Part shown: positions 1-64,000 of the stretch, piece after piece
How the letters are laid out: every line of letters begins with the position of its first letter
How positions within the stretch are numbered: position 1 is the first letter of the stretch
From: Rheinheimera hassiensis
GTDB lineage: Bacteria > Pseudomonadota > Gammaproteobacteria > Enterobacterales > Alteromonadaceae
Length of the DNA: 64,000 nucleotides
Assembly (NCBI RefSeq): GCF_022436675.1
Contig: NZ_JAKUJZ010000006.1
Location: 177,546 to 241,545, forward strand
Reading direction: 5' to 3'
Notes under the pieces: model-generated
Seen by the model: only the letters and a program-made list of their open reading frames with translations
Told to the model about the DNA's origin: nothing
Databases searched by the model: none
Program-made: the position numbers and the translations under genes

Positions 1-73
1 GGAGCGGACGGGACTCGAACCCGCGACCCCCGGCGTGACAGGCCGGTATTCTAACCGACTGAACTACCGCTCC
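1..73 (-). tRNA. aspT: tRNA-Asp (GTC), 3' end cut by window edge
   Basis: Reverse strand gives a full cloverleaf: acceptor GGAGCGG pairs with CCGCTCC, the anticodon loop reads CTGTCAC with anticodon GTC, and the T arm contains GGTTCGAGTCC. The discriminator base and CCA lie beyond the left edge. It sits downstream of dnaQ as E. coli aspV does, although a membrane-protein gene separates them here. Confidence 0.95.
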
Positions 74-124
74 GCACCAATTGCGCTGCAGAATTTCGTT
101 TGGGTATCCTGCAGTGCGGCGGGA

Positions 125-153
125 ATGATACGGATTAGCCGAAAGGCCGTCAA
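125..153 (-). promoter_or_regulatory. Sigma-70 promoter for tRNA-Asp
   Basis: On the minus strand TTGACG (148-153) and TATCAT (125-130) are separated by exactly 17 bases and followed by a GC-rich discriminator (CCCGCCGC). Such a discriminator is typical of stable-RNA promoters under stringent control. The predicted start lies about 45 bases before the tRNA. Confidence 0.7.
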
Positions 154-181
154 CACCTTTTTTGCCGCTTTTGCCTAATCC

Positions 182-1639
182 TTAATCATCCGGTAAGGTC
201 AGATCCAGAATGTCATCCATATCGTTGTTTTTTTGTGCATTAGTGCTGTTTTTATCTGCTGCAGGCTTATTTTTTTCCGCTGTTGCCGCAACAGGCTGCA
301 CCTTGGCGTCTTTTTTACGCCAGAACTGCAAATCGGCTAATTTCCTGTCTGTCATAACAAACCAGATAGCAAAACCACCGCCAAACAGGATAAATAAGTT
401 GGCGCCAATGACTAACCCCCAGGGAAACTCTGGTACAGGTTCGGCTTGCTCGGCGGCAATTTCATCTTTAATTTTTTGTGGTAAGTCGTCCAGTACCGGC
501 GCTTCTTGTACCGGCCGGTTAACCACAAAACTGACTTCAGGCAGATTAAGCATAAATTCGCGGCCATCTTTCATCTCACCAAAAGCGGCCACTTCCAGAA
601 TATAGCTGCCATGGCCACGGTTATGCAGTTTAAGCTCGCGTGGTGAGGTGCCAGGCTCATTCAGTGCAAAAGGCTCTATCTCGCCGCTGGGGTAACGTAC
701 CCTGCCCTGCAGCAATACTGAGGCGGCATTAACGCTGTCATCTGTTACACGAAACAATACCTGATGCGGTATTGCCTGCTCCTGTGGTTTATCTTCAGCC
801 AGCGCGGCCGCGGCGGTAATATCTGCGACTATTGGCGCGGGCTTTAATACTACCGGTGCCTGCTCTACTTCACGGGTGTATAAAGGTGTGCGCACGATAT
901 ATTTCGGTGTCCACTCACCGGCGACAAACTTTAACTGAAACTCGCCGGTAAACACGCCGTCACGGGAGCGCTCGTCATAGCCTTTACCGTCATCACGAAA
1001 TTGCGCTACCTGCACCACACCACGGCCAAAGTTGTCATAGTCAGCATTATTGGTGCTGACAAAGATCACTTCCAGCGCCAGTACTTCGTTAAAGTCTTTG
1101 GCTGTAATAGGCTGATCGCCATTGGTTAAACGTGCGGTGATCTTAACGGTTTCACCTACCATCAGGTTGGCAGGTAACGGCTCTACGTTTAGTTGAATGT
1201 CGCTTAGCAACATAATACGGCTTTCCGGCAGCAGGCGGCCAATCGCCTGCCAGGGCCCCGGCATCGGGTTTTTAATCTGAATTAAATCGTAACTGCTGGC
1301 GTCGTGCCAACGGATCTGCTGGGCTTCAGCGGTGTTAAAATGAATTTTGCTGCCATCGGGCTTTACCAGCACCACAGACGCCGAGCCACGACGGCGGAAC
1401 AGCAGCAGGGTAATTTCTTCTACTTTATCATCAATACGAAAGCGGTTATCAAACAGCGAAATCTGGTTTTTGGTCGGCAAATCACTTAATAAAGTAAAAC
1501 CACTTTCGTGCAGGGTTTTCTCATCAACAACCTCTGTGGCTTCTGTTGCCGGAGCTGCAGCATCAGGCGGCGCGTCCTGCATGGCGCAAAGTGGTAAGCT
1601 GCAAAGCCATAAACCTAAAACGGTTATCAGTTTCGCCAC
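182..1639 (-). CDS. TIGR03503-like membrane-anchored periplasmic protein
   Basis: The 485-residue protein has an N-terminal signal peptide (about residues 1-19, cleaved near LCAMQ) and a long periplasmic region. A single membrane helix follows near residue 410 (WGLVIGANLFILFGGGFAIW), then a charged cytoplasmic tail rich in Lys, Asn and Asp. It resembles a gammaproteobacterial family of unknown function known as TIGR03503, whose members I recall encoded near dnaQ; I could not run a search. Its start overlaps the dnaQ stop by 13 bases, so the two are translationally coupled. The middle region (about 150-260) may adopt Ig-like or von Willebrand-associated beta folds, but no catalytic motif is visible. 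Confidence 0.7.
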   Translation of the reverse strand: MAKLITVLGLWLCSLPLCAMQDAPPDAAAPATEATEVVDEKTLHESGFTLLSDLPTKNQISLFDNRFRIDDKVEEITLLLFRRRGSASVVLVKPDGSKIHFNTAEAQQIRWHDASSYDLIQIKNPMPGPWQAIGRLLPESRIMLLSDIQLNVEPLPANLMVGETVKITARLTNGDQPITAKDFNEVLALEVIFVSTNNADYDNFGRGVVQVAQFRDDGKGYDERSRDGVFTGEFQLKFVAGEWTPKYIVRTPLYTREVEQAPVVLKPAPIVADITAAAALAEDKPQEQAIPHQVLFRVTDDSVNAASVLLQGRVRYPSGEIEPFALNEPGTSPRELKLHNRGHGSYILEVAAFGEMKDGREFMLNLPEVSFVVNRPVQEAPVLDDLPQKIKDEIAAEQAEPVPEFPWGLVIGANLFILFGGGFAIWFVMTDRKLADLQFWRKKDAKVQPVAATAEKNKPAADKNSTNAQKNNDMDDILDLTLPDD

Positions 1640-2328
1640 AGGCAGCTGCCTCCTTTTTTCTGTACCAGATCCAGCCGGTTTTCATGCGCAGCCAGTTCTT
1701 CTGCCGTTGCCTGCAGCACCTTTAACCCGCCACTGCGTTGTATTGCCACCGGGCCACCGTTGCCGTCAGTGCCGTCTTGCTCATTTGCCAGGTTTAAACT
1801 TACCTGGCCGCCGGTCATCAGCAGATAAACATCGGCTAAAATTTCGGCATCCAGTAAAGCGCCATGTAAGGTGCGGTGGCTATTATTAATATCGTAGCGG
1901 CGGCACAGTGCATCCAGGTTGTTTTTCTGGCCAGGGTGCATTTCCCGCGCCAGAAGCAAGGTATCCAGAATGGCGCAATAGTCACCAACCGGTGGCAGTT
2001 GCGGATGCAGCATAGAAAATTCGTGATTAATAAAGCCAACGTCAAACGCGGCGTTATGGATCACCAGTTCAGCGCCGTGGATATAGTCATAAAAGCTTTT
2101 GGCGATATCACGAAATTTGGGCTCATGTTTTAAGCGCTCGTTAGTAATACCGTGTACGGCAACCGCTTCAGCGTCAATAATTCTATCGGGGTTAATGTAA
2201 ACGTGAAAATTATTGCCGGTAAAACGCCGGTTAATCAGCTCTACGCAACCTATTTCAATAATACGGTGGCCATCTCTGGGGTTAAGGCCTGTGGTTTCGG
2301 TGTCGAGAATAATTTGTCTTTTAGCCAT
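1627..2328 (-). CDS. dnaQ: DNA polymerase III epsilon subunit (3'-5' proofreading exonuclease)
   Basis: DEDDh exonuclease of 233 residues. The three Exo motifs are complete: DTETTGLNP gives D9 and E11, HNAAFDVGF gives D96, and HRTLHGALLDAE gives H155 and D160. These match E. coli D12, E14, D103, H162 and D167. The C-terminal tail after about residue 185 should contact the alpha subunit, whose gene dnaE lies at the other end of this window. It is divergent from rnhA with only 65 bases between start codons, the same arrangement as in E. coli, so the two promoters must overlap or abut. Confidence 0.97.
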   Translation of the reverse strand: MAKRQIILDTETTGLNPRDGHRIIEIGCVELINRRFTGNNFHVYINPDRIIDAEAVAVHGITNERLKHEPKFRDIAKSFYDYIHGAELVIHNAAFDVGFINHEFSMLHPQLPPVGDYCAILDTLLLAREMHPGQKNNLDALCRRYDINNSHRTLHGALLDAEILADVYLLMTGGQVSLNLANEQDGTDGNGGPVAIQRSGGLKVLQATAEELAAHENRLDLVQKKGGSCLWRN

Positions 2329-2393
2329 GGTAGTTTCGTTTTTTACAGCATTTGGGTTAGATTATACGCCGTTTTGGTTTGAGGAAAGGCTTT

Positions 2394-2870
2394 ATGCGCA
2401 AAACAGTTGCGATCTATACCGATGGCTCCTGCCTGGGTAACCCCGGCCCGGGTGGCTACGGCGCTGTGCTGATTTACAAACAGCATCGCAAAGAGTTAAG
2501 CGGCGGCTACAAACTTACCACCAATAACCGGATGGAGCTGCTGGCAGCTATTATTGCCTTAGAGAGTTTAAAAGACAGTTGTGACGTAGATTTAACCACC
2601 GACAGCCAATATGTGCGTTTAGGCATTACACAATGGCTGGCCGGCTGGAAACGTAATAACTGGAAAACCAGCCAGAAGCAGCCGGTGAAAAATCAGGATT
2701 TATGGCAAAGGCTGGATACTGCCGCCTCAGCGCACAAAGTTAACTGGCACTGGGTAAAAGGCCATGCCGGCCACCCGGAGAACGAGCGTTGTGATGTGTT
2801 GGCGCGTAGTGCGGCAGAGGCAAAACCCACTACTGTTGATACTGCGTTTGAGTTGAGCGCTAAAACTTAA
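2394..2870 (+). CDS. rnhA: Ribonuclease HI
   Basis: Removes RNA from RNA-DNA hybrids. The 158-residue protein carries the catalytic set of E. coli RnhA: D10 ([14 protein letters not shown]), the Glu of [10 protein letters not shown], the Asp of TTDSQYVR and the Asp of NERCDVLAR, plus the basic handle [17 protein letters not shown]. The ATG at 2394 is preferred because GAGGAAAGG (2381-2389) lies at ribosome-binding distance; an in-frame TTG at 2379 would add five residues that no homologue has. Length matches the E. coli enzyme (155). Confidence 0.96.
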
Positions 2871-2877
2871 TCAAATC

Positions 2878-2985
2878 GTCAACTGCTTGCGCTGCAACAC
2901 TCGCTTTGGCTCATCACAGCAACTCGCTTGCGCGCTCGCTCAGACACTCTGTGATGACCAAATCGAGGTTCCAGCCGCAGTTGAC
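2878..2985. repeat. Imperfect 108-bp palindromic element after rnhA
   Basis: The outer arms GTCAACTGC (2878-2886) and GCAGTTGAC (2977-2985) are perfect complements. So are the inner arms TCATCACAG (2911-2919) and CTGTGATGA (2949-2957). The sequence between them also pairs with a few mismatches, giving an arm of about 40 bases around a 29-base C+G-rich loop (2920-2948). It lies between convergent rnhA and gpx and lacks the T-tract of a simple terminator. It could be a MITE or REP-like interspersed element. Confidence 0.6.
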
Positions 2986-3001
2986 TAGTCCAGCGAAGTG
3001 A

Positions 3002-3586
3002 TTACTCGCCGGATTTTGCCGCAGGTTCTGCGCTAGCGTTTGCAGCCAGCATTTTTTCCAGCTCGGCAATAAAGGTTTTATCGTCTGGCGCAGTGCGGCT
3101 ACCAAAATGTTTTACTGTTTGCTCATCACTGCTTACCAGATACTTATTAAAATTCCAGCTTGGTGACTCACCGGTTCTGGCAATCAGCGCTTTAAATACC
3201 GGGTTAGCGTCGTCGCCTTTTACCTTAGAGCTGGCAAACATCGGAAATTTAACGCCGTAAGTTAAGTAACACACCTCTGCCGTTTTTTCGGCATCGTCAT
3301 ATTCCTGCATAAAACTGTCTGACGGAAACCCCAGTATCACTAAACCTTTGTCCTGATACTTTTGGTGTAAAGCCTCCAGGCCTTCGAACTGCTTGGTAAA
3401 ACCACATTTACTTGCTGTGTTAACCACCAGCAGGGTTTTACCTTTGTAGCTGTCACATAAATCTACGCTTTCACGCGTGTTTAACTGCTGCATAGAATGG
3501 CCAAGAATTTCACCACACTGGTTAGCCATTGCCGGCATAGCCAGTAAACCGGCTACCAGAGTGGCCGCGCTTAATAAGGTTTTCAT
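3002..3586 (-). CDS. Glutathione peroxidase family protein, exported
   Basis: Thioredoxin-fold peroxidase of 194 residues with a signal peptide (residues 1-22, cut after AMA), so the product acts in the periplasm. The peroxidatic cysteine is C61 in NTASKCGFTKQ, and the downstream Trp-Asn pair of the family is present (SWNFNKYLV, W144 and N145). The usual FPCNQF motif, which supplies the tetrad glutamine, reads FPSDSF (87-92), so Cys, Asn and Gln are all replaced. The enzyme may therefore use a different resolving thiol or have reduced activity. It is a single gene, convergent with rnhA. The reductant is likely a thioredoxin-like protein rather than glutathione, by analogy with bacterial relatives (inference). 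Confidence 0.85.
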   Translation of the reverse strand: MKTLLSAATLVAGLLAMPAMANQCGEILGHSMQQLNTRESVDLCDSYKGKTLLVVNTASKCGFTKQFEGLEALHQKYQDKGLVILGFPSDSFMQEYDDAEKTAEVCYLTYGVKFPMFASSKVKGDDANPVFKALIARTGESPSWNFNKYLVSSDEQTVKHFGSRTAPDDKTFIAELEKMLAANASAEPAAKSGE

Positions 3587-3670
3587 GTTTTTCTCCTGTA
3601 GGGCTGCAGATGTTGCAGTCGGCTAATACGTAGCATAAGCCTAAGCCGATCTGTGCGCCAGCGCTAGCCG

Positions 3671-5716
3671 CTAAAACCGGTAGGCCAGTTTAAATCTGGC
3701 TGTGCGTGGTTCCAGCGGGTGCGTATGCCTGTCTTCTATACCTTCTGCCGGCTCACCGGGTAAACGCGAGGCATAAAAATAGTCAATGTCGCTGTTGTTA
3801 CTGTCAAAGATATTCAGTAATTCCAGCGTCAACTGCCAGCGCTGCCATTCATAGCGGTAACCGGCATTTACTGTGGTGGTTGCCGCTGAGCGCTGCTGGT
3901 TGAAGCTATCTAACGTACGTTTACCAAAATGGCGTAAACGCAAACTCAGCTGCCACGGGTTATCGGCTTTGTAGATGAGCCCCATGCTTAGTACCAGCGG
4001 CAAGGCACCATCAATGTAGTTACCCTCGTCGGCTGCCGCCTGGGTAAAACGCGAGCGGGTTAATGCCAGTTCGGCATCAAGGCTCCAGTTGCTGTTAAAC
4101 CAATAATAAGCTGCAACTTCAACGCCATAGCGTTTGGATGCACGGCTTGGCTCATTGGTACCGGCATCACCAACATACAACAATTCAGAGTCCATATTCA
4201 GATACCAAAGCGCAGCCGAGATATTAAACGCTGTGTAGTCAAAAAACCGCAGCCCAAGCTCGGCGCCATTGCTGCGTACCAGCAGATCAACCGGTGCTAC
4301 GCTATCACCGCTTTGCGGATCAATAACGGTAGTGGCCCCACGGGCATCATTAGAATGAAAACCCTGGCCAGCATTAAAATACGCCTGCCAGTTAGCCGCA
4401 AACTGATAGCTCAGGCCGGCTTTTAATGAGGCAATACCTTCGGTTGCCTCGCCACTGTTTGCCGCCAGATCGCTGTTAACATCGACGCTGAAATAATCGT
4501 AACGCAGGCCAAGATGAGCGTTCCAATCGCTGTTAAGCTGCATGGTACTTTGGCTAAACAGCGCCGCAGAGCCCTGTTGCACGGCGTCCTGGCGCACCGT
4601 GCTTAAACGCTGGCGCTGGCGGGTGTTATACAGGCCCACTTCGCCAATGTCGTCATAGCGTAATTGCACGCCCACCACATGCTCAACGGCAAACTCACCC
4701 AGCTGATTGTGCCAGTGCCGGCTAAGCTCGCCTCCATAGATCCAGCGCTCATCGACCTGTTCAAATTGATCACCGTTTAGCGGGTCGTTTAAGAAGTAGG
4801 TAAAATTGGACCATAAATCCAGCTCGGTTTGAATGGCATAAGCATTCCATTGCCAGGCGTCGCTGTACCAGCTGGCAGAAACGCTGTTGCGGCTGCTTTT
4901 GCCACCAACACTGGTATCAAGCGAGCCGAAGGCGTCAATCAACCCCTGGCTGACTGCTCGTTGTGGGATCTGATCAGCTGCATTCCAGCTGTTGTCGTAT
5001 GCCATAAACGTTAAGGCAAACTGGCCACTGCCCAGCGGTTTGCTGTAACGCGCCAGCAGGTTTAATTTATCCACATCTTCAGCTATATCGGTCCAGGGGC
5101 CATCGTATTGCTGCAACTCACCGGCCAGCAGTACATCGGCCTTGCCCTGCTTTACATTGCCCTTTACCAGCAGGCGTTGGTAGTTATCCATACCAAAGGT
5201 TAATTCTGCCTCGTTGCGGGTGCGGTTTTGCATACCAAAACGAGCCACACCGGCGGCAGAAAAATCACCACTGTTGGCATGATAAGCACCTTTTTGATAG
5301 TCAATTTGTGATACCAGCTCAGGTATTAAAAAACTTAAATCGGTGTAGCCCTGGCCATGACCGTGGCTGCGCATATTTACCGGCATACCATCCACGTAGC
5401 TGGCAAAATCAGTGCCGTGATCAAGGTTAAAACCACGCAGAAAATACTGATTAGCCTTGCCGCTGCCGCTGTGCTGGGTAACCACCATGCCGGGAATAAA
5501 CTCCAGGATCTCGCCACCGCGCAGTAAGGGCCGGTCGGCAATTTCGGCATTGCCCACTACGCCCTCTGAGGCCGAACTGGCCAAACCCAGCAAGTCGGTT
5601 TGCCGGCCTTTTACACTAATTTGCTCCAGTATATGCGCTGATAAGGGGTCAGCGACAACCTGTGCCGGAGCAAGTAATATTGCTGTACAAGCAGCAAGAT
5701 AACGATAAACAGCCAT
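3671..5716 (-). CDS. TonB-dependent outer membrane receptor of the ECF/DUF4331 operon
   Basis: A 681-residue receptor. A signal peptide (about 1-22) is followed by a plug domain (about 30-150) with typical signatures (FLRGFNLDHGTDFASYVDG, then the IDYQKGAYHANSGDFSAAG stretch), then a 22-strand-type barrel ending in the C-terminal Phe of FKLAYRF that outer-membrane assembly recognises. The plug has a His/Gly-rich patch (RSHGHGQGY) that could bind a metal; this is inference. It is the last gene of a five-gene co-directional set, 9 bases after the HupE-like gene, with a start preceded by AAGGAAT. No N-terminal signalling domain of the FecA type is visible, so it is probably not the signal sensor for the sigma factor. 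Substrate unknown. Confidence 0.88.
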   Translation of the reverse strand: MAVYRYLAACTAILLAPAQVVADPLSAHILEQISVKGRQTDLLGLASSASEGVVGNAEIADRPLLRGGEILEFIPGMVVTQHSGSGKANQYFLRGFNLDHGTDFASYVDGMPVNMRSHGHGQGYTDLSFLIPELVSQIDYQKGAYHANSGDFSAAGVARFGMQNRTRNEAELTFGMDNYQRLLVKGNVKQGKADVLLAGELQQYDGPWTDIAEDVDKLNLLARYSKPLGSGQFALTFMAYDNSWNAADQIPQRAVSQGLIDAFGSLDTSVGGKSSRNSVSASWYSDAWQWNAYAIQTELDLWSNFTYFLNDPLNGDQFEQVDERWIYGGELSRHWHNQLGEFAVEHVVGVQLRYDDIGEVGLYNTRQRQRLSTVRQDAVQQGSAALFSQSTMQLNSDWNAHLGLRYDYFSVDVNSDLAANSGEATEGIASLKAGLSYQFAANWQAYFNAGQGFHSNDARGATTVIDPQSGDSVAPVDLLVRSNGAELGLRFFDYTAFNISAALWYLNMDSELLYVGDAGTNEPSRASKRYGVEVAAYYWFNSNWSLDAELALTRSRFTQAAADEGNYIDGALPLVLSMGLIYKADNPWQLSLRLRHFGKRTLDSFNQQRSAATTTVNAGYRYEWQRWQLTLELLNIFDSNNSDIDYFYASRLPGEPAEGIEDRHTHPLEPRTARFKLAYRF

Positions 5717-5725
5717 GTGTATTCC

Positions 5726-6238
5726 TTAATGCGATAAAAGTGCCGGGTAAAGCGGGCTTGTCGGCGATAATACAGCGTTAGCCTTATTAGGTGGTAGTTG
5801 CCAGGATAACAACAACTTATGGCTATGCTGGCTGTCAAACAGCGCGGTGTAACTTAGCTGCCAGCGCTCAGGGCTGCTGCAACGTACCTGTAGCGGCAAC
5901 AGCAAAAACATATCCTGTTGCATACGCTGCGCCAACCAATCAGTAGCTACAGTATTAATATCGCAAGCCCCCGCGACACTGCTAAAACGCAAACGCAGGC
6001 GGATATAATCTTGTAACTGTGGTTCACTGTCTAACACCTGCTGCCAACTTACCTGATGGCTGTCTTTGGCCTGAATAAGGCCGGCTTGTGCTAAATCGTG
6101 TAATGCCACTTTCCAGAGTAAAACAGGTTGCCCCTGCTGCTCAGTAACGTCCATATAAGCGGTACTGAATTTATGTGCTTGCGCGGTAGCCGCAAAACAC
6201 AGCGTAAAGATCACCAACATCTGTGACAGAGCCCTCAT
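5726..6238 (-). CDS. Free-standing HupE/UreJ-type N-terminal periplasmic domain
   Basis: A 170-residue exported protein with a signal peptide (1-21, cut before HKFSTAY). The body resembles the periplasmic domain that precedes the membrane helices of HupE/UreJ_2 proteins: the AHK start, the segment LLWKVALHDLAQAGLI, the segment QVSWQQVLDSEPQLQDYIRL, two cysteines (GACDI and VRCSS) and the SYTALFDSQHSHKLLL end. Full-length HupE-like proteins continue into several membrane helices; this one stops 23 residues after that motif and the next gene is the TonB receptor. Its ATG overlaps the TPR gene stop (ATGA). HupE proteins are linked to nickel or cobalt uptake, but whether that applies to a lone N-domain is unknown. 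The family assignment is from pattern memory. Confidence 0.6.
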   Translation of the reverse strand: MRALSQMLVIFTLCFAATAQAHKFSTAYMDVTEQQGQPVLLWKVALHDLAQAGLIQAKDSHQVSWQQVLDSEPQLQDYIRLRLRFSSVAGACDINTVATDWLAQRMQQDMFLLLPLQVRCSSPERWQLSYTALFDSQHSHKLLLSWQLPPNKANAVLSPTSPLYPALLSH

Positions 6239-7308
6239 TCACTTACTCCTGATTGCTGCTCGACGTTGTGCCGGCTTAGCTGCAATAGATATTCATCATC
6301 CGGCTCTTTTGCTGTTTGATAGTTAAGCTCTGCCCAGTGCAGCGCCGAAGCGGCATCCGGTGAAACATGCAAAAAATAGTGGACTAAATCTGCGGCATGT
6401 TCAGTATCACCGCGCAACAAACGCAGTTGCATGCGCTGATGCAGTTGTTCTGTAAACACCGGCGCTTTTGCCAGTTGGCGCTCGGCCCGGGCTAAACGCA
6501 GCAGCAGGCTGTCTGCCAGGGCATTATCCGACGCCAGAGCGTTAAGTTGTTGATACACCTGCTCGCCCTGCCCCAGTGCCAGGCTTAAATCGGCCCATTT
6601 TAACCATAAACTGGTAGGAGCCTGAGCCAGCACCGGTGTTAACCATTGTTTTGCTGTCGCTATCAGGCCAAGCTGCTCGGCCTGTTCGGCCAAAATGCCG
6701 CGTAACCAGATATCCAGCTCTGCCGGTAAGCTTTGCTGGCGCTGCCACAATTGCTGCAGTGCAGCGTAACTTTGCTGCCAGTTACCGCGCCGGCCGGCTA
6801 CTTCATAGCTGCACACGCTGAATAAAAACAAATCCTGTTGCCATAAACGGCCGCAAGCTTGCTGTGCGCTGTCCGGTTGATGCAATGCCAGATGCACCCT
6901 GGCCGTCGTTAAACTGGCCTGAATATGTTGCGGTTGCTGCGCCAGTACCCGGCTTAAGGTTTGCAGCGCCGCGGTAAACTGATGTTGTTGCTGCTGAATA
7001 TCAGCCTGCAGCAGCAAATACGACAAGCTTTGGCGACTGTCATCACTAACCTGGTTTAATAGCTGCTCGGCCTGATGAAACCAGTCATCAAAGCCCGGGC
7101 GACGCGCACCGGATAAATAAAGCTGTGCCAGCTGCAAGCGCTGCTTGTCATCCGGCTTACGCTGCAAAGCTTGCTGCAGTTGTTGCATGTCGGGGGTAAG
7201 TGACAGCACGCTGTCTAACGCCAGTTGCTGTGAGGCGTCGGGTTTAAATTCGGTTGCACCGGCGACAGACCAGCACAGCGCAAAAATAATACTTAATTTC
7301 TTAAACAT
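6235..7308 (-). CDS. Exported TPR-like solenoid protein
   Basis: A 357-residue protein with a signal peptide (MFKKLSIIFALCWSVAGA) followed by helical repeats rich in Gln, Leu and Ala, such as QRLQLAQLYLSGARRPGFDDW, LLLQADIQQQQHQFTAALQTL and AADLVHYFLHVSPDAASALHWAELN. These fit tetratricopeptide repeats and give a periplasmic protein-binding scaffold. The ATG at 7308 has GGGGTG eight bases upstream; an upstream TTG would add four residues and spoil the signal peptide. The stop overlaps the next start by four bases. In this operon it probably brings together partners such as the DUF4331 protein and the HupE-like protein (inference). Confidence 0.75.
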   Translation of the reverse strand: MFKKLSIIFALCWSVAGATEFKPDASQQLALDSVLSLTPDMQQLQQALQRKPDDKQRLQLAQLYLSGARRPGFDDWFHQAEQLLNQVSDDSRQSLSYLLLQADIQQQQHQFTAALQTLSRVLAQQPQHIQASLTTARVHLALHQPDSAQQACGRLWQQDLFLFSVCSYEVAGRRGNWQQSYAALQQLWQRQQSLPAELDIWLRGILAEQAEQLGLIATAKQWLTPVLAQAPTSLWLKWADLSLALGQGEQVYQQLNALASDNALADSLLLRLARAERQLAKAPVFTEQLHQRMQLRLLRGDTEHAADLVHYFLHVSPDAASALHWAELNYQTAKEPDDEYLLQLSRHNVEQQSGVSE

Positions 7309-7359
7309 AAAGCACCCCAAATAAAGAGCGGAGCCACTATATGGCCCCGCTGTAGGTTG

Positions 7360-7848
7360 CTACTGACTGCTGAGTAAATCAGCGTAGTCGGCTTCGCTTG
7401 TCGCATCCTGGGTAAAGTCCCGGCCGTTTAATGGCAAAGCTGGCGCTTGTTCGTCCTGATTAAACGCTGTCCGGCTATAGGTTAAAAACGACACTACCGC
7501 CACCGCGACATCAATTGTCACTTCGCCAGTGGTTGTTAACTCACCGTCGGATACTGCGACCATAAAGCTGTCGCTGCCCGTAAACTCCGTTGCGGGTGTG
7601 TAGGTAAAGTTGCCATCTGTAGCCAGTGTCAGGTTGCCGCTTTGCGGCGGGACCGTAACCGTGAACAACAAGCTGTCACCGTTTTTATCTGTGGCACTTA
7701 GCCTGTCCATCACCACAACACCGGTTTCAGTCATAAAGCTGTTGGCACCAAATTTGGGGGCAACATTGGGTTTGTCATTGTTACTGCCATTACAGCCACT
7801 GAGCACTGCTATACCGGCAACCGCAAATAGGATCGCTAACGTTTTCAT
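7360..7848 (-). CDS. Small lipoprotein with one Ig/cadherin-like (tandem-95) domain
   Basis: A 162-residue protein with a lipoprotein signal ending in the lipobox VLSGC (C19), so it is lipid-anchored. Residues 30-118 carry one beta-sandwich repeat of the tandem-95/cadherin kind: SATDKNGDSLLFTV, then GNLTLATDGNFTYTPATEFTGSDSF split over several strands, then VAVSDGELTTTG. The C-terminal 40 residues are unusual (RTAFNQDEQAPALPLNGRDF, then TQDATSEADYADLL) and may be a contact segment. It is placed 10 bases after the DUF4331 gene and is co-transcribed with it. No enzymatic motif is seen. Confidence 0.7.
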   Translation of the reverse strand: MKTLAILFAVAGIAVLSGCNGSNNDKPNVAPKFGANSFMTETGVVVMDRLSATDKNGDSLLFTVTVPPQSGNLTLATDGNFTYTPATEFTGSDSFMVAVSDGELTTTGEVTIDVAVAVVSFLTYSRTAFNQDEQAPALPLNGRDFTQDATSEADYADLLSSQ

Positions 7849-7858
7849 ATGCCGCTCC

Positions 7859-9442
7859 TTAGTTAGCTGAGCCCGGTAATGGGGTAAGCAGGTATGGGAA
7901 AGAGGTATCGAGCATGGCAGCGCTTAACGGTGCGCCATCTGTGAATGGCACATTACCGACCGGTGCATCTTCCGGCGCACAGTAGCCCAGATTGGTGGGT
8001 GTGCCGTTTACCGGAATATCATGACATAAGGCCCCCATTACCACACGCAAAGCGATATCGACTACATCATCACCCGGGCGGCGGCCATTGGGGAAACCGG
8101 CTAAGTCATCACCTGCTACACCAAACGCAGATTGCATCTCAGCTGGTGTTGCCGCAATGGCGGTATTTAACCGCAGCATTTCAGACGGGGTAACCGTAGA
8201 TAGTTGGTTAACACCGGCTACACCGGTCAAAAACGCGTTAACCAGATCTAAACGTGGAAAATTAGACGGCGCTAAATCGGCGATATTGGTGCCTAATGTA
8301 GTGTTAACCGCATCACGGAACAAAATGTTTAACAACGCCGGTAAGCTTGGATGGGTAACGTAATCGGCAAACTGGCCGTCATCAGCAGGTTTGCTGCTGT
8401 TAAACTTATCCTTATCTGCCAAACCTATCACTAACTCATTAACCAGCGGGTTACTTAAACGCGATACCTGCACTAAAGCACCACCATTAACCTCTGGCCG
8501 GGCAAAGTTAGCATTGGGGTTTAAAATACGCGCTTGTGGCAAACTTGCCGTGGTCCAGGCACCGATAACACCATTGCCGCTGCCGGTAACACAGGTTTTT
8601 GGTACTTCTATTGCCAGCGAAGTCACGTTTTTATCAGCCAGATCGTCATTGGCGCTGCTTTGTGTAATGCCGCCGGGGAAACCAGCACCATCTCCGGCGC
8701 CTGGTGCACTGTCGCCCTCAACCGGAACATAATTGACCAAATCAAAGGTCTTACCCAGATTTACCACAAAGGCATCTTTACGCTGGCCGACAAAAACCCG
8801 TGCCATGGCATCGCACCCGGGCAAAGCGACCTGATACACGTATTGATCGGCATAGGCCTGGTAAGCAGCAGCACTGCTAAAGGTTTTGGTGCCGATAAAG
8901 TCATACGGTTTAGTAAAGGTCATAGCGCCATCTGAGGGCATCAGCATATTGCTGCTACCTGCCGCAGCGACCTCTAGGGTGTAATCTTCAAAAAAATTTA
9001 ACGCTGCTGTATTGCCCGCGGCTACACCACCGACATTTTTCAGTGGTACCGCCACCATTTTCTGATTGCCCTCGGGGCCTATCGGTAATTTAACCCCAGC
9101 GCCCTCATTGGTCAGGGTGTTATTGAAGCGAAAGTTGAAGCTCAGATCAGGCTGCGCATCACCGTCGTTATCAATGTGAATGCTGTACACTGCTGCTGGG
9201 TCCATGGCGAAATAGTTGGGCCCACCATAGGCATCTTGCAGCGGAATATAATTTGCTATCAGCGTAACGTAGGCTTCGCGGCCGGGTTCATAGCTGTTAA
9301 ACAGATAAAAGTCAGACGCATCTACTGTTGGCATTCGGGTAATATTTGGTGCTTCACGGTGGCTGGAGGCCTGTACACTGCTTAGCAGGCTAAGCGTGGT
9401 AAGCGCTGCGGTTACAGCAAAAAAAGTGGCTGTGCGTTTCAT
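7859..9442 (-). CDS. DUF4331 domain exported protein
   Basis: A 527-residue protein with a signal peptide (cut near VQA, residue 25). The DUF4331 opening is recognisable: SSHREAPNITRMPTVDASDFYLF, followed by IHIDNDGDAQPDLSFNFRF, an EF-hand-like acidic loop that could bind calcium. A second conserved stretch near residue 300 (LPQARILNPNANF) precedes NPLVNELVIGLADKDKFN, and the C-terminal third has GRRPGDDVVDIALRVV. The family has no established biochemical role. The gene has its own promoter carrying the ECF motif and is separated from the anti-sigma gene by a strong terminator. It heads a five-gene operon ending in the TonB receptor, so it is probably an abundant exported component of that system. 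Confidence 0.85.
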   Translation of the reverse strand: MKRTATFFAVTAALTTLSLLSSVQASSHREAPNITRMPTVDASDFYLFNSYEPGREAYVTLIANYIPLQDAYGGPNYFAMDPAAVYSIHIDNDGDAQPDLSFNFRFNNTLTNEGAGVKLPIGPEGNQKMVAVPLKNVGGVAAGNTAALNFFEDYTLEVAAAGSSNMLMPSDGAMTFTKPYDFIGTKTFSSAAAYQAYADQYVYQVALPGCDAMARVFVGQRKDAFVVNLGKTFDLVNYVPVEGDSAPGAGDGAGFPGGITQSSANDDLADKNVTSLAIEVPKTCVTGSGNGVIGAWTTASLPQARILNPNANFARPEVNGGALVQVSRLSNPLVNELVIGLADKDKFNSSKPADDGQFADYVTHPSLPALLNILFRDAVNTTLGTNIADLAPSNFPRLDLVNAFLTGVAGVNQLSTVTPSEMLRLNTAIAATPAEMQSAFGVAGDDLAGFPNGRRPGDDVVDIALRVVMGALCHDIPVNGTPTNLGYCAPEDAPVGNVPFTDGAPLSAAMLDTSFPYLLTPLPGSAN

Positions 9443-9475
9443 GTTTTTAGTCCCATTGATTTAAGTTGCGACCAA

Positions 9476-9504
9476 GAAACGACTGACTCAGATGATTGGA
9501 TGCA
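9476..9504 (-). promoter_or_regulatory. ECF sigma-type promoter of the DUF4331 operon
   Basis: On the minus strand TGCATC (9499-9504) and CGTTTC (9476-9481) are 17 bases apart, within the longer context ACTGCATC ... GTCGTTTC. The sigma gene has the same pair (ACTGCATC ... GTCGTAAC) at the same spacing. The expected transcript start is about 26 bases before the ATG. The -10 region is unlike a sigma-70 box and typical of group IV sigma factors. Confidence 0.65.
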
Positions 9505-9514
9505 GTGAAATGCA

Positions 9515-9544
9515 AAAAAATAAAAAAACCGCCGCAGCGGTTTT
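9515..9544 (-). terminator. Rho-independent terminator after the anti-sigma gene
   Basis: Stem AAAACCGC (9525-9532) with GCGGTTTT (9537-9544) around a CGCA loop. On the minus strand it is followed by a long T-tract (TTTTTTTATTTTTTT). It isolates the sigma/anti-sigma transcript from the DUF4331 operon. Confidence 0.85.
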
Positions 9545-9570
9545 AAACGGGGTTGGGTTTGTTCAGCGCC

Positions 9571-10248
9571 TTACAGCGTAACAATCTCTGCAGTAAATAA
9601 TACCGGGCCGCTTGGCGCACCGGTAATGGAGCCGCCAATCGGTTCCAGGCTTACCGCTAAAGCGGCTATCTGAATACCTTCAGCTTCAACCGGCCAGCCC
9701 AAAGTGCGTTCGCCCTGTTGCGGCAATAACCCTAACGAAATTGGCGCCTGACCATTAGCAGGTAACATCCATAGCTCATAATCATGCTGCGCATCATCTG
9801 TTACCGCCGCGGTAGATTTAACCCTTAAGGTGTTTTCCGCTTTGCTTACCAGCCACCAGGCTTTAGCGTCACTGGTTTGAATGACGGCTATGTCCTGCGA
9901 AACAGGGCTTAGCAACAAGGGCCGCAACATAATGACGGCCAGCAATAATGAAGCCGCAGTAGCCAGCGCCAGCCAGTATTTACCGGTTCTGGCAGGTGCT
10001 ACCGGCGCTGTGGCAGCCGTCCAGCCTAAACGTTGCCGAATACGCTGCCATACCGCTTCATCGGGCGCCGTTGCCGGTAAACTTTCGGCCAGCGGGTTTA
10101 GATGTTGCTCCCAGCGCCACACCGTCTGGCGCGCACTTGGCTGCTGCATCATCAGCCGCTGAAATCGTTTACGGGCTGCGCCTTTCATAGCACCGAGAAT
10201 AAAATCGACCGCCAGCGCGTCCAATAACTCCTGTTGCTGATACTTCAT
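9571..10248 (-). CDS. Membrane anti-sigma factor, RskA type
   Basis: A 225-residue single-pass protein. The N-terminal part (about 1-80) would bind the sigma factor in the cytoplasm. One membrane helix lies at about 91-112 (YWLALATAASLLLAVIML). The outer domain has the RskA/anti-sigma-K signature: DYELWMLPANGQAPISLG, GLLPQQGERTLGWP, then ALAVSLEPIGGSITGAPSGP. No zinc-binding HxxxCxxC is present. The start overlaps the sigma stop by four bases, giving coupled, stoichiometric production. Release is expected by regulated proteolysis in response to an envelope signal, as for other RskA proteins; the signal is unknown. Confidence 0.88.
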   Translation of the reverse strand: MKYQQQELLDALAVDFILGAMKGAARKRFQRLMMQQPSARQTVWRWEQHLNPLAESLPATAPDEAVWQRIRQRLGWTAATAPVAPARTGKYWLALATAASLLLAVIMLRPLLLSPVSQDIAVIQTSDAKAWWLVSKAENTLRVKSTAAVTDDAQHDYELWMLPANGQAPISLGLLPQQGERTLGWPVEAEGIQIAALAVSLEPIGGSITGAPSGPVLFTAEIVTL

Positions 10249-10799
10249 GCTTCAAGACACCTTTTCAATTGGGTTAAACCACGGCGGATCCAGCTTTTCA
10301 CAGTACCCAGTGCAGAGCCGGTATGTTCAGTAATTTCCTGATGGCTCAGTCCGTTAAAATAGGCCAACTGGATTGACTGACGGTGCTCGTCACTCAAGCC
10401 CTGCATGCAATCATCCAGTTTCACCTTTTCACGAACCAAGCCTATTGCCTCCCCCGGCTGCACCTCATCTAAGCTTTGGTCGTTGTCCGGCTCTGAGATA
10501 TCAAGATGTTCTGCCTTAACCCGGCGTGATTTTAGCAAGTCCAGTGCGCGGTAGCGGGTAATGCTGATCATCCAGCTCATTACGCTGCCTTTTTCGGCAT
10601 GGTAATCGGCCGCGTTGTGCCAGATGCGTACATACGCATCCTGCAACACATCCTCAGCCCAGTCTCTGCGCCTGAGCAAATGCAAGCTGACAGAAAATAA
10701 CTTACCTGATGTGGCCTGATATAACTGTTCAAATGCCGGTTTATTTCCCTGAGCCGCAGCGTACAGCCATTGCAGCAATTGTTGTTGTGATTGTTCCAT
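10245..10799 (-). CDS. ECF (group IV) RNA polymerase sigma factor, SigK-like
   Basis: A 184-residue sigma factor with only regions 2 and 4. Region 2 carries DWAEDVLQDAYVRIWHNA and SWMISITRYRALDLLKSRR; region 4 carries GLSHQEITEHTGSALGTVK followed by SWIRRGLTQLKRCL, a helix-turn-helix. The ATG at 10799 is supported by AGGA ten bases upstream; a TTG two codons earlier is the only longer start. Pairing with an RskA-type anti-sigma places it in the SigK-like group. Its own promoter shares the ECF motif with the DUF4331 operon, so it most likely activates itself and that operon. Confidence 0.92.
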   Translation of the reverse strand: MEQSQQQLLQWLYAAAQGNKPAFEQLYQATSGKLFSVSLHLLRRRDWAEDVLQDAYVRIWHNAADYHAEKGSVMSWMISITRYRALDLLKSRRVKAEHLDISEPDNDQSLDEVQPGEAIGLVREKVKLDDCMQGLSDEHRQSIQLAYFNGLSHQEITEHTGSALGTVKSWIRRGLTQLKRCLEA

Positions 10800-10831
10800 T
10801 TGCAATCCTGTTAAGTTAACTCTCAGTTATC

Positions 10832-10860
10832 GTTACGACACACTGCGCAATTCAGATGCA
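10832..10860 (-). promoter_or_regulatory. Autoregulatory ECF promoter of the sigma gene
   Basis: Minus strand TGCATC (10855-10860), 17 bases, then CGTAAC (10832-10837), in the wider context ACTGCATC ... GTCGTAAC. It matches the DUF4331 promoter at 9476-9504 in both boxes and spacing. The predicted start is about 25 bases before the sigma ATG. Confidence 0.65.
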
Positions 10861-10978
10861 GTAGCAAACATACTTAATGCAAAATTCACGTGTGTTTTTT
10901 TACCTATCCGCTATCATCCGCTTCCATTTTTTGGCGGCTCTCGTATGCTAAGCCAGAACTGCTTATTCAAGGATCGCT

Positions 10979-12019
10979 ATGCGCATTTGTTTTTTAATGT
11001 ACCCGTGGGACAAAGTTTATCCAGACGGCGACAGTACCATTCGGATGATCCACGAAGCGGTAAGCCGCGGCCATACGGTAGCCATTACCCATGCCACTAA
11101 CTTAACTGTGCGGGATAGCATCGCCCAGGCGTTTTGCAAAGTGTTTGTTAAAGGCCAGAAAGTATCCAGTAATATTGCCAGTTTTTATCGCAATGCGCAG
11201 TTTAACCAGCAAAAGCTGCCGCTGGCGGCCTTTGATGCCATTTTTATCCGGTTAAACCCGCCGCTGGACCCGATAGCGCTTAATTTTCTTGATTCAGTGC
11301 GCGAAGATACCTTTATTATGAATGACTTAGATGGTGTACGGATTGCCAATAATAAGATGTACACCGCGTCCTTGCACGACCCGGATAACGAGTTTATTCC
11401 GGTGACTCATGTATCAAAAAACAAGGACTATCTGGCACGGGTACTGGCAGAATCGCCCAACGATAAGATGATTTTAAAACCTTTGAACGGCTATGGTGGC
11501 AAAGGTGTCATTCTGCTGGAGAAATCTGCCGCACAAAGCGCCCGCTCTCTGCTGGATTTTTATATCGGCGATACCGAGCGCGGCAACTACGTTATTTTGC
11601 AGGAATATGTTGAAGGCGCTGAGCTGGGTGATATCCGTATTCTAATGCTAAACGGTAAACCTATCGGTGCCATGCGCCGTATTCCGCCGGCAGATGATGT
11701 GCGCTCTAACGTACATGCCGGCGGCAGCGTAGTTAAACACCAACTGACCGAACAGGAAAAACGCTTGTGTACGCATATAGGCCCGCGCCTTGCCCGCGAC
11801 GGTTTATTTTTTGCCGGCATCGATGTCATTAACGGAAAATTGATTGAAGTAAACGTAATGAGCCCTGGCGGCATAGCACGGATTAACCGGTTAAATAGCG
11901 TGCGCCTGCAAGAGAAAGTTATTGATTTTATTGAGCATATGGTAAATAGCAAAACCCAATTATCACCACGTAAGCAGGTATTCAGGCCACTGCTGAGTGA
12001 AGCTGAAACCGTTATTTGA
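10979..12019 (+). CDS. Glutathione synthetase-like ATP-grasp ligase
   Basis: A 346-residue ATP-grasp enzyme with the fold order of bacterial GshB: an N-terminal domain (1-120) with the AIFIRLNPPLDPIALNF segment, a nucleotide-binding segment (MILKPLNGYGGKGVILL), the substrate loop region (GAELGDIRILMLNGKPIGAM, RRIPPADDVRSNVHAGG) and the metal-binding end (FAGIDVINGKLIEVNVMSPG). E. coli GshB has the same landmarks (ILKPLDGMGG, ARIPQGGETRGNLAAGG, EINVTSP), but overall identity looks modest and the final loop differs (SPGGIARIN against SPTCIREIE). It may be a second GshB or a ligase with a related substrate. AAGGA sits 8 bases before the ATG. It is divergent from the ECF sigma gene. Confidence 0.75.
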   Translation: MRICFLMYPWDKVYPDGDSTIRMIHEAVSRGHTVAITHATNLTVRDSIAQAFCKVFVKGQKVSSNIASFYRNAQFNQQKLPLAAFDAIFIRLNPPLDPIALNFLDSVREDTFIMNDLDGVRIANNKMYTASLHDPDNEFIPVTHVSKNKDYLARVLAESPNDKMILKPLNGYGGKGVILLEKSAAQSARSLLDFYIGDTERGNYVILQEYVEGAELGDIRILMLNGKPIGAMRRIPPADDVRSNVHAGGSVVKHQLTEQEKRLCTHIGPRLARDGLFFAGIDVINGKLIEVNVMSPGGIARINRLNSVRLQEKVIDFIEHMVNSKTQLSPRKQVFRPLLSEAETVI

Positions 12020-12107
12020 AAATTTTTTATCGTCTTAGAAAAAATAATTCACTGTTTTAAACCGGTAAATCTCGGTAAATAGGCAAAAAAAAATCTGAGG
12101 TGCGCTT

Positions 12108-12302
12108 ATGTCACAGGTAGAAAGCAACGATTTTGAACTGGATGACTTAACGGATGACGTTGAGATCGTCAAAGATTTATCTCCAAAGGACAACAAAGCA
12201 AAGCAGAAACTGGAAGCGCGGCGGCGCATAGATGATCTGCTGGAACAAAAACGCTTACGCCAGTTGCTGGATGACTGGGATCTGGATGATACGGAAGCAT
12301 AA
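12108..12302 (+). CDS. Small acidic PA3496-family protein
   Basis: A 64-residue protein. The first half is very acidic (NDFELDDLTDDVEIVKDL) and the second half is an amphipathic helix with ARRRIDDLLEQKRLRQLLDD, which matches the small family named after Pseudomonas PA3496 (putative envelope integrity protein). It has no signal peptide or membrane helix. GAGGTG lies 7 bases before the ATG. The family call is from memory and its function is not established. It may share a transcript with the GshB-like gene 88 bases upstream, although that gap includes a T-rich stretch. Confidence 0.65.
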   Translation: MSQVESNDFELDDLTDDVEIVKDLSPKDNKAKQKLEARRRIDDLLEQKRLRQLLDDWDLDDTEA

Positions 12303-12314
12303 AACAGCAAGACA

Positions 12315-12341
12315 TAAAAAACGGGCGCCTTAAGCGCCCGT
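12315..12341 (-). terminator. Bidirectional terminator between PA3496-like gene and fabB
   Basis: Stem ACGGGCGC / GCGCCCGT (12321-12328 and 12334-12341) with loop CTTAA. A TTTTTTATG run follows on the minus strand, so it terminates fabB and probably also acts on the plus-strand gene. Confidence 0.85.
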
Positions 12342-12370
12342 TCTGCTATCTGTAGTGCCCGCCGTGGCTA

Positions 12371-13585
12371 TTAACCACGATACTTTTGCATAACTAACGT
12401 GGCGTTAGTGCCACCAAAACCAAAGCTGTTCGACATCACGGTATTAAGCTCAGCAGGGGTAGCCTTAGTAACAATATTCAGCCCCTGTGCAGCTTCGTCC
12501 AGCTCGCCGATATTAATTGAAGGCGCGATAAAGCTGTGCTTCATCATCAGCAGTGAATATATTGCCTCATGCACGCCTGCAGCACCCAGCGCATGGCCCG
12601 TCATTGCCTTGGTCGCACTGATAGCCGGTGATTTACCGGCAAACACTTCCTGAATAGCGCCCAGCTCTTTTACATCACCTACCGGTGTACTGGTACCATG
12701 AGTATTAACGTAATCTATCTGGGCAGTAACATTTTGCATTGCCATTTGCATACAACGCACAGCGCCTTCACCACTTGGCGCTACCATGTCATAGCCATCA
12801 GACGTTGCACCATAACCGGTTACTTCAGCATAAATAGTGGCGCCACGGGCTAGGGCATGCTCCAGCTCCTCAACCACAACCATACCGCCGCCGCCACTGA
12901 TGACAAAACCATCACGGTTAGCATCATAAGTACGTGATGCCAGTTCAGGAGATTCGTTGTATTTGGTAGATAATGCGCCCATCGCATCAAACTCCATTGC
13001 CAGCGTCCAGTGCACTTCTTCACCACCACCGGCAAATACCACGTCCTGCTTACCCAGTTGGATCAGCTCTACTGCATGGCCGATACAGTGCGCACTGGTG
13101 GCACAGGCAGAACTGATAGAGTAGTTCACGCCTTTAATTTTAAACGGCGTGGCTAAACAGGCTGAACAGGTACTGGACATGGTTTTTGGCACCGCATAAG
13201 GGCCAACCCGCTTTACACCTTTTTCACGCAAAATATCAGCAGCTTCTACCTGCACTTTAGATGACGCACCACCTGAGCCTGCAACTAAACCAATACGCGG
13301 GCTGGAAATTTGCTCTTCGGTAAAACCGGCATCTGCAATGGCTTCTTGCATGGAAATATAAGCATAGGCTGCAGCATCACCCATAAAACGCATGGCTTTA
13401 CGGTCAATCAGCTCGCTGGGTTCCAGTTTGATATTACCCCATACCTGGGAACGCAGGCCCAGCTCAGCAAATTCTTCTGATCGGGTAATGCCTGAACGCC
13501 CGGCCTGTAACGAGGCCAATACTTCGTCTTTGTTATTACCAATACTGGACACAATACCAATACCTGTTATTACCGCTCTTTTCAT
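12371..13585 (-). CDS. fabB: 3-oxoacyl-ACP synthase I (beta-ketoacyl-ACP synthase I)
   Basis: Condensing enzyme of fatty acid elongation, needed for unsaturated fatty acid synthesis. It has 404 residues (E. coli FabB has 406). The Cys-His-His triad is intact: [23 protein letters not shown] and [13 protein letters not shown]. The true start is the ATG at 13585 ([10 protein letters not shown]) with GGAG just upstream; the open frame extends 39 codons further, but that extension has no family counterpart. It is divergent from mnmC, as in E. coli. The gene looks monocistronic and ends at a strong terminator. Confidence 0.96.
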
Positions 13586-13760
13586 GCTTTCTCCATCGAC
13601 CAGCCAGTTGCCGGCAAGGTTAAAATAATACTGTTCGCTATTGTACGGACTTTGTTCTGCAAAGTGGTCAGCTTTCAGCGCACACTTGTACTCTGTTTTC
13701 AATTTTGCGATAGCTTAGGGTAAACTACAAGCCGAATATTGTGGTGGACCTGCCTTACTT

Positions 13761-15641
13761 ATGTCTCAGCTTACGCATGCCAAAATACATTTTAATGAAC
13801 AAGGTACGCCCGTGGCGTCAGATTTTGATGACGTCTATTTTTCCAATGACGGTGGCATGGCCGAAACCGATTATGTATTTTTGCAGCAAAATGGTTTACC
13901 CCAGCGCTGGCCAACGCATCCAGCACTCGCTTTTCATATTATTGAAACCGGGTTTGGCACCGGCGCTAACTTTCTGCTGAGCTGGTTACGCTTTCGTCAA
14001 TACCGCCAGCAGTTTCCAACCGCAGCCTGCCAGCGCCTGTATTTCAGTAGTTTTGAAAAATTCCCGTTAAGCCATGCTGATCTTACTCAGGCTCTGGCGG
14101 TACATACTGATCTTCAACAGCAGTGCCAGCAATTGCTGCAAGCTTACCCGTTGTGTGTTGGCGGTTGTCACCGGCTTAGCTTTGATAACGGTAGCGTAAT
14201 ACTGGATTTGTGGTTTGGTGACGTAAATAACCTGCTGCCAGAGCTTAATGCCCCTGCAGATGCCATTTACCTTGATGGTTTTGCCCCCAGAAAAAACCCG
14301 GATATGTGGCAGGATCAGCTGTTTACCGGCCTGGCCCGGCTAAGTGGTAGTGGCAGCACAGTATCTACCTTTACCTCTGCGGGTCTGGTAAAGCGTGGTT
14401 TGCAGCAGGCTGGTTTTACGGTGAGTAAAATTAAAGGCTTTGGCCGCAAGCGTGAAATGCTGACAGCCATAATGGCAACGGATACCGCCCCCCAGTTAGC
14501 AACACCTGCCCCGTTAAATGATGAAGTCACCATTATAGGCGGGGGTATAGCATCGCTTTGCACAGCTTTGGCACTGACTCAGCGCGGTATTACCGTGCAC
14601 CTCATTTGCGAAGATGACAGGGTGGCACGCCAGGCATCACAAAACCGCCAGGGCGCGGTATACCCCAACCTGCATGCCAACCTCACCGATGACAGCCAGT
14701 TGCACGCTCAGGCCTTTTTGTTTGCCCGGCGCTTTTATCAGCACTGGCAACAACAAGGGTTAGATTTTGCAATGGACTGGTGTGGCTTACTGCATCTGGC
14801 CAGCAATACGCTGCTACAACAGCGCCAGCAAAAGCTGATGGATAAAGCGCTGTGGCCAACTGAGCTGGTGCAGGCCGTAAATGCCAGCGAAGCCTCTGCC
14901 ATTGCCGGGCTTGAACTGCCCCACGGCGGCATTTATATACCACTGGCTGGCTGGTTAAGCCCGCAACAGTTCTGCCTGCAGGCACTGCAATATTTACAGC
15001 AGCAAAAGTTATTCCGCTTTAGCCCGGATTGTAAAGTACGGGCAATAAGGCAAAACAATAACGGATGGCACTTAGATACCGCAACCGGAGAATGTCAGGC
15101 CGCAATTTTAGTGCTGGCCTGTGGCAGCAAATTGGCAGAATTTGCTCCAACGGCACAGCTGCCACTGAATAAAATCCGCGGCCAGGTCAGTTATGTGCAA
15201 GCCAGCGCTATGGCGCCACTTAAAACGGTACTGTGCCACAAAGGCTATATCACGCCACAATGGCAAAACCTGCACAGCGTTGGCGCTACTTTTGACCGTA
15301 ACGCAACAGAAGCCTTTATCAGCGCGCAGGATAACAGCGAAAACGTAGAATTGGTTCGCCAGCAACTGCAGCGACCAGACTGGTTTGCTGAAGCCAAAGT
15401 AACAGACGCAACAGCGGCTTTTCGGGCCACTTTGCCAGATCACTTACCCTTGGTTGGCCCGCAGGCTAATCAGCAAAACCTGTACCTGATAGGAGCCATG
15501 GGCGCTAGAGGCATTATGCTGTCGCCATTGCTGGCCGAACTATTGGCCTGCCAGATTTGTGCAGAACCGCAGCCGTTAACGCAACAGCTGTGTAAACGGC
15601 TGGCAGCTAGCCGTTTTCAAGTTGCTGGGCAAAGGCAATAA
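13761..15641 (+). CDS. mnmC: Bifunctional tRNA wobble-uridine modification enzyme MnmC
   Basis: Completes the mnm5s2U34 modification of tRNAs. The N-terminal domain (about 1-240) is a SAM-dependent methyltransferase with the binding loop ETGFGTGANFLL and DAIYLDGFAPRKNPDMW. The C-terminal domain (about 255-626) is an FAD-dependent oxidoreductase with the dinucleotide motif VTIIGGGIASLCTALAL and NRQGAVYPNLHANL. Both halves are complete (626 residues; E. coli 668). The fabB-mnmC divergent pair is conserved in many gammaproteobacteria. Confidence 0.96.
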   Translation: MSQLTHAKIHFNEQGTPVASDFDDVYFSNDGGMAETDYVFLQQNGLPQRWPTHPALAFHIIETGFGTGANFLLSWLRFRQYRQQFPTAACQRLYFSSFEKFPLSHADLTQALAVHTDLQQQCQQLLQAYPLCVGGCHRLSFDNGSVILDLWFGDVNNLLPELNAPADAIYLDGFAPRKNPDMWQDQLFTGLARLSGSGSTVSTFTSAGLVKRGLQQAGFTVSKIKGFGRKREMLTAIMATDTAPQLATPAPLNDEVTIIGGGIASLCTALALTQRGITVHLICEDDRVARQASQNRQGAVYPNLHANLTDDSQLHAQAFLFARRFYQHWQQQGLDFAMDWCGLLHLASNTLLQQRQQKLMDKALWPTELVQAVNASEASAIAGLELPHGGIYIPLAGWLSPQQFCLQALQYLQQQKLFRFSPDCKVRAIRQNNNGWHLDTATGECQAAILVLACGSKLAEFAPTAQLPLNKIRGQVSYVQASAMAPLKTVLCHKGYITPQWQNLHSVGATFDRNATEAFISAQDNSENVELVRQQLQRPDWFAEAKVTDATAAFRATLPDHLPLVGPQANQQNLYLIGAMGARGIMLSPLLAELLACQICAEPQPLTQQLCKRLAASRFQVAGQRQ

Positions 15642-15689
15642 AAGTTTGCTAAGGTAGCGCAGAATCATAAATAAAAGTAAGGACAAAGC

Positions 15690-16016
15690 ATGCGTCTAGC
15701 CGTTTTATTATGTCTGGCGTTATTAAGTTACGGGCAAAGTGTTGCCGCTAAAGATTTTTACCAAATCCCGCTGCCCGAAGATGCCCGTGAATTTGCCCGG
15801 CTTGATAATAAATTGCCAGCGGTGCTAAGTTACTTTAGCCAGCAAAGCGAAACCACACTGCGCGATTTTTATGTCCGGCAACTGGGGCAGCCCACTTCAA
15901 GCCAAACCCGGTATGGCCGCGAACATTTATATTTTACCCTCAATGGTAACCAGGTACGTATTCTGATCTCAAGCCGTGACAACTGGCGTCAGGTTGACGT
16001 AATGGTACAAAACTAA
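15690..16016 (+). CDS. Small exported protein of unknown function
   Basis: A 108-residue protein with a clear signal peptide ([20 protein letters not shown], cleavage near residue 20) and a mature part of about 88 residues. The mature part contains [20 protein letters not shown] and [20 protein letters not shown], suggesting a small alpha/beta periplasmic domain. AAGGAC lies nine bases before the ATG. It follows mnmC by 48 bases and could be co-transcribed. I do not recognise the family. Confidence 0.7.
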
Positions 16017-16035
16017 GCCGGTTAAGGCCTCTTGG

Positions 16036-16905
16036 TTAAGGCTTGGTTAACTGCAACACTACCCTGCGGTTTTGTTTTCGCTCCAAGGCAGTATCGTTTG
16101 GCGCTACGTGGCGTCGTTCACCAAAACCTTCTACCTGAACTTTATCCTCACTTAGCCCGGCAGCAACAAAAAAGCTTTTTACTTTCTCCGCCCGCTTTAC
16201 CGATAACTGCTCGTTCATCCAGCGCCCGCCATAACTGTCGGTGTAGCCCTGAATTTCAACATAGTCGATATCCTGATCATATTTCAGGTATTCAGCTATC
16301 TGCGCCAGCCTGCGCTCAGACTCACGGGTTAACTGGTCACCACCGCTTTCATAGCTCAGTACAGTAAAGGCAATATCATCAAAGCCATACGGCAACAACC
16401 GCGACACACACTGATTAAACTGATGATAATTTGCCGGAAACTGTACCGGGTTCATCGCCGCCACCACTTTGTCGTAAGGGCTGTACCAGTCGCTGAAGTA
16501 AAATGTCGGGCTAAAGCCCTGCTCCAGCTCAGTTAGCAAGGTCCAGGCGGTTTTTTTCGGCAAATCGCCATTATATTGCTTTAATAACTTCATGCTGGCC
16601 ACCGCTTTAGCAGGGGTGCCCGGACGCCACGCTGGCGGCACTGACAGCACTTCCGCTAAGCCATAGTTATCGGGCAGCCGTAGCATTTGTAATTCAAAAT
16701 CTAAGTTCAGCCCTTTACTGGCCACACTGCGAAATACCGCCTGGCCAAACTGCGGAATTTCATGCTGCAGCTGACACTCCAACGGGGTGTTTTTACTTAA
16801 TTGCCAGACTGATTGCTCAATACTGGCAGAATATTGACGCAACTGCGGCTGTGCCAACACACTGACACTGCACAACAGGCTGCTGATCATTAATAAAGTT
16901 CGCAT
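16036..16905 (-). CDS. motY: Sodium-type flagellar motor protein MotY
   Basis: T-ring protein that anchors the PomA/PomB stator of polar, sodium-driven flagella. It has a signal peptide ([19 protein letters not shown]), an N-terminal MotY domain with [28 protein letters not shown]-like sequence ([13 protein letters not shown]) and [13 protein letters not shown], and a C-terminal OmpA-like peptidoglycan-binding domain (about 165-289; [35 protein letters not shown]). The ATG at 16905 is chosen; a GTG six codons upstream would lengthen the signal peptide. It is divergent from rnt, the arrangement known in Vibrio. Confidence 0.93.
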
Positions 16906-17038
16906 TTTCTGGCTTTCCACCACTGTCGGTAAGCAATTTATGGCAATTCTGTTTTATGTTAAGCAAACACTATGCCGCAACAAGACGCTGGAGCAATTCT
17001 TTGGCATAATAGCCGCTGATTGGCAAACTGGCGATGTT

Positions 17039-17707
17039 ATGACACAACCAAGATCACAGCTGGCACAGCGCTTTCGCGGGTACTACCCTGTAGTTATCGA
17101 CGTCGAAACCGCTGGCTTTAATGCAAAAACAGATGCTTTACTGGAAATAGCAGCCACCTTGCTGGATATGGACGACGACGGCAATTTAGTGCCGCTGCAA
17201 ACACTGCACTTTCATGTTGAGCCTTTCGAGGGCGCGAATCTGGATGCCAGCTCACTGGCATTTAACGGTATCGATCCATTTAACCCGCTACGTGGTGCAG
17301 TGCCAGAGCGCGAAGCCATTACGGAAATATGTAAAGCGGTGCGCAAAGCACAAAAAGACGCCGACTGTCAGCGCAGCGTTATCGTGGCGCACAATGCCGC
17401 TTTTGATCAGGGCTTTTTTAACGCCGCAGTGGAACGGCTTAACTTTAAACGCTCGCCCTTTCATGCCTTTGTATCGTTCGACACCACCAGTTTGTCAGCA
17501 TTAGCGCTGGGGCAAACCGTGCTTGCTAAAGCCTGTCAGGCTGCAGGTATTGAATTTGATAATAAAGAGGCGCACAGCGCCTTGTACGACACTGAACGCA
17601 CTGCTGAGCTGTTTTGTTATATTGTGAATAGCTGGAAACAACTGGGGGGCTGGCCGCTGGCACAGGCTGCAGAAGCAGCCAGCGAAGACGCCACTGAACC
17701 GGTGTGA
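17039..17707 (+). CDS. rnt: Ribonuclease T
   Basis: DEDDh exoribonuclease that trims the 3' CCA end of tRNA and other stable RNAs. It has 222 residues starting [12 protein letters not shown] (E. coli 215). Catalytic motifs: [20 protein letters not shown] (Asp and Glu), [12 protein letters not shown] (Asp) and [16 protein letters not shown] (His and Asp). The open frame continues 33 codons upstream, but family alignment supports the ATG at 17039. It sits between motY and grxD-sodB, as in other Alteromonadales and Vibrio. Confidence 0.95.
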
Positions 17708-17730
17708 CACCTTAGCATTACCCGCCACAA

Positions 17731-17762
17731 AGTATAAAGGCCGCTTTAGCGGCCTTTATACT
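17731..17762. terminator. Bidirectional terminator between rnt and grxD
   Basis: Perfect 14-base arms AGTATAAAGGCCGC and its complement around a TTTA loop. A+T-rich outer ends supply a U-run in both directions for the convergent genes. Confidence 0.85.
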
Positions 17763-17778
17763 AACTACAACAAAGCGG

Positions 17779-18120
17779 TTACTCTGCCGGAGTGTCAGTT
17801 TTGTATTTAGCAGCAGTTTCTTTGATCAGCGGCTGCAGTTCACCACGCTGAAACATTTCCAGCACGATATCACAACCACCAACCAGTTCACCGTCTACCC
17901 ACAACTGCGGAAAAGTAGGCCAGTTGGCATATTTGGGTAATTCAGCACGAATATCCGGGTTCTGCAGAATGTCTACAAAAGCAAACTGCTCGCCACAGGC
18001 AATCAGCGCCTGGGAAGCTTGAGCCGAAAAACCACAACTTGGGAATTTAGGCGAGCCTTTCATAAATAACAGGATCGGATTCTCAGCAATTTGCTGCTTA
18101 ATTTTATCTAACGTTTCCAT
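17779..18120 (-). CDS. grxD: Monothiol glutaredoxin (CGFS type)
   Basis: Iron-sulfur cluster-binding monothiol glutaredoxin of 113 residues. The active-site motif CGFS lies in KGSPKFPSCGFSAQ, with WPTFPQLWVDGELVGGCDIV downstream for glutathione binding; sequence similarity to E. coli GrxD is very high throughout. The start is the ATG at 18120, with GAGGTG immediately before it; a GTG two codons upstream is less likely. It is divergent from sodB (239 bases), which encodes another iron-linked oxidative stress protein. Confidence 0.96.
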   Translation of the reverse strand: METLDKIKQQIAENPILLFMKGSPKFPSCGFSAQASQALIACGEQFAFVDILQNPDIRAELPKYANWPTFPQLWVDGELVGGCDIVLEMFQRGELQPLIKETAAKYKTDTPAE

Positions 18121-18359
18121 TAACACCTCACACCATAAGCATTTTCAGACTGGCAGACATTTTACGCTGTTCTGTCGTAACTGGCACTTGAGATCTGAGA
18201 AAAAATCCCCACCTCTGTTGCTACAACCTTAAGCGCTGATTATCACAGCCGACTACACTGGATCAGCCAATAATCAATACTGTAAAACTTGAGTATTTTA
18301 GTCAGGTTTTGTAGTCTACGCCATGCAGACATCATAAACAACGCCAACGGAGAACGACA

Positions 18360-18944
18360 ATGGCCTTTGAATTACCAGCATTACCTTATGCAAAAGACGC
18401 TTTAGCGCCACACATTTCCGCAGAAACTCTGGAATACCACTACGGCAAACACCACAATACTTACGTGGTAAAACTGAATGGTTTGATTGAAGGCACGCCT
18501 TTTGCCGGTAAATCTCTGGAAGATATCGTTCGTACCTCTGAAGGTGGCATTTTCAACAACGCCGCTCAGGTATGGAACCACACTTTCTACTGGCACTGTT
18601 TATCACCAAACGGTGGTGGCGAGCCAACAGGTGCGTTAGCCGACGCTATTAATGCCAAATGGGGCTCTTTTGCTGCATTTAAAACCGCCTTTAACGACAA
18701 AGCCGTGAACAACTTTGGTTCAAGCTGGACCTGGTTAGTGAAAAAAGCTGACGGCAGCCTGGATATCGTTAACACCAGCAACGCCGCTACGCCATTAACA
18801 GATACCAGCGTAACGCCGGTAATGACTGTAGATTTATGGGAACACGCCTACTACATCGACTACCGTAATGCCCGTCCAACTTACCTGGATGCATTCTGGG
18901 CACTGGTTAACTGGAAATTTGCCAGCGAAAACTTTGCCAAATAA
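18360..18944 (+). CDS. sodB: Superoxide dismutase [Fe]
   Basis: Cytoplasmic iron superoxide dismutase of 194 residues. Metal ligands are the His of [19 protein letters not shown], the His of [10 protein letters not shown], and the Asp and His of [14 protein letters not shown]. The iron form is supported by [28 protein letters not shown] and overall length. A possible weak promoter TTGAGT/TAGTCT with 17-base spacing lies at 18289-18317. ATG follows GGAGAACGAC. Confidence 0.96.
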
Positions 18945-18963
18945 TACTTTGCTGTATTAAATG

Positions 18964-18987
18964 AACCCGGCTTATGCCGGGTTTTTT
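18964..18987 (+). terminator. Rho-independent terminator of sodB
   Basis: Stem AACCCGGC / GCCGGGTT with TTAT loop, followed by TTTTTT. Confidence 0.92.
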
Positions 18988-19172
18988 GTCTGCCCAGCTT
19001 TACACTTTCATCTAATAAGCCAACTAAACCTGTTTGCGCTCAGCAACGATAGCCTGAAGAAATTTATAGATTTTTCTGTCAATTAGTCAGGCGGGAATCC
19101 GCTTTACTGTCTAACCTTAAGATAACAGCTTGGCTGCCACCCTTTCCCGATGTTTAAAAGCTGGAGGTGCAT

Positions 19173-21095
19173 ATGAGTATTTTCGAGCACTATAAATCAC
19201 GCTACGAAGCTGCGAAAGAAGAAGAATATAGCATCCAGGAATTCCTGGCGTTGTGCAAAAACGATAAAAGCTGCTACGCCAGTGCAGCAGAGCGTTTATT
19301 GCTGGCTATAGGCAAACCCGAACTGACCGATACCGCACAAGACCCGCAGCTAAGCAGGCTGTTTTCTAACCGGGTTATAGCGCGCTATCCGGCATTTTCT
19401 GAGTTTTACGGTATGGAAGATGCCATCGAACAAATTGTGTCTTACCTGACGCACTCAGCGCAGGGGCTGGAAGAGCGCAAACAAATTTTGTATTTACTCG
19501 GCCCGGTGGGCGGCGGTAAGTCGTCACTGGCCGAAAAGCTGAAACATTTAATGCAGCAAATCCCCATCTACTACTTAAAAGGCTCACCGGTGTACGACAA
19601 CCCGCTATGCCTGTTCGACGTGAACGAAGATGGCAATATCCTGCAGCAGGAATATGGCATTCCCAAACGCTACCTGCGCAATATTATGTCGCCGTGGGCC
19701 AGCAAACGGCTGCACGAGTATAACGGCGATATCAGCCAGTTTAAGGTGGTGAAAAAATACCCGTCTATATTGGATCAGCTGGCCATTGCCAAAACCGAGC
19801 CCGGCGATGAAAACAATCAGGATATTGCCTCGCTGGTAGGTAAAGTAGATATCCGCCAGTTGGAACACTTCGCGCAGAATGACCCCGATGCTTACAGTTA
19901 CTCTGGCGCGCTTTGCCGCGCAAATCAGGGCCTGATGGAATTTGTTGAAATGTTCAAAGCCCCTATTAAGGTGCTGCACCCTTTGCTAACTGCAACACAG
20001 GAAGGGAACTATAATGGCACCGAAGGCTTAGCAGCGTTACCCTTTGACGGCATTATACTGGCACATAGCAACGAATCTGAGTGGCAAACTTTTCGCAATA
20101 ACAAGAACAATGAAGCCTTTCTCGACCGGGTTTATATTGTAAAAGTACCTTACTGCCTGCGGGTTAGCGAAGAGAAGCGGATATACCAGAAGCTACTGGA
20201 ACACAGCGAGCTGAATACAGCACCTTGTGCTCCGGGCACCTTAAGCTCCCTGGCACAGTTTGCCGTGTTATCCCGGCTGAAAAACCCCGATAACTCCAGC
20301 ATTTACTCCAAAATGCGTGTTTATGACGGTGAGAGCTTAAAAGATACTGATCCTAAAGCAAAATCGTATCAGGAATACCGTGACTATGCCGGTGTCGATG
20401 AAGGGATGACAGGCCTGTCTACCCGTTTTGCTTTTAAAATTTTATCGCGGGTATTTAACTTTGATAGCACTGAAGTGGCTGCCAACCCGGTACACCTGTT
20501 TTATGTGCTGGAACAGCAGATAGAACGTGAGCAATTTCCTGCCGATGTGGCAGAGCGGTACCTGGAGCACTTAAAAGGTTATTTGATTCCGAAATATATC
20601 GAGTTTATCGGCAAAGAAATTCAGACTGCGTATTTAGAATCCTATTCCGAGTACGGGCAGAATATCTTTGATCGCTACGTGATTTATGCTGATTTCTGGA
20701 TCCAGGATCAGGAATACCGCGATCCGGAAACCGGCCAGTTATTCGACCGCTCAGCCCTGAACGCCGAGCTGGAAAAGATTGAGAAGCCTGCCGGCATCAG
20801 TAACCCGAAAGATTTCCGCAATGAAATAGTTAACTTTGTGCTTAGAGCCAAAGCGAAAAACAATGGCAAAAACCCAACCTGGACCAGCTACGAGAAGCTG
20901 CGCACTGTGATAGAGAAGAAAATGTTCTCCAGCACAGAAGAGTTGTTGCCGGTTATTTCGTTTAACGCCAAAACCTCAACCGATGATCAGAAAAAACACG
21001 ATGACTTTGTCAACCGGATGATGGAAAAAGGCTATACCCGTAAGCAGGTAAGGTTGCTGTCAGAGTGGTATCTGCGCGTACGTAAATCGCAGTAA
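19173..21095 (+). CDS. yeaG: PrkA-type AAA+/serine protein kinase (YeaG)
   Basis: A 640-residue protein nearly collinear with E. coli YeaG. An AAA+ core at the N-terminal half includes Walker A (YLLGPVGGGKSSLAEKL); the C-terminal PrkA domain includes AKSYQEYRDYAGVDEGM and KEIQTAYLESYSEYGQN. YeaG takes part in nitrogen- and carbon-starvation responses in enterobacteria. The ATG at 19173 has GGAGGT five bases upstream; an in-frame GTG two codons earlier overlaps that site and is rejected. First gene of the three-gene prkA-yeaH-spoVR operon. Confidence 0.95.
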   Translation: MSIFEHYKSRYEAAKEEEYSIQEFLALCKNDKSCYASAAERLLLAIGKPELTDTAQDPQLSRLFSNRVIARYPAFSEFYGMEDAIEQIVSYLTHSAQGLEERKQILYLLGPVGGGKSSLAEKLKHLMQQIPIYYLKGSPVYDNPLCLFDVNEDGNILQQEYGIPKRYLRNIMSPWASKRLHEYNGDISQFKVVKKYPSILDQLAIAKTEPGDENNQDIASLVGKVDIRQLEHFAQNDPDAYSYSGALCRANQGLMEFVEMFKAPIKVLHPLLTATQEGNYNGTEGLAALPFDGIILAHSNESEWQTFRNNKNNEAFLDRVYIVKVPYCLRVSEEKRIYQKLLEHSELNTAPCAPGTLSSLAQFAVLSRLKNPDNSSIYSKMRVYDGESLKDTDPKAKSYQEYRDYAGVDEGMTGLSTRFAFKILSRVFNFDSTEVAANPVHLFYVLEQQIEREQFPADVAERYLEHLKGYLIPKYIEFIGKEIQTAYLESYSEYGQNIFDRYVIYADFWIQDQEYRDPETGQLFDRSALNAELEKIEKPAGISNPKDFRNEIVNFVLRAKAKNNGKNPTWTSYEKLRTVIEKKMFSSTEELLPVISFNAKTSTDDQKKHDDFVNRMMEKGYTRKQVRLLSEWYLRVRKSQ

Positions 21096-21112
21096 CGTAA
21101 GCCGGAGGTAGT

Positions 21113-22381
21113 ATGGCGCACTTTATAGACAGGCGGCTCAATGGTAAGAATAAAAGCGCGGTAAACCGCCAGCGCTTTATTCGCCGCTACAAGCAACAAA
21201 TTAAAAAAGCCGTGTCGGACGCCATCAGCAAGCGCAGCGTTACTGACATTAGCAGCGGTGAAAGTGTCACTATACCCAGCAAAGACATTACTGAGCCATT
21301 TTTTCATCAGGGTAAAGGCGGCCGCAGGCAAATAGTGCATCCGGGCAATGATCAATTCAGCCCGGGTGATCGCATTCAGCGGCCACAAGGTGGTGCAGGC
21401 TCTGGCAGTGGTACGGGCGATCCGGCCAATGACGGTGAGGGCACCGATGATTTTGTGTTTTCTATCTCCAAAGATGAATATCTGGATCTGTTATTTGAAG
21501 ATTTAGAGCTGCCCAATCTGAGAAAAAATCAGTTAGATAAACTGGTGCAGTATAAAAATGTACGTGCCGGTTACCGCTCTGAAGGTGTGCCAAGCAACAT
21601 CGATATAGTGCGCTCGTTACGGGGTTCTCTGGCCCGGCGTGTTGCCATGACTGCCGATAAAAAAGCCCGTCTGCGTGAACTGGAGCAGCAACTTAGCGCT
21701 CTGGAGCGCGAACCGGTGCCGGATCAGCAGTTGCTGCGTAGCATCATTGACGACATTGACACACTGAAGCAGCGTATTGCTGCCGTGCCTTTTATCGACA
21801 GCTTTGATTTACGCTTTCGTAATTTTCAAAAACGGCCAGAGCCAACCAGCAAAGCAGTAATGTTTTGCCTGATGGATGTGTCCGGCTCTATGGACCAGGC
21901 CACCAAAGATATGGCCAAGCGGTTTTATATACTGCTGTATCTGTTTTTAAGCCGCAGCTACAAAAATGTCGAGGTGGTTTATATCCGCCACCATACACAA
22001 GCCAAAGAAGTGGACGAACAAGAGTTCTTTTATTCACAGGAAACCGGCGGCACTATCGTATCCAGCGCGGTAAAACTGATGTACGACATAGTGCAGGAGC
22101 GTTACAACCCGGTAGAGTGGAATATATACGCCGCCCAGGCATCCGATGGCGACAACTGGACTGACGACAGCGCCCCCTGCGCAGAGCTGCTGGCTAACAA
22201 GCTACTGCCATTGCTGCGCTACTATGCGTACATTGAAATTACGCCCAGGGCTCACCAGAGCCTGTGGCAGGAATATGAAAAGCTGCTGCCGGTACATGAC
22301 AACTTCGCCATTCAGCATATTAAAGAAGTCAGTGACATTTACCCGGTGTTTCGCGAGCTGTTTAAAAAGCAAGCCGCCTAA
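21113..22381 (+). CDS. yeaH: YeaH/DUF444 von Willebrand-like protein
   Basis: A 422-residue protein. The N-terminal third is basic ([20 protein letters not shown]). A central coiled coil (about 170-225; [20 protein letters not shown]) precedes a C-terminal VWA-like domain with the metal site [18 protein letters not shown] (MIDAS-type DxSxS). A Gly-rich linker is present near residues 90-105. It follows prkA by 17 bases with GGAGG before its ATG. It is believed to act with PrkA and SpoVR in one stress pathway; its biochemical role is not settled. Confidence 0.93.
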
Positions 22382-22409
22382 GCGCAATTGACTTTGCAGT
22401 GAGGTTTTT

Positions 22410-23936
22410 ATGGCCAAAGCAAAAACGAAAATAAATACTTGTTTATCAGACGGCCCTGACTGGACCTTCGATCTGCTGGACGCCTATCATCAGGAAATTG
22501 CCCGCGTTGCAGCCTTCTATAAGCTGGATACTTACCCCAACCAGATTGAAGTAATTACCGCAGAGCAAATGATGGATGCATACTCCAGTGTCGGTATGCC
22601 GCTGGGTTACCATCACTGGTCTTATGGCAAGAAATTTATCCAGACCGAGCAAAACTATAAGCGCGGCTATATGGGCCTGGCCTACGAAATTGTTATCAAC
22701 TCCAACCCCTGTATTGCCTACCTGATGGAGGAAAATACTATTACCATGCAGGCGCTGGTAATGGCGCATGCCAGTTACGGCCATAACTCTTTTTTTAAAA
22801 ATAATTATCTGTTTAAAACCTGGACCGACGCCGGCTCTATTATTGATTACTTAGTGTTTGCCAAAAACTATATCAGCCAGTGTGAAGAAAAATACGGCAT
22901 CAGCGACGTAGAAGATATGCTCGACTCCTGCCATGCGTTAATGAACTATGGTGTAGACCGTTATAAAAGGCCGCAACAAATCTCTCTGGATGAAGAACAA
23001 AAGCGCCAGCATGAGCGCGAAACCTATCTGCAGTCTCAGGTAAATGATTTATGGCGCACTATACCGGTAAAAGCTGCCAGTACAATGCAGCACAAAAGCC
23101 GCTTTCCGTCAGAGCCGCAAGAGAATATCCTGTATTTTATTGAGAAAAACGCTCCCTTACTAAACCCCTGGCAGCGTGAGATTGTGCGGATAGTGCGTAA
23201 AATTTCACAGTATTTTTATCCGCAAAAACAAACGCAAGTAATGAACGAAGGCTGGGCCACATTTTGGCATTACACTATTTTGCAGCACCTGTATGACGAA
23301 GGCAAAGTCAGTGATCGCTTTATGCTGGAGGTTCTGCACAGCCACACCAATGTGGTAGCGCAGCCGGAATACAACAGCAAATATTACTCCGGCATTAACC
23401 CTTATGCGCTGGGTTTTGCCATGTTTACTGATATCCGCCGCATTTGTGAGGCGCCCACAGCTGAAGATAAAGAATGGTTTCCGGATATCGCTGGCAGCAA
23501 CTGGTTGGAAACGCTGCACTTTGCTATGCAGAATTTTAAAGATGAGAGCTTTATCAGCCAATATCTATCACCTAAGGTGATCCGTGATTTTCACTTGTTT
23601 GCGATTGTCGATGATGACGAAGAAGGCAGTTTAGAGGTTGCCGCTATTCATAATGCTGAGGGCTATCAGCGCGTACGGCAAATGTTGTCGCAGCAATATA
23701 ACCTGAGCCAGATAGAACCGAACATCCAGGTACATAATGTCGATTTAAACGGCGACCGCTCACTGACGTTACATTACGTACCGCAAAGCCGCATTCCTTT
23801 AGCTGGCAGTATGCCGCATGTACTAAAACACTTGCATCGGCTATGGGGTTTTACCGTTTATCTGGAACAACAAAACTCCGACGGCAGCACAGAGCTACTG
23901 CACAGTTGCCCTGAACCTGCTCTCTTGGGCGCCTGA
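22410..23936 (+). CDS. ycgB: SpoVR family protein (YcgB)
   Basis: A 508-residue cytoplasmic protein matching E. coli YcgB over its length: EVITAEQMMDAYSSVGMPLG near the N terminus, AHASYGHNSFFKNNYLF, VMNEGWATFWHYTILQHLYD and SKYYSGINPYALGFAMFTDI. The many conserved His, Glu and Asp residues suggest a metal centre (inference). In Bacillus SpoVR affects spore cortex; in non-spore formers it belongs to the PrkA-YeaH set. GAGG precedes the ATG. Its 3' end is 3 bases from the convergent diguanylate cyclase stop, with no terminator between. Confidence 0.93.
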   Translation: MAKAKTKINTCLSDGPDWTFDLLDAYHQEIARVAAFYKLDTYPNQIEVITAEQMMDAYSSVGMPLGYHHWSYGKKFIQTEQNYKRGYMGLAYEIVINSNPCIAYLMEENTITMQALVMAHASYGHNSFFKNNYLFKTWTDAGSIIDYLVFAKNYISQCEEKYGISDVEDMLDSCHALMNYGVDRYKRPQQISLDEEQKRQHERETYLQSQVNDLWRTIPVKAASTMQHKSRFPSEPQENILYFIEKNAPLLNPWQREIVRIVRKISQYFYPQKQTQVMNEGWATFWHYTILQHLYDEGKVSDRFMLEVLHSHTNVVAQPEYNSKYYSGINPYALGFAMFTDIRRICEAPTAEDKEWFPDIAGSNWLETLHFAMQNFKDESFISQYLSPKVIRDFHLFAIVDDDEEGSLEVAAIHNAEGYQRVRQMLSQQYNLSQIEPNIQVHNVDLNGDRSLTLHYVPQSRIPLAGSMPHVLKHLHRLWGFTVYLEQQNSDGSTELLHSCPEPALLGA

Positions 23937-23939
23937 GTG

Positions 23940-24905
23940 TTAATCTAACGGGCTGTAACAGGTAACTCTGTTGCGCCCGCCTGCCTTAGACCGGTACAGC
24001 GCCTTATCTGCCGCTTCCAGCCACTGCCGGTAATTTGTCATGTCTTTGTTGTGCTCAGCCAAACCGATGCTAAGCGTTACCTTTAATATCTGGCTGTTGT
24101 ATTTAATCGCCATCTGCTCAACTGATTTACGCAGTCTTTCTGCCAGATGAGCCGCCTGTTCCAGATTGGTTTCCACTAACAAAATGGCATATTCTTCGCC
24201 GCCATAGCGGCCGGCAATATCAGTAGCCCTGAGGTTTTTGCGCACTGCATCAGCAATTTGCTGGATCACTAAATCGCCGGCAGAATGGCCGTAGGTGTCA
24301 TTGACCCGTTTAAAATGATCAATATCGCACATCAGCAAAGTGCTTTGATGCGGGTAACGTTGCAACCGTTTGTATTCCTGGTTCAGGCTTTCCTCCCAGT
24401 AGCCACGGTTAAACAGCTGGGTAAGGTAATCGGTTTTTGACAGTTGCTGTAAACGGCCATTCATCGACTCTAATTCGATGCGGCTTACAGCCACATCGGT
24501 AACATCATAAATGATAAAACACAGGTGGGTTACCTGGCCACGGGTGTCTGACAGCGGAAAAATAGTACAGTTTTGATACATATATTCAGCACTACCGGTA
24601 ATGGGCCGGTAATTACGGAATTTAAAAATATAGGGCCGCTGCTCCCAAATCGTAAAAGCACGGTTTTTCAACAAGATCACCGGATCACATTTACGCCGTA
24701 GCCAGTCTTCGTCAATTTCAGAGAATAAGTCAAACAAGTAACTGTCACGCACCTGACGTGGTGTTAAACCACTATGGTTTTCCATAAAACCATTCCACAC
24801 CTGAATACGATAGTCGCAATTTAGCACGACAAGCCCGACATCAACTGTCTGGAACATATCCATCAGCCAATGGATCTCAGATACCTCAATCGATGTTTCT
24901 GACAT
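23940..24905 (-). CDS. PAS-GGDEF diguanylate cyclase
   Basis: A 321-residue protein. An N-terminal PAS domain (about 10-130; VDVGLVVLNCDYRIQVWNGF) is followed by a GGDEF domain (about 160-318) with the active-site loop GRYGGEEYAILL, the conservative GGEEF-class variant that is catalytically competent in known enzymes. LTQLFNRGYWEESL and DIDHFKRVNDTYGHSAGD are the other cyclase motifs. No RxxD inhibitory site is obvious five residues before the loop (it reads RATDI nearby). The ATG at 24905 has GGAGGAG upstream and lies 3 bases past the stop of the response regulator gene, so the pair is one operon. Confidence 0.93.
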   Translation of the reverse strand: MSETSIEVSEIHWLMDMFQTVDVGLVVLNCDYRIQVWNGFMENHSGLTPRQVRDSYLFDLFSEIDEDWLRRKCDPVILLKNRAFTIWEQRPYIFKFRNYRPITGSAEYMYQNCTIFPLSDTRGQVTHLCFIIYDVTDVAVSRIELESMNGRLQQLSKTDYLTQLFNRGYWEESLNQEYKRLQRYPHQSTLLMCDIDHFKRVNDTYGHSAGDLVIQQIADAVRKNLRATDIAGRYGGEEYAILLVETNLEQAAHLAERLRKSVEQMAIKYNSQILKVTLSIGLAEHNKDMTNYRQWLEAADKALYRSKAGGRNRVTCYSPLD

Positions 24906-24907
24906 CA

Positions 24908-25924
24908 CTACTCCTCCAGCAAGAAAGCAACTTTATAATTCAGGGTTTTCAGGCTGTCCTCCGTAAAAAGTAATAGTAAATCGCAACTGATATTATAGTT
25001 TTCAATACCATAACTTACTTCTATTGCCAGAGTTTTACGCCAGCGCTTGGCATTGGCTCTGATTAATTCGCTAACCGGCGCATGCTGTCCCAGCACTACC
25101 GGATGGCCCTGGCTGAAACTCATATCAATTTGTTCTGCCAATCCTTTGAGCACCGCACCAATTAAAATATTGGCAATATCCATCAGCAGTTCCAGTTCAA
25201 CTTTTACCGTCAGCGCGCCATGGTAATTCATTAACCGGGCAATATCTTTGAAGCTGGAGTCATTCAGTATCAGCAGCGCCTCTCCAGACACACCGCCGCC
25301 GATAAACCCCTGACATACAGCAGAAGTTGAAGATTCCTGCTCTACCGACGCCAGGGCCATATGCAGTTCACTGACTTCAATTAAATTTACATTCGGGATG
25401 GGTAATTTCACAAACACATTTAACAGGCGCGCCAGCAAATTACCTGCTTGCCCCATTGCCACGTTAGTTAATTCCTGCAGTACGTCGCGCATCTCTGCGC
25501 CAAGCTCCGCAGTAACCGGGCCCGCCTTTTTGCTATTGGTGCTTGCAGCTGTAGCGGTATGAGCAATAGCATGTTGCTGCATAAGCTGCTGTATTTTGGC
25601 AGCATCTACCGGTTTGCGGATAAAGTCGAGCGCACCCAGGCTTTTTACCCGCTCAAATGCTTCAGGCTGCACATCACCGGAGACCACTACGACTTTGACA
25701 GTTAACTGGCGCTTTTTCAGCTCGGCCAATACTTCGTAGCCATCCATCACCGGCATGTTCAAATCAAGGAAAAACCAGTCAATATTGTGCTGCTGTAAGG
25801 TATCTAAGGCTTCAGCGCCATGGCCGGCAAAAAATAAGTTCGCTTGCCACTCTTGTGGTAGTATTCTGGCTAATTGCTTACGGGCCAGATTAGAGTCGTC
25901 ACAAATTAATACCGCAGTGGTCAT
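24908..25924 (-). CDS. Response regulator fused to a CheC-like phosphatase domain
   Basis: About 338 residues. The receiver domain (1-120) has the acidic pair in LICDDSN, the phosphorylation Asp in FFLDLNMPVMDG (D54) and the Lys of FIRKPVD. After a Ser/Thr/Ala linker a CheC/CheX-like domain (about 140-335) has a first active-site motif DVLQELTNVAMG, fitting the DxxxExxN pattern; the second helix (LLMDIANILIG) keeps Asn but has Asp for Glu. It likely links a phosphorelay to the neighbouring diguanylate cyclase. The start could be ATG 25951, but the ATG at 25924 gives a normal receiver N terminus and has GAGAAG upstream; the longer start would overlap a palindrome. Confidence 0.85.
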   Translation of the reverse strand: MTTAVLICDDSNLARKQLARILPQEWQANLFFAGHGAEALDTLQQHNIDWFFLDLNMPVMDGYEVLAELKKRQLTVKVVVVSGDVQPEAFERVKSLGALDFIRKPVDAAKIQQLMQQHAIAHTATAASTNSKKAGPVTAELGAEMRDVLQELTNVAMGQAGNLLARLLNVFVKLPIPNVNLIEVSELHMALASVEQESSTSAVCQGFIGGGVSGEALLILNDSSFKDIARLMNYHGALTVKVELELLMDIANILIGAVLKGLAEQIDMSFSQGHPVVLGQHAPVSELIRANAKRWRKTLAIEVSYGIENYNISCDLLLLFTEDSLKTLNYKVAFLLEE

Positions 25925-25950
25925 CGGCTTCTCACTTCGTACAGGCTTCA

Positions 25951-25968
25951 TTTCAGTCTAGACTGAAA
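25951..25968. promoter_or_regulatory. Perfect 18-bp palindrome, candidate operator
   Basis: TTTCAGTCTAGACTGAAA is its own complement over all 18 bases and lies between the response regulator operon and divergent tpx, 26 bases before the preferred regulator start. A second small inverted repeat (CGTGC ... GCACG) follows at about 25979-25993. No known regulator is recognised. Confidence 0.5.
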
Positions 25969-26053
25969 TATTCGGTTCGTGCATCAGGCACGGAAAATAT
26001 GTTGTGTTCCAGCTGATTACTATTACACCAACTATCTTAACAGGAGCTATATC

Positions 26054-26674
26054 ATGTCTGCATTATCTTTTACCAGCCGAAAATTTGTTATAGCAGGCTG
26101 TTTACTCAGTTTAAGCACTCTGGCTGGTGCGGTAGATCTGCAGGAAAAACTGCCAGAACGCCTGAGTAAAGTTAAAGCCGGCGAACAACAGATTGTCTTG
26201 CTGGGCAAGAAAGTGGAAGTAGGAAAAAAAGCCCCCGCATTTAAAGTGGTGGACGCCGGTTTTAAACAAACAGAACTAAAAGACTTTAAAGGCAAAACTT
26301 TGCTGATAAGCGTAGTGCCCAGTGTAGATACTGGCATTTGCTCACTACAAACTAAACGCTTTAATACAGAAGTGGCCAAATTGCCTGAGGATGTTGTGCT
26401 GTTAACTATCAGTACCGACCTGCCCTTTGCGCAAAAACGTTATTGTCAGCAGGAGGAAATTGACAAACTGGTAGTATTATCTGATGCGGTATGGCGGGAT
26501 TTTGGCAGCAATTATGGTTTGCTGATTAAAGACATGGGCTTGCTCACACGCACCGTGCTGATTATCGACAATGAAGGCAAGCTGGTATACCTGCAAATGG
26601 TTGATGAACTGGCAAAAGAACCTGACTATGACGCAGCGTTAAATGCCCTGCAACAGGTATTAAGCCAAAGCTGA
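26054..26674 (+). CDS. tpx: Periplasmic thiol peroxidase (Tpx family)
   Basis: Atypical 2-Cys peroxiredoxin of 206 residues. The peroxidatic Cys lies in VVPSVDTGICSLQTKRFN and the resolving Cys in LPFAQKRYCQQEE, both at Tpx positions. Unlike E. coli Tpx (168 residues) it carries an N-terminal extension with a hydrophobic stretch (KFVIAGCLLSLSTLAGA) that looks like a signal peptide, so the mature enzyme is probably periplasmic. The ATG at 26054 has CAGGAGC eight bases upstream. The upstream frame (25 more codons from 25979) is rejected because it lacks a site and breaks the signal peptide. Confidence 0.88.
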   Translation: MSALSFTSRKFVIAGCLLSLSTLAGAVDLQEKLPERLSKVKAGEQQIVLLGKKVEVGKKAPAFKVVDAGFKQTELKDFKGKTLLISVVPSVDTGICSLQTKRFNTEVAKLPEDVVLLTISTDLPFAQKRYCQQEEIDKLVVLSDAVWRDFGSNYGLLIKDMGLLTRTVLIIDNEGKLVYLQMVDELAKEPDYDAALNALQQVLSQS

Positions 26675-26682
26675 CAACCACC

Positions 26683-26716
26683 TTTGGGCCGGGATTAAAA
26701 AAATGTCCGGCCCAAA
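26683..26716 (+). terminator. Hairpin after tpx, possible terminator
   Basis: Perfect 10-base arms TTTGGGCCGG and CCGGCCCAAA around a 14-base A-rich loop. No clean T-run follows immediately, so termination would be weak. The right arm abuts the sigma-32 -35 box of the heat-shock gene. Confidence 0.45.
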
Positions 26717-26717
26717 A

Positions 26718-26743
26718 CTTGAAATTTTATTGACCGACCTTAT
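26718..26743 (+). promoter_or_regulatory. Sigma-32 (heat-shock) promoter candidate for hsp20
   Basis: CTTGAA (26718-26723), a 14-base spacer and CCTTAT (26738-26743). The -35 is a full match to the sigma-32 consensus; the -10 matches CCCCAT at four of six positions. It gives a leader of about 110 bases. Confidence 0.55.
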
Positions 26744-26751
26744 TAACAGGT

Positions 26752-26859
26752 CAGGTGGCCGGATACGGCACCTGAGAACAACCAGCCGCTGTTCTGGTTC
26801 AGTTAACGCCCGTTCAACCGAAGGGCAATACAACACCTGTTTGCTAATGAGGAATTGGT
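26752..26859 (+). promoter_or_regulatory. ROSE-like RNA thermometer leader of hsp20
   Basis: The leader folds into successive hairpins: CAGGTG/CACCTG (26752-26757 with 26769-26774), AACCAG/CTGGTT (26780-26785 with 26794-26799) and a final one. In the last, TTGCT (26841-26845) can pair with the Shine-Dalgarno segment AGGAA (26850-26854), including a G-G opposition, with ACC/GGT closing below. A UUGCU facing AGGA next to the start codon is the hallmark of ROSE thermometers that control small heat-shock genes. The fold was assessed by eye only. Confidence 0.5.
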
Positions 26860-26860
26860 T

Positions 26861-27328
26861 ATGACAAATATTGATTTAACTCCGTTTTACCGCTCATTTA
26901 TTGGTTTTGATCACCTGGCTAATTTGATGGATGCCGCTGCCCGCAATGAAAAGCAGCCTGCTTATCCGCCTTACAATATCGAAGTAACCGGCGAAGATCA
27001 GTACCGTATTACCATGGCAGTTGCTGGCTTTGACGAGCAGGAGCTCAGCATAGAAACTGAACACAATACCTTGCTGATAAAAGGCCAAAAAGCCGGTAAG
27101 GACGATGGTCGCCGTTTTGTGCATCAGGGCATAGCAGAGCGTAATTTTGAGCGCAAATTTCAGTTATCTGACTATATCAAAGTTACTGGCGCGCATATGG
27201 CCAATGGCCTGCTGCATATAGAGCTGGTGCGTGAAGTTCCTGAAGCCTTAAAACCACGCAAAATCAGCATTGGTGACAGCACCGCACAAACGCCTACACA
27301 ATTACTCAATTCCGAAAAAGTTGCTTAA
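26861..27328 (+). CDS. ibpA: Small heat-shock protein (Hsp20/IbpA family)
   Basis: A 155-residue alpha-crystallin-type holdase. The N-terminal arm (TPFYRSFIGFDHLANLMDAA) is IbpA-like, and the alpha-crystallin domain (about 35-125) contains YNIEVTGEDQYRITMAVAGF, LLIKGQKAG, HQGIAERNFERKFQLSDY and GLLHIELVREVPEA. The C-terminal tail has PRKISI with the I-x-I motif that joins oligomers. ATG 26861 follows AGGAA; a TTG two codons upstream is rejected. Regulation by sigma-32 and a ROSE-like leader is predicted from the upstream sequence. Confidence 0.93.
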   Translation: MTNIDLTPFYRSFIGFDHLANLMDAAARNEKQPAYPPYNIEVTGEDQYRITMAVAGFDEQELSIETEHNTLLIKGQKAGKDDGRRFVHQGIAERNFERKFQLSDYIKVTGAHMANGLLHIELVREVPEALKPRKISIGDSTAQTPTQLLNSEKVA

Positions 27329-27350
27329 CTGTAACCTTGTTACTGGCACA

Positions 27351-27378
27351 AAAAAGCCCTGAATAATCAGGGCTTTTT
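27351..27378. terminator. Bidirectional terminator between hsp20 and adk
   Basis: Twelve-base perfect arms AAAAAGCCCTGA / TCAGGGCTTTTT with loop ATAA, serving both convergent genes. Confidence 0.93.
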
Positions 27379-27401
27379 GCTATCAGATACCTTTTACTAT
27401 A

Positions 27402-28450
<1,049 letters not shown>

Positions 28451-28490
28451 GATAAACACCTTTGCTGCAGCACTGAGGCCGCAGCAAAGG
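28451..28490 (-). terminator. Terminator-like hairpin after htpG
   Basis: Ten-base perfect arms CCTTTGCTGC (28459-28468) and GCAGCAAAGG (28481-28490). On the minus strand it is followed by TGTTTATC, a short T-rich tail, ten bases past the htpG stop. Confidence 0.65.
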
Positions 28491-28499
28491 TATTGGCTG

Positions 28500-30434
28500 T
28501 TACTTCGCTAAAGACAATAACAGCGTGTTGAGCCTGGCAACAAAAGTTGCCGGATCTTTCAAGTTACCGCGTTCGGCCAGTAGCGCCTGATCCAGCAACA
28601 CTTCAGCCCATTGTTTAAAACGGTCTTCATCTTGCTCATCAGCAATACGCTTAACCAGTTGGTGCTCAGGGTTCAGCTCAAAAATCGGCTTCACTTCCGG
28701 CACTTTCTGGCCCACTGACTCCATTAACTTGATCATCTGCGTGCTCATGTCGAACTCGTCAGTTACCACGCAGGCCGGACTTTGGGTTAAGCGATGGCTA
28801 ACTTTGACATCTTTAACCTGCTCACCCAGTGCTGTTTTAAAGCGGCTAATTACATCCGCAAAAGCTTTTTCTGTTTCTTGCTGTGCCTGTTTGGTTTCGT
28901 CATCATCCAGTTTGGACAAATCCAGACCGCCCTTGGCAACAGAACGCAGCTTTTTACCGCCAAACTCTGTCAGGTGCTGCACCAGCCACTCGTCGATACG
29001 ATCGGATAGCAGTAGCACTTCCAGGCCTTTTTTACGCAGTACTTCTAAGTGCGGGCTGTGTTGAGCGGCAGCAAAGCTGTCAGCGACGATATAATAAATC
29101 TCATCCTGACCTTCTTTCATCCGGCTAACATAATCTGCCAGCGCCACATTTTGTTCGCTGCCTTCATTATGGGTCGATGCAAAACGCAACAGCGCCGCGA
29201 TTTGCTCTTTGTTCGCCATATCCTCAGCCGGGCCTTCTTTTAGCACCTGACCGAATTCAGCCCAGAATGCCTGATATTGCTCAGCATCCTTACTCAACTT
29301 TTCAAGCATTTTCAGTGCACGGCTGCTACAGCCTTTGCGTAATGCCTGTGTCACTTTGGTATCTTGCAGAATTTCACGCGATACGTTCAGCGGTAAATCA
29401 CTGGAATCCAGCACACCTTTGATAAAACGCAGGTAGCTTGGCATAAACTGTTCGGCGTCATCCATAATAAATACGCGCTGTACATACAGTTTCAGGCCGT
29501 GGCGCGCGTCGCGGTTCCACATGTCAAAAGGTGCTTTCTTCGGCAGGTACAATAAACTGGTGTAGTTATTGTTACCTTCTACCTTGTTGTGGCTCCAGCT
29601 TAACGGCTCGCTCCAGTCATGCGAAATATGCTTGTAAAACTCCTGGTACTCTTCGTCTTTAATATCTGATTTGTCGCGTGTCCACAAAGCGGTGGCTTTA
29701 TTTACTGCCTGCCAGTGGCCCGGCACAGCGGCAATTTTTTCGCCTTCAGCACCATCACGCTCTGGTTGTTCTTCCTGCCATAACTCAACCGGAATACTAA
29801 TATGATCAGAATATTTGGTAACGATACTCTCAACTTTCCAGCGACTTAAAAACTCATCTTCACCTTCACGCAGATGCAGCACAATATCAGTACCGCGAGA
29901 TGCTTTGCTGATGGGCGTAATGCTGTAATCGCCCTCGCCGGCCGATTCCCATTCAATAGCATCGTTAGCTGGAGCACCGGCTTTGCGGGTGCGCACGGTA
30001 ACTTTATCCGCCACAATAAAAGCAGAATAAAAACCTACACCAAACTGGCCAATTAACTTGGAATCTTTGCCCTGATCGCCGGACAACTGTGAGAAAAACT
30101 CTTTCGTACCGGATTTAGCAATAGTACCCAGATGGCTTATCACCTCTTCTTCGGTCATACCAATGCCATTGTCGCTGACAGTTAAGGTACGGGCTTTTTC
30201 GTCCAGACTGATGCGTACACGCAATTCGCCGTCATCACCGTACAGGCTGCCATCTGACAGGGCCAGAAAACGCAGTTTATCCGCGGCGTCAGAGGCGTTT
30301 GACACCAGCTCACGCAGGAAAATTTCCTTATTGGAATACAGTGAATGGATCATCAGCTGTAATAGCTGTTTCACTTCTGCCTGAAAGCCGTGGGTTTGCT
30401 TTTGGCCGGTTGAAGTGGCTGTGGTATCACTCAT
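28500..30434 (-). CDS. htpG: Chaperone HtpG (Hsp90)
   Basis: ATP-dependent cytosolic chaperone of 644 residues. The N-terminal GHKL ATPase domain has [19 protein letters not shown], the DNGIGM motif, and [17 protein letters not shown]; the middle domain has [17 protein letters not shown] and the catalytic-loop region [17 protein letters not shown]; the C-terminal dimerisation domain follows. Its order after recR matches E. coli. A near-perfect sigma-32 promoter immediately upstream, inside the recR-htpG gap, makes it independently heat-inducible. Confidence 0.97.
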
Positions 30435-30507
30435 TGTGGTTATCCTCGAACATCAAATTTTGACAGTTATAACGCAGGCTGCACCGGCAGCCAGACACTG
30501 ACAACTA

Positions 30508-30535
30508 ATATGGGGAGAATTAACCGGATTTCAAG
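30508..30535 (-). promoter_or_regulatory. Sigma-32 promoter of htpG
   Basis: Minus strand CTTGAA (30530-30535), a 14-base spacer, then CCCCATAT (30508-30515). Both boxes match the sigma-32 consensus completely, within the classical 13-15 base spacing. Confidence 0.9.
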
Positions 30536-30550
30536 CAGGGTTATGGCAGA

Positions 30551-31153
30551 TTAAAATACTTTACGGCCGCTAAAAGCATGTGACAGCGTAGTGCCGTCAA
30601 CAAATTCCAGCTCACCGCCAACCGGAATACCCTGAGCAATGCGTGATACGCTTACCTGATGTTTGTGGCAAAGCTCAGCAATATAAAACGCTGTGGCATC
30701 ACCTTCAACCGTAGGGTTAGTAGCCAGAATAAGTTCGGTAACACCGCCGCTGGCTAATAGTGTACTCAGTTTATCCAGGCCCAGATCCTGCGGCCCAATG
30801 CCATCCAAAGGTGATAAATAGCCCTGTAACACAAAATAGCGGCCTTTAAACTGGCCGGTTTGTTCTATTGCCAGTTGGTCAGCCGCAGAGCCAACAACAC
30901 AAATAATGCCATCCAGCGCCCGGGTAGGATCGGTACAGATGTGACATAACGCTGTCTCACAGAAAGTGCGGCATTGCTGGCAATGTCCGACCTTCATCAT
31001 GGCAGCGCCCAGCGCCGCGCCCAGCTGTAAACCGCCTTCACGGTTACGTTCCAGCAAGGAAAATGCCATGCGCTGCGCCGATTTTGGCCCAACTCCGGGC
31101 AAAATGCGCAGTGCATCAATCAGTTGCTGTACCAGCGGGGTATAACGGCTCAT
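30551..31153 (-). CDS. recR: Recombination mediator RecR
   Basis: A 200-residue member of the RecFOR pathway that loads RecA on gapped DNA. The N-terminal helix-hairpin-helix ([20 protein letters not shown]) is followed by a four-Cys zinc finger ([16 protein letters not shown]) and a TOPRIM domain ([20 protein letters not shown], then EVILATNP-like [20 protein letters not shown]). The start overlaps the ybaB stop, as in E. coli, and the pair is translationally coupled. Confidence 0.97.
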
Positions 31154-31479
31154 CAGAATGGCATTTTCATACCAGGTGGTAACTGTAAGCCCCCGGTTAC
31201 CGAAGCCATTTTTTCTTTGCTGGTTTCATCAACGCGGCGCACGGCATCGTTAATTGCAGCGGCAATTAAGTCTTCCAGCATATCTTTGTCATCCTGCATC
31301 AGGCTGTCATCAATACTGACACGGCGCACATTATGGTTGCCCAGCATGGTTACTTTCACCAGACCGGCACCGGCTTCACCGGTTACTTCCATTGCCGCAA
31401 CTTCAGCCTGCATTTTCTGCATTTTTTCCTGCATGGCTTGCGCCTGCTTCATGATGTTGCCCATACCGCCTTTAAACAT
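31153..31479 (-). CDS. ybaB: YbaB/EbfC nucleoid-associated protein
   Basis: A 108-residue DNA-binding dimer. Typical family sequence: [20 protein letters not shown], a long helix, then [20 protein letters not shown] and [18 protein letters not shown]. It sits between dnaX and recR in the conserved order, with 121 bases separating it from the dnaX stop. Confidence 0.96.
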
Positions 31480-31600
31480 AACTTTGCACTCTCTATGAAA
31501 TTAAGCCGAAATATCTGCACACCGCACAGACCTTTTACCGGCGACAAGATAATAACTTCGCCGCCAAATTACAAGTTGAACCCAGTTAACACGTATGGCA

Positions 31601-33691
31601 TCAATTAACACGAATGGTATCAGCTAACAGCTCGGCAGCAAATAACTGCTGCAGCTGCACTACTTTTTCGTCTTGTTGCAATAACCGGCTGACATAGCCA
31701 AAGCGCTCCTGCACAATTTTTTGCTGTATCGCTAACGGGCTGGCTGCCACTTCGGCCTGGTAGCTGATGTCAATTTCCAGCGGCTGATTAAAACTGCGCT
31801 GCAGCACCTGCTGCAGTTTAATACGAAAGCCCTGGCTATCAAGATGCTGCTGGCTTTGCGCCACTGTTAAAGTAAGCTTATCGCCATCTAACTGCATGGC
31901 AGCATTAAGCAAAAACAATCGGCTTAAACCGCCGGTATCCAGCGTTTCAACCCGCGCTGCCCAGGCATCTACCTGGGCAGCAAAGCGGACTGAGAAATTC
32001 TGCTCGTTGATGCTGCCGTCAAAGTTTTCCAACACCGGCGAAGCTATTGTTGCGTCAGGCAGTTGGCTGCTTTGTTGGGCATCCTGCTCATACTGTTGCC
32101 ATAACGCATCTGTCGCGGCTGCATCATACTGTGGCATATCAGCATCGTCGGGCTCGTCATAGCGGTTGTTATCAGCCGATGGATAAGCGACCTGGGTTGT
32201 AGCTGCAGCGGGCTGCTCAGACACCGGTGTTATTACCGGGGGGCGCGCCTTTACGGGCTCAGGCTGCTGAGCAATTGAGGTTTTACCCTCTGCATCAGCC
32301 GTTTTTTGCAATGGCGCCTGCTGGCGCTCAAACTTTTTTGCTTCAGGCGCTGCGGTTACTGCCACCCCACGGCGTGCCATAATGCGTGCCGTAACCGGAT
32401 CAATGCCTGGCGTAGCAGCAATTGCAGTTTGCGGTGCCAGCGTAGCTGGCTGCGTTTGTGCTACTGGCTCTGCAGACGACGTTGCAGAATAGCTGTCAGT
32501 ATCTTTTACTATTTCACCCCTGGGATGCGGTTCAACCTTTTGTGTGGGTTCAGCCTGTGCAGCCACCGGCATTGCAGCCGCTTTAACCGGCGCGGTGCTT
32601 TTGCTTTGTGTCTCTGGCACAAATGCCATAGCCCGTAGCAGCGCCATTTCCAACCCGGTTAACGCATCAGGCGCATAGGGCAGCTCTTTTTTACCGCTGA
32701 TCAGCAGTTGGTAATATAGCTGTACCTGCGCAGGAGCCAACGTGTCTGCTAACTGCTGGACAAAAGGCTGCTGTGGCGAAAAACTGGCCGCGCTCTGGCT
32801 GAATTGAGTAAGTGCCGTAAGATGCAGTATGGACAACATATCGTCCAATACCTGACTGAAATTGCTCTGCTGCTGCACCAACGCTGCCAATTGTATTTGC
32901 AACTGCGCAGCGTCCTGCGCCAGAATTGCCTGTAATAACTGTTGCGCCCAGCTTTGGTCCAAAAAACCCAGCATAGTACGTACAGTATCCAGCGTGATAT
33001 TGGCGTTACTTTGTGCAATGGCCTGATCCGTAAGGCTTAACGAGTCACGCAAACTGCCTTTGGCGGCACGGGCAAGCAGTGTTAATGCGGTTTGCTCAAA
33101 AGGGATTTGTTCTTCACCCAGCACAAACGCCAGATGCTGCTCAATTTGCAGTGGGCTTAATGCCAGTAAATTAAACTGCAGACAACGCGATAAGACAGTA
33201 ACCGGCAATTTTTGCGGATCAGTGGTGGCCAGTAAAAATTTAACATGTGGCGGCGGCTCTTCCAGCGTCTTTAGCAGCGCATTAAAGCTGTGTTTTGACA
33301 GCATATGCACTTCATCTATCAGATAGACTTTAAAACGGCCACGGCTAGGTGCATATTGCACGTTGTCGAGTAAGTCGCGGGTATCTTCTACTTTTGTACG
33401 CGATGCGGCATCTATTTCCAGCAAATCAACAAAGTTGCCGGCATCAATTTCCTGGCAGGCAGAGCACTGACCGCAAGGCGTAGCAGTAATACCCTGCTCA
33501 CAGTTTAAACTTTTAGCAAAAATACGCGCTATGGTGGTTTTACCGACACCACGGGTGCCGGTAAATAAATAAGCATGATGCAGCCGGTTGTTGTTCAGGG
33601 CATTACCCAGTGCGCTTTTAACATGTTCTTGCCCGACTAACTGGGCAAAATGTTGTGGGCGCCACTTGCGTGCTAATACCTGATAACTCAT
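31601..33691 (-). CDS. dnaX: DNA polymerase III tau subunit (and gamma by frameshift)
   Basis: Clamp-loader ATPase of 696 residues. Walker A is GTRGVGKTT (45-53), a zinc module uses C64, C73, C76 and C79, Walker B is LIDEVHML, and the SRC motif is VLSRCLQF. Domains IV-V at the C terminus bind DnaB helicase and the alpha subunit. At codons 452-453 the frame reads GCA AAA AAG, providing the slippery A AAA AAG, and the -1 frame terminates at once (GTT TGA). A 454-residue gamma form is therefore predicted, as in E. coli. The linker between about 365 and 530 is rich in Ala, Pro and Gln. Confidence 0.96.
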   Translation of the reverse strand: MSYQVLARKWRPQHFAQLVGQEHVKSALGNALNNNRLHHAYLFTGTRGVGKTTIARIFAKSLNCEQGITATPCGQCSACQEIDAGNFVDLLEIDAASRTKVEDTRDLLDNVQYAPSRGRFKVYLIDEVHMLSKHSFNALLKTLEEPPPHVKFLLATTDPQKLPVTVLSRCLQFNLLALSPLQIEQHLAFVLGEEQIPFEQTALTLLARAAKGSLRDSLSLTDQAIAQSNANITLDTVRTMLGFLDQSWAQQLLQAILAQDAAQLQIQLAALVQQQSNFSQVLDDMLSILHLTALTQFSQSAASFSPQQPFVQQLADTLAPAQVQLYYQLLISGKKELPYAPDALTGLEMALLRAMAFVPETQSKSTAPVKAAAMPVAAQAEPTQKVEPHPRGEIVKDTDSYSATSSAEPVAQTQPATLAPQTAIAATPGIDPVTARIMARRGVAVTAAPEAKKFERQQAPLQKTADAEGKTSIAQQPEPVKARPPVITPVSEQPAAATTQVAYPSADNNRYDEPDDADMPQYDAAATDALWQQYEQDAQQSSQLPDATIASPVLENFDGSINEQNFSVRFAAQVDAWAARVETLDTGGLSRLFLLNAAMQLDGDKLTLTVAQSQQHLDSQGFRIKLQQVLQRSFNQPLEIDISYQAEVAASPLAIQQKIVQERFGYVSRLLQQDEKVVQLQQLFAAELLADTIRVN
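32314..32339 (-). promoter_or_regulatory. Programmed -1 frameshift signal in dnaX
   Basis: Slippery heptamer AAAAAAG (minus strand, 32339 to 32333) in the correct register. A -1 stop TGA follows at 32330-32328, and a stem-loop GCGCC-AGCA-GGCGC (32327 to 32314) begins five bases past the heptamer. This reproduces the E. coli dnaX signal. An upstream Shine-Dalgarno-like stimulator is not obvious. Confidence 0.85.
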
Positions 33692-33739
33692 AACGGCTGC
33701 TGATGTCTTGTGGTAATTGGGATCTTTGACAGACTAAAC

Positions 33740-34288
33740 TTATTCGCCACTATACTCAACCAAACTAAGGATATTTAATCCGGCTTGCTGCAGGCGTTTA
33801 ACACCGCCAAGTTCGGGCAGTGCAATAACAAAAGCAGCATCATCGACAATACCACCAAGCTGGCGTACCAACTTAGCTGTGGCATCAATAGTACCGCCGG
33901 TAGCCAGCAAATCGTCAACCAGTAGTACTTTGTCACCCGCAGCTATAGCATCCGCATGCAGCTCTAATGCATCTTCACCGTATTCCAGCTGGTAACTTTG
34001 CGAAATACGCTGACGTGGCAGTTTGCCCGGTTTACGTACCGGCACAAAGGAAATACTCATGGCATAAGCCAGCGGCGCACCGAAAATAAAACCACGAGAT
34101 TCAGTACCAACAATTTTGGTAATGCCTTTATCAGCATAAAAATAACAAAAAGCGTCGATGACTTTTTTGAAACTCGGGCCATCCTGCATCAGGCTGGTCA
34201 CATCGCGAAATACTATGCCCGGCTTTGGATAATCAACAACTGTTTTAATAACCTGTTTTAATTCAAGCTCTAATGCCTGTTTGTCCAT
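33740..34288 (-). CDS. apt: Adenine phosphoribosyltransferase
   Basis: Purine salvage enzyme of 182 residues (adenine + PRPP to AMP). It has the PRPP-binding signature [20 protein letters not shown], the N-terminal [15 protein letters not shown] segment and [16 protein letters not shown]. It precedes dnaX by 48 bases in the same direction, the same order as E. coli. Confidence 0.97.
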
Positions 34289-34324
34289 GTCAGAAAACCT
34301 TTTATTAAGCGCCCCTGCCGGGAC

Positions 34325-34349
34325 AAAAAAGCCGCCCTCAGGCGGCCTT
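34325..34349 (-). terminator. Terminator after the 39-residue membrane ORF
   Basis: On the minus strand GCCGCC-TGAG-GGCGGC is followed by TTTTTT. It lies 16 bases past the stop of the small ORF and well before apt, so it ends the small-ORF transcript. Confidence 0.88.
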
Positions 34350-34365
34350 CAACTATGCTGGTGCA

Positions 34366-34485
34366 TTATGCCAGAATCTGAAACCAACGCACTATTGGTG
34401 CCAAACACAGTAAAGACACAAACACTGCAACCAGGGCAAGAAACTGCCACAGGTTAAACGACTCTTTAAACTTTTCGTCTGCCAT
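34366..34485 (-). CDS. Small single-pass membrane protein (39 residues)
   Basis: The frame MADEKFKESFNLWQFLALVA and onward has a charged N terminus and one hydrophobic helix (about 14-33) ending in APIVRWFQILA. The stop is followed at once by a strong terminator, and the frame is too short for usual gene finders. The ribosome-binding site is weak (AGAAGAG about nine bases upstream). It starts 37 bases past the stop of the DUF2063 gene and could be the last gene of the hvf operon. No family is recognised with certainty. Confidence 0.6.
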   Translation of the reverse strand: MADEKFKESFNLWQFLALVAVFVSLLCLAPIVRWFQILA

Positions 34486-34522
34486 TGCACTACTCTTCTG
34501 TAATCAGCGAATTTAAGGGCAG

Positions 34523-35287
34523 TTATGGTAATGAATTTTGCTCTGCTTGAAAAGACACCAGCACACCTTTTGCGGCAAAGTCCTGTAATAAAGCTGTGGC
34601 TCCCTGCATTAGCTGCTGCGCACTGAGCTGTGGCAGTAGCGGCAGTAGTTGCTGTACTAAAGTTGCCAAAGTACTACCGGCAGATTGCTGCAACGTTTGT
34701 AGTAAAGCCGCAGTAAGCTGATTAATAAGTACAAATTTCACGTCATCTGCAGCATTACGGTACAACAAGTAATACTGTATTTCGCCTGCCGCATCCGGCT
34801 GATAATCTGCACAGATCTGATGTACCGCGTAAGGGTAAGCTAACACCATTGCTAGCGATGACAAATAAAGCGGTACCAACGTGACCTGCTCTGGGGTAAG
34901 TAGCGTTTCAGGCTTTGGCAACTGCTTTGTTGCCAGATAAAGTTCGGCCCACTCATAGTGCGCCAGTTCAAGCATAAACGCCGGGTCTTGCACAGTGGCA
35001 ACATAGTCTTGCTGCAAGTAATGCAGAAAATGTTCAGCAATATGCAGAAAATAAGGGCTGGAGCACTGATACTGTATAAAGAATTGCCGTACCAGTGCCT
35101 GCCAGTCAGCATCTTTATATAGCGATTTCAGTACAGGAAATGCACTGGCGATAAAACCTTCCACATTATTAAAAACCAGCTCGCGGTATATCGCCATGCG
35201 CCGATCTTCAATACCAACTGGAGCGCTCTGATGCTCAGGATCTTTAATATGGGCGATAAAAGCCTGCTGAATTTGCTGAAACTGCAT
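34523..35287 (-). CDS. hvfC: HvfC-like DUF2063 partner protein of the MNIO enzyme
   Basis: A 254-residue protein. The N-terminal DUF2063 domain (about 1-95) has FIAHIKDPEHQSAP, RRMAIYRELVFNNVEGFIAS and FPVLKSLY. The C-terminal region is helical and rich in Gln and Leu. In characterised systems such as Haemophilus HvfABC the DUF2063 protein forms a complex with the MNIO enzyme and delivers the precursor peptide. It begins 3 bases after the hvfB stop. Confidence 0.85.
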   Translation of the reverse strand: MQFQQIQQAFIAHIKDPEHQSAPVGIEDRRMAIYRELVFNNVEGFIASAFPVLKSLYKDADWQALVRQFFIQYQCSSPYFLHIAEHFLHYLQQDYVATVQDPAFMLELAHYEWAELYLATKQLPKPETLLTPEQVTLVPLYLSSLAMVLAYPYAVHQICADYQPDAAGEIQYYLLYRNAADDVKFVLINQLTAALLQTLQQSAGSTLATLVQQLLPLLPQLSAQQLMQGATALLQDFAAKGVLVSFQAEQNSLP

Positions 35288-35290
35288 CTG

Positions 35291-36145
35291 TCAGGCCCTT
35301 AATATCAGGTTATCTGCCAAAGCGATCTGCTGTAACGCTTTAATTTGCTGCAGTTCTTCACTTAACACACTAAGCTGCGGAATATTAAAATCACGCTCCA
35401 GCAATGTCGGCTTAATACCATGACACTGATATGCCTGTTGCAGCAATTGCCAGACGGGGTCTATCACTGCAGCGCCATGAGTATCTACCAGCAAATCTTC
35501 CGCTTCTTTAAAATGGCCAGCTATATGATAATAAGCTATACGTTCAGACGGCATAGCACGTAAAAAATCACTGGCGTTGTAACCGTGATTAACCGAATTA
35601 ACATAAATGTTGTTTACGTCCAGCAGTAACTGGCAATCAGCTTCCTGTAACACCGCCCTGGTAAAATCTGCTTCAGGCATCTGCTGGCCGGGTGCAGCAT
35701 AATAAGACACGTTTTCCAGAATTAACGGCTGCTCCAGAATATCCTGCACCTGCCGTATCCGTCTTGCTACATAGCCTACAGCTTCGTCTGTAAAGGGAAT
35801 AGGCATTAAATCGTACAAGTGGCCATTACCTGAGCAATAACTCAGATGCTCACTGTACAGGCTGATATTGTGCTGGCGTAAAAACTGCTTTACCTGCTTC
35901 ACAAATACCACGTCCAGAGGTTCGGGGCTGCCAATAGACAATGATAAGCCGTGGCAAATAAAACGATGCTGCTCAGTTAACTGCTGAAACTTTTTCTGCA
36001 GCTTGCCACCAAACGGGATCCAGTTTTCCGGTGCCACCTCAAAAAAATCTATCTCTGACGGCTTGGCTGTTATCAGTTCATCCAGCATCTCACGGCGCAG
36101 GCCAAGCCCTGTGCCCGATACGGGCGGCTGTGTCAATGTGTGCAT
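35291..36145 (-). CDS. hvfB: HvfB-like MNIO (DUF692) multinuclear iron oxidase
   Basis: A 284-residue TIM-barrel enzyme. Conserved metal-ligand motifs run in order: ICHGLSLSIG (His), YSEHLSYCSG (Glu/His), ILENVSYY (Glu), LLLDVNNIYVNSVNHGYN (Asp, Asn), YYHIAGH (His), LVDTHGAAV (Asp) and TLLERDFNIP (Glu). Members of this family use two or three irons to convert Cys in precursor peptides to oxazolone-thioamide or related heterocycles. It is preceded by the precursor gene with 80 bases between, containing an attenuator-like hairpin. Confidence 0.92.
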   Translation of the reverse strand: MHTLTQPPVSGTGLGLRREMLDELITAKPSEIDFFEVAPENWIPFGGKLQKKFQQLTEQHRFICHGLSLSIGSPEPLDVVFVKQVKQFLRQHNISLYSEHLSYCSGNGHLYDLMPIPFTDEAVGYVARRIRQVQDILEQPLILENVSYYAAPGQQMPEADFTRAVLQEADCQLLLDVNNIYVNSVNHGYNASDFLRAMPSERIAYYHIAGHFKEAEDLLVDTHGAAVIDPVWQLLQQAYQCHGIKPTLLERDFNIPQLSVLSEELQQIKALQQIALADNLILRA

Positions 36146-36160
36146 ATACTTGGCTCCTGT

Positions 36161-36213
36161 AAAACAAAGGCCTGCACTATCAATACAACGAAGTAGTACA
36201 GCTATGCAGGCCT
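36161..36213 (-). terminator. Attenuator-like hairpin between hvfA and hvfB
   Basis: Perfect nine-base arms AGGCCTGCA (36168-36176) and TGCAGGCCT (36205-36213), followed on the minus strand by TTGTTTT. A partial terminator here would keep precursor expression above enzyme expression. Confidence 0.6.
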
Positions 36214-36225
36214 CAACGGGCGGAT

Positions 36226-36627
36226 TTAAACACTACCGCCGCATTTACCTTCGCCACATTTCCCCTCACCACACTTGCCTTCTTTGGCCTTGTCTTTTGC
36301 CTCTTTAGCTTTATCAGCACCGCACTTGCCTTCACCACATTTTCCCTCTTTGGCTTTATCGGCTTTGTCCTTCATTTTATCTTCGCCACATTTCCCTTCG
36401 CCACACTTGCCCTCTTTATCTTTGGCTTTGTCCTTGGCTTTTTCAGCTTTATCTTCACCACACTTGCCTTCGCCACATTTACCCTCTGCAGCGACCATTT
36501 CATAGCCAGACGCCAGCTCCATAGCCGTAAACGGGTTGGCATTTGCGGTCGTAGCTACTGTAGCAAGTGAGCCAAAAACTAAAGCACCTACCGCCATTGC
36601 TACGTTAGATTGTTTTACTGTTTTCAT
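36226..36627 (-). CDS. hvfA: HvfA-like RiPP precursor with nine EGKCG motifs
   Basis: A 133-residue exported precursor. The signal peptide (residues 1-30, cut after TTANA) is followed by a short leader-like segment (NPFTAMELASGYEMVAA) and a low-complexity core. The core holds nine EGKCG units, arranged as three pairs and a terminal triple, separated by Lys/Asp/Ala helices such as DKAEKAKDKAKDK. All nine Cys of the mature protein are in EGKCG motifs. In Haemophilus HvfA, EGKCG cysteines are converted to copper-binding oxazolone-thioamide groups. The ATG at 36627 has AGGTG upstream; a longer GTG/ATG frame is not needed. Confidence 0.92.
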   Translation of the reverse strand: MKTVKQSNVAMAVGALVFGSLATVATTANANPFTAMELASGYEMVAAEGKCGEGKCGEDKAEKAKDKAKDKEGKCGEGKCGEDKMKDKADKAKEGKCGEGKCGADKAKEAKDKAKEGKCGEGKCGEGKCGGSV

Positions 36628-36838
36628 ATTTGCACCTGTTGTAGTTGTTAACCTCAAGTAGTAGACCTGATATTACAAAAAATATTTCAATTAATATTTG
36701 TTTAGTAGCTCACTGGCGACTAAGCGGAACACGATGCTACTCAGCACGCCCTTTGGGCAAGAATGTTGTCGCAAACTTGTTTTTATGTAGCTCGCCAGAT
36801 ATTCTCCTTTACAACCTCAACGCAATCTTTGAACACCG

Positions 36839-38644
36839 ATGCAGCAAAATGAGCCAGCAAGACTTTTTCAATTTGCTTTAAATTGTTATCAGAAGCAACA
36901 ATTCCTACAAGCGAAACAGCTATGCACCCGCTTATTAAAACTGAAACCGAACTCAATGGATGCTATGCACCTAATGGCTTTATGCTGTTCTCTCGATGCA
37001 CCTGAGTTAGCAGAACAGTATTTTGAACAAGCTATTTCACAACAATCAACTAATAAAGCTCCCCAAAAAAACTATGCTAACTTTCTATTAACCAGACGCC
37101 GTTATAATGACGCCTTGATTCATTATAAGCAATTATATACGACACTCTACGCAGATACTGATATTGCCTATGGCATAGCCTTCATCTATTACCAGCAACA
37201 GCAATACCGCGCGGCTTTGAACACAATCCAAAAAACAGATATTCAGTCCAGTGACCAAATCAAATGGCTTCAGCTTAGTGCACGTACTTTGCTTAAATTG
37301 GGTGATGAAAATGAAGCATTACAGCTACTACACAGCGCATTGAAGCAATATCCTAAAAATACTGGTTTATTACAAACAAAAGTGCTGGTCTTGCGTCAAC
37401 TACAACAACTACAGCAAGCTTTGGATTGCTTGAAAAAAATGCCAGATGATCCTGTAAAGCTTTATCTAGCTGGCTGTATACATTACGACTTAAAACAGCA
37501 CATCCAAGCAGAACAGAAGTTACACCAAGCTTTACGGCTTCAGCCCGACTACATTGACGCACATGAGGCTTTGAACAAACTTTACTGGGAACATGGTAAT
37601 AAATCCAAGTTTCTCAGTTCTTTCAATCAGGCCTTGCTCGCACTGCCAAACTCGCTCCCTATCTATCTTAGCTATATTTCACATTTATTGATGGCGGAAC
37701 AAGTCTCCGACGCATTTCGTTTGGCAACACAGGCGCTAGATCACTTCGGCCAGCAGCACCCGCTAATACATGCTCTGGGTACTATCCATTATAAGCAAGA
37801 AGATATCGCGCATGCAGAAAAGCTCTATTTACAAGCGCTAACACAATCTCCAGATAACGTCAGGTATTTACTGGATACAGCTAGTATATTGATGAAAAAA
37901 GAGGCTTATAATGAAGCCACAGACTTATTGGAGCGCGCCAAGCTTGTACAGCCCGATAATCAAGAAATCTGGGCTTACCTTGGGTTATGTTGGCGCTTAG
38001 TCCAAGATCCAAAGCATGATTGGTTGAATGACTACAGTCGCCTTGTAAGTATCAAAAAACTACCAACGCCCTCAGGATACTCTAGCTTTGCAGCATTTTG
38101 GCAAGAGCTAAAAATCGCTGTAGCAAAACTACATATAACAGAACATCAACCTCTAGATCAAAGTGTTCGTAATGGAAGCCAGACTGTCGGTTTTTTATTC
38201 AATACTTCAGAGAAAGTTATTCAGGTTTATCATGACCTTTTGACAGCACATCTACAACAATACGTAGAAAACCTGCCTAAAGACGAATCTCACCCTCTGC
38301 TGCAACGCAATATTACTGCATTTCGCTTTTCGGGGGCTTGGTCAGTGAAGCTGAAAAGTGAAGGTTTTCATACTAATCATGTTCACAAACAAGGTTGGCT
38401 TTCTATATGCACATATTTAAATGTACCGGGATCAATTTCTGCTACAGACCCAGGCCGGCAGGGCTGGTTAAAATTGGGAGAAACATCTCTACGTCTGGGA
38501 GATAGAGACCAGGCTGCACTTACAATATGCCCAGAAGAAGGTCTTTGTGTAATCTTTCCGAGCTATATCTGGCACGGAACTTTACCTTTTAATAGTGACG
38601 AAGAACGCATTACACTCCCATGCGATATTGTGCCAGACCTCTAG
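36839..38644 (+). CDS. TPR protein with C-terminal 2OG-Fe(II) oxygenase domain
   Basis: A 601-residue protein. Residues 1-390 are tetratricopeptide repeats (for example LFQFALNCYQKQQFLQAKQL, EQKLHQALRLQPDYIDAHEA and AEKLYLQALTQSPDNVRYLL). Residues 430-601 form a 2-oxoglutarate/iron oxygenase-like domain with an iron ligand His in HTNHVHKQGWLS, FPSYIWHGTLPFNSDEERIT supplying the second His and a likely Arg for 2-oxoglutarate. The domain order fits putative 2OG-Fe(II) oxygenases encoded near TonB receptors. No clear ribosome-binding site precedes the start. Codon use is A+T-rich, like its neighbours to the right. Substrate is unknown; a protein target is plausible because TPRs bind proteins. 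Confidence 0.82.
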   Translation: MQQNEPARLFQFALNCYQKQQFLQAKQLCTRLLKLKPNSMDAMHLMALCCSLDAPELAEQYFEQAISQQSTNKAPQKNYANFLLTRRRYNDALIHYKQLYTTLYADTDIAYGIAFIYYQQQQYRAALNTIQKTDIQSSDQIKWLQLSARTLLKLGDENEALQLLHSALKQYPKNTGLLQTKVLVLRQLQQLQQALDCLKKMPDDPVKLYLAGCIHYDLKQHIQAEQKLHQALRLQPDYIDAHEALNKLYWEHGNKSKFLSSFNQALLALPNSLPIYLSYISHLLMAEQVSDAFRLATQALDHFGQQHPLIHALGTIHYKQEDIAHAEKLYLQALTQSPDNVRYLLDTASILMKKEAYNEATDLLERAKLVQPDNQEIWAYLGLCWRLVQDPKHDWLNDYSRLVSIKKLPTPSGYSSFAAFWQELKIAVAKLHITEHQPLDQSVRNGSQTVGFLFNTSEKVIQVYHDLLTAHLQQYVENLPKDESHPLLQRNITAFRFSGAWSVKLKSEGFHTNHVHKQGWLSICTYLNVPGSISATDPGRQGWLKLGETSLRLGDRDQAALTICPEEGLCVIFPSYIWHGTLPFNSDEERITLPCDIVPDL

Positions 38645-38692
38645 TAGTGATTACTCAAATATGGAAGTTTAAGAATTAAGCACCTTCATAAG

Positions 38693-40267
38693 CTACAAGA
38701 AGTCAGAGTAATTATGGCGCCGCCCCGAGGCGTTTTGATACAGCGGACGCCTGACCTGCCAAACACTCGCTGTCTTCACGGCATTTTTTGCATCAAAAAA
38801 ATGCAATAAGCCCGGTTGATACTCTAGTCCGAGAAAGGCTAACAGCGGCTTCAATGTCGCTTCAGGTTGCAAGATCAATTGGTCGTAATCTAACGTGTAG
38901 ATATCCTGTCCAAACATCTGCTGCCAGTGCTCCATCAATTTTTCATGCTGTTGATAATAATGCAGTGTATCTTCAAGCCGGTTAGCATAATTCATTGCGG
39001 AGCCCAAACGCAAAAAAAACACAGACAAACAGTTATCTATTTTATTTCTTTTGGTATATATGAATTTGGCGCCCGGAAATAATGCTTTTAGCAACCCCAT
39101 ATATTGGTAATTGTCAGGTCTTTTATCCGTTAGCAAATTTGCTGAAGGAAAACGCTCATTACAGTACTCTAAATATCTGTTTGCCAGCAAGGTTAAATCC
39201 GATGTCGACACTGTAGCAAATTGTTCGGGATAAATATTTTTAAGTTGCTGGTAGAAAAAATCAATTTCCCCACCTGCTGTTACCTTGCTATGTTGCGCTA
39301 AAATCTGTTCTGCCAATGTAGAACCCGAACGGAACATACCGCATATAAATATAGGGACGGCATCATTCCCCAACATATGCTCACTAAGCCAAGAGTGATC
39401 TAAAATTTGCGTTATCTGATCCAATTTATGCTCAGTAGCCATTGCATCATATGCAGGCATAGTTGTGCTGTTTAATTTATTGGCTGCTGTAAAATGACTA
39501 AAAGCATCTGCATAAGAGCCGCATTCATCAAACGCTTTGCCAAGCGCATAATGCAGATTGATTCTTGTGTCCTGAACTACGTCACGTTCAGTAACAGCCT
39601 GTTGCATCTGAGCAATAAGCGGATCACTTACATCCCGAAAAGTTACTACATCAGCCAAACGAGCATATGCTTGGTAATATTTATTATCGGCTTCAAGTAC
39701 TTGCCGAAACAGGGTTTCCGTCTCTATTTTATCACCTCGCTCTTCAGCAAGATTCGCAAGGTTATAAAGTGCAGGTACATAATCTTGCTTTACTTGCAAT
39801 GCCAACAGCAGTGCTTGCCTGGCTTTATCTTCTTGCCGTAGATGGTCGCTGTATATTACAGCAATATTTAGCAGCACCTCCTCCGGTTCTGATATGTTGA
39901 GTTCAAGCGCATGTTGGTATTGAGCGATAGCTGCTGTATATTTTCCAGCCAAACGTAAATAAAATGCGTGATTGTAGAATAGCGACGCCAGCTTTGGGAA
40001 GCGGTGACAATAATCATCATATAATTCAGCAGCTTGTGACGAGAAACCATTTTTATGCAATACCATGCAGAAAGGTGCCAGATATTTCAGTTGATGAGCG
40101 GTAAGCTGCATCAAGTGTCCAAAACTATCTAAAGCGTCATCTATATTACCAGTGTCAGCATACAAATAAGCACGTTGCAGGAAAATATCATGATTAGTTG
40201 GTTCAGTAGCTAACCTTACGTTTAAAATCTCTAGTTTGTGCTGCGTATCTTCGGGCATATTGCTCAT
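38693..40267 (-). CDS. TPR-sulfotransferase (second of two)
   Basis: A 524-residue protein. Residues 1-270 are TPRs (AAIAQYQHALELNISEPEEV, ALYNLANLAEERGDKIETET, LFRQVLEADNKYYQAYARLA). Residues 285-524 are a Sulfotransfer_3-type domain with the PAPS 5'-phosphosulfate loop PIFICGMFRSGSTLAEQILA and the 3'-phosphate segment FIYTKRNKIDNCLSVFFLRL. Its ATG overlaps the stop of the first sulfotransferase by four bases (ATGA), so the pair is coupled. It transfers sulfate from PAPS to an unknown acceptor; with TPRs a protein tyrosine is possible (inference). Convergent with the 2OG oxygenase gene. Confidence 0.88.
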   Translation of the reverse strand: MSNMPEDTQHKLEILNVRLATEPTNHDIFLQRAYLYADTGNIDDALDSFGHLMQLTAHQLKYLAPFCMVLHKNGFSSQAAELYDDYCHRFPKLASLFYNHAFYLRLAGKYTAAIAQYQHALELNISEPEEVLLNIAVIYSDHLRQEDKARQALLLALQVKQDYVPALYNLANLAEERGDKIETETLFRQVLEADNKYYQAYARLADVVTFRDVSDPLIAQMQQAVTERDVVQDTRINLHYALGKAFDECGSYADAFSHFTAANKLNSTTMPAYDAMATEHKLDQITQILDHSWLSEHMLGNDAVPIFICGMFRSGSTLAEQILAQHSKVTAGGEIDFFYQQLKNIYPEQFATVSTSDLTLLANRYLEYCNERFPSANLLTDKRPDNYQYMGLLKALFPGAKFIYTKRNKIDNCLSVFFLRLGSAMNYANRLEDTLHYYQQHEKLMEHWQQMFGQDIYTLDYDQLILQPEATLKPLLAFLGLEYQPGLLHFFDAKNAVKTASVWQVRRPLYQNASGRRHNYSDFL

Positions 40268-41853
40268 AATACTCCAGCTTGTTGAAACTTAAGTTTCAAT
40301 GAGGTAAGTTCTGTTTCGACATTTCGCCACTTCGCAACAGATGACTTGTAGATAGGCTTTCTAACTTGCGCTGCACTTGCGGTAGTACTTGCGGAATCAG
40401 TTTTATAGAACTCCAGAAGCTCAGGCTTATATGTCAAACCACACCATTGCACCAATCGCCTTGTAGTTTTTGCTGCATCTTCAACCATTTCCTCATAGTG
40501 AATATCTAAAATCTGTCCTGGTATAACTTTATGCCAGTGCACCATAATACTTCTGTACGTTACATAGTAATTAGCCAGTTCGTTCAGATCATAAGAAAAC
40601 GAGTAAGCATTAATAAATAGTGTTTTAAATATTGCATAACAGCTATCCATAGGATTACGACGCAAATGGATTATCCGTGCATTCGGCAACGCCTTTTTTA
40701 TAAAGCCGCAATATAAAAAATTAACTGGTAGTTTATCTACCGTATAAGGTTTTCCGCCTGAAATTTCTGCTACTGTAGCGATATAGCGTCGGCCAAGCTC
40801 AGCAAAATCAAGTTGTAATGCAGCTTGATGTAGACTAGCGACATTTTTATTTTTTTTCATATACTCTTGCGCCATAGATGCAAGTAATTGTGGAAATAAA
40901 GATAACTCCCCCACAGAATACACATCGTCGTGTTGTGTCAAAACCCGCTCTACAAGTGTTGTACCCGTTCTTGGCATGCCAACTATAAACACAGGACCTG
41001 GTTCTTGTTCTAGCGATGTCGGCACAGCCATATCGGCAGTTGAACTAATAATATTGTTAATAGACGTTAGTTCAGCTATCTCGTTATAACCAATACGCTT
41101 TCGCATCAAGGTAGCGCCTTGTTTCAAAAAAGAAAACGAGTTCTTGTAATCTGCAATATCCTCCAACTCTTTTGCCAACGCGTAGTAAATAGCGGGATGT
41201 TGCTTACCTGCATCGGTAATGAGAAGCTTCAATTCATCAATATGGTTATGTTTCTGAGTATAAGTTTGCAGAGCTGAACGTAAATGAATGGCTCCAGCGT
41301 TATCTGGTGTTTTAGCGATAACATCATCAAGTAACTTCGCAGCATCTTGCGGCTGATTGGTAAAAAAGTAACAAAGTGCTAGTTGATGTTTGAATTGCAT
41401 ATTATCAGGCTCTTTAGCGAGCATGCGTTTATATATAGGTATAGCCAGAACAGGTTGCTCAGCTTGCATGATCACGTTGTTAATAGCAGTCAAAAATGTC
41501 GTGTCTTTTCCATCATAAAATGTAGCTGCTTTATCAACCAGTTTTACTGCTGTTGCATACTGATATCGGCGTAATGCAAGTTGACCGTAGCTCAGTAATA
41601 ATAAAGGGTGTTCTGGTAATATTTCTAATGCTGTGGTCAGACAGCGCTCAGCATCAGTAAAACGACTCTCTGCGACAGCCAACTGATAATTGAGATACAA
41701 ACTTGCAGTGCATTGAGGAAACTGTTCCAGTAGGCGTATGACTTTTATTTTCGCCTGTTCTTCTTCTCCACAGCGCTGAAGTAGAAGAACGGCCTGAATC
41801 AGTGCATGGCTAATATCTGACTGGGGTGGTAATGCTAATTGCTGCTCATTCAC
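40264..41853 (-). CDS. TPR-sulfotransferase (first of two)
   Basis: A 529-residue paralogue of the neighbour. TPRs occupy about 1-270 (AERCLTTALEILPEHPLLLL, AIPIYKRMLAKEPDNMQFKH, QLALCYFFTNQPQDAAKLLD). The sulfotransferase domain (about 285-529) has PVFIVGMPRTGTTLVERVLT for PAPS binding and IIHLRRNPMDSCYAIFKTLF. The start is GTG at 41853 with CAGGAGAG six bases upstream. It lies 84 bases after the stop of a TonB receptor, but a strong terminator stands between, so expression needs read-through or its own promoter. Confidence 0.88.
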   Translation of the reverse strand: MNEQQLALPPQSDISHALIQAVLLLQRCGEEEQAKIKVIRLLEQFPQCTASLYLNYQLAVAESRFTDAERCLTTALEILPEHPLLLLSYGQLALRRYQYATAVKLVDKAATFYDGKDTTFLTAINNVIMQAEQPVLAIPIYKRMLAKEPDNMQFKHQLALCYFFTNQPQDAAKLLDDVIAKTPDNAGAIHLRSALQTYTQKHNHIDELKLLITDAGKQHPAIYYALAKELEDIADYKNSFSFLKQGATLMRKRIGYNEIAELTSINNIISSTADMAVPTSLEQEPGPVFIVGMPRTGTTLVERVLTQHDDVYSVGELSLFPQLLASMAQEYMKKNKNVASLHQAALQLDFAELGRRYIATVAEISGGKPYTVDKLPVNFLYCGFIKKALPNARIIHLRRNPMDSCYAIFKTLFINAYSFSYDLNELANYYVTYRSIMVHWHKVIPGQILDIHYEEMVEDAAKTTRRLVQWCGLTYKPELLEFYKTDSASTTASAAQVRKPIYKSSVAKWRNVETELTSLKLKFQQAGVL

Positions 41854-41894
41854 TATTACTCTCCTGACGGCTACGAATAAAGTCAGTGATAAAT

Positions 41895-41922
41895 AAAAAC
41901 GGCGGCACTAAGCCGCCGTTTT
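41895..41922 (-). terminator. Terminator between the TonB receptor and the sulfotransferase pair
   Basis: Minus strand AAAACGGCGGC-TTAGT-GCCGCCGTTTTTATTT, an 11-base stem with a T-run. It should end most receptor transcripts before the sulfotransferase genes. Confidence 0.88.
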
Positions 41923-41937
41923 CTCTCTATCTATGAA

Positions 41938-44793
41938 TTAGAAGCGCATAGTTACGCTAGCATGGACATAACGCCCCAAGGTGTCGTAGAAACCAGCCAC
42001 AGTATTAGCATTTGAGGATAGGCTACCACCAACCATCGGAGGCTCTTTATCTAATACGTTGTTAACGCCAACTAATAACGCGATGTGCTCATTGATCTCA
42101 AAAGCACCGGTCAGGTCCAAATAACTTTGTGAACTGATACCATCACCTACTAATGTATCAGTAGCGCCATTATAGTCTACGTCACCGAAGTATCGCCATT
42201 TAGCTGATGCAGTCCAGAAGTCACCGGTAGTATAGCTGACAGTCATAGTATGACGCCATTTAGGTTGCGCAAAACAGTCAGCATCTATGTTACCAGAGCA
42301 ATCATAAGTAGCGCTATCAAGGCCCGGTAAGGGCTCAAATTCTTTTTCCAGGCTGTAGGTACCAATCAATTTAACCGTCAGCTTACCCTCACCAATATCT
42401 GTTTCATAGTTAGAGCTTAAATCGACTCCACGTACGTGACGACTAGCCTGGTTGATTGTAAATGAGTTAACAAAACCAGCTTCACCACGCCATAAGCTGC
42501 CAGTGCCAGGTGCACGTGTGACTTCATCACAGAATGCAGCGTCACCGGTTAAAGCACATTGACGTAACGTCAATTCACCATTCACGGCCCCTATCACGTC
42601 GTCTAACTGGATATCCCAGTAATCAACACTGAAGTTAAAGCCTTCAAACGGATTTGCTACAACACCAAATGACATGGTATCTGCAATTTCAGGTTTCAAA
42701 TCGAGGTTACCACCAAAATAACCGTTGTATTGGCTGGCAGAGTTAGCTGCAATAGTACCATATTGATCTGCTGTTACACCGGTATTAGCACATTGCGCTG
42801 CTGAATACTCTGGCGTTGCACCGGCACATGGATCCACACCAGCCCATAAACCGAGATTCTCAGCACCATACAATTCAGCGACGTTTGGAGCACGTACTGC
42901 TCTGTTATAGCTGGCTCGTAGTTTCCAATCTGATGTTACTGACCAGTCAAGGGCAACTTTGTAAGTCGATTCGCCGCCTGAAATATTGTAGTCAGAATAA
43001 CGATATCCTAAATCAAGGACCAGATTTTCAACTGCCGGAGCATCGTCCAACAAAGGTACACTTAACTCACCAAAAATCTCGCGGACATTGTAGCCGCCAA
43101 TTAGGCTTGGCGTTGGACCGCCTTGTCCAGCAAGATCACCAAGCGCAAATACTTCGTCAGCTATACGCTCAAAGTCAACTTCACGGCTCTCAATACCAAA
43201 TACAGCAGCCAGTGGCATAGACGACGTTGGAAGCGTCATATCTAATTCACCTGATACGAAAGCGTTGAGGATTGTTTGAGAGGTATTACCGGTTAGTATT
43301 GCCGTACCGCCCATAGAGGCAGCCCCCTCTGCCGATATACCTTGATAAGTAAATACCGGGTAAGGTACACAAGCACCTTCGCAAGGCGCAGCACCAATCG
43401 CGCCTACAGCCGAGGCTATGCGTGGCTTATAAAAGTCATTCTGATAAACAGAATTCGAAGCTGTAGAACCATACTGGAACGATACATCGTAGCTCCAACT
43501 ATCATTAATATCGCCTTCAACACCAGCTACCATACGATAAGAGGTATGCTCTAAAATATCCTGACGCCCCCCACCTTCAATATTCCGCTTGCCAATATAA
43601 GCACCAACTTCAGTTATATCAGCACCAAAAGCATCGCGCAGCTGTTGGCGTTGTAAGTCACTAAACAATTCATTGTTTATATCAAAAGTAAAGAAATCGA
43701 AGAAAATACCTGATTCGGCGATCTGTGCAACAGTACGATCATGCATGTAACCCAATTCCATATACGGGCGCGCATGTTCATTAATTTCATAGTCCACAAA
43801 TGCGCCAAAAGTATAACGCTCGTCAGGACGCATAAAATGGTTAACTGGCGCATAATTATAGGGGGTTGCGCCACGTGAAGTATCAAAACCACCATTAGGA
43901 TCAAGCGTCCAGTTTACCTCTTGAGCAAAATCAGGAGACCCATCCTCAGAGGGATAAAAGTAGAAGTTTGGAATTGGCGTAGTAGGCGAGCCACCACAAG
44001 CTGTACCGGCAGCATTTAAAGCACAAGACGAATAATCACGTGCTCCTTGACGTAACTCATCGACCTGACGCCAAGTAGCATAAGCAGTAGCATGCCCCTT
44101 ACCGCCGGCAAAAGCACCACCCATGGTTAAATCTATATTAATAGTTTTACCATCAATGCCTGAACTGCCTGTAGGGTATTCATAGTCACGGTCGTCCATC
44201 AGCCCTTGGAGATAATCATTGTCATTATCATGTTGATAGCCTGAACCGCCGACAGTCAGCTCGAAGCCTTCAAAATCATCGTTCATGACAAAGTTAACAA
44301 CGCCAGCAACTGCGTCTGCCCCGTAAGTTGCAGAACCACCACCAGTAAGAACTTCAACTCGCTTTACCAGAGAAGCTGGAATTTGGTTGATATCCGCAGA
44401 TTGTGTGTAAATACCACCGGGCTGTAAACGGCGTCCATTTACCAAAACCAATGTACGTTGAGCTCCCATACCACGTAAGTCCAAAGTTGCAGTACCGGCA
44501 GCACCATTAGCCAGAAATGAAGTTTCAGCAGCTTCAACCTGTGGCAGGCTATTCATTAAGTCTTCTATACGGGTAAAACCTGACAGCTTAATTTCTTCTG
44601 CCGACGTAATTTGTATTGGACTAGATGTTTCCAGATCAGTCCGTTTGATACGTGAACCAGTCACTTCTATACGCTCAACTTTCGTTTCGCCTTCTTCCTG
44701 AGCCTTTACTGATGCAGTAAAGGCAGTGGCAGAAGCGGCTCCAAATGCTATAGCTAACCGCACGGCCTTGCTTAATTTATTATTCGTATACAT
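41938..44793 (-). CDS. Large TonB-dependent receptor A of the sulfotransferase island
   Basis: A 951-residue receptor. The signal peptide begins MYTNNKLSKAVRLAIAFG, identical at the start to receptor B. The plug domain (about 40-170) has IEVTGSRIKRTDLETSSPIQ, LDLRGMGAQRTLVLVNGRRL and GSATYGADAVAGVVNFVMND. The barrel ends in YVHASVTMRF with a terminal Phe. It belongs to the large receptors of Alteromonadales that often import glycan or peptide products; the cargo here is unknown. It has its own promoter and leader and is followed by a terminator and the sulfotransferase pair. Confidence 0.92.
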   Translation of the reverse strand: MYTNNKLSKAVRLAIAFGAASATAFTASVKAQEEGETKVERIEVTGSRIKRTDLETSSPIQITSAEEIKLSGFTRIEDLMNSLPQVEAAETSFLANGAAGTATLDLRGMGAQRTLVLVNGRRLQPGGIYTQSADINQIPASLVKRVEVLTGGGSATYGADAVAGVVNFVMNDDFEGFELTVGGSGYQHDNDNDYLQGLMDDRDYEYPTGSSGIDGKTINIDLTMGGAFAGGKGHATAYATWRQVDELRQGARDYSSCALNAAGTACGGSPTTPIPNFYFYPSEDGSPDFAQEVNWTLDPNGGFDTSRGATPYNYAPVNHFMRPDERYTFGAFVDYEINEHARPYMELGYMHDRTVAQIAESGIFFDFFTFDINNELFSDLQRQQLRDAFGADITEVGAYIGKRNIEGGGRQDILEHTSYRMVAGVEGDINDSWSYDVSFQYGSTASNSVYQNDFYKPRIASAVGAIGAAPCEGACVPYPVFTYQGISAEGAASMGGTAILTGNTSQTILNAFVSGELDMTLPTSSMPLAAVFGIESREVDFERIADEVFALGDLAGQGGPTPSLIGGYNVREIFGELSVPLLDDAPAVENLVLDLGYRYSDYNISGGESTYKVALDWSVTSDWKLRASYNRAVRAPNVAELYGAENLGLWAGVDPCAGATPEYSAAQCANTGVTADQYGTIAANSASQYNGYFGGNLDLKPEIADTMSFGVVANPFEGFNFSVDYWDIQLDDVIGAVNGELTLRQCALTGDAAFCDEVTRAPGTGSLWRGEAGFVNSFTINQASRHVRGVDLSSNYETDIGEGKLTVKLIGTYSLEKEFEPLPGLDSATYDCSGNIDADCFAQPKWRHTMTVSYTTGDFWTASAKWRYFGDVDYNGATDTLVGDGISSQSYLDLTGAFEINEHIALLVGVNNVLDKEPPMVGGSLSSNANTVAGFYDTLGRYVHASVTMRF

Positions 44794-44807
44794 GTATTTC
44801 TCCCTGG

Positions 44808-44823
44808 ATCACTGAATAGTGAT
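44808..44823 (-). promoter_or_regulatory. Leader hairpin next to the ribosome-binding site, receptor A
   Basis: ATCACT / AGTGAT with a four-base loop, ending six bases before the GGGAGAAA site. An equivalent hairpin with a different loop and register lies at 48361-48375 in receptor B. Confidence 0.5.
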
Positions 44824-44903
44824 TCTAATTTTCAACAATCCCAACCCTTTTACGGCGGCTGACCCTCCGGCTGTCGCAGATTTAGACCGCTTCATCCCTT
44901 ATG

Positions 44904-44933
44904 ACTATAAACGTAATATTTCTGCAGGGTCAA
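44904..44933 (-). promoter_or_regulatory. Sigma-70 promoter of TonB receptor A
   Basis: Minus strand TTGACC (44928-44933), 18 bases, TATAGT (44904-44909). The surrounding sequence, including TTCCGTAAAA upstream and TTACGTTTAT at the -10 end, is shared with the promoter of receptor B. The leader is about 104 bases. Confidence 0.8.
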
Positions 44934-44946
44934 CTGTTTTACGGAA

Positions 44947-45404
44947 CTATTTGCAATCATTGTAGTCTCCGCAAACTATTTTCACTTCAAATAGCCTAAA
45001 TTTGAAATGTAAAAAGGTGGATATCGCTAAAGGCAGTGGTAAGCCGAATGACAGTCATAAGTATCATTGTCTATGGCAGGTAGCCTAACTGACTGTTCTT
45101 AGTTGCAGTTGAGCTCCAGCCCGGATATTTAAGCTATCAGCGTGGAAGTACTAAATTCTAAATGAATGACTAAATTCTAAGTATAGCGCTGAGGCGACCG
45201 ACTGCGCTGAAGTACACAGCGCCTCGATGCAGGGATGTTAGTAAAGTCAGGAGCACTTATTTAAACACCGGGGGACATAACTGTTCTGCAAACTTACTGA
45301 GGAGTAACACAAGTCTGGCCATAACATCTGCTCCACGCTATTTTGATAGAGCCTCCGTCCGAAAATGAGAAATAGCAATAAAGTAAGAGAATAACTATTC
45401 TATT
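44947..45404. other. Non-coding gap between the two TonB receptors
   Basis: No gene is supported in this stretch. It contains a tandem 12-base repeat ACTAAATTCTAA at 45150-45161 and 45169-45180 and a GC-rich segment near 45185-45230 with GAGGCG/CGCCTC complementarity. The segment has no match to the coding sequence of either receptor that I can see by eye. Confidence 0.5.
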
Positions 45405-45438
45405 AAAAAAGGCCTGCAACAATACTGTCACAGGCCTT
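45405..45438 (-). terminator. Terminator of TonB receptor B
   Basis: Minus strand AAGGCCTG, 14-base loop, CAGGCCTTTTTT; eight-base stem followed directly by a T-run, 60 bases past the receptor stop. Confidence 0.85.
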
Positions 45439-45498
45439 AATATGCGTTCAGCAAGCATAGCTCACTGCTAAACTAGCAATCTAACACTTACCAAACTG

Positions 45499-48345
45499 TT
45501 AGAAAGTTTGCTCGTAACGTAAGTACCAGAAGCGGCCAATGTCAAAACCACCATAGTAGGAGAAGTTAGCACTTGGTTGCGAGAACATAACCGGGCCTTG
45601 CTTCTCGAACACGTTATTCGCACCCACTGAGAACTTAGAGTTCCAAGGTGTGTTATAACTAACCTGAATATCATGGAACGTAGTAGAGCCCTTTTTATCC
45701 AGCGGCGTTACAAGATCGTTGGTCCAGTCGGCGCTAAAATCAGGCATGTTACATCTCTCATCAAAGTAGCAATCTTCTTTCATTGATGAATAATAACGCA
45801 CATTCCAATTCGCGCTAAAGTCGCCCAGGCTCCAGTTCAGGCCAAGAGTAGAACGTACTCTGAACGTCTCAAATCCTACGTCAGGAGTCATTCTTGCTTC
45901 TGGATCATTGGTAGACTTGCTGTCATACCGAAGTGTGTAAGTTGTGTTCCAGTTAGTGCGGAAAGTACCAACTTCTGTATCAAGCTTATAAGTCAAGCCA
46001 ACATCGTAACCCGCCGTTTTTGTCACACCAGCATTACGTAAACCATATGACAGACTGCTCACAATAAAATTGCTTGGATCACGTGAGAACATGGCACAAC
46101 GCGCTTCTTCTAAACCAACATAGCAATCATCAACGATGCTGTTAGCACTATCAGTAACCATAGTGTCTTCTATGGTAATGTTCCAGTAATCTACAATCAC
46201 CGTCATGTCAGTCAGGAACTCTGGGTTATATACAAAGCCCACAGTTTTAGTTTCTGACGTTTCAGGTTGTAACAGAGCGTTAGAACCACTGTTAAACGGT
46301 ACCGGAGTTTGCGCAGCCGGGCCTGTAGTGGGCACAAAACCCTGCTGCAGCTGGCGGTAATCTGCTGGTACGTCCTGTAAACAACGCGCAGTGCCTTTAG
46401 CTACACCGTATACAGAGTCACAAGGGTCAATAAAGCCGGTTACGAAAGATTGTGAACCACCACCGTACAGATTACTAACTGTAGGTGCACGGAAGCCTTC
46501 CGACCATGTAGCACGTATCAGTAACGAATCAACAGGCTTCCATTTCACACCAATCTTGCTGTTGGTAGTGTCACCGAACGTGCTGTAATCTGAATAACGT
46601 GAAGCCAAGCTCAGGCTTAATTCTTCTGCACCAGCAACACCAGCTAAAATAGGCACATTCAATTCAGCGTAGTACTCTGTCAAATCATACTCGCCACTAG
46701 TCGGGCCAGCTGCCAAAGTAGAAGTCATGCCTGATTGTGCCAAAGCGTCAGGAGTATAAGCGCCTTCTTCTTGACGGTGCTCGCCACCCAAAGCGAAAGT
46801 TACGTCACCCGCCGGCAGAGTGAATAACAAACCACTGATATTAGCAAAGTAAATATTGGTTGTCGTTTCACCACGTGCGTGCGACGTTGGGAAGAACAAT
46901 GCCTGAACAGCCGGATCGCTCAGTGAATTGTCAACAGCACCGGCGCCAAAGCCCGCAAACGGGTTCCAAGGCACGCATTGTGTTGCAGAAATTGGATTTG
47001 CTTCAGTACCACACTGCACTATACCCTGGCTGTTTAAAAACGACGGCCCGGTAGCTGCAACAACATTCGGAATGTGGAAGTCACCGCGACCTATTACCAG
47101 CGTTTTACTTTGGCTAAAAACGCCACCTACATCCCAGTCGAAGAAGCGGTCGCCGATATCAAAAGAGCCTTCCAACGCGCCGGTAAAACGCAGCGTATCT
47201 TGATCACTGGTGGTAACACGCGGAACTTCCCAGCCCCGGCGGGTAAAGCGCACATCTTCGCCAACAGGGTTAAAATAACTGTCAGCATCAAGGTACCAGC
47301 CACTCACTGCACCAAAGGTAGATGTTGATTGCAGCGGATAACCGGCGACTTGCCGTGTAGCGCTGCGATCGGTATAGCCAATATCAGAAGTGAAACGTAT
47401 ATTATCACTTAGGCTATAGTTCGTACTTACATACAGTGAACGAGCACTTAATGGGGTCATTAAATGCATCTGTTCAGTGGCATTGCTTGAACCGTTCGCA
47501 TAGGTTTGCGGCTCAAAATCTTCCGGGAAAGATGATGCATCACCCGGACGCTTCGCAACCCACCACTGACCTTCATAATTAAAACGGCCGTACTGACCAA
47601 CTAAAGTACGGTTGTTGTTAACATCAAATCCAGGATAAGTTACTTCCGAGAATGGACGATCTTTTGCCCAAACTTCGTCTTCATCACGCCATTCAACCCC
47701 AAACGTGACAGAGCCACGGTCTGATGCAAAACCGCCAACTAAACTGACGTTTTTCTTTCCACCGTCACCTTCATCATATTCACCAGCGTAAACAGTCAGT
47801 TCTAAACCTTCAAAGTCTTTACGGGTGATAATGTTAACTACACCGGCCATAGCGTCAGAACCGTAAAGCGTTGAAGCACCATCTTTTAGCACGTCAATAC
47901 GCTCTACCATTGACATCGGAATAGCAGAAATATCCTGATAACCGCTGGTAGTAATACCTAAACGCTTACCATTCACCAGAATTAGCGTTCGGGTTGTACC
48001 CAGGTTACGTAAATCGACATAGCTACCACCTACGTTTTCACCAGAACTTAATGGTGCTGAACGGCTGATTGGTGGCGCACCGGTAGTGGACATATTTTGC
48101 AAAAGGTCATTTATAGACGTAAAGCCTTGGTTTGCAATATCCATACGCGTCATGGTGAATACAGGTTGTGAAGTTTCGATATCCGTGGAACGAATACGTG
48201 AACCTGTTACGTCAATACGCTCGATCTTAGCAGACTCTTCTACCTGCTGAGCTTCCTGAGCTGAAGCATTAACGGAGATTGCAGAAGCAGCTCCAAATGC
48301 AATAGCTAAGCGCACAGCTTTACTTAATTTATTATTTGTATACAT
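45499..48345 (-). CDS. Large TonB-dependent receptor B of the sulfotransferase island
   Basis: A 948-residue receptor. The same signal start as receptor A (MYTNNKLSKAVRLAIAFG) is followed by a divergent mature sequence, so only the first 22 residues are nearly identical. The plug (about 40-165) has IDVTGSRIRSTDIETSQPVF, VDLRNLGTTRTLILVNGKRL and GASTLYGSDAMAGVVNIITR. The barrel ends in FWYLRYEQTF. The promoter, leader and start region are duplicated from or shared with receptor A. Cargo unknown. Confidence 0.92.
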   Translation of the reverse strand: MYTNNKLSKAVRLAIAFGAASAISVNASAQEAQQVEESAKIERIDVTGSRIRSTDIETSQPVFTMTRMDIANQGFTSINDLLQNMSTTGAPPISRSAPLSSGENVGGSYVDLRNLGTTRTLILVNGKRLGITTSGYQDISAIPMSMVERIDVLKDGASTLYGSDAMAGVVNIITRKDFEGLELTVYAGEYDEGDGGKKNVSLVGGFASDRGSVTFGVEWRDEDEVWAKDRPFSEVTYPGFDVNNNRTLVGQYGRFNYEGQWWVAKRPGDASSFPEDFEPQTYANGSSNATEQMHLMTPLSARSLYVSTNYSLSDNIRFTSDIGYTDRSATRQVAGYPLQSTSTFGAVSGWYLDADSYFNPVGEDVRFTRRGWEVPRVTTSDQDTLRFTGALEGSFDIGDRFFDWDVGGVFSQSKTLVIGRGDFHIPNVVAATGPSFLNSQGIVQCGTEANPISATQCVPWNPFAGFGAGAVDNSLSDPAVQALFFPTSHARGETTTNIYFANISGLLFTLPAGDVTFALGGEHRQEEGAYTPDALAQSGMTSTLAAGPTSGEYDLTEYYAELNVPILAGVAGAEELSLSLASRYSDYSTFGDTTNSKIGVKWKPVDSLLIRATWSEGFRAPTVSNLYGGGSQSFVTGFIDPCDSVYGVAKGTARCLQDVPADYRQLQQGFVPTTGPAAQTPVPFNSGSNALLQPETSETKTVGFVYNPEFLTDMTVIVDYWNITIEDTMVTDSANSIVDDCYVGLEEARCAMFSRDPSNFIVSSLSYGLRNAGVTKTAGYDVGLTYKLDTEVGTFRTNWNTTYTLRYDSKSTNDPEARMTPDVGFETFRVRSTLGLNWSLGDFSANWNVRYYSSMKEDCYFDERCNMPDFSADWTNDLVTPLDKKGSTTFHDIQVSYNTPWNSKFSVGANNVFEKQGPVMFSQPSANFSYYGGFDIGRFWYLRYEQTF

Positions 48346-48360
48346 GTATTTCTCCCTGGA

Positions 48361-48375
48361 TCACTATTTTAGTGA
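48361..48375 (-). promoter_or_regulatory. Leader hairpin next to the ribosome-binding site, receptor B
   Basis: TCACTA / TAGTGA with a three-base loop, just before the AGGGAGAAATAC start context. It matches the position of the hairpin in receptor A with a shifted stem and loop. Confidence 0.5.
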
Positions 48376-48457
48376 CTCTATTTTTACTACTACCAATCTC
48401 TTTTACGGCGCTTGGCACTCCGCTTATCTCGGATAACCTCCGATTTATCGCCGTGTG

Positions 48458-48487
48458 ATAATAAACGTAATTTTTCAGCAGGGTCAA
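48458..48487 (-). promoter_or_regulatory. Sigma-70 promoter of TonB receptor B
   Basis: Minus strand TTGACC (48482-48487), 18 bases, TATTAT (48458-48463), in the same wider context as the receptor A promoter (TTCCGTAAAA upstream, TTACGTTTAT at the -10). Leader of about 105 bases. Confidence 0.82.
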
Positions 48488-48500
48488 CAGCTTTTACGGA

Positions 48501-48781
48501 ACAATTTGTAATTTCCATTGTCAGGCTCTGTGGCGAAGATGAAAACAAGCTGAAATAAAGCAGAATGAGCTTTTGTCAACCCTATTCTTATCTGGAATTA
48601 AAGTAATGAGTCAACAACTTATGGAGGTAAATGTTTCTCTGTCATTTTAAGAAAATATTATAGAAATAATGAGCGCTAAACAGCCAGCGTAAACTTTTCA
48701 CTACAAGAATCAAAGTATTTAATGAGTTAAATCAATAATTACCAGCTCCAATTTTTGGGGTTTAGCTGGCCGCGAATGTTT
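48501..48781. other. A+T-rich gap between receptor B and dinG
   Basis: No supported gene. A few very short frames occur (for example MSQQLMEVNVSLSF near 48606) but none has a ribosome-binding site. The region may hold an upstream control site for receptor B, but none is recognised. Confidence 0.4.
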
Positions 48782-48833
48782 TTGCCTGTAAAGCGCATTA
48801 CGTATACAATCAAACAACTGTATATAAATACAC
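48782..48833 (+). promoter_or_regulatory. dinG promoter with LexA box
   Basis: TTGCCT (48782-48787), 17 bases, TACAAT (48805-48810), then CTGTATATAAATACAC (48818-48833). The latter matches the LexA consensus CTGT-N8-ACAG with one mismatch in the last base and covers the predicted transcript start. Confidence 0.75.
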
Positions 48834-48840
48834 ATTAAAC

Positions 48841-50880
48841 ATGTTAAGTGACCAGCTAAAAAGCCAAATCCGCGCTATACATACGCGTATTAAAACCACC
48901 CTGCCTAATTACCAACCCAGGCAGGGGCAAAATCAGTTGGTCGCAGAGATGGCTAAAATCGTCTCCGGCACCTACCACCGGCGCGAGCGTATTGGTTTAA
49001 TTGAGGCTGGCACCGGTACCGGTAAATCGCTGGCTTATATGCTGGCGGTTATTCCTTATGCGTTGGCGCAAAAGAAAAAAGTGGTGATTGCCACGGCTAC
49101 GGTGGCGCTGCAGGAGCAATTGGTAAATAAAGACCTGCCGTTTTTTCAACAACACAGCAAGCTGTTATTTGAATTTAGTCTGGTAAAAGGCCGCCAGCGT
49201 TATGCATGTATTGAGCGGGTGCGCCAGCAGCAAAAACATCCTGAGTTATTTGCCACCGCTAACGATGCAACTTTTGACTGGCAAAAATTGCTGGATAACT
49301 GGCAGCAGCGTAAATGGCTGGGCGACAGGGATACGCTGGCGACGCCACTAACTGAAGACCTGTGGCAGCGTATTGTTGCTGATCCGCTGCATTGCAGTAA
49401 AACAGACCGTCGCCATATGAACTGCCCGTTTCACCTTGCACGTGCCGAGGTAAGTAACGCCGATGTGCTGGTGGTAAACCATGCTTTACTGCTGGCAGAT
49501 TTATCCAGTGGTAACAGTATATTACCGCCACCTGAAGAAACACTTTATGTGATAGACGAAGCGCATCATTTGCCGGACAGCGCACGGGAGTTTTTTGCCG
49601 CACAGGCCCAGCTTACTCACAATAGCCTTTGGCTGGAAAAGGCGGCTAAAACCATTCAACAGTTGATTACCCTGCTGCCCGCTACTGTGATGAAAGAGTT
49701 ATTACGCTTCGATGATAGCTGTAACGAACTTAACAGCCTACTTAAACCGATTGAACGCTGCGTAACAGAATTTAAGCCACGCTGGTTTGGCGAAAAAACA
49801 GAGTATCGTTTTGCAGACGCTGCTTTGCCAAAATTGTTTCAGCAGCAAGCTGAACAGCTGGCGCAGGTGAGCCAGAAGACACTAACGCAACTGGAAAAAA
49901 TTCAGCAGCATCTGCAGGAAAATGTCACTGAACAGCAATTACCATTAAAGCAAAGCATGGGTCTGCTGCAAGAATTGGGTTATCTGCGCCAGAAAATTGA
50001 GCAACAACAAGCACTGTGGCAACTATATGCAGCAGAGCAGGAGAAAAACGTCTATCAGGCGCGTTGGGTTGAACTGCAAAACCAGAGCCAGTATGTTATT
50101 GGCCATGCTTGCCCGCTGGGTGTTGCAAATAAACTGGAACAGCTGCTATTTACCGATGCCTTCGCAGTGATCCTGTGCTCTGCTACGCTAACTGCGCTAA
50201 ATTCGTTTCAGTACATTAAATATGATTTAGGCCTGACACAATTTGAAGGTGTGCAAACATTGCAGGTTGCATCACCTTTTGCTTATGCAGAAAAAGGTCA
50301 GATTGTTATTCCTAAAATGCAGACAGACCCGACAGAGCAGGCCTATACCAACGAGCTGGTAACTCTGCTGCCAACTTATTTACCAGACAATCAGGCCAGC
50401 CTGGTGCTGTTCGCTTCTTATTGGCAAATGCAGCAAGTCGCAGAGGCTCTGCGTAAAAAGAAATTTTCACTATTGGTACAAGGTGAAGCATCACGCCAGG
50501 CGTTACTGCAGTTACATGGTGAAAACTGCAGACATAACCGCACCAGTATTTTATTTGGCACCCAGAGCTTTTCTGAAGGGCTGGATTTACCCGGTAAATT
50601 GCTCACCAATCTGGTGATTACCAAACTGCCTTTTGCAGTACCTACCTCACCTCTGGAAGAAGCCTTAGCGGAGGCGATTACAAAAAAAGGCGGCAATGCT
50701 TTTTTGCAACTGACTATTCCTGCAACCTCAAAGAAACTGGTGCAAGCCTGTGGTAGACTACTGCGCCAGGAGCAAGACGAAGGCAGGATAGTGATCCTAG
50801 ACCGGCGTCTGGTCAGCAAAGCTTACGGCAGTGCTATGCTAAACGCCTTGCCGCCGTTTCGTCGTCAGATAGAGTATTAA
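48841..50880 (+). CDS. dinG: ATP-dependent DNA helicase DinG
   Basis: SOS-inducible XPD-like superfamily 2 helicase, 679 residues. Walker A is EAGTGTGKS (55-63), the DEAH box is VIDEAHHLPD (D239), and later motifs include ILCSATLTALNSF, FGTQSFSEGLDLPG and QACGRLLRQ. DinG holds a 4Fe-4S cluster on four Cys; here I find only three (C123 in RYACIE, C185 in LHCSK, C195 in NCPFH), the usual third position being Arg or Asp. The start has no Shine-Dalgarno sequence and the leader is very short. It resembles DinG more than YoaA (GQIVIPKM, KAYGSAMLNALPPF). Confidence 0.93.
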   Translation: MLSDQLKSQIRAIHTRIKTTLPNYQPRQGQNQLVAEMAKIVSGTYHRRERIGLIEAGTGTGKSLAYMLAVIPYALAQKKKVVIATATVALQEQLVNKDLPFFQQHSKLLFEFSLVKGRQRYACIERVRQQQKHPELFATANDATFDWQKLLDNWQQRKWLGDRDTLATPLTEDLWQRIVADPLHCSKTDRRHMNCPFHLARAEVSNADVLVVNHALLLADLSSGNSILPPPEETLYVIDEAHHLPDSAREFFAAQAQLTHNSLWLEKAAKTIQQLITLLPATVMKELLRFDDSCNELNSLLKPIERCVTEFKPRWFGEKTEYRFADAALPKLFQQQAEQLAQVSQKTLTQLEKIQQHLQENVTEQQLPLKQSMGLLQELGYLRQKIEQQQALWQLYAAEQEKNVYQARWVELQNQSQYVIGHACPLGVANKLEQLLFTDAFAVILCSATLTALNSFQYIKYDLGLTQFEGVQTLQVASPFAYAEKGQIVIPKMQTDPTEQAYTNELVTLLPTYLPDNQASLVLFASYWQMQQVAEALRKKKFSLLVQGEASRQALLQLHGENCRHNRTSILFGTQSFSEGLDLPGKLLTNLVITKLPFAVPTSPLEEALAEAITKKGGNAFLQLTIPATSKKLVQACGRLLRQEQDEGRIVILDRRLVSKAYGSAMLNALPPFRRQIEY

Positions 50881-50891
50881 CAGGACATCAC

Positions 50892-51674
50892 ATGTTTGCT
50901 GAGCTTGCCATAGAACCTTCTGTTTTACTTATCCTCTGTGCTGTCGCATTTTGTGCCGGTTTTATTGACGCCATTGCTGGCGGCGGTGGCCTGCTGACTG
51001 TACCGGCTCTGCTTACCGCAGGCCTGCCGCCACATGTGGTACTGGGCACCAATAAGCTGGCTTCAACTTTTGGCTCTTTTACTGCATCACTTACCTATTA
51101 CCGTAAAAAGCTGTTTAATCCGGTGTATTGGCACCGCAGTTTATTCTACACCGCTATCGGTGCGGTGTTGGGCACGCTGGTTGTAGACATGATTAGCAAA
51201 GAAGCGCTGGAAAAAATACTACCTCTGCTTATTTTGCTGGCGGCCATTTATACCCTGTTTAACCGTATGCAACCTGATGATGCCTTAAAGCTGCCGCCGC
51301 AAAACGCCAAGTTATTCTGGCAACAACGGGCTCAAGGCCTGACTCTGGGTTTTTATGACGGTATTGCCGGCCCTGGTGCCGGAGCATTCTGGATGGTGTC
51401 TACTATGGCGCTGTACAAAATCAACCTGCTGCTGACCTGTGGTGTAGCACGTACGATGAATTTTATTAGCAATGGTTTTTCGCTGGTGGCTTTTATTGCT
51501 TTGGGCCATGTCGATTTTACCCTTGGCATCGCTATGGGTATGTGTTTAATGCTTGGCGCTTGGCTGGGTGCGCATTCAGCTATTAAATTTGGCAGTCGTT
51601 TTATTCGCCCGGTATTTATTTGCGTGGTTATTACCATTGCTTTGCGTCTGGCCTGGCAGGCTTGGGGCAGTTAA
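50892..51674 (+). CDS. yfcA: TSUP family (TauE/SafE, YfcA-like) membrane transporter
   Basis: A 260-residue protein with about eight membrane helices. The family signatures are GFIDAIAGGGGLLTVPALLT near the N terminus, VVLGTNKLASTFGSFTASLT, and the second-half repeat GFYDGIAGPGAGAFWMVSTM. It probably exports small organic or sulfur anions; substrate cannot be told. It follows dinG by 11 bases and abuts priC. Confidence 0.9.
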   Translation: MFAELAIEPSVLLILCAVAFCAGFIDAIAGGGGLLTVPALLTAGLPPHVVLGTNKLASTFGSFTASLTYYRKKLFNPVYWHRSLFYTAIGAVLGTLVVDMISKEALEKILPLLILLAAIYTLFNRMQPDDALKLPPQNAKLFWQQRAQGLTLGFYDGIAGPGAGAFWMVSTMALYKINLLLTCGVARTMNFISNGFSLVAFIALGHVDFTLGIAMGMCLMLGAWLGAHSAIKFGSRFIRPVFICVVITIALRLAWQAWGS

Positions 51675-52211
51675 ATGGATTTACTGGCCACCTTACTTCA
51701 CCAGTTGCAACAACTGTGGCAACAGGCAGAACAGATTGATCTGCAACAGGTGGCCGGCAAGCCACAAAACTGGTTTGACAGCGCCCTGTTCAGTTGCCGC
51801 TCGCCGCACCTGACAGACTATGTGGCTGAAGCCCAGCGTAACCTGCGCCACTTGCAGGACAGCAACCTTAGCAGCATGGCGAAGCAACGCCTGGTGCAAC
51901 GGTTAAGCGAGCAAACCTCAGCGCTAACCAGAGCTTTTCGCAATGTTGATACCCGGCGCAAGCCCACCAGTAAAGGCAAATTAAAAGCAGTGGTGCAACA
52001 AATAAGCGCCAGCAGCCAGCAGTTATACCAGCAACTTAGCGATACCCAGGAGTTTGAACGCCGCTTGCAGGATATGATTAGCCTGGCCAACCGGGAAAAC
52101 TCAGCCGAAGCCATACAGCGCACGCTGGCTTTACATGCCCGTTTAGGCCGCTGTCGCAAAGCGTTATCCGATATTGAACGGCAAATTCAGGACTTGGAAC
52201 GGCGGAACTAA
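51675..52211 (+). CDS. priC: Primosomal replication protein PriC
   Basis: A 178-residue replication-restart factor. The family pattern is visible: WFDSALFSCRSPHLTDYVAE, EAQRNLRHLQD, QEFERRLQDMISLANRE and HARLGRCRKALSDIERQIQD, collinear with E. coli PriC. Mostly helical. The ATG directly follows the stop of the transporter (TAAATG). In E. coli priC neighbours ybaM and apt, both also in this window. Confidence 0.88.
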   Translation: MDLLATLLHQLQQLWQQAEQIDLQQVAGKPQNWFDSALFSCRSPHLTDYVAEAQRNLRHLQDSNLSSMAKQRLVQRLSEQTSALTRAFRNVDTRRKPTSKGKLKAVVQQISASSQQLYQQLSDTQEFERRLQDMISLANRENSAEAIQRTLALHARLGRCRKALSDIERQIQDLERRN

Positions 52212-52215
52212 ACTG

Positions 52216-53172
52216 ATGGTAATCGCTAAACCAATGCTAAGCGCGCTACCTGCCATGCTGTATCACCCATGTTACAGTGAGCTTAATCTGCCTGACAGGC
52301 ACCGTTATCCCATTACCAAATATCGCACCTTGTATCAGTGCCTGCTGGATATCGGGCTGCCCGCGAGCGCTTTCACCCAGTCAGTTCCTGTCACTGTAGA
52401 ACAACTGGCAGAGGTACATTGCTGCACCTATATTCAAAGTCTGGCTGATGGCACTATTGATGCCAAAGCCATGCGCCGTATTGGTTTTCCCTGGTCAGAA
52501 CAGCTTTTTCAGCGTTCATTATATTCATTAGGCGGCACACTACAAACAGCTCAGGCGGCCCTTAACAGTGGTATAGCACTGCATTTAAGCGGGGGCTATC
52601 ACCATGCTTTTTATGCCGAAGGCTCAGGATTTTGTTTATTTAACGATCTGGTGCTGGCCGCTAAGACCATGCTGACACAGGGGCTGGATAAAATTTTGCT
52701 GTTGGATCTGGATGTGCATCAGGGTGACGGCAGTGCGCTGATGCTGACCGACGAGCCGCGCATTATCAGTTGCTCTGTGCATTGTGAAAAAAATTTCCCT
52801 GCCCGTAAACAACATTCAAACTGGGATATAGGGCTGGCTAAAGATTGCTCTGACACCGACTATTTAGAAGCCGTGCAGCAAAGCCTTCAGACCTTGCTTA
52901 ACTGGCACCGGCCAGATTTAGTGATTTTTGACGCCGGTGTGGATATTCATCAACAGGATGAGCTGGGGCTATTAAATATTTCTACCGAGGCTTTATATCA
53001 ACGTGATTTATTGGTGCTACAAAGCTGTGTGGACCAGGGAATACCTGTTGCAGCCGTTATCGGCGGTGGTTACCAGCGCAATATAGATGCGCTGGCACAG
53101 CTACACCTGCAGCTGTTTAAAGCCGCTTTTACGCTACATGGCTCAGACTTCGCCAGCAAAATAAAAACCTAA
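52216..53172 (+). CDS. Histone deacetylase-like (AcuC/HDAC family) zinc amidohydrolase
   Basis: A 318-residue protein. The arginase/deacetylase core has the catalytic His pair GGYHHAF, the zinc ligands of LLDLDVHQGDGSA (Asp, His) and FDAGVDIH (Asp), and GGGYQRN near the end. It probably deacetylates acetylated small molecules or proteins. The start is uncertain: ATG 52216 is 5 bases past the priC stop; ATG 52237 is an alternative that gives a more usual N terminus (LPAMLYHPCYSEL). The 3' end overlaps kynA by 30 bases, convergently. Confidence 0.87.
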   Translation: MVIAKPMLSALPAMLYHPCYSELNLPDRHRYPITKYRTLYQCLLDIGLPASAFTQSVPVTVEQLAEVHCCTYIQSLADGTIDAKAMRRIGFPWSEQLFQRSLYSLGGTLQTAQAALNSGIALHLSGGYHHAFYAEGSGFCLFNDLVLAAKTMLTQGLDKILLLDLDVHQGDGSALMLTDEPRIISCSVHCEKNFPARKQHSNWDIGLAKDCSDTDYLEAVQQSLQTLLNWHRPDLVIFDAGVDIHQQDELGLLNISTEALYQRDLLVLQSCVDQGIPVAAVIGGGYQRNIDALAQLHLQLFKAAFTLHGSDFASKIKT

Positions 53173-54240
53173 ACGCCGTTTTACCTGAGGAGGTAACACT
53201 GGAAGATCAGTTTTAGGCAGCAGGAAAGTTGCCATATTAAACAAGTCAGTAAAAATACGGTTTTTCTCTGTTGTACGTTTTAAATAATCATGCCCGGACG
53301 AGCCGCCGGTGCCAATTTTGGTACCCAACATGCGCTGTACCATCATCGCATGTTTGTAGCGCCATATTGTCAGCAGTTCATCTATTTCGGTTAAGCAAGT
53401 CAGCAACTGAAATGGCAAATTAAAAACCGGCTCTTCCTGATACAGGCTGATAAACAGTGCCGATAACATAGCGCGTTGGCTTAAACGAAAAGTACCGGCT
53501 TGTTGCAGTTGCAGATACTTGTCTTTATTTAGCAAGGCTGAAAATTTTTCCGCAGTGCGGGCAATTTCAGCCAGTTGCAATTCGCGCTCATGTTCGGCAA
53601 TTTGTGCAATTGACTGCACAGTTGCTTTATCTTCGGCCAGCATAGTGTCTGTTGCCTGCTGATACATCTGCCAGAAGCTAAAGTTTTCCAGCTCAAGAAA
53701 CGGCATACGCTCCAACCACTTTTCTATGCGTTCAAACAAACTGGGGTCGTGTTCAAGTTGCTGCAGGAAAGTACGATCTTTCTCATTTAACCGGCTGTAA
53801 AACGAGTTTTTATCGAAGTCGATACGAAAATCGCTTTTCAGGCCCAGGCCAATTTCCAGCATTTTAAACTGGATACTCTGGAAACCGGATGCCGGCACCA
53901 GGTAATCACGAAACGACATAAAATCCTGCGGTGTCATCGTTTCAATGACACCAATCTGCTGGTTCAGCAACTGCTGAATGGTGATTACCCGCTTTAACTT
54001 ATGCACTATGCCGGTAAGCTGCTCATCTTTAACTTCTTCACCGGCAAACACATCCATTACAGCTTTAAGCTCATGTAAAATTTGCTTAAACCACAGCTCA
54101 TATACCTGATGCACAATAATAAACAGCGTTTCATCATGGGCTTCATTGGCGTATTTGGCGCTTTCCGGTGCCTGTGCTGTCAGTATTTTGTCCAGTTGCA
54201 GGTAGTCGCCGTAGTAGCAGGGAGTGGTATTTTTTTGCAT
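53143..54240 (-). CDS. kynA: Tryptophan 2,3-dioxygenase
   Basis: Heme enzyme that opens the indole ring of tryptophan to N-formylkynurenine. It has 365 residues. Family blocks: HDETLFIIVHQVYELWFKQI, ETMTPQDFMSFRDYLVPASG, GFQSIQFKMLEIGLGLK and the heme-region MMVQRMLGTKIGTGGSSGHD. No other kynurenine-pathway gene is adjacent. The C-terminal 10 codons overlap the convergent HDAC gene. Confidence 0.95.
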   Translation of the reverse strand: MQKNTTPCYYGDYLQLDKILTAQAPESAKYANEAHDETLFIIVHQVYELWFKQILHELKAVMDVFAGEEVKDEQLTGIVHKLKRVITIQQLLNQQIGVIETMTPQDFMSFRDYLVPASGFQSIQFKMLEIGLGLKSDFRIDFDKNSFYSRLNEKDRTFLQQLEHDPSLFERIEKWLERMPFLELENFSFWQMYQQATDTMLAEDKATVQSIAQIAEHERELQLAEIARTAEKFSALLNKDKYLQLQQAGTFRLSQRAMLSALFISLYQEEPVFNLPFQLLTCLTEIDELLTIWRYKHAMMVQRMLGTKIGTGGSSGHDYLKRTTEKNRIFTDLFNMATFLLPKTDLPVLPPQVKRRLGFYFAGEV

Positions 54241-54367
54241 TGCAGTTCTTCTGTCATGATTCTACCGCGCATTGTAGCAGCGAAGTGAGCTAACTCAATC
54301 TTTCAGTGGTCTTTTACCGTAAAGCTGATTATGCTTTGAGCTGACTGTAAACAAGATTGAGGCAAGT

Positions 54368-54628
54368 ATGAAACTGGACGACGATATCCATAACTATTAT
54401 GAAAAACTGACACTGGATCATATTGTAGAGTTAGGGCTAGACCAGCAGAAAGATGCTGAGTATCTGGCCGATTTATGCTGTATTTCGTTAAACCTGCTGC
54501 CGCCCCGCTATATTCGCTATGAAGTAGATATGGCGTTTTATCTGCCACAAAGCGAGCGTTTTGAAATGCGGATGAAAGTAAAAGAGGCCGTTGCCAGAGC
54601 CCGGCAGTTTCTGGACAATAATGCGTGA
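54368..54628 (+). CDS. ComFB-like small protein
   Basis: An 86-residue protein of the late-competence ComFB family: [39 protein letters not shown], and the helical end [16 protein letters not shown]. The LNxLPPRY motif is typical. It overlaps the YbaM frame by four bases (GTGA). Some ComFB relatives bind cyclic di-nucleotides, but nothing here proves that. Confidence 0.85.
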
Positions 54629-54813
54629 ATACTGAGCTGGCTAAGGCTCCGGTGCATGTGCAACTGGCGGTAGATTTAATTCTGCTGCTGGAGCAACATC
54701 AGATAGATGCCAATACCGCACTTCTGGCGTTAGATATAGTGAAAAAAGATTTTGAACAGAAGCGGGATTTGGGTGGCAACCCCACCAGCCACATCCCGGC
54801 ACATACGTCATAA
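54625..54813 (+). CDS. ybaM: YbaM-like (DUF2496) small protein
   Basis: A 62-residue protein starting at GTG inside the ComFB stop (GTGA). [18 protein letters not shown] and [15 protein letters not shown] match E. coli YbaM. The C-terminal 14 residues ([13 protein letters not shown]) have no counterpart there because that DNA is the antisense of the 4.5S RNA gene. Confidence 0.82.
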
Positions 54814-54884
54814 ACTGTGGCTGCTTCCTTCCGGACCTGACCAGGTTCGCCTACTAGTATTGCGAGAGGACCAATGGGGCTACC
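54773..54884 (-). ncRNA. ffs: 4.5S signal recognition particle RNA
   Basis: The SRP core GGTCAGGTCCGGAAGGAAGC (complement of 54823-54842) is the universal bacterial 4.5S sequence, including the GGAA tetraloop and AGCAGC asymmetric loop. The 5' GGTAGCCCCA pairs with the 3' TGGGGTTGCC, closing the long hairpin. Ends are estimated from that pairing. Its 3' end overlaps the antisense ybaM coding end by about 41 bases. Confidence 0.95.
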
Positions 54885-54914
54885 ATTGAACTGCTGAATC
54901 CTCAACAGGCGCGC

Positions 54915-54943
54915 ATTATGCGCAAAAGCAGGCGTTGTTGCAA
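54915..54943 (-). promoter_or_regulatory. Sigma-70 promoter of ffs
   Basis: Minus strand TTGCAA (54938-54943), 17 bases, CATAAT (54915-54920), followed by the GC-rich discriminator GCGCGCC. The predicted start leaves a leader of about 24 bases to be removed, as RNase P does in E. coli. Confidence 0.75.
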
Positions 54944-54955
54944 GCCTGCCGCTGC

Positions 54956-56581
54956 TTAAACCTTAAAAGCAGCTGCCTGAGATTGCAATTTAGCTGCCAG
55001 TTGAGCCAGCATATCGCTGGCTTCTGCACTTTGCCGCGCGCTGTGTGTCACTTCACTGATACTGATGGTAAATTCACTAATATTTTTGCTGATATCCTCC
55101 GCTACTATAGTTTGCTGTTCAGTAGCGGTAGAAATTTGTACGTTCATATCAACAATAGCTGTCACCGAATTTGTTATTTGTTCAATTACTGTTGCTGCAT
55201 CATTAGCATTCTCGACACTGGTATCGGCATAACGTCTGGATTCTGTCATTGAACTAACGGCTTGCTTTGATGAGTTTTGCAGATTGTCTATCATTCCCTT
55301 AATAGACTCCGTCGCTTTTTGCGTGTTGGTGGCTAACTGCCTTACTTCATCAGCTACTACGGCAAATCCGCGTCCTGCATCACCAGCGCGAGCAGCCTCT
55401 ATTGCGGCATTCAACGCCAGTAAATTTGTTTGCTCAGCAATAGTACGTATTACCGCCAATACCTGAGTAATTTTCTCAGATTCGGCATTCAAATGACTAA
55501 TTACATTGCCAGCGTCAGTCAGCGTAACCGATAGTTGCTCTATAGAGCGCATATTCTGCATTACCCGCTCAAAACCATCTTGCGAATAGCCATCAGCTTC
55601 ATTTGCCTGCTCTGAAGTACGCAAAGCACTGCTGGCCACTTCCTGAATCGCCGCAGACATTTGCGTTACGGCGGTAGCAATTAAATTCGCTTTTTGCTCT
55701 TGTTCCATTGCAGTGCTACTGACCTGTTCACTGATGTGGCTCATTTCCTCAGATGCCGCAGCTAATTGAGTAATCGCCAGACCCAGCTCAGTAAAAAAAA
55801 GCTGTAGCCGTTGCAGTGTAGTGTTAAGCGCTTGTGATGTTGCAGCTATCTCATCTTTGCCGCACACATCAGCCCTGACGCGCAAATCCAGATCATGGCC
55901 TACAGTGGCAATGCTGTTCTGTAATAACCGCAATGGATGATGAATAGAGCGATAAATAAGCCAGCCAAGTACAGCAAGACCTGCAAATACTGCCAGCAGG
56001 ATCAAACTAAACAGTAACTGAAAGCTGTCATATTCCTGCTGTGCCAGTTGCCGGAACTTATCAGCTTCTTGCAACTGCAGTACAATCAGTTTATCCAGGG
56101 CGCTGCTCAGCGGATCAGCTACTTGATACAGCTCACGATTAAACGTGTCGGCGCTGTCGGCAAACAAGTTGTTGCCAGTTATCCTGCGCTGATACTCTGC
56201 GACGGCTGCCAGAAACGGTGACATTTTATGCTCTGCATCAGCGACGAGACGGGCCTCTTCCGGGGTAAGCTTAGTTTGTTTAAAGCCTAACCAGGCTTTT
56301 TCGGCAGAACTCAATGCCTGACTGAGATTCGCCACAGCGGTGGCACCATCTAGTATGTGTCCACGATATTTGTGCAGTGTGTCTACTGCCGTCACCGCAT
56401 AAGCATCTGACACCTGTTTTATCTGCTGTAACGGTTTTACACGGTCCATATACAAGCTGTTAATACCGTGATTAAGCAACTGCATTTGCTGCAATGCCAC
56501 CCAGGTAACTAACAGCAAGATCCCCAGCGGCAACGCCGCCAGCACGGTTAGACGGCTTTTAACAGAATAATTATTCAACAT
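54956..56581 (-). CDS. Methyl-accepting chemotaxis protein
   Basis: Transmembrane chemoreceptor of 541 residues. The first membrane helix is [20 protein letters not shown], then a four-helix-bundle-like periplasmic domain (about 35-185), a second helix ([20 protein letters not shown]), a HAMP domain (about 210-265) and the signalling hairpin with [20 protein letters not shown]. The C terminus ([11 protein letters not shown]) lacks the CheR/CheB tethering pentapeptide. The ATG at 56581 is preferred over an upstream TTG at 56611. Transcribed separately, after a terminator. Confidence 0.93.
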
Positions 56582-56670
56582 GTACTGGCAAACCTCGCTA
56601 AATGTTAACAATACATATTTAGCATAGGCGATTTTTACTACTCAACCATCTGTTTTTCAGTACTCAGAAT

Positions 56671-56708
56671 AAAAAGTGCGGGCTTACTGTACTAAAGCCA
56701 GTAAGCCC
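56671..56708 (-). terminator. Terminator of the DUF3014 gene
   Basis: Ten-base perfect arms GGGCTTACTG (56680-56689) and CAGTAAGCCC (56699-56708). On the minus strand it is followed by GCACTTTTTATT. Confidence 0.88.
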
Positions 56709-56715
56709 AAGTAGT

Positions 56716-57579
56716 TTAATTTGCTGAAACCAACGCCGAGCGGTAACGCTGCAATACCGCTTTAAAGCGTTGCTGGTTGTCCGGCCCCAAACGGATCATT
56801 TGCTTTTGCGCTGCAGGCAGTTGCTCTATCGCCGGATCGGCAAACACATACACCACAGAAGGCCGCTCCAGCGCCAACGGGTAACTTACCTCCGGTGTCG
56901 CCAGCATCACATCAATCGCCGCTATCAGTTTATTCTTAAACAACTCATCCGGGTAACCCAGCTCAGCATAGGCTTGCTGCAATAACGGCTCGTACCGGTT
57001 AAACAAGGCTAGCATCTGCTCGGCAGGCACGCTTTCAATCAATTCAATGTATGGCTGGTAACGGGCAAAACTGCTTTCATCCAGTTGCATGGCTTCACCT
57101 TCAGCTAAAGCAAATTTTTGCTCCAGCGGTTGTAACAGCGAATGGCCGGCTGCTAACTGACCTTGCGCAGTATTGTCGGTTTGCACAACAAAATTACGCA
57201 GTATCTCTTCAGTAACGAAAAGGCCAGCCAGGCCGGAGCGCCAGTTTAATGCCAGTAAGCGCTGCTTTACCTCGGCATCTGATTCATCCAGTACAGGCAA
57301 CACGGGTTCAGGCTCTGCCACAGGCGCATTAACTTCGGGTTCAGTTACTTGCTCTTGCAATGGCGTGGTAGTGTCAGGTTGTGCAGTATCCTGCTCTGGT
57401 TCTGCTTCAGGCTGCGGTGCTACAGGTTCAGTGGTAACAGGCGGTAATAAATTAATAGCCGGTTCCTGATCTTCATCTTTAGCCAGTAACAACCATAAGG
57501 CAAGTAGTACCACTATGACGATAACGGCGATACCTGCGTAATATAACTGCTGATTATTGTTCGGTTTTTGTTCTGCCAT
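56716..57579 (-). CDS. DUF3014 membrane-anchored protein
   Basis: A 287-residue protein with one N-terminal membrane anchor (about 12-33; YYAGIAVIVIVVLLALWLLL), a Pro/Glu/Thr-rich linker (35-100) and a C-terminal DUF3014 domain with LALNWRSGLAGLFVTEEILR and LGYPDELFKNKLIAAIDVML. Function unknown. The ATG at 57579 has CGAGG upstream; the longer frame is not supported. Divergent from the patatin gene. Confidence 0.83.
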   Translation of the reverse strand: MAEQKPNNNQQLYYAGIAVIVIVVLLALWLLLAKDEDQEPAINLLPPVTTEPVAPQPEAEPEQDTAQPDTTTPLQEQVTEPEVNAPVAEPEPVLPVLDESDAEVKQRLLALNWRSGLAGLFVTEEILRNFVVQTDNTAQGQLAAGHSLLQPLEQKFALAEGEAMQLDESSFARYQPYIELIESVPAEQMLALFNRYEPLLQQAYAELGYPDELFKNKLIAAIDVMLATPEVSYPLALERPSVVYVFADPAIEQLPAAQKQMIRLGPDNQQRFKAVLQRYRSALVSAN

Positions 57580-57657
57580 AACAACCTCGGTAGCATTCTG
57601 ATGGTGTAACGCGATTAAGCGTTGCATTCTTTAACGATTCCAGCAATATACTAAGCA

Positions 57658-58842
57658 ATGAGCCTGTTGTCTGGAAAAAGTTCAACTTCTGTTATGTCTG
57701 AACACGATGTAAAAGCCGAAAAAAAGACGGCATTGTTATTAACCGGCGGCGGCGCCCGTGCGGCTTATCAGGTTGGAGTGCTAAAAGCGATAGCACAACA
57801 ATTTCCCCGTAGCAGTAAATTGCCTTTTCAGATCATCAGTGGCACATCAGCCGGAGCAATTAATGGCGCCGCTATGGCTTGCTATGCTTCCTGCTTTCAT
57901 CTTGGCGTGAAAAAGCTGGAGTGGATCTGGCGTAACTTTCACACTGATCAGGTGTATTACTCTGACTATCCGCGCGTATTCCGGCAGATACTACGCGGTA
58001 TTTTCAGCGCATTTCAGGCCGACTATGCCAATAAAACCGCTGTCAGCTTGTTTGACAATAAACCACTGCGGCAAATGCTGCTCAAAGTGCTGGATCTAAA
58101 ACGGATTGACCGCAATATTATGGGCGGTTATCTGTCCAGTGTGTCAGTTACGGCTTCATCTTACAACAACGGCGACTCAATTACGTTTTTCCAATCAGAT
58201 CAGGCACAGGAATGGCGCCGGGCTAAACGTTGTGGCCAGCGTACCTTGCTTGGTGTGCATCATCTGATGGCATCTGCGGCTATTCCTCTGGTATTTCCTT
58301 CGGTGCGTATTCATCAGCAGTATTTTGGCGATGGTTCGGTCAATCAGCTGGCGCCGCTTAGTGCCCCTATTCATCTGGGCGCAGATAAAATACTGATTAT
58401 CGGCGTGGCCGATCCACGTAAAAATGAACACAACCAGCGGATGATGCATCATCCGGGGCTGGCTACCATTGCCGGGCATTTGCTTGATACTGTGTTTACC
58501 GACAGTTTAAACTCGGATCTTGAACGCATGCAGCGGGTTAATAACACTATTCAGACCATGCAACAGCACGGTATAAAAACGGATCTTAAGCCGGTGCAAA
58601 GCCTGTTTATCAACCCGAGTCAGAACTTTGGCCAGATTGCCAGTGAACATTTTTTGTCTCTGCCTATGGCAGTGCGCACCATCCTGAGAATGACCGGTAT
58701 TCGCCAGCACTCAGATTCCAGCCTGGCCAGCTATTTACTGTTTGAACAGCGCTATACCCGCCGGTTAATTGAGCTGGGCTATGAAGATGCCAGCGCCCAA
58801 ATGGACACCATTTTGCAGTTTCTTACCGATGAAAAGCGCTAA
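57658..58842 (+). CDS. Patatin-like phospholipase
   Basis: A 394-residue Ser-Asp dyad hydrolase. The oxyanion glycine motif is LTGGGARAAYQVG (about 29-40), the nucleophile elbow GTSAG gives S64, and the acid is in FGDGSVNQLAP, a DGS variant of the usual DGG/A. The first 20 residues look unstructured; the start could equally be the ATG at 57694. No signal peptide, so probably cytoplasmic or peripheral on the inner membrane. Role in membrane lipid turnover is inferred. Confidence 0.85.
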   Translation: MSLLSGKSSTSVMSEHDVKAEKKTALLLTGGGARAAYQVGVLKAIAQQFPRSSKLPFQIISGTSAGAINGAAMACYASCFHLGVKKLEWIWRNFHTDQVYYSDYPRVFRQILRGIFSAFQADYANKTAVSLFDNKPLRQMLLKVLDLKRIDRNIMGGYLSSVSVTASSYNNGDSITFFQSDQAQEWRRAKRCGQRTLLGVHHLMASAAIPLVFPSVRIHQQYFGDGSVNQLAPLSAPIHLGADKILIIGVADPRKNEHNQRMMHHPGLATIAGHLLDTVFTDSLNSDLERMQRVNNTIQTMQQHGIKTDLKPVQSLFINPSQNFGQIASEHFLSLPMAVRTILRMTGIRQHSDSSLASYLLFEQRYTRRLIELGYEDASAQMDTILQFLTDEKR

Positions 58843-58973
58843 TGAGCTGTCAAAACCTTGGCATTCAAGCTATGGCCCGGCTTGCCAACTCTCTATCATA
58901 CTGATAATTATTACTAAAATATTTCTGGCCTGTTATTTGCTTTATTAGAAAAAAAGCATCAACGGATCTCAAA

Positions 58974-59876
58974 ATGGAATACCTGTTAGTACACGAGGTT
59001 GCGCTAAGTAACGCCCCCAGCTACGCAGCTATGACCAAACTGCAGCACTGGCCAGAGCTGGCGGAATGCGCTGAGCAAAGCCTGATCAGCCAGTTGCAAA
59101 CCACACTGGATATTCAGCAACAGCTGAATATTATTTCTATGGCCGTAGGCAAAGTTTTGCCGGTGTCGGCCCTGAAATTAAAAACTGCAGTGGGTGAGTT
59201 TGAAGCCATTGGTTCAAGACCCGCTGATACTGAGCATCGCAGTGTATTGGTGCTAAACCAGCAATGTTTGGCCGAACTGATTTACCAGAGCGAACATGCT
59301 TTTACCCCGATGATTCAACGCGAACTGTTACTGCTCGAAAGCGAATGGCTGTTTGCTCTGCGCAATGCACTGGTTGTATGCCGGTTGCAGCAAATGGCGC
59401 TAAAAGACACCTTAACCGGCCTTGGCAACCGCCGCTTTTTTGACGACAGTTTTGAGAAAGCCGTACAACTGGCAAAACGTCATGACGAACGCTGCGCCTT
59501 ACTGCTACTGGATTTAGACAACTTTAAACAGGTCAATGATATTGCAGGCCACAGCGCTGGCGATGACGTATTGCTGGCAGTTGCCGATTGTCTGCGAGAT
59601 ACATTGCGCGTAACGGATAGTTTATTCCGTTTTGGCGGAGATGAGTTTGCTGTGATTTTATCTGCTCAGGATGCAGACTGCGCAGAACTGGTTGCCAGAA
59701 GATTATTGCGGGCAATCAATCAGCATCATTTGTGTAAACAATATGAGGTAAGTGCCAGCGCTGGTTTAGCCTTGCTACAAGCTCCGGAGCAAAGCAGTAA
59801 ACAATTATTTTCTGCTGCCGATGCCGCACTCTATTCTGCCAAAGAGGCCGGTAAAAGCACGGTGAGAGTAGCCTGA
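58974..59876 (+). CDS. GGDEF diguanylate cyclase with a GAF-like N-terminal region
   Basis: A 300-residue protein. Residues 1-130 form an unrecognised sensory region that could be GAF-like (LNIISMAVGKVLPVSALKLK, RSVLVLNQQCLAELIY). The GGDEF domain (about 140-300) is canonical: LTGLGNRRFFDDSF, LDLDNFKQVNDIAGHSAGDD and RFGGDEFAVIL. An RxxD-type inhibitory site is seen near DCLRDTL but not in the standard place. Convergent with tilS. Confidence 0.88.
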   Translation: MEYLLVHEVALSNAPSYAAMTKLQHWPELAECAEQSLISQLQTTLDIQQQLNIISMAVGKVLPVSALKLKTAVGEFEAIGSRPADTEHRSVLVLNQQCLAELIYQSEHAFTPMIQRELLLLESEWLFALRNALVVCRLQQMALKDTLTGLGNRRFFDDSFEKAVQLAKRHDERCALLLLDLDNFKQVNDIAGHSAGDDVLLAVADCLRDTLRVTDSLFRFGGDEFAVILSAQDADCAELVARRLLRAINQHHLCKQYEVSASAGLALLQAPEQSSKQLFSAADAALYSAKEAGKSTVRVA

Positions 59877-59892
59877 ATAAGCCTGGTTTAAA

Positions 59893-61203
59893 TTAACTCT
59901 GTTGCTGCCAGCTTAACCAGTACTTTGCCTGAGCAGGCAAAGTACTGCTAGCAAAACCTGCCACGACAACCAACTCGCCTTCGACCAACAGTAGCGGCAC
60001 CTGCAACCGTTGCCACGGCGGCACCTGCCATAGCTTAAACCACTGCTTTAACGGCTTACTTACCGCACTGCCTGCTGGTTTAAAGCGCAAACTTAACTGG
60101 CCAAATACAATTTGTGCTGCCGCTGCCGCCAGCGGCAATCCGTCAGCCTGTGGCTGGGCAGAAAAATACAAACTGCTGCCACAGGGTAGCTGTAATTTTG
60201 GTTCCCCCTGCCAGCTTAAACCTTGCACCGGTGCCGCAACCTGCGCATCCGTCAGCAGGTAAAGCTTGTCTGCAAAGCGACGCAGCTGATAGTCAGCACA
60301 AACCAATACCGGCGTTGCATCATTACGGGCAGCAATAACCTGCTGCTTTAACGTAGTAAGCCACTGAGTTGACGGGTTTAAACCATAACTGCTTAGCCAA
60401 CGGCGGATCACTAGATCCTGCTGTAACGGTAGCAGTTTTGCCAGCTCTGCCAGCAGCAAGGTATTATGACGCACACAACTTTCTTGTGCCTGTTCGGTGT
60501 AATAATCAGCCAGTTGTTGTAAATCGGCCAGATGTTGCATGCTGCGCCGCGTTGTAGCACTAAACTGTGGCCAGCGCTCTAGCAGTAAGGGTGCAATATG
60601 CTGGCGGATAAAGTTACGTTCAAACCGGATATCGTCGTTACTGTCATCGTTTACCCAGTCCAACTGCTGCTGTGTAGCATAAGCAGCAAGTTCGGCACGG
60701 CTGAAAGGCAATAAAGGCCGGCATAGCATCCCTGGAGCAAAACTGCGCTGCGCAGCAATACCACTTAACCCTGCGGCCCCCGAGCCACGCTTTAAGGCTA
60801 ACAGCAAGCTTTCCAGTTGATCATCACCATGATGTGCCGTAAGCAGCAGGTGCTTATCTGAGCGGATAAATTCTGCCAGTGCCTGATAGCGGGCTGTGCG
60901 GGCTTTTAATTCAAGGTTGTCACGGCCACTTAGCACCACGCTGCGCTGCGTAAATACTATGCCCCGCTCACTGCACTGTCTGGCGCAGAAATCGCCCCAC
61001 TGCGCTGCATAAACGCTAATACCATGATTAACATACACAGCCTTTAGTACAAAAGGCTGCAGCAGCCGGGCTTTGGCCAATAAGTCGAGCAACACCATCG
61101 AATCCAGCCCGCCACTTAACGCCAGCACAACATGGCTGTCAGCTTGCAGCGCTAACGTCTGCAATAAATAGCGAGGGCTCAGTTCAGAGGTTAGTTCGGG
61201 CAT
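59893..61203 (-). CDS. tilS: tRNA(Ile)-lysidine synthase
   Basis: Modifies C34 of tRNA-Ile2 (CAU) to lysidine. A 436-residue protein with PP-loop SGGLDSMVLLD (S30-D39), a TilS substrate-binding region and a C-terminal domain (SLRFKPAGSAVSKPLKQWFK, VPPWQRLQVPLLLVEGELV). It follows accA as in many gammaproteobacteria, after a terminator. Confidence 0.95.
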   Translation of the reverse strand: MPELTSELSPRYLLQTLALQADSHVVLALSGGLDSMVLLDLLAKARLLQPFVLKAVYVNHGISVYAAQWGDFCARQCSERGIVFTQRSVVLSGRDNLELKARTARYQALAEFIRSDKHLLLTAHHGDDQLESLLLALKRGSGAAGLSGIAAQRSFAPGMLCRPLLPFSRAELAAYATQQQLDWVNDDSNDDIRFERNFIRQHIAPLLLERWPQFSATTRRSMQHLADLQQLADYYTEQAQESCVRHNTLLLAELAKLLPLQQDLVIRRWLSSYGLNPSTQWLTTLKQQVIAARNDATPVLVCADYQLRRFADKLYLLTDAQVAAPVQGLSWQGEPKLQLPCGSSLYFSAQPQADGLPLAAAAAQIVFGQLSLRFKPAGSAVSKPLKQWFKLWQVPPWQRLQVPLLLVEGELVVVAGFASSTLPAQAKYWLSWQQQS

Positions 61204-61246
61204 TGGGTGTTTTACCGGTTGATCAAGGCGCTAGGCTAACACAAAA

Positions 61247-61274
61247 TAAAAAGCCAGTGCACAGGCACTGGCTT
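61247..61274 (-). terminator. Terminator of accA
   Basis: Minus strand AAGCCAGTGC-CTGT-GCACTGGCTTTTTATTTT, a ten-base stem with a T-run. Confidence 0.92.
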
Positions 61275-61292
61275 ATCGGTAGCAATCACTGC

Positions 61293-62249
61293 TTAGCAGT
61301 AACCATAAGACATCAGACGCTTGTAGCGTACGTCCAGTAGCTCTTTGCTGCTCATTTTCTGCAATTTTTGTAAATCACGCAATAAGGCCTGTTTTAACGT
61401 TTGAGCCATCTGCTCCGGTGCGCGATGTGCACCACCCAGAGGTTCAGGCAATACTTCGTCAATCAGTTTCAGCTCTTTAATCCGTTCAGCGGTAATACCC
61501 ATGGCTTCAGCAGCCAGTGGCGCTTTTTCCGCACTTTTCCACAAAATTGAAGCACAACCTTCCGGCGAAATAACTGAGTAAGTACTGTACTGCAGCATAT
61601 TCACTTTATCGCCTACACCAATCGCCAAAGCACCACCGGAGCCGCCCTCACCGATCACGGTGCAGATCACCGGTACTTTCAGGCCCGCCATTACTTTTAA
61701 GTTGCGGGCGATAGCTTCAGATTGGCCACGCTCTTCGGCACCTATACCAGGATAAGCGCCCGGTGTATCGATAAAAGTAACAATGGGCAGGTTAAAACGC
61801 TCAGCCATTTCCATTAAACGCAATGCTTTACGATAACCTTCCGGGCGTGGCATACCAAAGTTACGTTTAATTTTCTCGCGTGTATCACGGCCTTTTTGAT
61901 GACCAATAATCATCACCGGTATATCGCCCAGGCGCGCAGTACCGCCAACAATAGCCTGATCATTGGCAAAGGTACGATCACCGGCTAAATCATCAAAGTC
62001 GGTAAACACATGCTGAATATAATCCAGCGTGTAAGGCCTGAGCGGATGACGCGCCAGTTGCGCGACCTGCCATGCACCCAATTCAGAAAAGATCTTTTTG
62101 GTCAGCCCCTGGCTTTTTTCTTTTAGTTTGTTGATCTCTTCTTCTAAACCCAAATCGTAGTCGCCACTGCGGCTGACGTTACGTAATTCGTCTATTTTTG
62201 CTTCAAGTTCAGCAATAGGTTGCTCAAACTCTAAATAATTCAGCATCAT
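61293..62249 (-). CDS. accA: Acetyl-CoA carboxylase carboxyltransferase subunit alpha
   Basis: Carboxyltransferase alpha subunit of acetyl-CoA carboxylase, the first step of fatty acid synthesis. It has 318 residues (E. coli 319). Signatures: [33 protein letters not shown] sequence, [40 protein letters not shown] and [15 protein letters not shown]. It lies 17 bases downstream of dnaE, the conserved order. Confidence 0.97.
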
Positions 62250-62266
62250 CGACTGTCACTACCTAA

Positions 62267-64000
62267 TTAATTAAATTCCAGTTCTATTGTTGCCAATTGC
62301 TTTAACTGGTGCAACAAAGCGTCGGCTGGCGTTACCCACCATTGTGTCCCTAGCTGTAACATCACCTCGCCTTCCTGGCGCTGATAGCGGAGTTTAACCG
62401 GCACCGTACCTGCTTTAAATTCACCCAGTACCTGCTGCAATCTTTGCAGGTAATTGTGGTCTATTTGTGCCGATTGTACAGTGATATTCAACGATCTCAG
62501 AGATTTTTCCCTTACCTGAGTAATTTCGCTGACATCGCGGCCGGTCATTGTAAGGCCACCGTTAAAATCATCAAAGCTGACCTGTCCCGTTATTACCAGG
62601 ATCCGGTCTTTTTGTAGCTGTTGTTCGAAGTTTTCCAGTAAATCCGGGAAAAACCTTACATCAAGCCGCGCAGACTTATCATCCAGTGTGACAATAGCCC
62701 AGCGTCGGCCTTTTTTATTAATCATCACCCGCACTGATACCACCAGGCCGGCAACAGTGGTACTTTGATCTTTCTTCGTTGGCTGCAGTTCCACTAACCG
62801 GCAATTAATATAGCGCGGAATTTCTTCCAGATAACGGTTTATCGGGTGGCCGGTTAAATATAAGCCTAAAGTTTCACGCTCGCCCTCCAACCAGACTTCA
62901 TCTGCCCAGGGCTCTACCTGTTTAAATGCTGCCGCAGCGTGCTCTGGCTCAGGGCTTAACAAACCGAATAAATCATCCTGCCCTACAGCCTGCGCTTTAG
63001 CGTGCTGCTCGGCAGCTTTCATGGCTTCTTCCAGCGTGGCCGACAGCGCAGCACGGTGCGGGCCTAAGCGGTCCATAGCGCCGGATAAAATCAGTTTTTC
63101 TATCACGCGCCGGTTTAGCTTCTTTAAATCGACTTTGGCGCAAAAATCAAATAAGTCGCTAAAGCTGCCGTGCTTATTGCGCGCCTCAAGGATGGCCTCT
63201 ATCGGACCTTCGCCTACACCTTTAATAGCACCAATACCGTAAACAATATGGCCTTGCTCATTAACCGTGAACTTATACACCCCGGCGTTAACATCGGGCG
63301 GAATAAGCTTCAGCTTCATGCGCTCGCATTCATCTACCAGGGTAACAATTTTGTCGGTGTTGTCCATGTCAGCCGACATTACCGCTGCCATAAATTCTGC
63401 CGGATAATGCGCCTTCATCCACAGTGTTTGGTACGACACCAACGCATACGCCGCCGAGTGCGATTTGTTAAAACCGTAACCGGCAAATTTTTCTACCAGA
63501 TCGAAAATCTTAATCGCCAGGTCCGGGTCAATGCCATTTTTTGCCGCGCCTTCCTGGAACGTATCGCGTTGTTTGGCCATCTCTTCCGGCTTTTTCTTAC
63601 CCATAGCCCGGCGTAATAAGTCGGCACCGCCAAGCGAGTATCCCGACAGCACCTGGGCTATCTGCATTACCTGTTCCTGATAGAGGATAATGCCGTACGT
63701 CGGCTCAAGAATCGGCTTTAATGAATCATGCTGCCAAGTAGCATCCGGATAAGAGATAGCTTCACGGCCACGCTTACGGTCGATAAAGTTATCTACCATG
63801 CCCGACTGCAACGGCCCGGGCCGGAACAATGCGACCAGAGCTATCATATCTTCAAAGCAGTCTGGTTGCAGACGGCGGATTAAGTCTTTCATGCCGCGCG
63901 ATTCGAGCTGGAATACCGCCGTGGTGTCAGCTTTTTGCAGTAAGTCAAAGCTTCGTTTGTCTACCAGCGGAATGGAGTTGATGTCGATGCTATCGCGGCC
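62267..64000 (-). CDS. dnaE: DNA polymerase III alpha subunit, C-terminal half (cut by window edge)
   Basis: The frame is open to the right edge and encodes the last 577 residues of a protein of about 1160. Visible parts: the polymerase palm/fingers segment with [60 protein letters not shown] and [13 protein letters not shown]; the tandem helix-hairpin-helix region ([14 protein letters not shown] [18 protein letters not shown]); an OB-fold ([20 protein letters not shown]); and the C-terminal tau-binding end. The N-terminal PHP domain lies outside the window. Confidence 0.97.

Follow-up and report, generated by a model that had tools for sequence, protein, structure and literature searches.

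Two questions are raised by the genes that surround a DUF4331 gene in Rheinheimera hassiensis, namely which factor controls them and what their products do at the cell envelope. The locus lies in a stretch of 64,000 nucleotides of contig NZ_JAKUJZ010000006.1, which was analysed as a whole and is called the window here. DUF4331 (PF14224) is a large family, with at least 7,998 matches, and full-text literature searches for DUF4331 or PF14224 found no paper naming either. A sequence-only reading of the window had proposed that an ECF sigma factor, encoded beside its anti-sigma factor, controls its own gene and an operon for DUF4331, lipoprotein, TPR, HupE-like and TonB receptor proteins, and profile matches bear out this gene content. 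In our reading, a sigma switch of the SigK/RskA type probably controls itself and an envelope system for transition-metal capture, the metal being copper, nickel, cobalt or zinc and the metal role one that we infer. The features are as follows.

10832..10860, minus strand: promoter-like element of the sigma gene, TGCATC-N17-CGTAAC, from the letters, a genome pattern count and relatives
10245..10799, minus strand: SigK-like ECF sigma factor, PF04542 and PF08281 (sigma70 regions 2 and 4), two conserved cysteines
9571..10248, minus strand: RskA-type membrane anti-sigma factor, PF10099 (E 1.9e-17), 4-base overlap with the sigma gene
9525..9544, minus strand: terminator-like hairpin and T tract in the anti-sigma/DUF4331 gap, from sequence
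9476..9504, minus strand: promoter-like element of the DUF4331 operon, TGCATC-N17-CGTTTC, from the letters, a genome pattern count and relatives
7859..9442, minus strand: exported DUF4331 protein, 527 aa, PF14224 (E 8.5e-146; 486.9 bits against a cut-off of 27; the full profile, positions 1-421)
7360..7848, minus strand: lipoprotein with one cadherin/Ig-like domain, PF17963; lipobox in 73/74 relatives
7327..7351, minus strand: terminator- or attenuator-like hairpin of 11 pairs in the lipoprotein/TPR gap
6235..7308, minus strand: exported TPR protein, PF14559, from ATG 7308 within the listed ORF; present in 76/80 loci
5726..6238, minus strand: free-standing anglerase-like (Ang-1-like) domain, 170 aa, predicted fold, no HupE permease domain
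3671..5716, minus strand: TonB-dependent outer-membrane receptor, PF07715 and PF00593; orthologues outside the operon carry the motif
3002..3586, minus strand: glutathione-peroxidase-like exported protein, PF00255, 84-bp gap to the operon

The sigma gene is taken to start at ATG 10799, the listed TTG 10805 being less likely, because the proteins of relatives begin MEQE, MDHE or MEHE. Both cysteines are present in 74/74 relatives, at positions 133 and 183 in the numbering of one of them (L032), the position numbers given for SigK, and the same residues occur in the window protein. The anti-sigma factor has a single hydrophobic stretch, as in 75/75 relatives, and is the sole RskA_C match in the genome. 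The pair resembles SigK/RskA of Mycobacterium tuberculosis and the ECF18/ECF19 pairs in sigma regions 2 and 4, the two cysteines, a neighbouring RskA_C membrane anti-sigma factor and surface-protein targets, but the targets themselves differ, here being DUF4331, the TonB receptor and the anglerase-like protein, with an NHL lipoprotein added in relatives. Against NCBIfam the best three models for the sigma factor (PRK12537, PRK12514 and SigK) all scored under the cut-off, and the SigK-like label rests on domains, cysteines and the RskA_C partner. Excerpts of PMC7509140 put the share with the cysteine pair at 94% for ECF18 and 56% for ECF19, and describe the activating signal of SigK/RskA-type sigma factors as unknown. 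By analogy with SigK/RskA, an envelope signal, or reduction of a disulfide in the sigma factor, would free it from the membrane anti-sigma factor.

The letters of the window confirm the two boxes of the sequence-only reading, at identical spacing. AC precedes both elements, GT stands before CGT in each, and 32-33 nt separate the end of the element from ATG 10799 (sigma) and ATG 9442 (DUF4331). The pattern TGCATCYR-N15-CGTWW occurs three times in the 4.70-Mb genome (reversed control, 0); two of these matches are the sigma and DUF4331 sites of the window, a pair in excess of chance expectation for the host genome, and one is inside an ORF. Looser patterns were far less specific, TGCATC-N15..19-CGTWWC giving 17 genome matches against 7 in the control and TGCATCYA-N15-CGTWWC with at most one mismatch giving 7 against 3. 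The position and spacing of the earlier box pattern stand, but base 6 of its second box (C) is not kept in relatives, where the general element is TGCATCYA-N15-CGTWW; the window sigma site (TGCATCTG...) matches this at 12/13.

Upstream regions of relatives were scored by their best site, as matches out of 13 to this general element. A 13/13 site precedes DUF4331 in 64/79 loci and the sigma gene in 31/74, the latter rising to 52/74 at 11/13 or better, whereas three control genes have a 13/13 site in 0/74, 0/76 and 0/75. Within the order the element is found in all 13 loci where the sigma gene adjoins DUF4331 and in none of 9 where it does not, and in Kangiella-type genomes in 2/2 with the sigma/anti-sigma pair and 0/8 without it. 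We therefore regard TGCATCYA-N15-CGTWW as a conserved promoter-like element. Conservation of the motif ahead of the sigma and DUF4331 orthologues, the point on which the earlier proposal could have failed, holds within the order, and comparison across relatives strongly supports regulation by the sigma factor of its own gene and the DUF4331 operon, upstream of both of which it would read this element. Autoregulation is nevertheless not universal among relatives: the best site scores below 11/13 at 22/74 sigma genes, no good motif stands before sigma in six Colwellia-type loci, and in six Alteromonas loci the motif precedes a TonB-sigma-anti-sigma unit instead.

Outside the order the element fades. 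Three Marinobacter-type loci, L132, L133 and L135, have an adjacent divergent sigma gene, yet score 9-11/13 at DUF4331 with no clear element, while in the same comparison L130, L134, L147-L149 and L157, with sigma, score 12-13; L136 has a 13/13 element and no sigma gene beside DUF4331. Loci with a sigma gene and no clear element, and L136 with the reverse, are what would be expected if the boxes were the site of some other regulator and not the promoter of this sigma factor. That explanation is very improbable, given two boxes at a fixed 17-base spacing 32-33 nt upstream of the start, the restriction of the element within the order to loci where sigma adjoins DUF4331, and its presence upstream of the sigma gene itself.

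A strong terminator between the anti-sigma gene and DUF4331 had been taken to divide the locus into two transcripts. The hairpin with its T tract is present, but the region holds no excess of hairpins of terminator type (10, shuffle mean 11.1), and the feature is not generally conserved, a hairpin standing directly before the DUF4331 motif in 18/73 relatives compared with 36/365 shuffles. The division into two transcripts therefore rests on the promoter. The hairpin at 7351-7327, which did not figure in the earlier account, is longer than that at 9544-9525.

The putative regulon extends beyond the operon. TonB receptor genes outside the DUF4331 operon have a 13/13 site in 11/17 cases and a 12/13 site in 2; in a smaller set of lone TonB orthologues (n = 11), 2 have no motif and 2 a borderline 11/13. 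The element precedes an NHL-propeller lipoprotein in 9/9 cases, in relatives an NHL-propeller/collagen-like lipoprotein and a CHRD protein share the motif, and in Alteromonas hispanica a galactose-oxidase-like protein lies under it. Among strict matches in 16 relatives, 34/70 are not sigma, DUF4331, TonB or NHL sites (reversed control, 23). FecI/FecR/FecA-type systems likewise place a TonB receptor under a sigma/anti-sigma pair, but the window receptor has only Plug and barrel domains, no STN signalling domain being found at E up to 0.1, and the window anti-sigma factor has RskA_C and not a FecR domain. The receptor would carry a metal or metal complex over the outer membrane.

The gene described earlier as HupE-like encodes the anglerase-like domain that long forms carry fused to HupE_UreJ_2, but the HupE membrane domain is absent: HupE_UreJ_2 (PF13795) has no match in the window protein or anywhere in its genome. 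Hence we write of an anglerase-like domain, not a full anglerase. In the model, three helices lie between the second and third strands of an Ig-like beta-sandwich, which has nine strands of at least three residues, as against eight described for RbAng-1a in excerpts of PMC12537917. With the Ang-1 domain of HupE/UreJ-2 proteins (RbAng-1a, PDB 9GCE), as excerpted there, it shares the fold, a predicted N-terminal His and secretion; structural alignment to 9GCE gives 11% identity, and a plain Foldseek search with the window protein placed 9GCE fourth by E-value, after zinc proteins. Zinc-binding ZrgA (8F1B) and PA4063 (7BGO) are among the closest known systems. By the AxA rule, the sole criterion used for the cleavage site, His22 is the predicted N-terminal residue once the signal peptide is removed; the N-terminal His is invariant in 65/65 relatives, and the first aligned residues are 22 of the model and 1 of 9GCE. 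Unlike RbAng-1a, the window protein stands alone without a permease. It also lacks the EF-hand-like loop seen in long forms, a loop missing in 21/22 short forms, so its metal binding may differ or be absent. In its model the gene product has the fold of anglerase domains, which bind metal, nanomolar affinity for copper or nickel being one mark of Ang-1; its own metal binding is predicted, and it would use its N-terminal His to take up the metal in the periplasm. In the excerpts of PMC12537917, anglerases are proposed to capture and take up metal, and DUF4198, IndA-like and PfkB are named as Ang-1 neighbours.

The long form, with HupE_UreJ_2 fused to the anglerase domain, occurs in 42 relatives, at least three lineages lack the permease domain, and one Streptomyces locus has NicO as membrane partner instead. 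HupE/UreJ and NicO nickel/cobalt permeases thus occupy the same slot in relatives of the module, the window protein differing from the former in its missing membrane domain. In many relatives the fused HupE_UreJ_2, or NicO in Streptomyces, would take metal across the inner membrane. With no permease in the window, no protein is assigned to inner-membrane uptake, and the Rheinheimera lineage would have to use another route for this step. The anglerase fold, the HupE_UreJ_2/NicO partners and the motif at outlying TonB receptors all lend support to the proposal that the genes form a single surface system, possibly one for metal.

A rival reading is protection against excess metal. In Streptomyces the NicO-type protein has a long His-rich loop, a feature of RcnA-kind nickel exporters, sigma/anti-sigma pairs frequently respond to stress, and glutathione synthetase and glutathione peroxidase genes flank the Rheinheimera locus. 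The sigma factor might then sense envelope damage caused by excess metal, with the anglerase and HupE/NicO proteins sequestering or exporting it and the surface proteins buffering outside. We consider such protection unlikely, since the co-regulated TonB receptor indicates import, no HupE_UreJ_2 gene exists in the window genome to carry out export, and the anglerase study, as excerpted (PMC12537917), proposes capture and uptake.

The DUF4331 protein carries an S-H-R-E-A-P motif immediately after its predicted signal peptide and has no recognised metal site. Its AlphaFold2 model (pLDDT 82.2) mixes strand and helix with weak Ig-like matches, and structure searches recognised no clear solved relative and no enzyme fold. 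This architecture, the Ig/cadherin-like lipoprotein of the operon, EF-hand-like loops and the NHL-propeller/collagen-like and CHRD proteins that share the motif would suit an adhesive or matrix surface layer in which metal or calcium binding is merely structural, as would the neighbours of DUF4331 elsewhere, sortase and fasciclin genes in a Streptomyces locus and, on two Rhodobacterales plasmids, genes for type II secretion. Such a layer is rather improbable, leaving the TonB receptor, the anglerase fold and the HupE/NicO permeases of the same operons unexplained. Over 90 aligned DUF4331 proteins, hand-picked from 360 listed, 77 columns are invariant and many are polar or charged, which we judge to be more than a pure scaffold requires. 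DUF4331 might accordingly be a metal-dependent enzyme, outside the cell or in the periplasm, with an organic substrate, its product imported by the TonB receptor of the regulon and its metal loaded by the anglerase-like protein, and the galactose-oxidase-like protein of A. hispanica would fit; lacking a recognised enzyme fold in DUF4331 and catabolic genes in the operon, this is a distinctly poor prospect. Under metal capture, the reading that we prefer, DUF4331, the lipoprotein and the TPR protein share regulation and neighbourhood and would be surface or periplasmic capture partners.

More tentatively, and with a good deal of doubt, DUF4331, TPR and an N-terminal-His protein may together form a bacterial metal-capture machine with DUF4331 as its extracellular metal-handling component, run in Alteromonadales and neighbours by its own SigK/RskA-type regulon, which includes a TonB receptor and, in many, the NHL-propeller lipoprotein. 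Full-text searches found no description of such a machine in print. The combination is seen in Pseudomonadota and Actinomycetota, the His-bearing form being an anglerase fused to HupE, fused to NicO or free-standing, or a His on the TPR protein, onto which it has apparently moved; one Bacteroidota plasmid has DUF4331-TPR and a TonB gene, with no N-terminal-His partner seen. Placing DUF4331 in a defined regulon beside a TonB receptor, an anglerase fold and HupE/NicO permeases yields a concrete, testable metal hypothesis for the family, and SigK/RskA-type sigma factors gain a compact regulon in Gram-negative bacteria whose physiological theme is predicted. Natural experiments are offered by the pattern in which sigma and motif occur or are missing, and by the apparent transfer of the His to the TPR protein. 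At the downstream edge, membership of the glutathione-peroxidase-like gene in the operon is uncertain; it adjoins the operon in 11 loci of the Rheinheimera/Arsukibacterium group and is possibly read through from it.

Within the order, upstream sequences strongly support predicted control by an ECF sigma factor of both its own gene and the DUF4331 operon. In the window, whose genome is 4.70 Mb, the genes of the locus lie on the minus strand in the order ECF sigma factor, overlapping anti-sigma factor, DUF4331, lipoprotein, TPR protein, 170-aa HupE-like protein and TonB receptor, with gaps of 10, 39, -4 and 9 bases in the DUF4331 operon (listed ORF starts). The DUF4331 protein is 98% identical to that of Rheinheimera sp. 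EpRS3. Direct reading of the sequence places both boxes of the promoter-like element before the sigma (10832..10860) and DUF4331 (9476..9504) genes at identical spacing, as the sequence-only reading had claimed. Features beside or within the operon are as follows:

3002-3586, minus strand: glutathione-peroxidase-like gene, 84 bases past the operon
7327-7351, minus strand: terminator-like hairpin of 11 pairs, between the lipoprotein and TPR genes
10979-12019, plus strand: glutathione synthetase gene, divergent, upstream

The hairpin could lower the level of the TPR, HupE-like (anglerase-like) and TonB genes. In the Rheinheimera/Arsukibacterium group, the peroxidase gene adjoins the operon at 11 loci.

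The sigma factor has regions 2 and 4; among the 25 NCBIfam models shown, the general ECF model TIGR02937 alone is over its cut-off, the best specific models (PRK12537, PRK12514 and SigK) each falling below. In the anti-sigma factor, an RskA_C domain is accompanied by a single hydrophobic stretch. Two cysteines, at positions 133 and 183 of the fetched relative L032, are kept in 74 of 74 relatives and, together with the RskA_C domain, liken the pair to SigK/RskA. According to PMC7509140, a disulfide between Cys 133 and Cys 183 of SigK stabilises its complex with RskA, reduction frees SigK, and the cysteine pair is a mark of ECF18/ECF19. A domain search found no STN domain in the window's TonB receptor, unlike a FecA-type system, so FecA-type signalling is not indicated.

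Conservation of the element was scored in the best 80 of 299 confirmed DUF4331 loci, fetched with their flanks, as the best upstream site on the 13 fixed positions of TGCATCYA-N15-CGTWW. A 13/13 site precedes 64/79 DUF4331 and 31/74 sigma genes, and a site of at least 11/13 precedes 74/79 and 52/74, respectively. Control genes of the same loci had no 13/13 site (0/74 lipoprotein, 0/76 TPR, 0/75 anti-sigma) and at least 11/13 in 0/74, 2/76 and 0/75. With the 12-position pattern originally proposed, at spacers of 15-19, scores of at least 11 were obtained before 70/80 DUF4331 and 45/75 sigma genes, and before 1/77 lipoprotein and 0/77 TPR genes. Within the order, the element is conserved upstream of orthologous sigma and DUF4331 genes. 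Among 46 non-redundant sequences upstream of DUF4331 genes, the two boxes hardly vary and the spacer mostly does; conservation extends to bases outside the search pattern, namely C-A after TGCATC and a T five bases ahead of the second box.

The strict pattern TGCATCYR-N15-CGTWW is specific, occurring three times in the window genome (twice at this locus, once within an ORF) as against 0 for its reversed control; the looser pattern with spacers of 15-19 is less so (17 matches vs 7 in the control), as is TGCATCYA-N15-CGTWWC with up to one mismatch allowed (7 vs 3). A one-mismatch motif at window 18865-18893 on the minus strand (L168) is probably due to chance; it lies inside an ORF whose start, we presume, resembles iron superoxide dismutase.

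The element also largely tracks the sigma gene. Among 22 loci, all 13 with a sigma match beside DUF4331 score 12-13 of 13, and all 9 with none score 9-10. Ten of the 22 are Kangiella-type (L074 and L093 are so named, and a single genus label covers the rest): two of the ten have a sigma/RskA pair, both at 13/13, and the other eight have no motif and, whole genomes searched, no RskA_C match over cut-off, one having a sub-cut-off match elsewhere. In Alteromonas confluentis (L203, L060) the sigma pair lies away from DUF4331, beside an NHL lipoprotein gene, and yet the motif is present at that gene as well as at the remote DUF4331 operon. Further loci with sigma (L130, L134, L147-L149, L157) score 12-13 at DUF4331. 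The link is not universal, since the sigma gene has no good upstream motif in six Colwellia-type loci, the Marinobacter-type loci L132, L133 and L135 have a divergent SigK-like sigma and RskA beside DUF4331 with scores of 9-11 and no clear TGCATCYA-N15-CGTWW, and L136 has 13/13 at DUF4331 with no sigma alongside. The Marinobacter-type loci may use another promoter sequence; within the order, and in some neighbours but not all, the element itself would be that of this sigma.

Targets in trans were sought in 16 relatives hand-picked from loci without a TonB gene in the fetched stretch, where the strict motif occurs 70 times vs 23 for the reversed control: 22 at sigma or DUF4331, 5 at TonB, 9 at NHL and 34 at others, most inside ORFs. 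The first recurrent target is the TonB receptor, which lies within the operon without its own motif in the window (L226) and is a single-copy orthologue (51-56% identity) in 11/16 relatives. Five of these 11 have a 13/13 site, two 12/13, two 11/13 (shuffled sequences reached this score in 10 and 14 of 300) and two none. Another six Alteromonas loci have the receptor gene directly before the sigma-anti-sigma pair, with the strict motif ahead of the receptor in 6/6. The second is an NHL-propeller lipoprotein, mostly with a collagen-like start, present in 9/16 relatives and not found in the window genome; the strict motif lies upstream in 9/9 (including L203, L206, L209, L215, L218 and L225), 235 bases before the called start in two and, in L203, within the called ORF, which probably starts farther down. 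In Alteromonas hispanica an intergenic strict motif occurs at galactose-oxidase-like and CHRD-domain protein genes (L205:339-2621, L189:860-1354).

That the genes form one surface system, as first suggested, is well supported. Its most likely role is putative capture of a metal, and the co-regulated TonB receptor favours uptake over detoxification. Overall, the locus would be an ECF-controlled envelope system that gives DUF4331 a testable function.

The permease slot of the module varies. In the DUF4331 tree the short form, a free-standing anglerase-like protein, fills one Rheinheimera/Arsukibacterium/Alishewanella clade (21 rows and one untyped) and occurs in one Pseudoalteromonas locus; a separate short form (four proteins) belongs to Pseudidiomarina. 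A TonB gene is near 21/22 short forms vs 8/42 long forms, which are fused to a HupE_UreJ_2 permease. Nine loci of two lineages have a TPR gene but no anglerase gene in clustering, and a re-scan of six found no anglerase remnants; in 9/9 their TPR protein itself has a histidine at its start, just after a signal-like site, compared with 11/67 other TPR proteins by the same loose pattern. TPR proteins with a His-containing segment after the signal peptide, and no anglerase gene, include L061:12076-13128, L106:12100-13164 and L109:2324-3340. DUF4331-TPR-HupE is also seen outside the order, in Marinobacter, Lichenicola and a comamonad; on a Streptomyces plasmid, DUF4331 and TPR are followed by a histidine-start protein that combines an EF-like loop with a NicO nickel-transport domain. 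Two different metal-transporter families (HupE and NicO) thus fill the slot, which we regard as the best genomic pointer to a metal substrate. On the Streptomyces plasmid (L155:6869-15197) two DUF4331 genes flank TPR and the NicO fusion (His-rich loop), with sortase and fasciclin genes after. Two Rhodobacterales plasmids (L150, L151) instead have DUF4331 beside A24 peptidase and type II secretion genes, and there DUF4331 may be a secreted substrate.

An alignment of 90 DUF4331 proteins hand-chosen from 360 listed (from 88% to 34% identical with the one in the window) has 77 invariant columns, including S-H-R-E-A-P next to the signal peptide. The structural model (pLDDT 82.2) is of mixed strand and helix, with residues 16-36, which hold SHREAP, poorly modelled, and no clear solved relative was found among the searched structures; we infer the role of DUF4331 from its neighbourhood company only. 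In L139-L145 the PF14224 matches are short or split and near cut-off, a hint of divergent DUF4331 relatives with other neighbours.
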